The notes under the pieces were generated by a model. It saw only the letters and a list, made by a program, of their open reading frames with translations, had not been told where the DNA came from and did no database searches. A stretch of 42,091 bases of DNA, from the NCBI GenBank assembly GCA_903819565.1, contig CAIJDY010000102.1, positions 1 to 42,091 on the forward strand, written 5' to 3'. Positions within the stretch are counted from its first letter, which is position 1; each line of letters starts with the position of its first letter. The DNA is from Candidatus Omnitrophota bacterium (lineage in GTDB: Bacteria > Omnitrophota > Omnitrophia > Omnitrophales > Aquincolibacteriaceae). The position numbers and the translations under genes are program-made. Shown here piece after piece: positions 1 to 42,091 of this stretch.

Positions 1-63
1 CAACTTCTTCTTGCGCTTGTGCTTGTACATCTTCTACTTGCGCTGATTACGAGCCCAAGGCAT
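1..63 (-). other. Partial small basic protein ORF, COX24/AURKAIP1-like, with an in-frame TAG; runs off the left edge
   Basis: Reverse complement reads GGAGGAAACA-ATG CCT TGG GCT CGT AAT CAG CGC AAG TAG AAG ATG TAC AAG CAC AAG CGC AAG AAG AAG TTG = MPWARNQRK*KMYKHKRKKKL. Strong Shine-Dalgarno; the KMxKHKxxKK pattern resembles short COX24-domain proteins. Confidence 0.45.
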
Positions 64-138
64 TGTTTCCTCCGGTTGTAGTTCGTAAGCGGAAAATGAA
101 AACCGCTTACAACTTAACGCTTACAGCTGCTATCCGTG

Positions 139-1011
139 TTACGGGATGACCTTATTCAGGGGGTATTCGATGATACCGTTCGCCCCGGCCTTTTTGAGCG
201 CGGGGATAAGTTCGCGGACGACCGCTTCGTCGATGATCGTTTCCACGTCGAGCCAGTTCTTGTCCGTCAGATTGGCGATTGTCGGCTTCTTCATGGCCGG
301 CAGCAGCGCCAGGACCTTGCGAAGGTTCTTCTTTTCCACGTTCATCTTCAGCCCCACCTTCTCCTGGGCCCGCATCGCGCCCTCGAGAAGCAGGATCAGA
401 TTGTCCATCTTGTGCTTTTTCCACGGATCCTGAACACTTTTTTTGTTCGCGATGAATTTCGGGATCGAAACGATCACGGTATCGATGATCTTGAGCTTGT
501 TGGCGCGAAGGCTGGATCCGGTCTCGGTGGCTTCCACAATAGCGTCCGCGAGACGAGGCGGCTTCGCTTCGGTCGCGCCCCAGGAAAATTCCACTTCCGC
601 GTTCACTTTGTTCTTCTTCAGATAGCGTTTCGTGACGCTCACGAGCTCCGTGACCACTTTCTTCCCCTGCAGATCCTTTACGCTCTTGAAAGGCGAGGAT
701 TCATGAACGGCCAGAACCCAGCGGACGGGGTTGGACGTGCGCTTGGAATACTGGAGCTCGGCGAGTTCGGCGACATCGGATTCATTCTCGACGACCCAGT
801 CATGTCCGGTAAGGCCGCAGTCCACGATGCCCTGTTCGACGTACCGGGACATTTCCTGCGGGCGGAACAGCACGACTTCGATCTCGGGATCATCAATGGA
901 AGGAATGTAGGAGCGGGAGCTGACATTGATCCGGAAGCCGGCCCGTTTGAAAAGATTATAGGTCGCTTCTTCGAGACTGCCTTTTGGTAACGCTATCTTG
1001 AGCTTATTCAC
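139..1011 (-). CDS. hisG: ATP phosphoribosyltransferase (HisG, long form with C-terminal regulatory domain)
   Basis: 290 aa; N-terminus LKIALPKGSLEE, DCGLTGHDWV, C-terminal domain ending in ANGIIEYPLNKVIP. Confidence 0.95.
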   Translation of the reverse strand: MNKLKIALPKGSLEEATYNLFKRAGFRINVSSRSYIPSIDDPEIEVVLFRPQEMSRYVEQGIVDCGLTGHDWVVENESDVAELAELQYSKRTSNPVRWVLAVHESSPFKSVKDLQGKKVVTELVSVTKRYLKKNKVNAEVEFSWGATEAKPPRLADAIVEATETGSSLRANKLKIIDTVIVSIPKFIANKKSVQDPWKKHKMDNLILLLEGAMRAQEKVGLKMNVEKKNLRKVLALLPAMKKPTIANLTDKNWLDVETIIDEAVVRELIPALKKAGANGIIEYPLNKVIP

Positions 1012-1129
1012 TGCGGCGAAATCTCCGATCCTTTTGGTTCTGGAATGAAAGTTGTCTACCCCCCCAGGACAAACAAGAGGCGGATTCTAACTTTTTGCCT
1101 TCCCGGTGTCAATGTTGGAGATAAGGCTC

Positions 1130-1633
1130 TTACTGCCCACCCTCGGAATGTCCGCTCGGATGATTTTTTTTGGGAAGAACCGTCCTCTGAACCCTGGAAA
1201 AAACAACAAGCACGACCAGCACCAGGAACGTCGTAAAAATGGCTTGTTTGTAAAGCCCCAGCCCACATGCGAGTCCGATCGCGCAGGCGGACCAGATCCC
1301 CGCCGCGGTGGTAAGTCCCCGGATACCTCCCTGCTGAGAACGGATGATCGCCCCGGCACCCAGAAAACCGATGCCGGTGACGGCCTGCGCTGCAATGCGT
1401 CCCGGATCCACGTTGGCCATGCCGTTGAAAAGCATGAACACATCCAGGGAAACGATCATCATCAGCGCGGAGCCAAGACAGACCAGCGAATAAGTCTTGA
1501 AGCCGGCCTCTTTCCCGTGGACCTCACGTTCAAGACCGATCGCGGCTCCGAGAAATGTTGCCACGAGAAGCCGGATCGCAAGATCCAGATCCATGTGCGT
1601 AAAGACGAACTGATTTATGAGCGTGTGGTACAT
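1130..1633 (-). CDS. MgtC/SapB family membrane protein
   Basis: LLVATFLGAAIGLEREVHGKEAGFKTYSLVCLGSALMM and GIGFLGAGAIIRSQQGGIRGLTTAAGIW are MgtC hallmarks. Confidence 0.92.
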   Translation of the reverse strand: MYHTLINQFVFTHMDLDLAIRLLVATFLGAAIGLEREVHGKEAGFKTYSLVCLGSALMMIVSLDVFMLFNGMANVDPGRIAAQAVTGIGFLGAGAIIRSQQGGIRGLTTAAGIWSACAIGLACGLGLYKQAIFTTFLVLVVLVVFSRVQRTVLPKKNHPSGHSEGGQ

Positions 1634-1682
1634 GGCTTTCTCCTATGAGTTCTTTGCTTTGGGCACTATTGTGCCCGCCTTT

Positions 1683-2699
1683 TCAAACAAGTGCAAGCCC
1701 TGGATCAGCGGTCATCTTGTAAGACGACCGGACGCCCCGCGCGTAAAGCTCGAGACCTCGCCGCGCGATCATGGCCGCGTTGTCCGTACTCAGTGAAAAC
1801 GGCGGGAACCGAACCTTGATGCCTTTCGCCGCGCCGTCCCGCGCCAACTTTTCGCGAAGGTAAGAATTCGCGCTCACGCCGCCACCCACGACGATATCCG
1901 AAACGCCTTTGAATTCGCAGGCATCGATCACTTTCTCCACCAGCCAGCCGATCACCGCATGCTGAAAGCTCGCCGCCATGTCCGCACGGGAAGGCGCCTC
2001 CGGGTTCGGCTGTCCGGTCCTGGGATCCCGCAGCTTGTAAAGGACCGCGGTCTTCACACCGCTGAAGCTAAAATCAAAACGCTTGTCCTGTTTCGGCCGG
2101 GTAAAATGAACGGCGCGCGGGTTCCCCCGCTTCGCGAGCTTGTCCAGGACCGGCCCACCCGGATAACCGAGCCCCATAAGCTTGGCGACTTTGTCATACG
2201 CCTCACCGACCGCGTCGTCGACGGTCTCGCCCAGCACGTGGATCTTTCCTTTTTCACAAAAGGTAAGAATCGTGTGCCCTCCGGAGACGAGCAGCCCGAC
2301 ATACAGCCGGGGTTCCACCTGGCCGAAAAGGCTCGCGACAAGATGGCCTTCCATATGATGAACACCCACGAACGGGATCTTGAGCTGGTAGGCGAGCGCC
2401 TTGGCAAAAGAAACCCCGACAAAAAGCGAGCCGATGAGGCCGGGTCCCCGCGTCACCGCGATCAGATCAAGGTCCGCCGCTTTGATCTTCGCTTCGCGCA
2501 GCGCCTCCTCGAAAACGCACTGGATCTGCTCCATGCAGTGCCGCGAGGCGATCTCGGGCACCACGCCGCCGAACTTTTTATGGCGGAAGAGACTTGAGGA
2601 AACGACATTGGAAAGGATCTCGTCCCTGCCCCGCAGGACCGCGCAGGAAGTTTCGTCGCAGGAGGTTTCAATGCCTAATACGTATCGCGGGCAGCGCAC
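1683..2699 (-). CDS. tsaD: tRNA N6-adenosine threonylcarbamoyltransferase TsaD
   Basis: YVLGIETSCDETSCAVL, HHMEGHL, SGGHT, VVGGGVSANSYLR. The track ORF starts at 2735, overlapping gatB; a GTG at 2699 just after the gatB stop is a plausible start. Confidence 0.93.
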   Translation of the reverse strand: MRCPRYVLGIETSCDETSCAVLRGRDEILSNVVSSSLFRHKKFGGVVPEIASRHCMEQIQCVFEEALREAKIKAADLDLIAVTRGPGLIGSLFVGVSFAKALAYQLKIPFVGVHHMEGHLVASLFGQVEPRLYVGLLVSGGHTILTFCEKGKIHVLGETVDDAVGEAYDKVAKLMGLGYPGGPVLDKLAKRGNPRAVHFTRPKQDKRFDFSFSGVKTAVLYKLRDPRTGQPNPEAPSRADMAASFQHAVIGWLVEKVIDACEFKGVSDIVVGGGVSANSYLREKLARDGAAKGIKVRFPPFSLSTDNAAMIARRGLELYARGVRSSYKMTADPGLALV

Positions 2700-2703
2700 A
2701 GCA

Positions 2704-4149
2704 CTAACTCGAGAGTTTTTTAAGAAGGATTTCATTGACCATTTTCGGATTCGCTTTTCCCTGAGTTTCTTTCATGACCGCGCCGACCAGCGCGCCGAGC
2801 GCCTTCTGCTTTCCAGCCCTGAAGTCGGCCACCGACGCGGGATTCGCGGCCATGGCTTTCTCGACGGCTCGCTCGATCAATCCGGTGTCTGCGACCTGGG
2901 CGAGGCCTTTTTCTTTAACGATCGCGTCCGCGGATTTTCCCGTCGCCGCCATGTCGATCAAAACGGCCTTGGCGGTCGTGCTATTGATCGTCTGACTTTC
3001 GGTCAAACGGATGAGCCCGGCCAAAGCGTCCGGTTTCACGAGGCAATCCCCGATCGCGCTGTTCTTTTCATTCAGGATGGCGAGCAGGTCGTTCAGGACC
3101 CATTTGCTTGCCGCTTTCGCGCCGGCGCCGGCGGAGACGCAGGCCTCAAAAAATTCCGCCGTGCCTTTTTCCTGCACGAGGACCGCCGCGTCGTAGGAAG
3201 AGATGCCGAAGTCGCGAACGAACCGTTTCGCGCGTTCCCGAGGCAATTCGGGAAGCGTTTTCCGGATCGCCGCGACGGTCTCTTTGGAAAGCGTGAACGG
3301 CACAAGGTCCGGCTCCGGGAAATAGCGGTAGTCGTGCGCCTCTTCCTTGGAACGCATCGAGAAGGTCACGCCTTTGGCATCGTTCCAAAGCCGCGTTTCC
3401 TGGACCACTTTTTCGCCGCTTTCGACCAATTCCGTCTGGCGGTCGATCTCATATTGAATCGCCTTGGCGACCATCTTGAAAGAATTCAGGTTCTTGATCT
3501 CGGCTTTGGTCCCGAACTTTTCCTGCCCCTCGGGCCGCACGGAAACGTTCGCGTCGCAACGCAGGCTCCCTTTTTCCATATCACAGTCGCTGATCTCGAT
3601 GCACTGAAGGATGGCCTTGAGCGCGGTGAGATAGTCGTAAGCTTCCTGCGGCGAGCGGAGGTCGGGTTCCGAAACGATCTCAAGGAGCGGGATGCCGCCG
3701 CGGTTATAATCCACGAGGCTTCCGTCCGGGATCCCTTCGTGCAAAAGTTTTCCGGCGTCTTCTTCCAGATGGGCGCGCGTGATGCCGATCGTTTTTTCGA
3801 CGAGCGCCCCGTCCGGCGCCTTGGTCTCGATGAGCAACTCGCCTTTCCCGTTCACCGGCATGTCGTATTGCGAGATCTGATACGCTTTCGGCAGATCGGG
3901 ATAAAAATAATTCTTCCGGTCGAATTTGAGCCGCTCCGCCACTTTGCAGTTAAGCGCAAGCCCCGCCCTGATCGCGAGCGCGAGCGCTGCTTCGTTCACC
4001 ACCGGCAACGATCCCGGCCAACCGAGGCACACGGGACACGTGTGCCTGTTCCCTTCCGCGCCAAACTCCGTCGAGCAGGCGCAGAACAGCTTCGATCGGG
4101 TTTTCAGCTGCACGTGGACTTCTAATCCGATAACGGGCTCGTATTTCAT
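2704..4149 (-). CDS. gatB: Asp-tRNA(Asn)/Glu-tRNA(Gln) amidotransferase subunit B
   Basis: YEPVIGLEVHVQLKTRSKLFC, NRGGIPLLEIVSEPD, DYRYFPEPDL; overlaps the gatA stop (ATGA); terminates with TAG. Confidence 0.97.
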   Translation of the reverse strand: MKYEPVIGLEVHVQLKTRSKLFCACSTEFGAEGNRHTCPVCLGWPGSLPVVNEAALALAIRAGLALNCKVAERLKFDRKNYFYPDLPKAYQISQYDMPVNGKGELLIETKAPDGALVEKTIGITRAHLEEDAGKLLHEGIPDGSLVDYNRGGIPLLEIVSEPDLRSPQEAYDYLTALKAILQCIEISDCDMEKGSLRCDANVSVRPEGQEKFGTKAEIKNLNSFKMVAKAIQYEIDRQTELVESGEKVVQETRLWNDAKGVTFSMRSKEEAHDYRYFPEPDLVPFTLSKETVAAIRKTLPELPRERAKRFVRDFGISSYDAAVLVQEKGTAEFFEACVSAGAGAKAASKWVLNDLLAILNEKNSAIGDCLVKPDALAGLIRLTESQTINSTTAKAVLIDMAATGKSADAIVKEKGLAQVADTGLIERAVEKAMAANPASVADFRAGKQKALGALVGAVMKETQGKANPKMVNEILLKKLSS

Positions 4150-5567
4150 AAAGTTGGTTTCTTCTTATAGATGCCGGTTTCCTGCTCGAACGCGTAGCCC
4201 GCGCGGAAAAGGGCCGCTTCCTCGAAGGGGCGCGCCATCAGCTGCATCCCGATCGGCAATCCGGAAGCCGTAAAGCCGCAAGGAACGGACATCGCGGGAA
4301 TTCCGGCATGGTTCGCGGGAATGGTGAAAATGTCGGACAGGTACATCGCGAGCGGGTCCGCGGTCTTTTCGCCGATCTTGAACGCCGGCGTCGGCGAGGT
4401 GGGCGAAAGGATCACGTCCACTTCCCGGAACGCCTTCTCAAAATCCTGTCGGATCAGCGTACGGACCTTTTGTCCTTTAAGGTAATAGGCCTCGTAATAA
4501 CCGGCCGAGAGCACGAACGTCCCGAGCAAAATGCGGCGTTTGGCTTCCTGTCCGAATCCCTGGTCGCGCGTTTCAAAATACATTTCGCGAAGTTCCTTGG
4601 CCGGCACGCGCAGCCCGTACTCCACGCCGTCAAAGCGACCGAGGTTCGAGCTCGCTTCCGCGACTGCCACGATGTAGTAGACAGCCACGGAATATTCGGT
4701 GTGCGGCAGGCTGATGGTCTGGACTGTCGCGCCTAATTTCTTATAAAGGTCGGCTGCCTGGCGCACGCTTTTTTCAACTTCCGGGTCGATCCCTTCGATG
4801 AAATATTCTTTCGGGAGGCCGATGCGCAGTCCCTTCACATCCCGCTTGAGCGCCTGCGTGAAATCGGGAACGCTCCGGGGCGCGGACGTGGAATCCTTCG
4901 GGTCGTGACCGCTGAGGATGTTCGTGAGGATCGCCGCGTCTTCGACGGTCTTGGTGATCGGTCCGATCTGATCAAAGCTCGAACCGAACGCGATGAGCCC
5001 GTAACGCGACACGCGGCCGTACGTGGGCTTCAGTCCCACGACGCCGCAAAGCGCCGCGGGCTGGCGGATCGAACCGCCGGTGTCCGACCCCAGCGCCGCG
5101 AGCGTCATGTCCGCCGCGACCGCCGCCGCCGAACCTCCGCTGGAGCCGCCCGGGACCCGCGCCAGGTCCCACGGGTGTTTGCAGGGACCGATCGCGGACG
5201 TTTCGCAGGAAGAACCGAACGCGAACTCATCCATATTGCACTGACCGAAAAGGGTCGCGCCGGCCGCTTTTAACTTTTCGATCACGGTCGCATCGTAAGG
5301 CGCGACATGCCCGGCCAGGATCCTGGACGCGCAGGTCACTTCCCTGCCGTCGATGCAGATATTGTCTTTAATGGAAACCGGAACGCCGCAAAGCGGCGCC
5401 TTGTTCACGGAGGCTTCGATCTTCGCGGGATCAAAGCGGAGGAACGCGTTGACCTTGGGATTCAGCGCCTGCGCCCTTTTGGAAAAAGCGTTCAGAAGGG
5501 ACTGCGCCCCGTCTTGTTTCGCGAGATCGGTCGCTTCTTTGAGTGTGAGCCGGCAGAGGTCCGTCAT
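4146..5567 (-). CDS. gatA: Asp-tRNA(Asn)/Glu-tRNA(Gln) amidotransferase subunit A
   Basis: Amidase signature GGSSGGSAAAVAADMTLAALGSDTGGSIRQPAALCGVVGLKPTYGRVSRYG. Confidence 0.97.
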   Translation of the reverse strand: MTDLCRLTLKEATDLAKQDGAQSLLNAFSKRAQALNPKVNAFLRFDPAKIEASVNKAPLCGVPVSIKDNICIDGREVTCASRILAGHVAPYDATVIEKLKAAGATLFGQCNMDEFAFGSSCETSAIGPCKHPWDLARVPGGSSGGSAAAVAADMTLAALGSDTGGSIRQPAALCGVVGLKPTYGRVSRYGLIAFGSSFDQIGPITKTVEDAAILTNILSGHDPKDSTSAPRSVPDFTQALKRDVKGLRIGLPKEYFIEGIDPEVEKSVRQAADLYKKLGATVQTISLPHTEYSVAVYYIVAVAEASSNLGRFDGVEYGLRVPAKELREMYFETRDQGFGQEAKRRILLGTFVLSAGYYEAYYLKGQKVRTLIRQDFEKAFREVDVILSPTSPTPAFKIGEKTADPLAMYLSDIFTIPANHAGIPAMSVPCGFTASGLPIGMQLMARPFEEAALFRAGYAFEQETGIYKKKPTL

Positions 5568-5572
5568 GGGGT

Positions 5573-5857
5573 TTAATCCCTCTGCACGATCTTGGGGACT
5601 TTAAAGAAATCCCCGTCCCGGTGAGGGGCATGCTCCAGGGCTTTCTCCGCCGCGTTCGAGGTCTTCACTTCGTCCGCGCGGAACACGTTCTCAAGGTTCA
5701 GGACGTGGCTCGTCGGCTCGACGCTGCCCGTATCCAGGGTGTTGAGCTTCTGGGCATAGTCGAGGATCGCGCCAAGGTCCTTCTCGAGCTTGGACTTTTC
5801 TCCGGGTTTCAAGTTGAGACGCGCGAGTTCCGCGACTTTATCGATCTGAAACTCCAT
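5573..5857 (-). CDS. gatC: Asp-tRNA(Asn)/Glu-tRNA(Gln) amidotransferase subunit C
   Basis: 94 aa; VAELARLNLKPGEK...DLGAILDYAQKLNTLDT...HVLNLENVFRADEV; directly upstream of gatA. Confidence 0.94.
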   Translation of the reverse strand: MEFQIDKVAELARLNLKPGEKSKLEKDLGAILDYAQKLNTLDTGSVEPTSHVLNLENVFRADEVKTSNAAEKALEHAPHRDGDFFKVPKIVQRD

Positions 5858-5972
5858 GAAATTCCTTTATGAATGGTGCCGGGTGCCGTTTGCGCCTCAG
5901 AAACTAGCACGGCCCCGAGGGGGTGTCAAATGGTCGCGAAAACGAAAGGGCAAGCCGGCCTCGCCCGCCGCC

Positions 5973-7796
5973 CTAAACTTCCGGAGCTGCGTCCGTCCGA
6001 TGAAGATAAAGTTTATAAAGCTCGTCGACAGGTTTTTTGTCGCGGGGATCCAGTTGCATGGCTTTCCTGAAAAGCTTTACGGCCTGGACCTTTTCTCCGC
6101 GGTCGTTCAATACCATCCCTAAATGCGTATACGCCGACGCGTAATCAGGGTCCAATTGAATGGCCTTATTGAAAAAGGCGACGGCCGTTGGACGGTCGCC
6201 TTTCCTCTGATAAACGAGTCCGAGATTATCGTACGCAGGCACATAAGAAGGCTCTATCGCGATCGCTTTTTTAAACGCCCCGGCCGCAGCGTCCCAGTTT
6301 CCCTGTTGGGCGTAAACGTTCCCCCGGTTGTTATAGGCGATATAGTATTCAGGATCCATTTCGATCGTTTTCTCGTAAAGCGCAAGCGCCCGGTCCAGTT
6401 TTCCCTCGCGGTGGTATCCCAGCGCCAGGTTAAAACATGCCGGCACGTAATGAGGGTCCAACCGGTAAGCCGTTTCAAAAAGCTCCAGCCCTTTCCCGCG
6501 TTCGCCGATCGTGCAGTAGTACTGACCCAAATTATTGTACCCTCGGGCTTTTTGCGGCGACTTCCGGATCACGTCTTCCCAAAAAACCACCTCGTTCCGC
6601 CAGACGCGATTGCGCGCACACGTCATTCCCGATAACACCGCCAGGAGGATCACGCCCGCCGCGACGCAGCAAGAAATCTTCCTGAGCAGAAAATAGATCC
6701 CGACGGACAGAAAGATCGCGCACCCCGCCAGAGGAAGGTACATGCGGTGTTCCGCGATAACGTCGTCGATCGGAAAAAAGCTGGATTCGACCGACAGCGT
6801 CAGAAAGAACCAGAAAATAGAAAACGCCGCGAGACGGTTCCTCCGCCACATCGCGAGAGCTGACGCGAACAGCCCCGCCAAAATCAGGAAACACGAAAAA
6901 GTCTTCGGCTCAAAAAAGGAGTGCGCAAGGGGATAAGCATAATCGGCGTTTTGGCCCGCCGGGAAAAAGAACAGCCGCAAGTAGGTGCCCAAGACGTTGA
7001 TTTCTGTCAGAAAATAATCCCCCCGGGAAAGCGCGTTCTTCTGGATCGGGAGGAACACATGCCGGACCATATCCGACTTCACTTCCGCGTGAACGAAAAA
7101 AGGAATGATGAAGAGGGTCGCTAAAAAAGGCACCCATCGCAAAAAGGCTTTCCTTTTCCCCTCGGGGAAACCGAAAAACAACGCTTCCGTGAGGATCAGG
7201 ACCGCCGGAAGCGTAAAAGAGATCTCCTTGCAGAACATGGCGGCAACGGTCATGCCCCACGCGATGCAATAATAAGACCTGTTCTGTTCAAGCCTGGCCT
7301 TCAGGTAAAGAACCACCGCTCCCAGATAAAAGAACGCCGCCATGGATGTGATGCGCTGCACGAGATAAGTAACCGCCTGGGTCTGAAGCGGATGACAAAG
7401 AAAAAGAAGCGCGCTAAAGCCCGCCAGATAAATGGCCGCGTTCGGAGGGTAAGTCCCGCGCAACTTCGGGGTTGCCAGAAGCCCGAGGACCAAAAGATAG
7501 ACCCAGAAAGAATTGAAAATATGAAGCGCGAGATTAAAAAGGTGGTAACCGAAAACGTTCGCCTTGCCCACAGAACAATTGACGGCAAAGGACAAATAAG
7601 GGAGAAACCTTGTTTTGGCGTTCGCGTCCCAGATCGCCCGGAGGTCCGGCAATTTACGGAGGGAAGCGTTCTGGATGATATTCGGGCCGTCGTCGAAGAG
7701 AAAGGGCACCTTCAGGGAATTTGAATAGAGGGCTATCCCCGCAAGAAAGAGAAGTCCTAAAAAAATCCAGTGGGCCTTTTTATTTTCCGCGTCCAT
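5973..7796 (-). CDS. Multi-pass membrane protein with C-terminal TPR repeats
   Basis: Hydrophobic N-terminal two thirds, then repeated TPR units (YNNLGQYYCTIGERGKGLELFETAYRLDPHY, AYNNRGNVYAQQGNWDAAAGAFKKAIAIEPSY, ...). Confidence 0.85.
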   Translation of the reverse strand: MDAENKKAHWIFLGLLFLAGIALYSNSLKVPFLFDDGPNIIQNASLRKLPDLRAIWDANAKTRFLPYLSFAVNCSVGKANVFGYHLFNLALHIFNSFWVYLLVLGLLATPKLRGTYPPNAAIYLAGFSALLFLCHPLQTQAVTYLVQRITSMAAFFYLGAVVLYLKARLEQNRSYYCIAWGMTVAAMFCKEISFTLPAVLILTEALFFGFPEGKRKAFLRWVPFLATLFIIPFFVHAEVKSDMVRHVFLPIQKNALSRGDYFLTEINVLGTYLRLFFFPAGQNADYAYPLAHSFFEPKTFSCFLILAGLFASALAMWRRNRLAAFSIFWFFLTLSVESSFFPIDDVIAEHRMYLPLAGCAIFLSVGIYFLLRKISCCVAAGVILLAVLSGMTCARNRVWRNEVVFWEDVIRKSPQKARGYNNLGQYYCTIGERGKGLELFETAYRLDPHYVPACFNLALGYHREGKLDRALALYEKTIEMDPEYYIAYNNRGNVYAQQGNWDAAAGAFKKAIAIEPSYVPAYDNLGLVYQRKGDRPTAVAFFNKAIQLDPDYASAYTHLGMVLNDRGEKVQAVKLFRKAMQLDPRDKKPVDELYKLYLHRTDAAPEV

Positions 7797-7853
7797 TGAT
7801 CCCTTTGGGATACCCGTGCGTTCAAAAAAAAGCGAACCCCTGATCTCCGGCCG

Positions 7854-8063
7854 TCACTTTGACGCCGGAGTACAACATCCCTTCACGCCGAACTTCTTAA
7901 GGATCCCCTCAGCAAGGCACCAGTTCGTGAAAGCCGACTGGATCAGGTTAAGACCGACGAGCGCGGTCCAGATCAGCCACCACTTGTTGACAAGCAAGGC
8001 AAGCGCCAGGCTGATCAGGATGAAAGACCCCGCGATCACGCGAATGCATTTTTCCATAGTCAT
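7854..8063 (-). CDS. DUF2892 (YgaP-like transmembrane domain) small protein
   Basis: 69 aa MTMEKCIRVIAGSFILISLALALLVNKWWLIWTALVGLNLIQSAFTNWCLAEGILKKFGVKGCCTPASK; ATGA overlap with the RND gene. Confidence 0.82.
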   Translation of the reverse strand: MTMEKCIRVIAGSFILISLALALLVNKWWLIWTALVGLNLIQSAFTNWCLAEGILKKFGVKGCCTPASK

Positions 8064-11000
8064 TGTTTTTCTCCTTTTTTTGCCATCATATAATAAAGAA
8101 CCGGAACGGCCGTACGGGAAAGGATCGTGGAAGCGATCTCTCCCGCCATCAACGCCACGGCCAGCCCCTGAAAGATCGGATCGAACAGGATCACGGAAGC
8201 CCCGACCACGACCGCGGCCGCCGTCAGGAGCATCGGCCGGAAACGTTTCGCCCCCGCGTCGATCACCGCTTCCTCGAGCGGCATGCCTTCCGTGCGCCTG
8301 AGCTCGATAAAATCGACCAAGATAATGGAATTGCGGACCACGATCCCCGCGCCCGCGATCATCCCGATCATGGACGTCGCCGTGAAGAAAACACCGCCTA
8401 GCCAGTGCGCCGGCAGGATCCCCACGAGCGTGAGCGGGATCGGCATCATAATGATCCACGGTGTCTTGAACGACTGGAACCATCCTACCACGAGCACATA
8501 GATGAGGAGGAGAACGAACGCGAAGGCGATCCCGAGATCGCGAAACACTTCGTAAGTGATCTGCCACTCCCCGTCCCATTTCAGGGTCCAACGATCCGTA
8601 TTGGCCGGTTGCCCGGTAAAGTTCTGGTCGAATGTCTTCTGTCCCTCGTGATTTTCGGGGACCGTCATTTTCGCGATCTCTTTTTTGAGTTTCAGGATCG
8701 CGTAGGCCGGACTTTCGAACTTGCCCGCCACGTCGGCGATCACATACGAGACCCGCATGAGGTTTTTGTGATAGATCGCGCGGTCTTTTGTGCCTTTTTC
8801 GATATCCACGAGTTCCCGCACGGGGATCGGGTTCCCGTACCGCGAAAGGAGCGTCATATTAAGAACGCTGTCGAGGGCGGCCCGCTTTTCCTTCGGGAGC
8901 CGCAGGAGGATCTCCACCGGTTCGTATTCTTCGGGAAGATGCGCTAAGTCCACCGTTTTTCCGCCCACCGCGGCGGTAATGGCTTCGGCGACCTGCGCAG
9001 CGGAAATTCCGTTCAGGGACGCTTTTTCGGTGTTCACACGCAGGCGCTCCAGCTTCTCCGAGGACTGCACATAAGTGTCGATGTCGGTCACGCCTTCGGC
9101 GCCGGCCAGAAGTTTTTCGATCCTCTCCGCGAGGCGGTTCTGCCCTTCCAGGGTCGGGCCGTAGATCTCCAGGACCAGCGTGGAAAGGACCGGCGGACCG
9201 GGCGGGACTTCCGCGATCTGAACGTGCCCGCCGTATTTCCTTATGATCTCGTGGATCCCGGAGCGCACCGCTTTCGCGATGGCATGGCTTTGCCGCTTGC
9301 GCTCGTGTTTCCCGGCAAGATTCACCTGGAGGTCCGCTTGAAACGGTTTGGAACGGAGAAAATAATGGCGCACAAGCCCGTTGAAGTTATACGGCGCCGC
9401 CACACCGGCATAAAGCTCAATATCGCGCACCTCGGGAACCGTGACAAGATAATTCGCGATCTCCGTCACGGCCTGTTTTGTTTTTTCGGCCGGCGTCCCT
9501 TCCGGCATATTAAGAATGACCTGAAACTCGTTCTTGTTGTCGAAAGGCAGCATCTTCATGCGCACAAGTTTGAGAGGGACCAGCATGATGACCGCCACCA
9601 GTAATCCGCCAAGGACCCACAGGAAAATCCGCCGTATTTTCGGATCGCGGATAAGCGGGTTCATGTACGCGCGATAAAGCCGCGTGAGGAAATCCTCTTT
9701 TTCGCCTTCGTGATGAACCTTCAGCTTCCCTTGGGCGAACGCGCGTCCGAGGATCTGGTAGGCAGCCCACGGCGTGGCCACGAACGCCACGAACATCGAG
9801 AACATCATCGCCGCACTCGCGCCGATCGGGATCGGCCGCATATACGGCCCCATCAGCCCGCGTACGAACGCCATCGGAAGGATCGCCGCGATCACGGTCA
9901 GCGTCGCCAGGATCAGCGGGCTGCGAACCTCGTTCACCGCTTCGATCGTGATCTCGAGGACGGATTTCCCCTTGTTGTCCGGGAGCCGCAGATGGCGGAC
10001 GATATTCTCCACGTCCACGATCGGGTCGTCGACCAGGATGCCGATCGAGAAGATCAGCGCGAAAAGCGTAATGCGGTTGAGCGTGAATCCGAGAAAATAA
10101 AAGGTCGCGAGCGTCAGGGCGAGCGTCATCGGGATCGCGATCGCCACCACGCCGGCTTCGCGGCGGCCGAGCGCCCACGCGATGAGCAGGCTCACGCCGA
10201 ACACGGCGATCGCCATATGGAACAAGAGTTCGTTGGATTTTTCCTTGGCTGTTTCACCGTAATCACGCGTCACGGTCATGACCACGTCCTTGGGCAACGT
10301 CGCCTCGGGAAGTTCCTTGATCGCGTGCAGGATCACTTCTGAAAGATGGGAGGCGTTCGCGCCCTTGCGTTTCGAGATCGAAAGTGTCACCGCCTCGAAC
10401 GGCCCTTTTTCTTTGGTTTTCGAAGCGGGTCCGAAAAAAATCTCCGTCGCGCGTTCCTCTTCATCCGGACCGTCCACGATCTTCGCGACATCCTTCAGCG
10501 TCACGACGCTTCCCGCGCTCACGCCGACCACGAGGTTCCCGAGGTCCTCCGCGGAACGGAAAAAGGAATTGGCTTCCACGAATTCCAGCGCCGGCACGCT
10601 TTCCAGGTGTCCGGCACTTTGCTTCACGTTTGCGGAACGGATGATCTGGGCGATCTCCGACGAGTTCAGAAGCCGCGCTTTCAGTTTTTCTTCATCGAAA
10701 AGAACCCGGAACTGACGCTTCCGGCCGCCCGTGATCTGGGTTTGCGAAACATCGGGAATGGCGTTCACGATATTCTGGAGGCCGGCCACGGTTTTGCGCA
10801 AAGCAACGGGATTTTGCAGGTTGCTATGGAAAGTCAGCGTCATGATCGGCACGTCATCGATGGAGCGCACTTTGATGAGCGGCGGCGTCCCGCCCGACGG
10901 CATGAAATCCAGGTTCGAAGAGACTTTCGCGTAAAGCAGCGTCAGGCTCTTTTCAACGTTCTCGCCCACCTTGAACCGCACGATGAAAAGCGCGCCTTCG

Positions 11001-11281
11001 GGTTCGGTGGTGGAATAAACATACTCTACGCCCGGGATTTCCCAGAATTTCCGTTCCCCGAGGTTCACGATCCGCTGCTCGACCTCCTGGGAGCTCGCGC
11101 CCGGATAAGCCACAAAAACATCGAACATGGGGACCGATATCTGCGGCTCCTCTTCGCGCGGCAAATTGACAACCGCGAAAAATCCGAGAATGAGCGACGC
11201 CGCGATGATCAGCGGCGTGATCTTTGATTTCGCGAAATAATTGACCGTCCCGCTGATAAAGTCGGAGTGATGGACCGTCAT
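8060..11281 (-). CDS. RND-family efflux transporter permease
   Basis: 1073 aa AcrB-like: NLPREEEPQISVPMFDVFVAYPGASSQEVE, FSIGILVDDPIVDVENIVRHL, GAGIVVRNSIILVDFIELRR. Confidence 0.95.
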   Translation of the reverse strand: MTVHHSDFISGTVNYFAKSKITPLIIAASLILGFFAVVNLPREEEPQISVPMFDVFVAYPGASSQEVEQRIVNLGERKFWEIPGVEYVYSTTEPEGALFIVRFKVGENVEKSLTLLYAKVSSNLDFMPSGGTPPLIKVRSIDDVPIMTLTFHSNLQNPVALRKTVAGLQNIVNAIPDVSQTQITGGRKRQFRVLFDEEKLKARLLNSSEIAQIIRSANVKQSAGHLESVPALEFVEANSFFRSAEDLGNLVVGVSAGSVVTLKDVAKIVDGPDEEERATEIFFGPASKTKEKGPFEAVTLSISKRKGANASHLSEVILHAIKELPEATLPKDVVMTVTRDYGETAKEKSNELLFHMAIAVFGVSLLIAWALGRREAGVVAIAIPMTLALTLATFYFLGFTLNRITLFALIFSIGILVDDPIVDVENIVRHLRLPDNKGKSVLEITIEAVNEVRSPLILATLTVIAAILPMAFVRGLMGPYMRPIPIGASAAMMFSMFVAFVATPWAAYQILGRAFAQGKLKVHHEGEKEDFLTRLYRAYMNPLIRDPKIRRIFLWVLGGLLVAVIMLVPLKLVRMKMLPFDNKNEFQVILNMPEGTPAEKTKQAVTEIANYLVTVPEVRDIELYAGVAAPYNFNGLVRHYFLRSKPFQADLQVNLAGKHERKRQSHAIAKAVRSGIHEIIRKYGGHVQIAEVPPGPPVLSTLVLEIYGPTLEGQNRLAERIEKLLAGAEGVTDIDTYVQSSEKLERLRVNTEKASLNGISAAQVAEAITAAVGGKTVDLAHLPEEYEPVEILLRLPKEKRAALDSVLNMTLLSRYGNPIPVRELVDIEKGTKDRAIYHKNLMRVSYVIADVAGKFESPAYAILKLKKEIAKMTVPENHEGQKTFDQNFTGQPANTDRWTLKWDGEWQITYEVFRDLGIAFAFVLLLIYVLVVGWFQSFKTPWIIMMPIPLTLVGILPAHWLGGVFFTATSMIGMIAGAGIVVRNSIILVDFIELRRTEGMPLEEAVIDAGAKRFRPMLLTAAAVVVGASVILFDPIFQGLAVALMAGEIASTILSRTAVPVLYYMMAKKGEKQ

Positions 11282-12666
11282 ACTTTCCCCTTCAGCCGGG
11301 TATTCACGCGCTGGAGCCCGTCCTCATCCAACTGGCCAGAAAGAAAAAGCAATTTCGCGTATTCGACTTCCAGGGCAAAAAGCAGTTGCTCCAGCCCTGT
11401 CGTGGTCGCGAGATGGGTGCTGCGTATTTGGAGAAGGTCCGCGATCGATTTCCGGCCCTCCTGATAAAGTTTCGCGGTAAGCTCGCTCGCCTGCGCGGCA
11501 TCGCTGGCGGCTTGTTTTAAAACGGGAAGGTCCAGGGTCACGGTCTCGAACCGCGTGAGTTCCCCCGCCAATCCTTTCGCGATCTCGTCCCGAAGCGCCT
11601 GCCGGTCCGCATTGAGTTCTTCATATTGATGCTTGGCCGCTTTGATGCGTCCGGGCAGCGCGGGATCAAAAAAATCCATCGTCCCCTTGAATCCGACCGT
11701 GTAATCCTGCCCGCCGGTGTGCCAATCCGAGGTATGCTCATTGAGACTGCCGAAACCGTAGAAGCGCGGAAGGAACGACGTCTTCTGCCGGAGGGTCTCG
11801 ATGCGCTGGGCATCGATCATCTGATCCAAAGCCGCGAGGTCTTTGCGCTGCTGGTAGGCCTGCGCGAGCCATGTGCGGAGCTCCCCTTTGTCCTGCACGT
11901 ATTCCGGCAATTGCCCGGTAGGTTCCCACGCAAACTCGAGGTCTTCTCCCATCAGAATATTCATCATCATCCTGGAATTCCTGAGCGCCGCCTGAGCGCG
12001 GTTGCGTTCGCGCTCGATCCCGGCCGCGGTGACCTTGGCCGCATAAAAATCCGCGCCGAGGATCATCCCTTTCTGGTTCAGGTCTTCCGCCTGCTTGAGA
12101 TCCTTGTCGCTCTGTTCTTTCATCGCGGCCGTCACCTTCAGGACTTCTTTTGCGAGCAAGATCCCGAGGTAATTTTCCAACGCCACGATCCCGGCTTCCA
12201 TTTCCGTGAAGTCCGTCTCCAACTCGGCCGACTTCACCATCCTACGCGCCGCGCGGATCTTGGAGATCGTGTTAAACGAGTCAAAAAGCAGCATTTCGCC
12301 CGTGATCCCGAAATGATAATCCGTCCGGCGGCCGGGATTATTCAGCTCGTCGATCGCGAAATTAGATTCGGTGAATTTGTTCTGCTGGAGGAGCATGCCG
12401 AAGACCCCGACAGGATCGTTCGTCGTGGTCATGGAGGCGGCTCCCTGAACGCGGGGGAAAAGATCGGCGATCGCGATATTGCGGCCGGCCTTCGCCTGCT
12501 CCAGCTGTTCGTAGCGTTTCTTCAGGGCCGGGTAACGGGCAAGGACCTTTTCGTAACAATCCCAAAAAGTGAGCGCTGGAGAAACCTGTGTGACAGGCTC
12601 CTCCGCAAAAACGGCCGGGACCGTCAGCAAGCCGAGCATTAAAAGAAGGAGCAGTGTTCTTTTCAT
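11278..12666 (-). CDS. TolC-family outer membrane efflux protein
   Basis: 462 aa, signal peptide (MKRTLLLLLMLGLLTVPAVFAEE), long coiled-coil repeats typical of OEP; ATGA overlap with RND start. Confidence 0.88.
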   Translation of the reverse strand: MKRTLLLLLMLGLLTVPAVFAEEPVTQVSPALTFWDCYEKVLARYPALKKRYEQLEQAKAGRNIAIADLFPRVQGAASMTTTNDPVGVFGMLLQQNKFTESNFAIDELNNPGRRTDYHFGITGEMLLFDSFNTISKIRAARRMVKSAELETDFTEMEAGIVALENYLGILLAKEVLKVTAAMKEQSDKDLKQAEDLNQKGMILGADFYAAKVTAAGIERERNRAQAALRNSRMMMNILMGEDLEFAWEPTGQLPEYVQDKGELRTWLAQAYQQRKDLAALDQMIDAQRIETLRQKTSFLPRFYGFGSLNEHTSDWHTGGQDYTVGFKGTMDFFDPALPGRIKAAKHQYEELNADRQALRDEIAKGLAGELTRFETVTLDLPVLKQAASDAAQASELTAKLYQEGRKSIADLLQIRSTHLATTTGLEQLLFALEVEYAKLLFLSGQLDEDGLQRVNTRLKGKV

Positions 12667-12712
12667 AAGGTACCTACCATCTTAAAGGTTTTCCGTTCGG
12701 GGGAAAGAATTT

Positions 12713-13747
12713 TCACCCGCCGTAATATTTCCGCTTGAACCAAAGCGAGACCCCGACAAGGCTGATCAAAACAGGCACTTCCACGAGCGGGCCGATCACG
12801 GCCGCGAACGCGGCGCCGGAATGGATTCCGAAGACCCCCACAGCCACCGCGATCGCCAGCTCGAAGTTGTTGCTCGCGGCGGTAAAGGACAACGTGGCCG
12901 ATTGGCCGTACGGCGCGCCGATCTTTTTGCTCATAAAAAAAGAGATCAGGAACATCACGACGAAATAGATGAGGAGCGGGACCGCGATCCGCACGACATC
13001 CAACGGGATCTTTACAATATATTCCCCTTTCATGGAGAACATGACGACGATCGTGAAAAGCAAAGCGACGAGCGTGACGGGGCTGATCGACGGGATAAAT
13101 CTTGTTTCATACCAGGTTTTGTCCTTGATCCTGAGTAAGGCGAATCGCGTCAGCATCCCCGCGAGAAAAGGAATCCCGAGATAGATAAAAACGCTTTTGG
13201 CGATCTGCCCCATCGTGACATTCACTGCCACGCCTTGCAAACCGAACCAGCGCGGCAGGACCGTGATAAAAACCCAGGCATAAACGGAGAAAAAAAGGAC
13301 TTGGAAGATCGAGTTAAACGCCACAAGCCCCGCGCAATATTCCGTGTCGCCTTCAGCCAAGTCGTTCCAGACAATGACCATCGCGATGCAGCGCGCGAGG
13401 CCGATCATGATAAGCCCGACCATGTATTCCGGATAGCCGCGCAGGAACGTAATCGCCAGCACGAACATCAAGGCGGGACCGATCACCCAGTTCTGGACCA
13501 GGGACAGCAGCAGGACTTTCGTATTTTTGAACACGTCGCCGAGCTCTTCGTATTTCACTTTGGCGAGCGGCGGGTACATCATGAGAATAAGACCGATCGC
13601 GATGGGAATATTCGTCGTCCCGGCCTGGAACTTGTTCCAGAAACCCACGACCGGCGGATAGAAATACCCGGCCGCGACGCCAACGCCCATGCCGCAAAAG
13701 ATCCAGAGCGTCAAAAACCGGTCCAAAAAAGATAATTGTTTCCTCAT
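12713..13747 (-). CDS. acr3: ACR3-family arsenite (metalloid) efflux transporter
   Basis: [37 protein letters not shown] and [21 protein letters not shown], with the conserved TM4 Cys and the NNFE Glu. ATG at 13747 overlaps the DUF134 stop; the track start at 13777 is probably too early. Confidence 0.92.
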
Positions 13748-14049
13748 TTTTGATTCTCCGGGGATGTCCTGCAACACCCTCCCTCGATCTTGATGCCGTG
13801 GTTATGGACCAATGCATTCGCGACTTTCTTCCGCGCGGAGGCAAGGATCCGGGAAACGGTCGAGCGGTGCACTTTCATCTTCCCGGCCGCGGCGTCCTGT
13901 TCCAGGCAAAGCAGATCGCAAAGACGAAGGGCCTCGAGCTCATCCATCGTTATTTGGGTCACCACAATATCCTTGCGGGGCACATGGACCGGACGGAAAC
14001 ACCGGTCCCCCGGCTTGCAGCCCACCCACCGCGTCTTTTTAGGTCTCAT
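13744..14049 (-). CDS. DUF134/UPF0251 predicted HTH DNA-binding protein
   Basis: [51 protein letters not shown] (sigma-like HTH), Cys near both ends; GGAGG RBS. Confidence 0.9.
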
Positions 14050-14061
14050 CCCCGCCTCCAG

Positions 14062-14105
14062 TTATGCACATATGTGCATAATACACGCGAAAAATCCTTT
14101 GTCAA
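14062..14105 (-). promoter_or_regulatory. sigma70-like promoter with overlapping palindromic operator for the DUF134-acr3-tolC-RND operon
   Basis: Minus strand: TTGACA (14105-14100), 16 bp, TATTAT (14083-14078); perfect 20-bp palindrome TTATGCACATATGTGCATAA at 14062-14081 overlapping the -10 and lying just upstream of the GGAGG RBS. Confidence 0.8.
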
Positions 14106-14222
14106 ATATTTTCACAGGATCGGGTCAGAAAACGAGAGACTTCCGGTAAATGGCCTGGCGCGGGGTCGCGTTACTACCTGGGCGCCGGGTTCAGGCCCCC
14201 GGAGATGCCCGCAATCTCTTCT

Positions 14223-15611
14223 TTAATAAGTAACTTCAAAGCGAAGGATAAAGACGTGGGCCGTCTTGATATTTTCCTCCCCGGAGGGATTAAAAATGAT
14301 CTGGTAATCCGGCTGGATCATGAAACGCTCGTGAAGCTGGATGCGGTAAGTCGTTTCGAGGGCGGTTTCCTGGGAAAGAAGTTTCCCCGGCCGCGCACCC
14401 GCCTCCGGATCGGACGGATCGTAGGCCTCGATCTCGAGACTTCGCGATTTTTGAAGTTTTTCGCTCAAAAAAGCGTTAGCGACGGCGATCCCGAAAACGT
14501 CCTTCCCTCTCCTTGGGAGCAATCCGGTATAGTTCAGACCCGCCCCAAAATAATAATCCACGGTATTGCGGTCGTCAGGCGCCCCCCCGAACTGGAAGAA
14601 AACGCCGAGCCCGCGGGGTTCGTTTTCCTCGTTCTGGGAAGGGGTCCGCATATTCAAGAGGTTGGAAAAAAGGGCCGCCGGCCCCTGCCCGGGTTTTTCA
14701 CGATAAACCATCTGATCGATCAATCCATAAAAACCATAATCATTCCGGTGACGGAGGGGATTTCCGAACTCGTCGGTCGACAGGACATCGTCCACATTTT
14801 GTGTGTGCAGCCAGGACCCGAACTTAACACTTCCGGGCAAAGGTTCCATGGTGTTGTTCCACCGGATCTTCTGATGATAGGCCCCCTCGAAAAGAAGCAT
14901 CAGACCCTGGTCTTCGGAAAAACGGTAACGAACCCCATGACGGTTTTTCCCCCCGTCCGAAGGATCGCCATCGTAGATCCCGGCAAGGAATTCCACTTGT
15001 TCATGAGGTTTGATCCTGACGAGCGCCACGGGCCCGACGTCGGGGAAAAGAGAGACGGGAACATTCACTCCAAAGTCCGGCGGCGTTCCGAACGAGGTAT
15101 TGATGAACAGATCCCCGTATTCCGTCACCGCAAACGCGCTGTCAACCCCCTGAACGCCCACGAGAACGGAAAATTTATCTTTCCACAAACTCTGTTCATA
15201 CCACCACTCGTAGAGACGCACGGCGTCCGGAGCTTCCAGGTTATCCGCCAGCTGAAGATCCCCGATATATTTCTGGGTAGGATTGTTCCCTCCGTGGGAA
15301 TCGTTCCCGGAAACGAAAAATTTCCCGCCGGGGATCAACCCCGCTTTCCCAAGGTCCAGGGTCAGCGTCATTTCCAGGGTCCCGATGTAAGTCGTTCTGC
15401 GGTAGAGCCCGCCGTTCAGAACGCTGACCATGTCGCCGGTATAAGCCGCTTCGAAAGAAACGCCTTTTTCCTCCAACTCTTTACGCGGTTTTTCTAAAAA
15501 AACATCCGAGAACTCCAGCGAGAAAGCGTCGGCGGGGAATAACCCCAGAAGCAGGAAGGCTAACCCCGCTCCCAGGCCGCATTTCCGCAAAATGCAAAGA
15601 ACTGTTTTCAT
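14223..15611 (-). CDS. OprB-like carbohydrate-selective porin family protein
   Basis: 462 aa, signal peptide, FEAAYTGDMVSVLNGG, LYEWWYEQSLWKDKFSVLVGVQGVDSAF, terminal aromatic strand (FILRFEVTY). Confidence 0.8.
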   Translation of the reverse strand: MKTVLCILRKCGLGAGLAFLLLGLFPADAFSLEFSDVFLEKPRKELEEKGVSFEAAYTGDMVSVLNGGLYRRTTYIGTLEMTLTLDLGKAGLIPGGKFFVSGNDSHGGNNPTQKYIGDLQLADNLEAPDAVRLYEWWYEQSLWKDKFSVLVGVQGVDSAFAVTEYGDLFINTSFGTPPDFGVNVPVSLFPDVGPVALVRIKPHEQVEFLAGIYDGDPSDGGKNRHGVRYRFSEDQGLMLLFEGAYHQKIRWNNTMEPLPGSVKFGSWLHTQNVDDVLSTDEFGNPLRHRNDYGFYGLIDQMVYREKPGQGPAALFSNLLNMRTPSQNEENEPRGLGVFFQFGGAPDDRNTVDYYFGAGLNYTGLLPRRGKDVFGIAVANAFLSEKLQKSRSLEIEAYDPSDPEAGARPGKLLSQETALETTYRIQLHERFMIQPDYQIIFNPSGEENIKTAHVFILRFEVTY

Positions 15612-15660
15612 CTTTATTTTTTCATTTTTCGATCAGTGGGCGGTTAAATGATCTTTCGCG

Positions 15661-15822
15661 TTATTTTTTATCTTCCGGTTTCGGGACACCGTCTTTTTTC
15701 TCGAATTTCGGCAGGCAGCCGGAACCGCAACAACCGCCGCCCTTTTTACGAACAAAGTAGCGCACCGCGAGGAAAACGGCCCCGGCCACGATGCCGAGCG
15801 CGACAATCTCGCTCGTTTCCAC
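15661..15822 (-). CDS. FeoB-associated Cys-rich membrane protein (second copy), GTG start
   Basis: Not in ORF track. Translation (V)ETSEIVALGIVAGAVFLAVRYFVRKKGGGCCGSGCLPKFEKKDGVPKPEDKK*; one TM then CCGSGC; GAGGCGGGAGAG upstream of GTG. Confidence 0.8.
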   Translation of the reverse strand: METSEIVALGIVAGAVFLAVRYFVRKKGGGCCGSGCLPKFEKKDGVPKPEDKK

Positions 15823-15837
15823 ACTCTCTCCCGCCTC

Positions 15838-16275
15838 TTATTCGAAGCCGAGCAGCCGACCGCCCTGATAAACCAGGAACGAACTCATCCAAGCGAGCCC
15901 TCTCATATAAGCGATCATGAAGAACAGCCAGCCCCAAGAACCGGCCTCTCGTTTAACTACGGCAAATGTCGAGAAACATTGACACGCCAGCACGTAGAAG
16001 ACCATCAGCGAAACCGCCACCAGCGGCGTGTAGAGCGGCTTGCCGGTTTCGGGGTCGCGCTCCCTCTGAAGCGCCTCGATCAGCCCCGCCGTCATCCCCT
16101 CGCCCTCGGTCTTGACATGGTGGCCGATCGCGAGAGTGCTAATAAGAAGCTCGCGCGCCGCAAAAGACGTGATAATCCCGATCTCCCAATTGAACCCGAG
16201 CGGGCGGATCAAGGGCTCGATTCCTTTGCTGCAATGAGCGTAAAACTCAAGCCTGTCGCTTACTTCTTCCGACGA
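15838..16275 (-). pseudogene. FeoB C-terminal remnant (Gate/core transmembrane region only, no G domain)
   Basis: Frame open from the TGA at 16278-16276: SSEEVSDRLEFYAHCSKGIEPLIRPLGFNWEIGIITSFAARELLIST...PLYTPLVAVSLMVFYVLACQCFSTFAVVKREAGSWGWLFFMIAYMRGLAWMSSFLVYQGGRLLGFE. Matches the FeoB C-terminus; no GTPase domain upstream; only a TTG at 16212 as possible start. Confidence 0.8.
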
Positions 16276-16415
16276 TCAAGACCTTGGAGCTTATTACAGG
16301 AACCTTTGGAGCCGCACCCCGCACATTCATCACCTTCCTTGATGCTTTTTTTCAAGCCCCGCACCAAGTAGAAAACTGCAGCCCCTCCGATTAAAACAAC
16401 AAAAAAAATATCCAT
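16260..16415 (-). CDS. FeoB-associated Cys-rich membrane protein (first copy)
   Basis: Not in ORF track. MDIFFVVLIGGAAVFYLVRGLKKSIKEGDECAGCGSKGSCNKLQGLDRRKK*; one TM and CAGCGSKGSC; directly downstream of feoB. Confidence 0.82.
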   Translation of the reverse strand: MDIFFVVLIGGAAVFYLVRGLKKSIKEGDECAGCGSKGSCNKLQGLDRRKK

Positions 16416-16428
16416 AAACACTCCTTCC

Positions 16429-18660
16429 TCAAGTGCCGAAGCCCAAAAATCTTCCGCCTTGAAATATCAAAAAAGCGACCACCCAAGCAAGCCCAAGACT
16501 GTATCCCACTGCGAACAACGTCCATTTCAGCGAGCCGAGTTCTCGATACATCACACCAAGCGTTCCTATGCATGGAATATAAATGAGCGTAAAAAACATG
16601 AATGCGAGCGCCGATAAAGGCGTCATTTCCTTCCTAAGAGCCTCTCGCAACCCTTCGCTGTCCGCCGCCGCATCGCCCCCCACCTGATACAGGACTCCGA
16701 AAGTGGAAACGACTATCTCTTTCGCGGCGATTCCGGTGATCAAAGCGATCCCGCCGCGCCAATCAAAACCCAGCGGACGGATGACCGGTTCTATCCACTG
16801 ACCCAGATGTCCCGCATAACTTTTCGATACCCGTTCTTTTTCTTTCCGGGCCTTGATCCCCGAGACCTCCGCCATCATGGCCTCCGCGGACTTCCGCTTC
16901 TGGGCCGCTCCGACCGATGTCGCGATCTTCGCTTCATAGCGGGTCTTCGTCTGTGCGATCGCCCGATCGAAATCCATGGAGTAATCGACGTTCCTCGGAA
17001 ATGCCGAAAGAAACCAAATGATCACCGAAGCCGCCAGAATAGTGCCACCGACCTTGCGAACGAAAACAGACCCTTTTTCCCACATGTGAATCATCACACT
17101 CTTAAAAAGCGGCCAGCGATAAGGAGGCAGCTCCATCACAAAGGGGGCCGTTTCGCCTTTGAAGATTGTCCGGCGGAAAAGTTGGCCGACCAGAATGGCG
17201 AGTACAAGTCCCGTCACGTAGATCCCAAAGATAAGGTTGCCCGCTTGTTGCGGGAAAAAGGCCCCGGCCAACAGAATATAAACGGGCAGCCGCGCGCTAC
17301 AGCTGACAAGTGGATTGATCAGGATGGTGAGCATACGATCGGATTTATTTTCCAAGGCCCGCGCGGCCATAATGGCCGGCACGTTGCAACCGAACCCCAT
17401 CACCATGGGGATAAACGATTTTCCGTGTAACCCTAGGGTGTGCATAATCCGGTCCATAATGAATGCGGCGCGTGCCATATACCCCGTATCTTCAAAAAGG
17501 GAGATAAAGAAAAAAAGGATCAGGATATTCGGAAGAAATACCAGCACCCCCCCCACCCCCGACACGATGCCGTCCACCACCAGCGCCTTCAACAATCCCT
17601 CCGGCATGACGCCGTTAAGAAAAGTCGCCAACAAGCCTACCCCGGAATCGATCCAATCCATCGGATAAGCACCTAACTTAAAGGTTGTCTGGAACATCAA
17701 CCATAGAAATCCGACAAGAATGGGAATCCCCAATAAACGATTGGTGACAATCTTGTCGATCTTGTCCGAAAGAGAGCGCCGGCCAGCGGCTTTTTCGTGA
17801 AAAACCTCCAGCAAAAGCCCCTTGATGAAACCGTACCGCCGGTCGGCCAACAAGATCTCCGACTCTTCGTGCAGGATCGTTTCGATATGTTTGTGACTTT
17901 TTTCAAGCTGCTCCAAGATTCCTTGGGCATTCGCGGAGGTTTTTTGTATATGCTCTTTGATACTCCCGTCATGTTCCAATAATTTGACCGAAAGCCAGCG
18001 CGTTGAATAGGCCGCCGTCAATGCCGGATCTTTTCGCATTTCCGCCTGGATCTTCCGAATCTCCTCCTCCACTTCGATCCCATAATTGATATGTAGGTGC
18101 CGTGACACAGGCTCTTCTTTTTCCGCGACTGCGACAATCTCTTTGAGAAGCTCCTGAAACCCAATGCCCCGGTTGCCCACCATGCTCACCACAGGCATTC
18201 CCAAAAGCTTGGCCAATAATTCCTTATCTACCGAAAGACCCTTATGTTCCGCTTCATCCGACATGTTGAGCGCAATCACGGCCCTCGCGCCCAGTTCGAT
18301 CAGCTGCGTCGTTAAATAAAGGTTCCGGTCCAGATTGGTAGAGTCGACCACATTCACCACGACATCCGGCCGCTCTTTAATGATGTAATCCCGGGCCACT
18401 ATCTCTTCCATGGAGTAAGCCGTCAAGCTATAAGTGCCCGGCAGATCGACGAACTCGATCTGATATGGGCCGAAGTTCGCGTGGCCGATCTTTTTCTCGA
18501 CCGTGACGCCCGCCCAATTCCCGACATGCTGGTTCCCTCCGGTCAATTCATTAAAGATACAGCTCTTTCCGGAATTGGGGTTTCCGCAAAGACCGACCTT
18601 GAGGATCTTTTTTTTATCTTCTGCCACCCAATTCTTCGCTTTAAGCGCTTGTGTCGACAT
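16429..18660 (-). CDS. feoB: Ferrous iron transport protein B
   Basis: 743 aa; GNPNSGKSCIFNELTGGNQHVGNWAGVTVEKK, DLPGTYSL, MGFGCNVPAI, LINPLVSCSARLPVYILLAGAFFP. Confidence 0.97.
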   Translation of the reverse strand: MSTQALKAKNWVAEDKKKILKVGLCGNPNSGKSCIFNELTGGNQHVGNWAGVTVEKKIGHANFGPYQIEFVDLPGTYSLTAYSMEEIVARDYIIKERPDVVVNVVDSTNLDRNLYLTTQLIELGARAVIALNMSDEAEHKGLSVDKELLAKLLGMPVVSMVGNRGIGFQELLKEIVAVAEKEEPVSRHLHINYGIEVEEEIRKIQAEMRKDPALTAAYSTRWLSVKLLEHDGSIKEHIQKTSANAQGILEQLEKSHKHIETILHEESEILLADRRYGFIKGLLLEVFHEKAAGRRSLSDKIDKIVTNRLLGIPILVGFLWLMFQTTFKLGAYPMDWIDSGVGLLATFLNGVMPEGLLKALVVDGIVSGVGGVLVFLPNILILFFFISLFEDTGYMARAAFIMDRIMHTLGLHGKSFIPMVMGFGCNVPAIMAARALENKSDRMLTILINPLVSCSARLPVYILLAGAFFPQQAGNLIFGIYVTGLVLAILVGQLFRRTIFKGETAPFVMELPPYRWPLFKSVMIHMWEKGSVFVRKVGGTILAASVIIWFLSAFPRNVDYSMDFDRAIAQTKTRYEAKIATSVGAAQKRKSAEAMMAEVSGIKARKEKERVSKSYAGHLGQWIEPVIRPLGFDWRGGIALITGIAAKEIVVSTFGVLYQVGGDAAADSEGLREALRKEMTPLSALAFMFFTLIYIPCIGTLGVMYRELGSLKWTLFAVGYSLGLAWVVAFLIFQGGRFLGFGT

Positions 18661-18894
18661 TCAATTTTTCCCTTCGTGAAGAGCGATGTGAATATGATGA
18701 GCGACCTTCCGATCGATCGCGATCCTGGCCCCCGAAAGCCCGACGATCAAATGGTCCCCGACGGCACGCTGGATCATTTCAACGGTGCGTCCGAAAACAA
18801 ACCCGAGCCCTGAAAGATACTGTCGCATCTTCGGCTGACCGGTCAGCAGGACCACTTGGGCCTTTTCACCGATCCCCAATAAGGTAAGCGTCAT
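18661..18894 (-). CDS. feoA: FeoA family protein
   Basis: 77 aa; SH3-like FeoA core (MRQYLSGLGFVFGRTVEMIQRAVGDHLIVGLSGARIAIDRKVAHHIHI); abuts feoB. Confidence 0.9.
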   Translation of the reverse strand: MTLTLLGIGEKAQVVLLTGQPKMRQYLSGLGFVFGRTVEMIQRAVGDHLIVGLSGARIAIDRKVAHHIHIALHEGKN

Positions 18895-18900
18895 TTCTTT

Positions 18901-19134
18901 TCAACCTCCCTGCATTCGTTCCACCTGAACATCATTCGCTTCCTCGCGCCGCAACGATAAATGGTAACCTTTCAGGACCAACTCCATGGGATCCCCCAGG
19001 GGGGCGACCTTCTCGACATAAAGCTCGGTCCCTTTCACAAATCCCATTTCCAGTAATCGTTTCTTGATCGCCCGCTCGCCCGTAACCTTGACGATGCGGC
19101 ACTTTCCGCTCACTTCAAGTTCACTTAGCTTCAT
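18901..19134 (-). CDS. feoA: FeoA family protein (second copy)
   Basis: MKLSELEVSGKCRIVKVTGERAIKKRLLEMGFVKGTELYVEKVAPLGDPMELVLKGYHLSLRREEANDVQVERMQGG; start overlaps the fur stop (alternative ATG at 19143). Confidence 0.9.
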   Translation of the reverse strand: MKLSELEVSGKCRIVKVTGERAIKKRLLEMGFVKGTELYVEKVAPLGDPMELVLKGYHLSLRREEANDVQVERMQGG

Positions 19135-19636
19135 GGTTCTCATGAACGGCCCTCCTCGCGCCCTTTTCCACGTTATTCGAGCACCGGGCACACTCGACAA
19201 ATAACCGGTGATCATGGTAGATCAGCTTGCACCGGTGTTTCTCGCAAAGTTTTTGTTGCAAAGCCTCAAAGGCTTCGCTCCTAAATTCGACGATCGTTCC
19301 ACAATGGACACAGATCATGTGGTCATGATGGCCCCCGGCTTCCATGTTTTCAAAATACTCCCGCTTACCTTCCCCAGCGGACTTTTGAACCCTCCCGGCT
19401 TCTAGCAGCAACGGAAGATTCCGGTAAACAGTGTCGCGGGAGATCGGCAACCCCTTCGCCTTGAACCGCTCAAACAGTTCGTCAGCATCAAAATGATTAT
19501 TCATCGAGGCGACCTCTTCGTAGATCTTCTGCCGTTCCAGGGTGACTTTGAGGCCTTTCTTTTTAAGAAGCTCCGCAAAGGCCGCCTCACCCCCGCCCCT
19601 CCCTTTCCCCAAAGATCGTTTTCGTCCTGTTCTCAC
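19121..19636 (-). CDS. Fur family transcriptional regulator
   Basis: GLKVTLERQKIYEEVASMNNHFDADELFERFKAKGLPISRDTVYRNLPLLLEAG, GHHDHMICVHCGTIVEF, FVECARC; GTG start after GGAGGGG. Confidence 0.92.
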   Translation of the reverse strand: MRTGRKRSLGKGRGGGEAAFAELLKKKGLKVTLERQKIYEEVASMNNHFDADELFERFKAKGLPISRDTVYRNLPLLLEAGRVQKSAGEGKREYFENMEAGGHHDHMICVHCGTIVEFRSEAFEALQQKLCEKHRCKLIYHDHRLFVECARCSNNVEKGARRAVHENHEAK

Positions 19637-19766
19637 GGAACCCCTCCAGCCTTTTTAATGAAGATTATTTCTCAATTAAGATTTAATCCTATTTATGAGG
19701 ATAGCAGGAAAGAGAACGCCTGTCAATGTCCCTTCGGGGAGGAGGGTTCTGCAGCTTGGCGCCGGC

Positions 19767-20036
19767 TCAAAATTTCAATAAAGCAGCGAGACCGAGCGCC
19801 GCGCTCAACAAAGCCAGAAAAAACCCCAAATACGCCGTATTCCTCACTTCGCGCGCCTCATCGATCGGCAGGACCTTCCAATTGAACCGTTCCATGATCC
19901 ATTGATAAAGGCCGATCGAACGCCGCGGCCAAATCGCCGAAAGAATGCCCAGCGCGAACCCTAAAATACCGAGCGCCATGAAAATAACCTTAGGCGACAG
20001 ACAACAACACGAAAGCCTCATGAGCGGACACTGCAT
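19767..20036 (-). CDS. Small membrane protein of unknown function
   Basis: 89 aa, two predicted TM segments; AGGAGG RBS upstream of ATG at 20036. Confidence 0.65.
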   Translation of the reverse strand: MQCPLMRLSCCCLSPKVIFMALGILGFALGILSAIWPRRSIGLYQWIMERFNWKVLPIDEAREVRNTAYLGFFLALLSAALGLAALLKF

Positions 20037-20052
20037 GGCGAACCTCCTTTTT

Positions 20053-20135
20053 TAGCGTATAGCGAATAGGGCTTAGGGTATAGAAAAATCCGCTCTTGCT
20101 TTACCTACCCGCTAAACCCTATACGCTAATCGCTA
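20053..20135. repeat. Imperfect long inverted repeat (possible dispersed intergenic palindromic repeat)
   Basis: Arms 20053-20076 (tagcgtatagcgaatagggcttag) and 20112-20135 (ctaaaccctatacgctaatcgcta + t); 20 of 24 positions complementary. Confidence 0.7.
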
Positions 20136-20140
20136 TTTTT

Positions 20141-22173
20141 TTACTCCCAGGCGCTTTGATAACCGTTCACGGACTCCACATAGCGGAGCAGGTCGTCGAA
20201 AAAAGAAAGATTGGAAAGCGTCGCGCTGTCGCCGATCACGATCAGCTTGCGGCGGGCCCGGGTCATCGCGACGTTCATGCGGCGGGTGTCCGTCAAAAAA
20301 CCCAGCTGCCCCTCGCGGTTCGACCGCACCAGCGAAACGATCACGGCCTCTTTCTCGCGTCCCTGGAACGCGTCGACACTGTCGATCTCCAGCGCGCTCA
20401 GTTCCCCGGGTCCCCTTGCTCTCCCAGGATCATGCCGGTCAACAACTTCACCTGCGCGCTGTAAGGACTGATCAGCCCGATCTCCGACGGAGGGACGCCG
20501 GCCTTGAGCAATCGCTTCATCTCCCCGATCACGATCCTGGCTTCATGCGCGTTGTAAGAGCTCGCGGTCCCTTCTTCGGTCTCCTCTTCATGCCCCGACC
20601 CGGCGGTATCCAGAAAAATAAAAGGCGTCGCGTCAATGTCCTGGGCTTTTATATAAGGAAGATCGTGCAAGGTATGGCGCGCCACGGAAGGATCGGCCTT
20701 GAGCGCGCCGTCATAGAACTCTTTGGATGAAAAATCCATAATGTGTTCGTGCATGCGGTATTGCCTTTCCAGCCGCACCTTGGAGGTCCCGTCCAGCGCG
20801 TCGTGCAGCCGTTCGAAAAGCGTGTACGTCAGCCCTTTTTTACCGTGCTGCGGACACTGGACCGTGGGAGGAAGCTGGCAATGGTCGCCGGCCATCACCA
20901 CTTTTCCGGCATGAAGGACCGGAAGCCACGTGCTCGGCTCGGTCCCCTGCGTCGCTTCGTCGATGATCACCCAGTCGAACGCCTTCGCCTTGATCAACGG
21001 GTCGCCGCAGCCCGTGTGCGTGGCCACGATCACGTCCGAAGCGTTCCAGACCTGTTTGAAGATCTGCGTGCGCAGGTCCCGGTTGTCGTCCCGGAGCTTG
21101 TCGATCTCGTCCCGCATGCCGCGCCGCTCTTCCCACGACATCACGCGGCGGTCCTGCCGCCGTTCCTTCTGCCGGGCGAACTGCTCCAGCTTCGCCTCGT
21201 TCTCATCGATCATTTTGGCATAAGGATGTTTGGCGAGCTTATAACTCAAGGTGTGTTCGCGGATCCGTTCGGAGATGCGCGCCGGCTGTCCCAGGCGGGT
21301 GACCGGGATCTCTTTTTCCACAAGACATTCCACCAGATAATCGCAGGCGGCATTGCTCGGAGCGGAAACAAGGACCGCTTCCCCGCGCTTGGTCGCCTGG
21401 TGGATGATCTCTGTCAGCACGCGCGTCTTTCCGGTCCCGGGCGGGCCGTGGATCAGCAGAACATCTTCGGCCTCCGCCGCCATGCAGACCGCTTTCTTCT
21501 GATCGTCATTGAGCGTCCGGTCGAGGAATTCCGTTTTCTCCGGCACGACAGGATCCCGGAAGCGCGGCTTCTTGAGCCCGAGGCTGAGGTCCCGGAAATA
21601 AGCGAGGCGGGAATGTTCCGCCTGCCGGACCGCCTGCAGCGCGTCATACATGCGCTGGTAGGTCGTGCGGTTCTCCGTCAGGTTCAGCTGAAAACTTTTT
21701 TCGCGGCTCACCCATTCCGGGATCCGGCCGCTGAACGCGACCGTGATCCTCCAGCGGTCTTTTTCATAGACCGACCCGTTCGGGCACTCGGACCCCGGTG
21801 TCTGGAAACCGGACAACGAGACCACGTCCCCGACGTTCAGGGAATAACGCGGCAACGGACGGTTGCTCTGAAAAGCGAAGGTCAGCAGTTTCTGGCCGGA
21901 AGGATTGAAATGGGTCTCCAAAAGTTCAAGCCGGAAAAGGGCTTTTCCCCTTCGTTCCCTTTCTTCCGGACGCCGCTCGAGGATCTCGCTCCGGTAGCGG
22001 GCGCGTTCTTCGCGCTCTTCGTCGCGGAGCAGGCGCGTCAGATGAAGAAAATGCTTTTCGGTGACCGCCTCGTCGCCGACCCAGACCTTCCGTTCCTCTT
22101 TCTTGTCGGGCCGCGGAAGCGGCGGGAGCACCGGCTTTTTTTTATGCGGCCGGTCGCGGTAGGTGTGCGCCAT
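20141..22173 (-). CDS. IGHMBP2/UPF1-like SF1 helicase, interrupted by a frameshift near 20400-20410
   Basis: LLIHGPPGTGKTRVLTEIIHQ, VIIDEATQ, AGDHCQLPPTV, YRMHEHIM; after the frame change ELSALEIDSVDAFQGREKEAVIVSLVRSNREGQLGFLTDTRRMNVAMTRARRKLIVIGDSATL. Start MAHTYRDRPHKKK at 22173. Confidence 0.88.
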
Positions 22174-22184
22174 GTCGGAGGGAA

Positions 22185-22601
22185 TTATTCCCCGAGGATC
22201 TTCACGATGACGCGCTTCCGTCTTCGTCCGTCGAATTCGGCATAAAAGATCTGTTCCCACGTCCCGAAATCCAGCTCGCCGCCCGTGATGGCCACCACGA
22301 CCTCGCGGCCGAAAAGCTGGCGCTTCACGTGCGAATCCCCGTTGTCCTCGCCGGTCTGGTGATGGCGGTACCCCCGGAGGTCGTACGGCGCGAGACGCTC
22401 GAGAAATGCATCGAAATCCTGGATCAGTCCCGGCTCGTCGTCGTTGATGTAGACGCTGGCGGTAATGTGCATGGGATTCACCAGGCAAAGCCCCTCTTTG
22501 ACCCCGCTTTTGCGGACCGCCGCTTCGACCTGGGGCGTGATATTGATGTACGCGCGCTTTTCCTTCGTCTCGAACCAAAGATATTCCGTATGTGTTTTCA
22601 T
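22185..22601 (-). CDS. YjbQ family (UPF0047) protein, secondary thiamine-phosphate synthase-like
   Basis: [63 protein letters not shown]...[28 protein letters not shown]-type motif set (sequence has [27 protein letters not shown]). Confidence 0.9.
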
Positions 22602-22618
22602 GGACCCTCCGGGCGTTT

Positions 22619-24388
22619 TCAGCCGTACTTTTTTAACTTTTCGCCGATCGCTTTCTTTCCCGGATCCAGCGAAAGGATGTAAAAATAAAGACGGTTCATC
22701 AGGATGTTGATCGGGATGTCCCGGCTGAACGTTTCCGTCACGTCGGACTCGAGCTTCTTTTCGAACACCACATGAAAGTCCGCGCAAGGCTCGCGGATCA
22801 GGACCGGCAAAACTCCGGGAATTGCCGCGGGATTCCTCAGCGCGGCGATGTTGTAAGCGTTCTGGTAGGCCTCGCAACGGGCGAGGACCGACGCCGCGGG
22901 ATACCGCGTGATGAAAGCGAAGGTCCGGACCTCAGGGATCTTCTTTTGCTTGATCATTTGATACAGTTTCTGGAAACCTCTCATGTATTCCAGATGAAAG
23001 CCGCGCACGTCATAGAACACCTCGTCCACGTCGTAAGCCTCGAGCGCCGCGCAGATCTCCGCCTCGTTGATCGGATTTTTCCGTTCTTTTAGAAAGACTC
23101 CGTAAAACGCCAGAAAAAGAACGATCACAACCAGTCCCATGCCCGTCAGGATCCTCTGCTGCCAGATCGCGGAAAAGCTCTTGCCCGACAGCGCACGCCA
23201 TATTCCGGAAAAGCCCTCGATCCCCTCGGCGGCCGTGACCGCAAAAAAAGGCAGCAGGATCAGCGTGTGCCGCGACGGACCGTACGGCAGCTGCTTGCAG
23301 GGCACCATGCACCACCACGTCAGCAGCACAAACCCGAAAAAAATCCCGAGGAAACGGGTCTTCCTTTCCGGACCGGTAAAAAAGTTCACGATCCCCAAAA
23401 GGAACAGGCCGAAGAGCCCGACCGAGAAGATCTTGAAAAAGGGTTCCGCTTGTGGGAAAAAACCGGTTTTGGCTTCGAAGATCACGAAAAGATTCCCCAG
23501 ATAGAAGCGGAGGATCGTCATCCCGTTCGCGCCAAGGTCCCGGAACAGCGCGGGATCGAGGCCATATTGACCGAAAGCACCCAGGGCCCACTTCGTGTTG
23601 ACGGCGAACGCGCCGTATTGCGACTTCAGGAAAAAATACCACGTCGGAAAAATCAACGCGACATAAAAGAGCCCGCTGAAAAAAAGATTCCGCACCGTGA
23701 CGGCTTTGGGCCCGGTGTGAAAAAGATAAAAAAGGAGAAGCGCCGCGTAAAAAGCGGGCACGAAAAGCAGCGCCTGGTACTGCATGTGGCTGACGAGCGC
23801 GAGCACCCCGCCGATCAGCGCGGCCCTTTTGAGATCCAACCCTTCTTCGCGCAATTGGGTCACGAATAAAAGGAAGACGATCGCCGCCGCGAGCACCCCG
23901 ATGGCGTAACTGTGCATTTGCTTGGCGAAAGCGATGTTCTCCCAGGAACAAGCGACGAGCGCGAGCGCGAAAAAAGCCTTTGAGAAGGAAACTTTGTCGT
24001 ATTTGCGGTAGAACCCGACGAGCACGAAGAGCGCAAGGCATCCGGCCACGCACGACGGCAGACGCCCCCAGAACAGGATGTTCAGGTAACCCATGGACGG
24101 AGAAACCAGGAAGTAGGTGAACAAATACTGGAACGGGGCGTTCGTCAGGCACTGGGGAATAAAAAAAATATTGTGCTCCGCCTGCCCGCGGAAAAGCTGC
24201 TCCGCGATCCCCAGGTCGTCGGTGTGGCCGAAATGTCCGGTGAGCTGAAAAAAACGGGCCCAGACCCCCACGCCCAAAGCGAATCCGAACAGCCCGAGGG
24301 CCGCCGCGTGTTTCCGGAGCATGACACCGGTGTTGGCAAGGCATTCTTTGATGTTCATCATAGAGCGCTGGATCCGATCGTGTTTCAT
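22619..24388 (-). CDS. Polytopic membrane protein, probable PMT/GT39-like glycosyltransferase family
   Basis: 589 aa; many TM segments, early acidic loop ([21 protein letters not shown]), PMT-like layout. Confidence 0.6.
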
Positions 24389-24432
24389 TATCGCACCGAA
24401 CCACCCGGTTTAAAAATAAAAACGCCAAAAAA

Positions 24433-24465
24433 AACCGCCATTCCCTTCATGAGGAAATGGCGGTT
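24433..24465 (-). terminator. Rho-independent terminator downstream of the TIGR04073-like gene
   Basis: aaccgccatt..aatggcggtt hairpin followed on the minus strand by a run of 8 T. Confidence 0.8.
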
Positions 24466-24493
24466 CCCGGACGAAAACGCTGGTCCAACCCAT

Positions 24494-24850
24494 CTATTTC
24501 GTAAGAGGCTCCACGGTCTTGGTAAAGATCGTTTCCGGCTGTATCACGGGAGCGTAATTGTTCTTCCCCGGGAAAGGACAGGTGGCCATGTCGTAAAGAC
24601 CCACGGCCGCTCGCCGGATCGTGAATCCGGTCCCCCGGACGAGGTCGTAAACAAAGCCCGTCAGGTAATCGGGGCTTTTTTCGATCGAGGTCGGCAATTG
24701 CGTAATGTATTCCCCCCAGCACGTGGCAACGTTCGTCGCCCCGCGGGCAAATTTAGAAGCCGCTTTCGAGGCGTCCGGCATATCGGCCGCGATCCCGGAG
24801 ACGCTCATGATCAGCATCGCGATACTAAGGAACATCAGGAATTTTTTCAT
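24494..24850 (-). CDS. Secreted protein, TIGR04073-like (exosortase-system-associated family)
   Basis: 118 aa, signal peptide, ASKFARGATNVATCWGEYITQLPTSIEKSPDYLTGFVYDLVRGTGFTIRRAAVGLYDMATCPFP. Confidence 0.65.
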   Translation of the reverse strand: MKKFLMFLSIAMLIMSVSGIAADMPDASKAASKFARGATNVATCWGEYITQLPTSIEKSPDYLTGFVYDLVRGTGFTIRRAAVGLYDMATCPFPGKNNYAPVIQPETIFTKTVEPLTK

Positions 24851-24916
24851 CAGGATCTCCTTTTTGAGTCATAAGAATACTTTACTCTGCTAAGCATCGG
24901 CCATTTCACGGCTTTT

Positions 24917-26305
24917 TTAACTTTTTTCCGGATCTTCCTCATCTCCGAAACCTTCGGTTTGAAAGACCTCGATCACGGCCTTTCCCAGGTCCGCCTCGTC
25001 CAGCCCCGCCTTTTCCAAGGCGCAGCTCCGGAAAAAAGTCTCCCGGTCCCATCCCGTTTCGGTCGCGACCTCCGGAAGATAAACGCCTTTTCGTCCGCCG
25101 CAGCTCACGATGATCCCGTCCACTCCGAGTCGGATATCCTTGAAAGACTTCACGGGAACGGGCACCGTCAAAAGCGAAACATGGACCCGGAGCACTTCAA
25201 GGTCCCGGAGCGTTACGGGCGGAAAACGCGGATCCTCAAAAGCCGCCGCCAGTGCCATGTCGCGAATGCTTTCGCGAAGAGGCTGGTGCCCCACGATCTG
25301 CCCGATACAGCCCCGGAGCGCTTTCTTTTCTTTCAGCGTAACAAAGATCCCCCGTTTTTCTTCCATCACGTCCGTCTTGAGCGTCAGCACGGGCAACGGC
25401 TTCCTTTGGAGGGCCGCGCGTAAAACCTCATAAACGTAAGCCAGGATCACTTTTTTTTCCGCGGCTTGGAGGCCTTCGGTCCGCCGGAACGCCAAGGCGG
25501 CATACCCGACCACCGAACCCCGCTCTCCCGTCACGTCCCCCGAATTTTCGTACCGGATCAAAGTGGGTCCTTTCCAGCCCCGCCCTTTCGAGAGTTTGAC
25601 CATAGTCAGCATCGGCCCCATACCGCACGCCTCGATCTCTCCCCGGGCGTGGGTCTCGCCGAGGGTCTGAAAATCCGCCTGTTCGAAAAGGGCGATGAGC
25701 CGCTTGTCTTTTTGCACCGCAGTTCCGTAAGGATGAAAATGCGAAAGATCGCTGGTCGCCACGACCAGGACTTCCCGGCCTTCCGTCACTTCGGCCAGGG
25801 CCTCCGCCAAAACGGTGATGTTCCGGACATTCTGCTCTCCAAAGAAAACAGGAACTATTTTCAGGCCGGGAATGACTTCCTGCAGGAATGGGAGCTGGAC
25901 CTCCAGGGAATGTTCTTCCAGACGGCCTTTGAATTCGTCCTGGAGCAGCGGGTGGAACTTCCGGAGTTGGCGGACCATGTCCTGATCCACCGGTACGCGT
26001 CCCAGGGGCGTTTCGTAGAAATCCGCGTCATCCACCAGCACGCCGGGAAGAAAACACCGGTGTAAAAAGGCCACGACAATCACGGCGTCGAACTTCCTGC
26101 CCTGGACAGTCCTGTAAGCCTCCGCCGCGACCCGTCCGGAATAATCATATCCCGCGTGCGGGACAATAAGCCCGCAAACCTTGGCGTCCGTCTGGGAACG
26201 GCCTTGAGCGAGCAGTTGACGCACCTGTCCTTTGAGGGACTCCCGAGCCTCGGGATAGAATTGACCGCTCACCGCCGCCGCACGAACTCTTTCCTGAGGT
26301 TTCAT
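24917..26305 (-). CDS. AmmeMemoRadiSam system protein B (MEMO1) fused to protein A (AMMECR1)
   Basis: N-terminal RAAAVSGQFYPEA...VCGLIVPHAGYDYSGRVAAEAYR...VATSDLSHFHPY; C-terminal AMMECR1 KKALRGCIGQIVGHQPLRESIRDMALAAAFEDPRFPPVTLRDLEVLRVHVSLLT. Confidence 0.93.
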   Translation of the reverse strand: MKPQERVRAAAVSGQFYPEARESLKGQVRQLLAQGRSQTDAKVCGLIVPHAGYDYSGRVAAEAYRTVQGRKFDAVIVVAFLHRCFLPGVLVDDADFYETPLGRVPVDQDMVRQLRKFHPLLQDEFKGRLEEHSLEVQLPFLQEVIPGLKIVPVFFGEQNVRNITVLAEALAEVTEGREVLVVATSDLSHFHPYGTAVQKDKRLIALFEQADFQTLGETHARGEIEACGMGPMLTMVKLSKGRGWKGPTLIRYENSGDVTGERGSVVGYAALAFRRTEGLQAAEKKVILAYVYEVLRAALQRKPLPVLTLKTDVMEEKRGIFVTLKEKKALRGCIGQIVGHQPLRESIRDMALAAAFEDPRFPPVTLRDLEVLRVHVSLLTVPVPVKSFKDIRLGVDGIIVSCGGRKGVYLPEVATETGWDRETFFRSCALEKAGLDEADLGKAVIEVFQTEGFGDEEDPEKS

Positions 26306-26353
26306 GGCGAAACTCCCTGAAATTGAAAAAGCCGGCAAGTACCAGAAAACAGA

Positions 26354-27835
26354 CTATTGAGGGCCCTGATTGACGATTTCGAGGAAAACTTTCACGACCT
26401 GGGGATCAAAATGGGTCCCGGACTCTTCGCGGATAATCTTGAGCGCGTCTTCCTTGGAAAGAGGCTGGCGGTACGGCCGTGTCGATGTCAGCGCATCGTA
26501 AACATCCACGACGGTAAGGATGCGCGCGCTCAAAGAAATTTGTTCCCCCTTGATGCCGTCCGGATAGCCGGAGCCGTCATACCATTCCTGATGATGCCGG
26601 ACGATCTCACGCAGGTCTTTGAACGACCGCAGCTGCGCGATGATCTTTTCGCCCTTTTCGGAATGGGTCTCCATGATCTTCCGTTCTTCCGGAGTCAGCT
26701 TCCCCGGTTTCAAAAGAATGCTGTCCCCGATCGCGATCTTCCCGATGTCGTGCAGGTAGGCCGCGTCCCGCAGGGTCTGGACCGCCTTGGCTCCCAGATT
26801 CATTTCTTCGGCGATCCTCACGACAAGTCCCGTCACGCGCTCCAAATGCCCGCTCGTGTAGACGTCCTTCTCTTCCACCGCGATCGCCAGGGCGGCGATC
26901 GTTTCCATATAACTCTGTTCGGCGTCTGCCGTAAGCCGGGTGTTCTCCGCCGCGACCGCGATCTGGCCCGCCACATTCTCCAGCAGCATCACATCGTCCT
27001 GAACGAACGGCTGGTCGTCTTTTTTATTCAGGACCAATGCGCATCCTTTGCTGTGGTTCTGGTAACGGAGCGGCACGCAGACAAGGGACCGGTAGGTCAG
27101 ATCGGAGGTGTCCTGCGCGATGTCCGAGCGGTTTTCGATGCGGTTGATGAGAAGCGAATTTTTTTCGCGGCTCATCCAGTGGAGCGCCGACGATTCCTGC
27201 GCCGCGAGGGACAACAGCTTTTCCCGCTCTTTCCCGTAGGCGACCGCCTGGAGAAAGTGTTTCCCGTCGCCCGTCTCATTCAGCAAGAGCAAGGCCCCGC
27301 TTTCGGCCGCCATGGCTTTCACCATGCTCTCAAGGATCAGCACCAGAAAACCTTCCGTTTTTTCTTCCGCCGTGATCACGGTGCCGATCTTTTTCATTAG
27401 GTCCTGAATGACCGTCCTGGACTGCTCCAACTGGGTGACCTCGCTCTCCAGGCTCTTGTTCACTTCATTAAAGACTTTGACCAGGTTCCGGATCTCCTCG
27501 GACTGGTCCTTCACGTCGATGCCTCCGGCGATGGCTTTGCCGCTCAAAAGGCTTTGGGCATTTTGGGCCATCTTCGAGATCCCGGTGCCGATCTGGCGGA
27601 TGATCCAATATCCCAAAAGCGCGGAGCAGAGAGCAAGGCCCACGAGGAGTTGGAGCTCCGTGCTGAACCCTTGCGAATTGGTGGAGGTCACCTGGAAAAA
27701 AACTATGTAGACTATGATCAGGATGGGAACGAGGGCCATGAGAAAAAAAGCCGTCCCCATTTTCCGGTTCACGCTGCTGCTGTCCACGGACTGCAACTTA
27801 AAAGTCTTCCGATCTTCCGTTTTTTTCTCACTCAT
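26354..27835 (-). CDS. Membrane-anchored GAF + HD-GYP domain protein
   Basis: Two TMs, GAF, then AAYLHDIGKIAIGDSILLKPGKLTPEE...HHQEWYDGSGYPDGIKGEQISLSARILTVVDVYDALTSTRPYR. Confidence 0.93.
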   Translation of the reverse strand: MSEKKTEDRKTFKLQSVDSSSVNRKMGTAFFLMALVPILIIVYIVFFQVTSTNSQGFSTELQLLVGLALCSALLGYWIIRQIGTGISKMAQNAQSLLSGKAIAGGIDVKDQSEEIRNLVKVFNEVNKSLESEVTQLEQSRTVIQDLMKKIGTVITAEEKTEGFLVLILESMVKAMAAESGALLLLNETGDGKHFLQAVAYGKEREKLLSLAAQESSALHWMSREKNSLLINRIENRSDIAQDTSDLTYRSLVCVPLRYQNHSKGCALVLNKKDDQPFVQDDVMLLENVAGQIAVAAENTRLTADAEQSYMETIAALAIAVEEKDVYTSGHLERVTGLVVRIAEEMNLGAKAVQTLRDAAYLHDIGKIAIGDSILLKPGKLTPEERKIMETHSEKGEKIIAQLRSFKDLREIVRHHQEWYDGSGYPDGIKGEQISLSARILTVVDVYDALTSTRPYRQPLSKEDALKIIREESGTHFDPQVVKVFLEIVNQGPQ

Positions 27836-28006
27836 GGCTTTGATTTTACTCCAAAGTCAATCTCACTTCATTAAGTTTTGAGTATTAGAACGGCCCTAAA
27901 AATAATCAAACCGCTGTGGGTCTGGAGTTTCGCGCGGCGGCAGATTATAATAAAACTCCTTTTCCGCGAAGACAATCTGGAAAAAAGGTTAAACCCTGGA
28001 GGTTCC

Positions 28007-28357
28007 ATGGCTTCACCGAAAAAACCGGGCTCCCCGGAACAATATTTCATCGGGAAGGCTTTAGACCTCGGCTCCCTGGTCCGTTATCAGGAAAACGCCG
28101 TCGTCAGCAAGCAGGTCCTGAACAAAAAAGCGGGAACCCTCACTTTATTCGCCTTCGACGCGGGGGAAAGCCTCAGCGAACACACCGCCCCCTACGATGC
28201 CTCACTCTTTATTTTGGATGGTCTCGCGGAGGTTCTCATCGACGGGAAACCCCACGTTCTTAAAAAAGGCTCCATGGTCATCCTGCCCGCCAACATCCCG
28301 CACGCCGTGAACGCCAGAAAGCGGTTCAAGATGCTTCTCATCATGATCCGGTCCTGA
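28007..28357 (+). CDS. Cupin domain protein
   Basis: 116 aa; FDAGESLSEHTAPYDASLFILDGLAEVLIDGKPHVLKKGSMVILPANIPHAV; CTGGAGG RBS. Confidence 0.88.
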   Translation: MASPKKPGSPEQYFIGKALDLGSLVRYQENAVVSKQVLNKKAGTLTLFAFDAGESLSEHTAPYDASLFILDGLAEVLIDGKPHVLKKGSMVILPANIPHAVNARKRFKMLLIMIRS

Positions 28358-28376
28358 CCTGCGAAGGAACGTTCCC

Positions 28377-29663
28377 ATGATCACGCATTTTTTTAAATTT
28401 GAGGAACGGAAGACAACGCTCGGCACCGAGCTCATCGCCGGCGCCACCACCTTCCTGGCCATGGCCTACATTATTTTCGTCAATCCCAGCATCCTGGCGG
28501 CCGCCGGTATGGATAAAACCGCACTGATCACGGTCACGTGTCTCGTGACCGCGCTGGCCACCTTCCTGACGGGCATCTTCGCGAACGCCCCGATCGCCAT
28601 GGCGCCCGGCATGGGGCTCAACGCTTTCTTCGCTTATTCGTTGGTCCTCACAGAAAAAATAAGCTGGGAGACCGCGCTGGGGATCGTTTTCCTCTCCGGC
28701 CTGTTCTTTTTTCTGTTAACTTTGTCCGGGTTCCGCAAAAAGATCGTGGACGTGATCCCCCGGACGCTGATCTCCGCAACCGCCGCCGGCATCGGCCTTT
28801 TCATTACCTTCATCGGGCTGGTCAATCTCGGCGTCATCCAGAAAAATGACGCCACGCTTCTCTCTGCCGCCCCGATCACCCCGACCGTGCTCATCGGGCT
28901 CGCGGGCTTCCTGGTCATGGCCGTCCTTGAAATGAAGCGCGTCAAGGGCTCCATGATCCTCGGCATCCTCACCGCGACCCTCCTCGCGCTTCTCGCCGGA
29001 AAGATCCCCTGGCCGGGATCTTTTTTCTCCTTTGACATCCGGTTGTCCCCCATTGCCTTCCGTCTGGATATCCTCGGCGCGCTCAAATGGAGCTTCGCGG
29101 GAGCCATCTTCACCCTGATGTTCATGGACCTTTTTGACAGCGTCGGCTCTCTGGTCGCCTGCTGCCACCAGGCAAAACTGACGGACGAGAACGGGAACAT
29201 CCGCGGCCTGAACCGGCTGCTTTCTTTGGACGCACTCGCCAGCATGCTCGGCGCGGTCTTCGGGACTTCGACGACCACGACCTACATCGAATCCACGACC
29301 GGGATCGAGCAGGGCGGACGGACCGGCCTGACCTCGGTCACCACCGCGGCCCTGTTCCTACTGGGGCTTTGCTTCACGCCGGTCATCGCCATCGTGCCGG
29401 TCTATGCCACGGCACCGGCTCTGATCCTGGTGGGATTTTTTATGATGCGGGAAATAAGGAACATCGATTTTTCGGATATGGAGGAAGGGTTCCCCGCCTT
29501 CGTCATCATCGTCATGATCGCGCTCAGCTACAGTATCGCCACCGGACTGGCGTTCGGATTCCTGAGCTTCGTGATCTTCAAGATCATGCGGCTGAAGTTC
29601 CGCGAGATCAAACCCGTCATGTGGGCGATCGCGGCCCTGTCCCTGTTTCACTTCATCCTCTGA
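28377..29663 (+). CDS. NCS2 family (AzgA/GhxP-like) purine permease
   Basis: TTFLAMAYIIFVNPSIL, APGMGLNAFFAY, LMFMDLFDSVGSLVACC, GTSTTTTYIESTTGIEQGGRTGLTSV. Confidence 0.95.
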   Translation: MITHFFKFEERKTTLGTELIAGATTFLAMAYIIFVNPSILAAAGMDKTALITVTCLVTALATFLTGIFANAPIAMAPGMGLNAFFAYSLVLTEKISWETALGIVFLSGLFFFLLTLSGFRKKIVDVIPRTLISATAAGIGLFITFIGLVNLGVIQKNDATLLSAAPITPTVLIGLAGFLVMAVLEMKRVKGSMILGILTATLLALLAGKIPWPGSFFSFDIRLSPIAFRLDILGALKWSFAGAIFTLMFMDLFDSVGSLVACCHQAKLTDENGNIRGLNRLLSLDALASMLGAVFGTSTTTTYIESTTGIEQGGRTGLTSVTTAALFLLGLCFTPVIAIVPVYATAPALILVGFFMMREIRNIDFSDMEEGFPAFVIIVMIALSYSIATGLAFGFLSFVIFKIMRLKFREIKPVMWAIAALSLFHFIL

Positions 29664-29670
29664 AAAGAAA

Positions 29671-29706
29671 AAGGGACAAGCCGTTCAAAACTCGGGCTTG
29701 TCCCTT
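29671..29706 (-). terminator. Rho-independent terminator between convergent genes
   Basis: Perfect 12-bp stem aagggacaagcc/ggcttgtccctt; T-rich tract follows on the minus strand (CCCTTTTTCTTTTC). Confidence 0.8.
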
Positions 29707-29741
29707 CCGGGGATAGAACGTCCCTTTTTTCTGCGACGTCC

Positions 29742-30191
29742 CTACTTTTTTTCGGTTTCGACGTCTTTTTTATCCTGGAGTGCTTCCTTCTTAGCCTTGT
29801 GCAGTTCTTTTTTGTCCTGCCGCAATTCCTTCTTCGCGCCGTGCAGTTCTTTTTTGTCCTGCTGCATCTGTTTGACATTTTCCTGATGGAGCGCCTTGAG
29901 CTTCGCGCGGAGTTCCTTGGCCTTCGCGGTGTCCCCTGCCACTTTCGCTTCTTTGAGCTGGGCCCGCAGCTCTTTTTCCTCCGACTTGGCCTCCTGAGTG
30001 TCCTTCTTCGTTTCTTCCTTCTGCTCCTTGATCTTCGTCTTATCGGACGCGACCTCTTCCTTGAGGCTCGTCGTTGTTGTCGTTGTCGTTACCGTAGTCC
30101 CGCTTTCTTCGGCATAAACTTTTGCCGTTCCGGATAACGTCACACAAAAAGCAACCGCTATCATCAACCAAAACATCTTCTTCATTTTCAT
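29742..30191 (-). CDS. Secreted Lys/Glu-rich coiled-coil repeat protein
   Basis: 149 aa, signal peptide, TTVTTTTTTTS linker, repeats such as QQDKKELHGAKKELRQDKKELHKAKKEALQDKKD. Confidence 0.75.
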   Translation of the reverse strand: MKMKKMFWLMIAVAFCVTLSGTAKVYAEESGTTVTTTTTTTSLKEEVASDKTKIKEQKEETKKDTQEAKSEEKELRAQLKEAKVAGDTAKAKELRAKLKALHQENVKQMQQDKKELHGAKKELRQDKKELHKAKKEALQDKKDVETEKK

Positions 30192-30291
30192 TCTCCTTCT
30201 TCTTGGATTTGGAAAGATCGAGTCCCGGACAACGGCTCATTTTATACTAAAAAAAATTCCGGGGCAAGTGCCCCCGAACACCCTGTGATTC

Positions 30292-30837
30292 CTAAAACTG
30301 GACCTTCACGTCCGCGGTCTCCTCCTTGGGAATTTCCAGCAGGGAACGGCGCGTGTAACCGAGCCCGTTGGCCAGAAAAACGTCGGGGAGCTGCTGGATG
30401 CGGATGTTGTAAATGTTAACGCTTTCGTTGAAGAATTCACGGCGGTCCGCGTTGAGATAGAGTTCCGCGCTGACGGGATTGATAAGGATCTTCCCCGTCG
30501 CGTCTTCCAGGGAGAACCAGTCCGGCGTCGAGAATTCCTTCAGCGTCACCCAACTCCCGCTTTTCCCGGAGCTACGGTACTCTTCGATCTTGTAGTGGTA
30601 AAAAACGCTGTCCTCTTTGGAAAAGGGCGTTTGGGCCGTTCCGTGGAACGGCCGTGCGATGCCTTTCACCTCCACAAGTCCCATGGCGGCAGCGCGAATC
30701 GTGGAGGTCGGGATATTTTCGATCAATTTTTTCTTGGTACGGAGACTGAATCCGCGGAAAAATCCGACGATGCCGAACACGACCCCCAGACAGAGATAAC
30801 AGAATACTTTTGCTTCCGAATCATCCGAAGAACTCAT
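30292..30837 (-). CDS. GIDE-domain (MUL1-like) membrane protein
   Basis: N-terminal TM then KKLIENIPTSTIRAAAMGLVEVKGIARPF resembling the LIENTPTSKIRSxAMGxVEL GIDE motif; no RING motif seen. Confidence 0.7.
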   Translation of the reverse strand: MSSSDDSEAKVFCYLCLGVVFGIVGFFRGFSLRTKKKLIENIPTSTIRAAAMGLVEVKGIARPFHGTAQTPFSKEDSVFYHYKIEEYRSSGKSGSWVTLKEFSTPDWFSLEDATGKILINPVSAELYLNADRREFFNESVNIYNIRIQQLPDVFLANGLGYTRRSLLEIPKEETADVKVQF

Positions 30838-30985
30838 TGCCGGTTCTTTTCTCCCGGGTCTCCAGGACCCCGCTCACCATCCGCGTCATCGAAGAAGCCG
30901 GACCTCCGCTTCGCGCCATATTTTACCATCCCCGGCGATTGAAATTAAGGCATAATAGACAAGAAAGAAAAGAGGCTCGGAACTG

Positions 30986-32056
30986 ATGATGACGGCAAAG
31001 TATTGGCAGCCCATAAAAGACGGACGGGTCCAGTGCGATATTTGTCCGCGCCATTGCAAGCTAGCCGCCGGGCAGCGGGGTTTTTGCTTTGTGCGGGCCT
31101 GCCGGGACGGCCAGATCGCGCTCACGACTTACGGCCGTTCCAGCGGTTTCTGCGTGGACCCGATCGAGAAAAAACCCCTTTTTCATTTCCTGCCCGGCAC
31201 CCCGGTCCTTTCGTTCGGGACCGCAGGCTGCAACCTCGGTTGCGTCTTCTGCCAGAACGCGGACATCAGCCACTCCCGCGAAATGGACACGCTCGCCGAC
31301 ACGGCGTCCCCGGAACTTATCGCGAAAGCGGCGCAAACGCTCAACTGCCGCAGCGTTGCGTTCACCTACAACGAGCCGCACATCTTCCATGAATACGCGG
31401 TGGACACGGCGGAGGAATGCCGCAAACGCGGGATCAAGACCGTCGCCGTAACGGCCGGCTACGTGTGTCCCGAGCCCCGCAGGGAATTTTACGCGTCGAT
31501 GGATGCCGCGAACGTGGACCTGAAAGGCTTCAACGAACAGTTCTACCAAAAATACACGGGCAGTCAGCTTGCCCCGGTGCTCGAAACGCTTCTCTACCTC
31601 AAAAAAGAAACGCCCGTCTGGTTCGAGATCACGACGCTTCTCATCCCCGGTCTGAACGATTCCGAAACGGAACTGCAGGCCATGACGCAGTGGCTTGTCG
31701 AAAACCTCGGGCCGGACGTTCCGCTTCATTTCACGGCGTTCCACCCGGCCTACAAGCTTGCCGGCCCGCCGCCGACGCCCGTCTCAACGCTCCTCATGGC
31801 CCGCGGCATCGCGCTCGCGAACGGGATCCGTTATTGCTACACGGGGAACATCCCCTACCCCGAAGGCGAAACGACCCTCTGCCACTCCTGCGGGGAAAAA
31901 CTGATCGGCCGTGACGGTTATGAGATCGCGGATTGGAATCTCCGGGAGAACGGACTGTGTCAGTTTTGCGGAACGGCCTGTCCCGGCGTTTTCGAGCCAA
32001 AACCCGGAGCCTGGGGGTCCCAACGGCTTCCGGTCAGGCTGGGAGATTTCGCTTAG
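30986..32056 (+). CDS. amrS: AmmeMemoRadiSam system radical SAM enzyme
   Basis: QCDICPRHCKLAAGQRGFCFVR, SFGTAGCNLGCVFCQNADIS, AFTYNEPHIFHEYAVDTAEECRKRG, GTACPG near the C-terminus; TAG stop. Confidence 0.95.
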   Translation: MMTAKYWQPIKDGRVQCDICPRHCKLAAGQRGFCFVRACRDGQIALTTYGRSSGFCVDPIEKKPLFHFLPGTPVLSFGTAGCNLGCVFCQNADISHSREMDTLADTASPELIAKAAQTLNCRSVAFTYNEPHIFHEYAVDTAEECRKRGIKTVAVTAGYVCPEPRREFYASMDAANVDLKGFNEQFYQKYTGSQLAPVLETLLYLKKETPVWFEITTLLIPGLNDSETELQAMTQWLVENLGPDVPLHFTAFHPAYKLAGPPPTPVSTLLMARGIALANGIRYCYTGNIPYPEGETTLCHSCGEKLIGRDGYEIADWNLRENGLCQFCGTACPGVFEPKPGAWGSQRLPVRLGDFA

Positions 32057-32057
32057 A

Positions 32058-32576
32058 TCATGCGGCTTTTAATAGTTGATCGCTGTAAGAATCCGCCAGC
32101 AGGTCCTTTTTCCTGATCCCGAGAAGCCGCCGGTAGGCTTCACACTGCCTTCTGAGTTTTGCCTCGCCGCGCGCTCCCCGGGGGCCAAAAACCTCGATCT
32201 CCACAAAGCGTCCGAGCCGCTTGACGCGATCGATGTGGAACTTGGTGTTCTTGATAAAAAAGATCTCGCGCTGTTTATCCACGACGGTCAGGACCCCGAG
32301 CGTGGAGGCAAGGACTTCTTTCACGGCCGCCCTGTTCCTGCATGCCGCCAGGATGGAATCGCACTTTTTGGAATTTTTTTGGTCCGCGCGCTGGTAGTAG
32401 ATCAGGGCGTTCTCGATACGGCCTTCCCGGAGTTTCAGACGGCCGAAAGGAATGCGGAAATAGGTATCGATCTGACGGTCGAGGCCTTTAAAAACCGCGC
32501 CCTGCGAAATCAGGATTCTGCGGACGCCGGCCGGATCGTGGCACCGCGCCTTGACCTCAAGGCTGAGCGAGCCCAC
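32058..32576 (-). CDS. CYTH domain protein (class IV adenylate cyclase/triphosphatase-like)
   Basis: [60 protein letters not shown]. Confidence 0.88.
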
Positions 32577-33810
32577 GATTTCCTTCGGGCGGTGTGAGGG
32601 GGAGCGTGAACGTGAACGTCGAACCTTTTCCCCTCTGGCTATCGACCCAGACCACCCCGCCGTGCGCTTCGACCAAACGCTTCACGATGGCCAATCCGAG
32701 ACCGGTGCTGGTTTCCCCGCCCGTGGGACGCACCGACGTCTTGCTGAAAAAAGCGAAGAGTTGCGGCAGCTCGGCCGCGGGAATTCCCTGCCCCTGGTCC
32801 GCAACCGAGATCGCGACGGCCGCTTCGAGGCAAACGGCCTTCAGGATGATCTGCGTGTGCGGATTCGAGAATTTAAGGGCGTTCGTGATGAGATTATTGA
32901 TCACCTGCTCGATACGTTCCGGATCGATCCACAGCACCGGCAGCTCGGGGGGCATTTCCAGAACAAGCTCCGTCGCTTTCGCCTGGGCCAGAAGGCTGTT
33001 CGTCTTGTGGATCTCCTGAAGAAAGACACCCAGGTCCACTTTTTTTAACCGGAGATCCAGCCGGCCGGACTCGATCGTGCTGACATCCAGGAGATCATTG
33101 ATCAACACGAGCATTTTCGAACAGTGCCGGACGATCGCCTGCAGCGGCTCTTTTTGGGCCGGAGAAGTTTCCCCCAGCACGCCCTCCTCCAAAAGTTCCG
33201 CGTAACCTCTAATCACCGTGATCGGACTCCGGAGATCATGCGCCGCGATCCCCAGGAACTTGTTCTTCTGGTCGTTCAATTCCACCAGCTGCTCGTAAAG
33301 CCGTCCCTTCTCCGCGGTCAGGGCGAGCTGTCCGGCGATCTCCTGAAAAAGCCTGACGTGGACATCCCGGTAAGTGTTGGGCTTCAGGCTCGAAAAAAAG
33401 ATGAACCCGATCGGCTTCCCCAAAGCGACCAGCGGGCAGGTCAGGCTCGAACGCATGCCTTCCGCCACGATCCTTTGGGTGGAATCCGAGGAGGGATGGT
33501 CTTTGAGATAAGCGACCAGATCATTCAGGACCCGGGGCCGCCCGGTGCGGAGGATGTGTTCAAGGCTGCTGCCTTCCATGGAAGCCGCGTAACCTTTCAC
33601 GATCTTCATCTCGCGGGCTTCGGAACGGGACCAGCGGGCGCGCAACCGGCGGCCGCCATTTTCAAGGAGGGAAAAACCGATGCGGTCATAGGGAAGCGCC
33701 TGTTTTAAAGCGCCGTAGGCATAATCCATAACCTCATCCAGCACAAGACCGGCGTTGATCCTCTCGGTAATGTGAAGGAGTACTTCCAACTCTTCTTCGC
33801 GCGTCAGCAC
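32557..33810 (-). CDS. GAF-domain sensor histidine kinase
   Basis: H-box [24 protein letters not shown]-box [36 protein letters not shown]. Confidence 0.93.
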
Positions 33811-33860
33811 TTTAAAATTCTTCCGCCGATCCTGGTTTTTTCGATCCGTGCCTGCTTCAC

Positions 33861-34724
33861 TTAAAAAGGCATCTTCAGTTTATTCTTGAGGGCCGACGCG
33901 GCTCCCTTGACCTCGCCCGTCACCGCGCCCGCGGTTTCTTTTAAAGCCCCTTCCGCCTGACCCGCGATCTGTCCGGAAACGTTTCCGGAGGCAGAGGTCA
34001 CCTTTTCCATGCCCATCGCGAACGATTGCCCGGCCATGTCCGTCGCGGAACCGAGGATTCCGGAGACGCTGCTCTCCAATCCGCCCAGATTGAAACCGCT
34101 GAGCATCGCGAGCGGTGTCTTCATCATGACCTTCCAGACGATCAGCTCCACCAGTTTATTGGGATCGGTGATATTGGTGTATTTTTCGTCCAGCCCGACG
34201 TTGAAATCTTTGGTGACGGGACTGCCGCCCGAATAATCCACATAGGACGCCGTCCCGACCCGGAGTCGGAAATTATCGATCTGGATCGCGGGCGCTTTCC
34301 CCGCTTTCGCAGGTGCCGGCTTTTTTCCCGGCTGGGAAGGTTTCTGCGCCTGGAGCGCCTTCAGGGAATCCAGGTTCAACTGGCGTTTTTCATTCTTAAC
34401 GACCGAGAACTGCTTCAGATCGAATTCCAGATCCGTCAGGTGGATCTTTCCTTTCAAAATACTCTGAAGGTCATAGGCCACGAAGATCCGGGGGATCTCG
34501 ACAAAAGTCGTGCTGTGGAAGCCCGCGGGATTCCTGAGCACAAGATCTTCGATGTCAAAATAAGGCTGCGTCAGGCCCAGGTCGAGCTTTTTAATAGTCA
34601 ACGGCATGCCGGTCACGGCCCGGACACCGTTCTCCACGGCCGCCTTAACGACGGTGTTACGGGCGAGCACCAAAATCGCCAACGTGATAAATACAACGAG
34701 AAAAAGATCCGCTATTTTTTTCAT
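33861..34724 (-). CDS. AsmA/DUF748-like membrane-anchored protein
   Basis: 287 aa; N-terminal [31 protein letters not shown]...[14 protein letters not shown] layout typical of AsmA-like proteins. Confidence 0.65.
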
Positions 34725-34810
34725 AACCGCCTCCTGTCAGACTTTATGTTCCGATGTTCCGGCAGCCTCTTGAACCGGCCGCCGGCCGCTCTTCGTCATT
34801 AATTTACCAC

Positions 34811-36559
34811 TTAATGTTTTTGAGGTATAGACGTTTTGGCCATGCTCTTGAAAATGGCTTCCTCGACCGCGACCTCTTTGCGCGCCCGGATACGGCTTAA
34901 ATGCTGGTCAATGCGTTCCGGCGCGATCCCGAATTGCTCCAGGACCACGCGGTTGAGCTCGTGGCTGGCCTCCCACTCTTCCATCACCACAATGTCCGCG
35001 CCCAGCTCGTAAAGCTGCGGCATCTGGGTCTCATAGCGCGTACGGACCGCCAGGATCACTTCGGGATTCAGGTCCTGCACCATGCGGATGATCTGCGTCA
35101 TGCCCAGCACGTCGGGAAAACTCACGATCACCGCTTTCGCGCGGCGGATCCCCGCGCGTTTCATGACCTCCCGGTTCACGGCGTCCCCGTAGATCGCCTT
35201 CATATGAAGCTTCTTCGCGTCACGGACCTTCGAGGGATTCATCTCGAGGATCACGAACGGGATCTTCTCCCCCAAAAAAGCATTCGCAAGATCACGTCCC
35301 GTCGGCCCGAACCCGCAGAGGATCACATGACCGGTCAGGGAAGACAACGTCCGGTCCTCTTTGGCCCAGCTCTGCGGCGGAACCCCGAAGATCACGAACC
35401 GCCCAAGAACCCGTAGGACCACGGGAATGGCCGCGAAGAGCAGCGGCGTCATCAGCATGGTCAGGAACGCCGTGGAAAGCAGGACCTGATAAAGGACGCT
35501 GCTGATATGCCCGGACCCGCGCGCCATTTCGATCAAAACGAACGAGAACTCCCCAATCTGCGAAAGGATGATCCCGGTGATCACCGCCACGCGCGGCGGA
35601 AAGCCGAAGGCCATGATCAGGAACGTCATGATGACGAAGTTGATGAAGAGGACCAGGCTCACCACGGACAGGACCAGCACGATGTGCTGGAAGAAAAATC
35701 CCGCGTCGAACAAAAGGCCGATCGAGACGAAAAAAATACTCACGAAAAGGTGACGGAACGGAATGATGTCGCCGATCAGCTGGTGGGAAAAATTCGTGTT
35801 GGCGAACATGAACCCCGCGAGCAGCGCGCCGATCGCCGCCGAAAGGCCCAGGGCCCCGCTCACCCAGGCCATCCCGAGGCACACGACGACCGAAAAAAGG
35901 AACAGGATCTCCCGGTTCCGGATGACCGCCACGCGGTGCAGTAACCCCGGAAGAAGAAAACGCGAGAAAACGAACGCCCCGGCCAGAAGCATGACCGTTT
36001 TTAAAAAAGCGATGACCAGCGAGAACCCCACGGTCCCCCCGGACTGGCCGAAAGCGGACAGGAAGATCATGAGCGGGACCACGGCAAGGTCCTGAAAAAT
36101 AAGGATGGAGATCGCGATCCGGCCGTGCGGCGTATCGATCTCGCCGCGATCCAGCAGGTATTTGAGCACGATCGCCGTCGAGCTCAGCGCGATCACCGCG
36201 CCGAGGAAGAAACCCTCGTAGAACGTCCAGTGTTTCCACCAGGCGAACGCCAGCGACAGGACGATGGAAATAAAGATCTGAAGCGTTCCGCCCACGATCG
36301 CGAGGTTTTGCATCCCGCGCAGGCGGTCCACCGAAAACTCCAGGCCTATCGTGAGCATCAACAACACGACCCCGATCTCGGCAAGCATGCGGACGTGCTC
36401 ATCGCTCGAAAGGAGCCCGATGCCGTGCGGCCCGATGATCACGCCCGTGAGTAAAAAACCCAGGATGGCAGGAAGCTTGAACTTCTCAAAAAGAATGGCA
36501 ACAGCTGTCGCCGTCACAAGCACGATCAGAAGTTCGGTGAAAAATAAAGGGTTCGCCAT
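34811..36559 (-). CDS. CPA2-family cation:proton antiporter with TrkA-N domain (KefB/KefC-like)
   Basis: LPAILGFLLTGVIIGPHGIGLL, SSTAIVLKYLLDRGE, TrkA-N VILCGFGPTGRDLANAFL. ATG at 36559 after AAGGAAAG; track start 36637 probably too early. Confidence 0.93.
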   Translation of the reverse strand: MANPLFFTELLIVLVTATAVAILFEKFKLPAILGFLLTGVIIGPHGIGLLSSDEHVRMLAEIGVVLLMLTIGLEFSVDRLRGMQNLAIVGGTLQIFISIVLSLAFAWWKHWTFYEGFFLGAVIALSSTAIVLKYLLDRGEIDTPHGRIAISILIFQDLAVVPLMIFLSAFGQSGGTVGFSLVIAFLKTVMLLAGAFVFSRFLLPGLLHRVAVIRNREILFLFSVVVCLGMAWVSGALGLSAAIGALLAGFMFANTNFSHQLIGDIIPFRHLFVSIFFVSIGLLFDAGFFFQHIVLVLSVVSLVLFINFVIMTFLIMAFGFPPRVAVITGIILSQIGEFSFVLIEMARGSGHISSVLYQVLLSTAFLTMLMTPLLFAAIPVVLRVLGRFVIFGVPPQSWAKEDRTLSSLTGHVILCGFGPTGRDLANAFLGEKIPFVILEMNPSKVRDAKKLHMKAIYGDAVNREVMKRAGIRRAKAVIVSFPDVLGMTQIIRMVQDLNPEVILAVRTRYETQMPQLYELGADIVVMEEWEASHELNRVVLEQFGIAPERIDQHLSRIRARKEVAVEEAIFKSMAKTSIPQKH

Positions 36560-37044
36560 TACTTTCCTTGAAACAACTCCGCTACCGTTAAATAGAAAAT
36601 GCGTCCGTCGGAAATCGAGGACGAGAACAGTATACAAAACTTCAGGTGAAAGAATCCAGAATTAACAAGCGCCAACCTTCAATACAGGACCGATGCCAGG
36701 AGCCGCGCGTTGAGTGAGGCTGTCGGGTTGTCGAAGAATACAAATCCAACGGCTGTGATTTGATTGCGTTTCAGTTTTTGAATTGATTGGCGTTACTTAC
36801 CACCTAGTCAATGTAGTTTTATAGGAATCATCCTGATGTTTTCATGGAATTTAAAATTGAGTATTATAAATTAAAAATTTGATAGTAATTGCTATAAATA
36901 CACTTTATAAAATATATGAAAGACTTTTTTTGCTATAAAAATCACCTTGTATGTGGAGCTAAACTTGACTAGACTTGGGTTAGGAACAGAAGATGATGAT
37001 ACAGGATTCAGCGTGCGAACGCCGAGATTTCCGAAGGAGGAACC

Positions 37045-37527
37045 GTGAAGAATGATGGACTCTCGCTCAAATCTGAAAAGAAAGGGCCTCTCCCAGCTCC
37101 TCCAAACCAGGAGGGTTTTTCCCTAACCGAAGTCGTTTTCAGTCTCGTCATATTTTTAATGATCTGGTTGCCGACGGTTTCCGGCATCGTTGCCAGTGTT
37201 TATCTTAGCTCCTACATGAAACATAAAGTTCAAGCCATGTACTGGGCCCAAGAAAACATGGAAGAGCAACGGCGCAGTCCAACAAAGGGCAGCCGCACTT
37301 CGACAGTCCCGCTTGATACTCAAGGGACCATTGCTGACGGAACCTTTGACGTAGGGAAAAATAAGTATTTCAAGGCTACCGGCACCATCACCATCGAGAA
37401 CCTGGATGCCCATCAGCAAAGAGTGCGGGGCAAAATAGAATGGGATGAAAAAATTTTGGGGGGGAAGATTACTGTGCGGGAATACTACACGACCGATATC
37501 CTGAGAGACGAACCCGACTTCAACTAA
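37045..37527 (+). CDS. Prepilin-type minor pilin, PilV-like (cassette 1)
   Basis: QEG|FSLTEVVFSLVIFLMIW prepilin cleavage and helix; GAAGGAGGAACC-GTG start. Confidence 0.82.
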   Translation: MKNDGLSLKSEKKGPLPAPPNQEGFSLTEVVFSLVIFLMIWLPTVSGIVASVYLSSYMKHKVQAMYWAQENMEEQRRSPTKGSRTSTVPLDTQGTIADGTFDVGKNKYFKATGTITIENLDAHQQRVRGKIEWDEKILGGKITVREYYTTDILRDEPDFN

Positions 37528-37539
37528 GAAGGCGCCAAA

Positions 37540-38136
37540 ATGATGAAAAAGGCCGGTCAGTTTAGCGATGAGAGAACGAGGAAATTCCGGGAAAAAGGGT
37601 TTACCCTTATGGAGATTGTTATAGCCGGGACCATTTCAGCTATGTTCGCGGGGGTTCTCATCGCCGCCCTTACCGCCTCCAGGCAAGTTTGTACACGTAT
37701 CAGCGCGGAACAGGGACTCCAGCAGGTTGCGAACGTTATTTTGAACAAGATCGTTAAAGGCAGTTTTGAACCCGGCAACGGAACCATCCGCCTCTCTGAA
37801 GCATCCCAATGCACCATCAACAATCTAACTTCCCTTTCTTTCCAAATGAATGATTCCCCCAACCCCCAAATAAGGCGGTACTACTTGGCCAATGTGGGCA
37901 ACGGAAGAACGTCTCTTTTATACAATCACCCGACAGCCGCTGGCGTTCAAGACGAGGTCATCTATACCGCTCCAGCCGGAACCAGTTTAAAGCTGCGGTT
38001 CCGGCCATCGGAGGACAATCCCCTTGACTCGACATCTGTCGGGATTGATATCGCCATCATTCAGACTATTTCCGGGCGGACTATTTCCGCTGAGGCATCG
38101 ACACTGGTCAACTTGAGAAATCGGGGGAGGCTATAG
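37540..38136 (+). CDS. Prepilin-type minor pilin, PilW-like (cassette 1)
   Basis: EKG|FTLMEIVIAGTISAMFAGVLIAAL. Confidence 0.82.
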   Translation: MMKKAGQFSDERTRKFREKGFTLMEIVIAGTISAMFAGVLIAALTASRQVCTRISAEQGLQQVANVILNKIVKGSFEPGNGTIRLSEASQCTINNLTSLSFQMNDSPNPQIRRYYLANVGNGRTSLLYNHPTAAGVQDEVIYTAPAGTSLKLRFRPSEDNPLDSTSVGIDIAIIQTISGRTISAEASTLVNLRNRGRL

Positions 38137-38138
38137 CC

Positions 38139-39431
38139 ATGACAGCTCCTCTAAAGCAAGAACGCGGTTTTGTTTTAATCCTGTCCTTGTTGTGCATTTT
38201 TCTAGTAACGGCCTTCTTGGCATCTTTTTTCGTGATCGTAAGCGGCGGTGTCAAACAGGCTACCCGGATGACGGACAACATGCGCGCTTATTATATTGCG
38301 GACGCTGGGCTCACTTATGGCTTTACACAGCTGAGAAATCAAGCCAATCCGCCGGATGAAACTCTTAATTACAACAACGATAAATATTACGTTGATGCAG
38401 ACAAAAAACGCTTCGGAAGTTACGCGGTCAAGATCACGAACGATGGGGCGACTTCTTGTCGGATTTACACATTGGAATCGCGGGGCGTTTTTGGTAATGC
38501 GACAAAAACCCTGACGCTCACCGCCCATACGGGCTCCATGGCTGAATGGAGTTATCTCAGCAAGTCCGAAACGTCTCCTGCCCTGGGGAAACTGTGGTGG
38601 GTCACAGGAATGGTCACGTCGGGAAAAGTTCACACAAACGATCAGCTGAACATCTTTGGCAATCCCGATTTTGAAGGTCCGGTCAGCCAAACGAAGACTG
38701 CCATTAACTACTATCACGGAGGACCGCCCAAGGACAATCCGAACTTCGAAGAGGGAATTACGCTGGGCGCCAGCGAAATTGCTTTCCCGTCAACAACCAT
38801 GCTGTCCCCTATCCAGAGCGGTGCAAGCAAGGACCCGAAATATTCCCTGAAAGGTGAGACAAGCATTGTGTTAAACGCTGACGGCACCATGACCGTGAAG
38901 AACAGCGGAAAAACAAGTACTTTGCCGATGCCCTCGAGCAAAGCCGTTTATGTCGCCGACGGTAACGTGAATGTCCAAGGACAGCTGAACGGCCAGCTTA
39001 CGATCGGCACCAATTCCACAATCACGATCACTGAAGACATCACCTATAAATCCAATCCCAGGCTACCAGGATCTACAAGCACTGATACGCTGGGGCTGGT
39101 GGCAAAAGGAGATGTCATCATCTCGAAAAATGCTTCCCCGAAAAATAACGGCATTGAAATCGACGCTTACATCGTTTCCACCGACGGATCCTTTAAAGTT
39201 GAAAACTACGGAACCGGCTTCAAAGGAGATATGGTTCAGTTTGGCGGCTTGGCAAATAGCGTCTGCGGCCCAACGGGCGTCGTGGATTCTTCCGGAAATG
39301 TAAAAGCTGGTTATAACCAGCTTCAATATTACGACGAACGATTCAAAAAGACGGCACCACCCTTGTTTCCGCCCATCCGAAGCACGGATGGCAGAGCCGT
39401 ATATTCTAGAGACAGTTTTAGCGAAAGTTAA
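38139..39431 (+). CDS. PilX-like pilus assembly protein (cassette 1)
   Basis: ERG|FVLILSLLCIFLVTAFLASFFVIVSGG...MRAYYIADAGLTYGFTQLRNQ; 430 aa. Confidence 0.78.
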   Translation: MTAPLKQERGFVLILSLLCIFLVTAFLASFFVIVSGGVKQATRMTDNMRAYYIADAGLTYGFTQLRNQANPPDETLNYNNDKYYVDADKKRFGSYAVKITNDGATSCRIYTLESRGVFGNATKTLTLTAHTGSMAEWSYLSKSETSPALGKLWWVTGMVTSGKVHTNDQLNIFGNPDFEGPVSQTKTAINYYHGGPPKDNPNFEEGITLGASEIAFPSTTMLSPIQSGASKDPKYSLKGETSIVLNADGTMTVKNSGKTSTLPMPSSKAVYVADGNVNVQGQLNGQLTIGTNSTITITEDITYKSNPRLPGSTSTDTLGLVAKGDVIISKNASPKNNGIEIDAYIVSTDGSFKVENYGTGFKGDMVQFGGLANSVCGPTGVVDSSGNVKAGYNQLQYYDERFKKTAPPLFPPIRSTDGRAVYSRDSFSES

Positions 39432-39454
39432 AGGAGGAGTTCTTTCAAACGCCT

Positions 39455-39901
39455 ATGACAGAATCCGCGAAAAAGGTCCTTTGGATCGCAATTGTTTTCT
39501 TGGTGCTGATAACCTTCGCCTGGCACTCCTTGTCCATGCTAGCCTCGGCTCGCGGAACGGCAACGCCTCCCGTTCCACCGGCACCCACATTCACGGAGGG
39601 CTCTTCTTCTCCTTCTTCGGATTCCGATATCGTCGAGAGAAGGATCCTCACTAATCAAGAAATAGAAACAAGGATCGAGGAAAAACAAAGACGTCTGAAA
39701 ACCCTGGAAGCATTAAAAACTGAGAGACAGAAAAAGGCGGACATTGTAATCGCTAGAGTGAGGGAAGAAAACCATTCACCGGTCTCTCCCGAGCTAAAAG
39801 AACTAAAAGAAACAATACCCGCACAGTCCGACGATGCCGAAAAAGAACGGTCCGAAGAAATACTCAACGGCATTCGGGATCATCGTTACTTCGCTCACTA
39901 G
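39455..39901 (+). CDS. Single-TM protein of unknown function with charged coiled-coil C-terminus
   Basis: 148 aa; N-terminal TM (VLWIAIVFLVLITFAW), Pro/Ser linker, RIEEKQRRLKTLEALKTERQKK; same orientation as the pilin genes. Confidence 0.55.
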   Translation: MTESAKKVLWIAIVFLVLITFAWHSLSMLASARGTATPPVPPAPTFTEGSSSPSSDSDIVERRILTNQEIETRIEEKQRRLKTLEALKTERQKKADIVIARVREENHSPVSPELKELKETIPAQSDDAEKERSEEILNGIRDHRYFAH

Positions 39902-40617
39902 CCACGGCAGAACTCTTAACAGCGTCTAGAACTTGGAAGTTAACGCTCAGGAATAAACAAAAGCTGCTTTCAGAATGGTTTTTATTCACTAATAGCCTAA
40001 GCGCTACTCGCCTTCCTTGTTTTTCGCCTTTGGAAGTGACAGGCATTGCCACGTCCGCCTTTGGCATGATGACAGCAACCGGGCCCATTTCTTGTCTTCC
40101 CAGACGCAGGCCCAAGGAAGCTGCAGGAAACCGCTTTATGTAAGAAGCTACTAAAGAATATTTTCGGCCATGCGGTTTTCAAAACGGAAGGCTCCCAAAA
40201 CCGGCTTGTCGGTGTTGTGGCATCGTTCGCTTTTGGCGACCTTCTCAAAAAATGACAATCGGCAGGACCAGTATCGGCATGAAGAATATTGTTCTCAAAT
40301 GATCCGTGAAAGAGGACGGACGAAAACTCGGAGACGATGTTGTCTTGGCGGAGAAAAACCATATTCTAGAGAAATCGTAAAACACCACAGTACCCGCAGG
40401 CTTGTTTTGGCGGTTTTGTAGTCTTCGTTTTTTGATAAACATATAACTTAATATGCTTTAATGCCATATTTGTATTAAATTGCTACATAATTTACTTAAA
40501 ATATAATTTAAAGATCGTTTTTACTATCATATGATTCTTTACATTAATCTGAAGGTGGCTTAAGACTTACACGGTGGTACTCTACAGGAATTTTTGTTTA
40601 TTAAAGGAGATTTCGCC

Positions 40618-41079
40618 ATGAGTTGCAAAGAAGGAGCCCGGAAAGATCGGGCGGGGTTCACGCTCATAGAACTGATGGTCGCTCTTTTTGTGATCAGTCT
40701 GGTGATCGCGGGCTATGTAGGCGCTAATATCCTGGCACAACGGAACACTGAGGTCATGCATGAGCGCACCGTCGCGCTCCAGGACGCGAATCGCGTAATT
40801 GAAATGATGAGGAACGATGACGTAAACGCCACCACGTGCCTCCCCAGCAATACCGCCTGCTTATTTCCCGAAACTGTTACCAGCCGCTACCATGGGACTT
40901 TATCCGGAATCAGCGGTCTAACTTTAGCGGATGAGGCGATCGCCGTGACCTACACCGGGGCCACAACAGGCACTCATATTATTCTTAATCCTACGGTCAC
41001 GGTAACATGGACCTCTTATACAGGGCAAAAAGGAACCGCCGCGACTGAAGCAGTCCAAATTTATCTTGGAGCAAGGTGA
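40618..41079 (+). CDS. Prepilin-type minor pilin, PilV/GspI-like (cassette 2)
   Basis: RAG|FTLIELMVALFVISLVIAGYVGANI; AAAGGAGA RBS before ATG at 40618. Confidence 0.83.
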   Translation: MSCKEGARKDRAGFTLIELMVALFVISLVIAGYVGANILAQRNTEVMHERTVALQDANRVIEMMRNDDVNATTCLPSNTACLFPETVTSRYHGTLSGISGLTLADEAIAVTYTGATTGTHIILNPTVTVTWTSYTGQKGTAATEAVQIYLGAR

Positions 41080-41082
41080 CAC

Positions 41083-41676
41083 ATGATAAAAATAATGCGG
41101 CAGGGCTTTACGCTCATCGAAGTAATCATCGTCACCGCCATTTCCGTTATCGTTCTCTTCGGAGTGTTCGGCATCCTTCAGGCGAGCAACAAACAGCTTG
41201 AGATCATTCATACCAAAATGAGCCTCGAGGAAAACCTGCGTGAGGCCATGTTCAAAATGGCCCAGGAAATAAGACAGACCACCGGCAACAGGATTGAAAA
41301 CATCGGAGGCGGCGGCAACAGCGGAGCTACGATCGACTTCTGGATCCCTGTGCCGGACCCGACCGCATCCGCCCTTGCGGACCAGAACTTTCAACCCGCG
41401 TTTTCAAACATAATCCGGTATCGTCGAACGCCTCCTGTCCTCGATGACTCCTGCAAAGAAGAAAATCAACTCTGCCGGGACGATCTCACCACGGGCAAAC
41501 ACGCTATTCTCGCTAACGACATCACAGATCTCCATTTTTCAAGACCCAACGCCGTTTCCGGGTTCGTGACGATGACGGCGTCCGCTCAGCGGAAGCTCTC
41601 CGACGGCCGGAGAGTTCCCGAAGAACCCATCCAAACAACCATGCAAGTGCAAGCAAGGAACACGGTGTCATCATGA
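41083..41676 (+). CDS. Prepilin-type minor pilin, PilW-like (cassette 2)
   Basis: RQG|FTLIEVIIVTAISVIVLFGVFGILQ; 197 aa; 3' end overlaps the next gene start. Confidence 0.83.
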   Translation: MIKIMRQGFTLIEVIIVTAISVIVLFGVFGILQASNKQLEIIHTKMSLEENLREAMFKMAQEIRQTTGNRIENIGGGGNSGATIDFWIPVPDPTASALADQNFQPAFSNIIRYRRTPPVLDDSCKEENQLCRDDLTTGKHAILANDITDLHFSRPNAVSGFVTMTASAQRKLSDGRRVPEEPIQTTMQVQARNTVSS

Positions 41677-41954
41677 AAAATCTAATAAAAAGAACTCAGG
41701 AAAAAGGTTTTATCCTGATCGCGGTGTATATGGCCGCGATCTTCGTCTGTATTTTTTCAGTCGTTTTTTTTGGGAGGCACCAGGCCGCCATCCAGGCTAC
41801 AGAACGGTATCAGAACAGGATCCTTGCCTTTAATGCTGCAGAAGCCGCCATTGATCATGCCCTTTGGGAACTTACGACGGACAGCGCCTCACGGCGAACC
41901 AGTACGGCAACGGCAGCCTATACCCCCCAGACGGCCACCTCCCTGGGACAGTGA
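41673..41954 (+). pseudogene. PilX-like gene truncated by insertion element (cassette 2)
   Basis: EKG|FILIAVYMAAIFVCIFSVVFF...RILAFNAAEAAIDHALWELT, the start of a PilX-like protein; the frame stops within a few bases of the IS21-like left end. Confidence 0.75.
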
Positions 41955-42091
41955 TGGGCGACAATTAGAATTCCCGACTGACGACAATTAGAATTCCCGG
42001 TCTGGCGTAACGCAATAGACTGCTCGAGCTTACTCAAAGGAGGCTCGAATGGTCACAGACCAACAGGTCAGGAGGTTACACATGCTCATCA
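41952..42091 (+). mobile_element. Left end of an IS21-family insertion sequence (continues past the window)
   Basis: Two direct copies of cgacaattagaattcccg (41959-41976 and 41982-41999), then AAAGGAGG and an IstA-like start. Exact first base uncertain. Confidence 0.85.
42049..42091 (+). CDS. istA: IS21-family transposase IstA, N-terminal fragment
   Basis: ATG GTC ACA GAC CAA CAG GTC AGG AGG TTA CAC ATG CTC ATC = MVTDQQVRRLHMLI, similar to the (M)xTDQQVRRLxxLI IstA N-terminus. Confidence 0.75.
   Translation, partial: MVTDQQVRRLHMLI

Follow-up and report, generated by a model that had tools for sequence, protein, structure and literature searches.

A promoter-overlapping palindrome as the probable operator of DUF134, a putative repressor at the head of an ars operon in Omnitrophota

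The present analysis suggests that the 20-bp palindrome TTATGCACATATGTGCATAA, located upstream of a DUF134 gene in the window (the whole stretch of 42,091 nucleotides analysed), is an operator at which DUF134 represses an ars operon including its own gene, and that proteins of one Cys4 clade are released from such operators by an arsenical. The probability of this reading is put at about 0.75, in the absence of binding, expression, or metalloid data. It draws on operator conservation, an exclusive location in cis to DUF134, a code relating recognition helix to half-site, promoter overlap, and ars linkage, all of which were computed.

The DUF134 gene of the window (13744-14049, minus strand) encodes a helix-turn-helix (HTH) protein of 101 aa of the Cys4 type (C11, C17, C92, and C93) with the recognition helix HRSTVSRIL, as evidenced by its match to PF02001 (E 1.9e-18, 67.2 bits against a cut-off of 27), its AlphaFold model, and its DeoR-like fold. 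It is translationally coupled through an ATGA overlap to acr3 (12713-13747, minus strand), encoding an arsenite efflux transporter (TIGR00832, E 2.7e-137), the ATG of which overlaps the DUF134 stop codon. Beyond acr3, co-oriented genes with overlaps or short gaps encode an outer-membrane efflux protein (OEP, PF02321; 11278-12666), an RND transporter (ACR_tran, PF00873; 8060-11281), and a small YgaP-like TM membrane protein (PF11127; 7854-8063), all on the minus strand. The RND gene overlaps the OEP gene, and the start of the YgaP-like gene overlaps the RND stop. The OEP gene, also found near acr3 of relatives, and the RND gene, likewise found near relatives, likely belong to the DUF134-acr3 operon, and the YgaP-like gene likely ends it. 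The closest relatives are Candidatus Omnitrophota MAGs. In addition, a feo region adjoins the ars operon (15838-19636), with a FeoB-like fragment (15838-16212), FeoB, two FeoA, and a Fur-family gene.

The palindrome (14062-14081) is identical to its own reverse complement, so the perfect 20-bp palindrome described in the first-pass annotation was borne out, as was the placement of its outer TTAT inside a TATTAT -10 element, 16 bp from TTGACA. On the minus strand upstream of DUF134, the -35 hexamer TTGACA (14105-14100) and the -10 hexamer TATTAT (14083-14078) are separated by a spacer of 16 bp and score 11/12, and the final four bases of the -10, TTAT, are the initial four of TTATGCACATATGTGCATAA. 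The position of the promoter relative to the operator is conserved, and the overlap in the window, with an offset of -2, is the commonest arrangement among 105 sites. The perfection of TTATGCACATATGTGCATAA is not decisive alone, because the window contains two more perfect palindromes of similar length (33972-33989, 18 bp; 39304-39323, 20 bp), both within long ORFs and probably due to chance. The decisive evidence is conservation, namely one copy in the 2.1-Mb genome, even with three mismatches allowed, and recurrence at the equal place before DUF134 orthologues.

A scan upstream of other DUF134 genes, proposed earlier as a check, was run and found the palindrome conserved: the TTATNNNCATATGNNNATAA form, scoring at least 20 of 24 within 250 bp upstream of DUF134, preceded 107 of 171 DUF134 genes and none of 3420 shuffles. 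The genes were drawn from five groups, Omnitrophota and four whose names rest on the titles of seed records (Nitrospirota, Chloroflexota, Deltaproteobacteria, and Clostridia), which are samples and not the outcome of an exhaustive search, and DUF134 start codons were picked automatically. The distance from operator to start codon had its mode at 35 bp. Six Omnitrophota orthologues retrieved by protein search (L002-L007) carried the same palindrome or an other-armed form 32-41 bp before the start, and homologues in other phyla (L008, L009, and L011; n = 3) likewise carried one of these forms at that distance. The operator was recognisable for all 45 Cys4 DUF134 genes (42 scoring at least 20, two scoring 18-19, and one lying about 430 bp upstream). 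A site was recognised directly upstream of only 4 of the 29 Clostridia DUF134s, some of which have one before the preceding gene.

The operators were also confined to the vicinity of DUF134, a gene that 64 of the 116 Omnitrophota genomes in the sample contained. A search of these 116 genomes with the GCAC/GAAC pattern, covering both ars-type operators, returned 34 sites, all upstream of DUF134 (34/34), including two sites in a genome (G056) with two such DUF134 genes; the reversed pattern, used as a control in the same genomes, returned none. A global regulon of the GCAC/GAAC operator was rejected, as all sites were in cis to DUF134. Across the other 803,550 positions of the retrieved loci there were eight operator matches of at least 20/24, and by coordinates most of these precede a DUF134 gene by no more than about 1.1 kb. 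DUF134-type operators farther upstream were seen at L121:458, L131:957, L169:933, L179:795, L186:708, and L193:667, as if they preceded another gene and DUF134 were second in the operon.

In 37 of the 39 loci of the Omnitrophota Cys4 branch, DUF134 preceded ars genes (counted as ACR3, ArsP_1, an ArsM-like methyltransferase, or an LMWPc/ArsC-like protein), compared with 3 of 115 for other DUF134s, and two Cys4 loci lacked recognised ars neighbours. The Fisher value for this linkage was not corrected for kinship and is hence inflated, and the linkage is not phylogenetically replicated because Cys4 is one clade in one phylum. Cysteines at alignment columns 9, 15, 90, and 91 (C11, C17, C92, and C93 in the window) were found in 93-98% of ars-linked DUF134s, with the C-terminal CC at 0.93-0.98 in the ars-linked clade and rare elsewhere. 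ArsR was near only 2 of 45 ars-linked DUF134 loci. Among Omnitrophota acr3 genes, 30 of 57 had DUF134 upstream within 8 kb, and an ArsR-like gene adjoined acr3 in 0/20 DUF134-linked loci versus 3/10 unlinked ones. Control of the ars operon by DUF134 is considered quite likely. Moreover, Thioredoxin_3, DsbD_2/CcdA, and an unnamed 143-aa protein recurred in Cys4-DUF134 ars loci. The last (L050:+2510, relative to the DUF134 start, and 16 similar loci) has a signal peptide-like start, a CPSC motif, and no Pfam match, and beside DsbD_2/CcdA and Thioredoxin_3 it is possibly a periplasmic thiol partner.

With regard to the signal, known ArsR proteins bind As(III) by three Cys whose placement varies from type to type, and two suffice for MAs(III) (PMC11868830). 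By analogy, C11, C17, C92, and C93 could supply an arsenical site. Two properties expected of an arsenical regulator are present, the position at the head of an ars operon and the possession of at least two to three conserved Cys, the ligand role of which is not shown. The AlphaFold model, built from a 12-sequence alignment, had a pLDDT of about 90-95 in the HTH core, and the Cys-bearing ends (residues 1-14 and 92-101) were predicted to be disordered (pLDDT <50). Because the termini are of low confidence, the geometry of any such site cannot be judged and the sensing step rests on context. Arsenical sensing by these Cys, inferred from genomic context and the cysteine pattern without metalloid data, is therefore favoured only with modest confidence; the metalloid sensing suggested in the first-pass annotation gains from both lines of evidence (37/39 versus 3/115) and remains undemonstrated.

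It is also possible, if unlikely, that DUF134 autoregulates the ars operon but that its Cys respond to redox, to Fe-S status, or to some other thiophilic metal, a signal that may also apply to Nitro_FeMo-Co-linked DUF134s. The occurrence of other DUF134 classes with Nitro_FeMo-Co, DUF5320, P-loop ATPase, and MBL genes, and without ars genes, would suit such a signal, as would the Trx and CcdA genes of many ars loci, which suggest thiol redox, but the C-terminal CC is limited to the ars-linked clade and tracks ACR3, ArsP, and ArsM. The ancestral DUF134 signal was probably not arsenic, because other classes adjoin non-ars genes. For the Cys4 clade of Omnitrophota, an arsenical is the preferred signal: a trivalent form, As(III) or methyl-As(III), would most likely bind the conserved Cys (C11, C17, and the C-terminal CC) and release the repressor, turning on the efflux genes when needed. 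Both ligand and release mechanism are inferred.

The arrangement of operator and promoter bears on the mode of regulation. A promoter scoring at least 10/12 was detected near 91 of 105 operator sites, compared with 2.8% in shuffles, and at 73 of the 105 the first base of the -10 fell in the range from -10 to +2 relative to the operator. A site over the -10 and start site normally blocks polymerase. Autorepression, the simplest reading, is inferred because the operator sits on the -10/start site of DUF134's own promoter, and, without expression data, we are fairly confident that DUF134 represses its own gene. It is proposed that a DUF134 dimer, itself an inference, would insert its HRSTVSRIL recognition helices into successive major grooves of TTATGCAC-ATAT-GTGCATAA, cover the -10 and the probable start site, and silence the DUF134-acr3(-OEP-RND-YgaP) operon, its own gene included. 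Sequence alone does not reveal the sign of regulation, leaving room for DUF134 as an activator or anti-activator at the palindrome, but this is very unlikely because the site overlaps both the -10 and the transcription start of promoters close to consensus.

The identity of the binding protein could be addressed through the half-sites, which varied with the recognition helix. The helix HRST[VI]SR was associated with GCAC, SRPTFSR with GAAC, SQQTFSR with GAGT, SRQTFGN with TGGC or TAGC, SRQTFGR with GAGC or GGGC, SRGTVQR with GTGC, and ARTTV with TGAC. According to mutual information, base 5 was best predicted by column 65, bases 6-7 by column 61, and base 8 by column 60, corresponding to R67, S63, and R62 of the window protein, respectively, all on the recognition helix. 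At column 65, R specified G and N specified T at base 5, while at column 61 S corresponded to CA, P to AA, Q to AG or GG, and G to TG at bases 6-7. Since protein and site are inherited together among relatives, a tree was built without the helix and path-disjoint pairs were taken. In these independent contrasts, the base changed in 4/5 pairs differing at column 65 versus 0/12 same-residue pairs (p = 0.002), and in 10/18 pairs differing at column 61 versus 0/17 same-residue pairs (p = 0.00024). The rule derived from Omnitrophota also held in other phyla, with GAAC for RPTFSR (L151) and TGGC for RQTFGN (L152 and L153). Within the Cys4 clade, P at column 61 occurred with GAAC, GAGC, or GGAC and S with GCAC, without exceptions, and a single A occurred with GAGT.

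This co-variation implies that DUF134 itself is the binder and the palindrome its autoregulatory operator. In combination with operator conservation, it supports the earlier claim that DUF134 autoregulates via the palindrome, and we hold with strong confidence that DUF134 binds TTATGCACATATGTGCATAA, although there are no binding data. Recognition of TTATGCACATATGTGCATAA by another regulator, such as an ArsR, Fur, or CRP/FNR protein, might be considered since promoter-spanning palindromes are generic and fur and feoAB lie 2-5 kb off in the window, but it is scarcely credible when half-site changes track DUF134 helix residues, all 34 sites are at DUF134 with none elsewhere in the genomes, and an ArsR gene is seldom found close by. 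The further perfect 18-20 bp palindromes in reading frames of the window might suggest that TTATGCACATATGTGCATAA forms an RNA hairpin or arose by chance, but both readings can be discounted almost entirely in view of conservation, promoter overlap, and protein co-variation. The hairpin is rejected by a leader without a stable fold (z 0.35) and by the promoter position, since transcription would begin too late to include most of the left arm, and chance is rejected by the single genome copy together with conservation.

Outside the Cys4 clade, DUF134s (L106, L148, L165, L188, and others) were found with Nitro_FeMo-Co (34 loci), DUF5320, P-loop ATPase, MBL, and C_GCAxxG_C_C genes, and their operators suggest that they regulate those neighbours. 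Two Nitrospirota DUF134s (L120:268 and L113:1500) with an RGT helix and without the C-terminal CC lie by an ArsP-like gene (L120) and an SBF/ACR3-like transporter gene (L113), possibly a second, distinct connection between DUF134 and metalloid transport. Loci of the QQTFSR class (e.g., L019 and L025), with zero Cys, have a neighbourhood that is fixed in the lineage and includes a divergent Y-family DNA polymerase-like gene. Only one distant plasmid record carried a plasmid-borne DUF134. No functional paper on DUF134/UPF0251/PF02001 or its link to ars was found among the open-licence papers searched. Our tentatively favoured overall picture is that DUF134s are widespread local autorepressors with a readable code (columns 60, 61, and 65 to bases 5-8), of which one Omnitrophota branch gained the Cys4, senses arsenicals, and replaces ArsR. 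A domain of unknown function in bacteria and archaea is thereby assigned a specific biochemical role, and since its operator can be predicted from the protein, that function is directly testable; the code can also be used to find targets of the Nitro_FeMo-Co-linked DUF134s. If the Cys4 branch does sense arsenicals, this mostly uncultured phylum would hold an arsenic repressor whose scaffold is not related to that of ArsR, and a compact new biosensor part would be gained.

Among known systems, a family profile search pointed to the DNA-binding domain of Bacillus subtilis DeoR (7bhy; E 2.9e-7 over 38 residues, helix ISRPTVSRLL); a single-sequence search for a solved DUF134 structure found none. 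The window protein, as modelled by AlphaFold, superposed on 7bhy at 0.6-0.7 Å over 40 columns, and the Foldseek E-values were weak (0.1-0.3), as expected because the domain is so short. The last R of RPTVSR, which we take to be R39 of DeoR, corresponds to the DUF134 residue that determines base 5, and the DUF134 code for RPTxSR predicts TTGAAC, the DeoR half-site, which gives independent structural backing to recognition of the palindrome by DUF134. DeoR (RPTVSR) binds TTGAACA in its operator ATTGAACAAAATTTCAAT, where R39 contacts G4 (PMC11229326). This SorC-family protein (7bhy / 8r7y) thus shares with DUF134 the HTH, the half-site TTGAAC of the RPTFSR-class operator TTATGAAC, a G-to-C spacing between half-sites of 11 bp across the dyad, and R39 on the G that column 65 predicts. 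Unlike DUF134, DeoR has a large sugar-phosphate effector domain, is a tetramer, and lies outside ars operons (PMC11229326), whereas DUF134 has about 100 aa and no effector domain; the window protein (101 aa, PF02001 alone) has the DeoR-type HTH expected of the SorC/DeoR family and lacks its C-terminal sugar-phosphate effector domain.

Besides DeoR, the best fold matches to DUF134 were the HTHs of sigma-70 region 4 and ECF sigma4, domains that bind asymmetric -35 elements within RNA polymerase, whereas the sites of DUF134 have dyad symmetry and lie over the -10. Within the family itself, the PF02001/UPF0251 proteins near Nitro_FeMo-Co (PF02579) and DUF5320 have the same operator architecture with other half-sites, and differ in having neither the Cys4 pattern nor ars genes. 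No ArsR/HTH_5 winged-helix domain was detected in the window DUF134, for which PF02001 was the sole match and DeoR and sigma4 the nearest structures. ArsR repressors (R773, AfArsR, CgArsR, and ArArsR; PMC11868830) are similarly small and Cys-bearing, stand at the head of ars operons, and bind their own promoter, but they are winged-helix proteins with their own Cys triads and without detected similarity to DUF134, which has a sigma-region-4/DeoR-like HTH.
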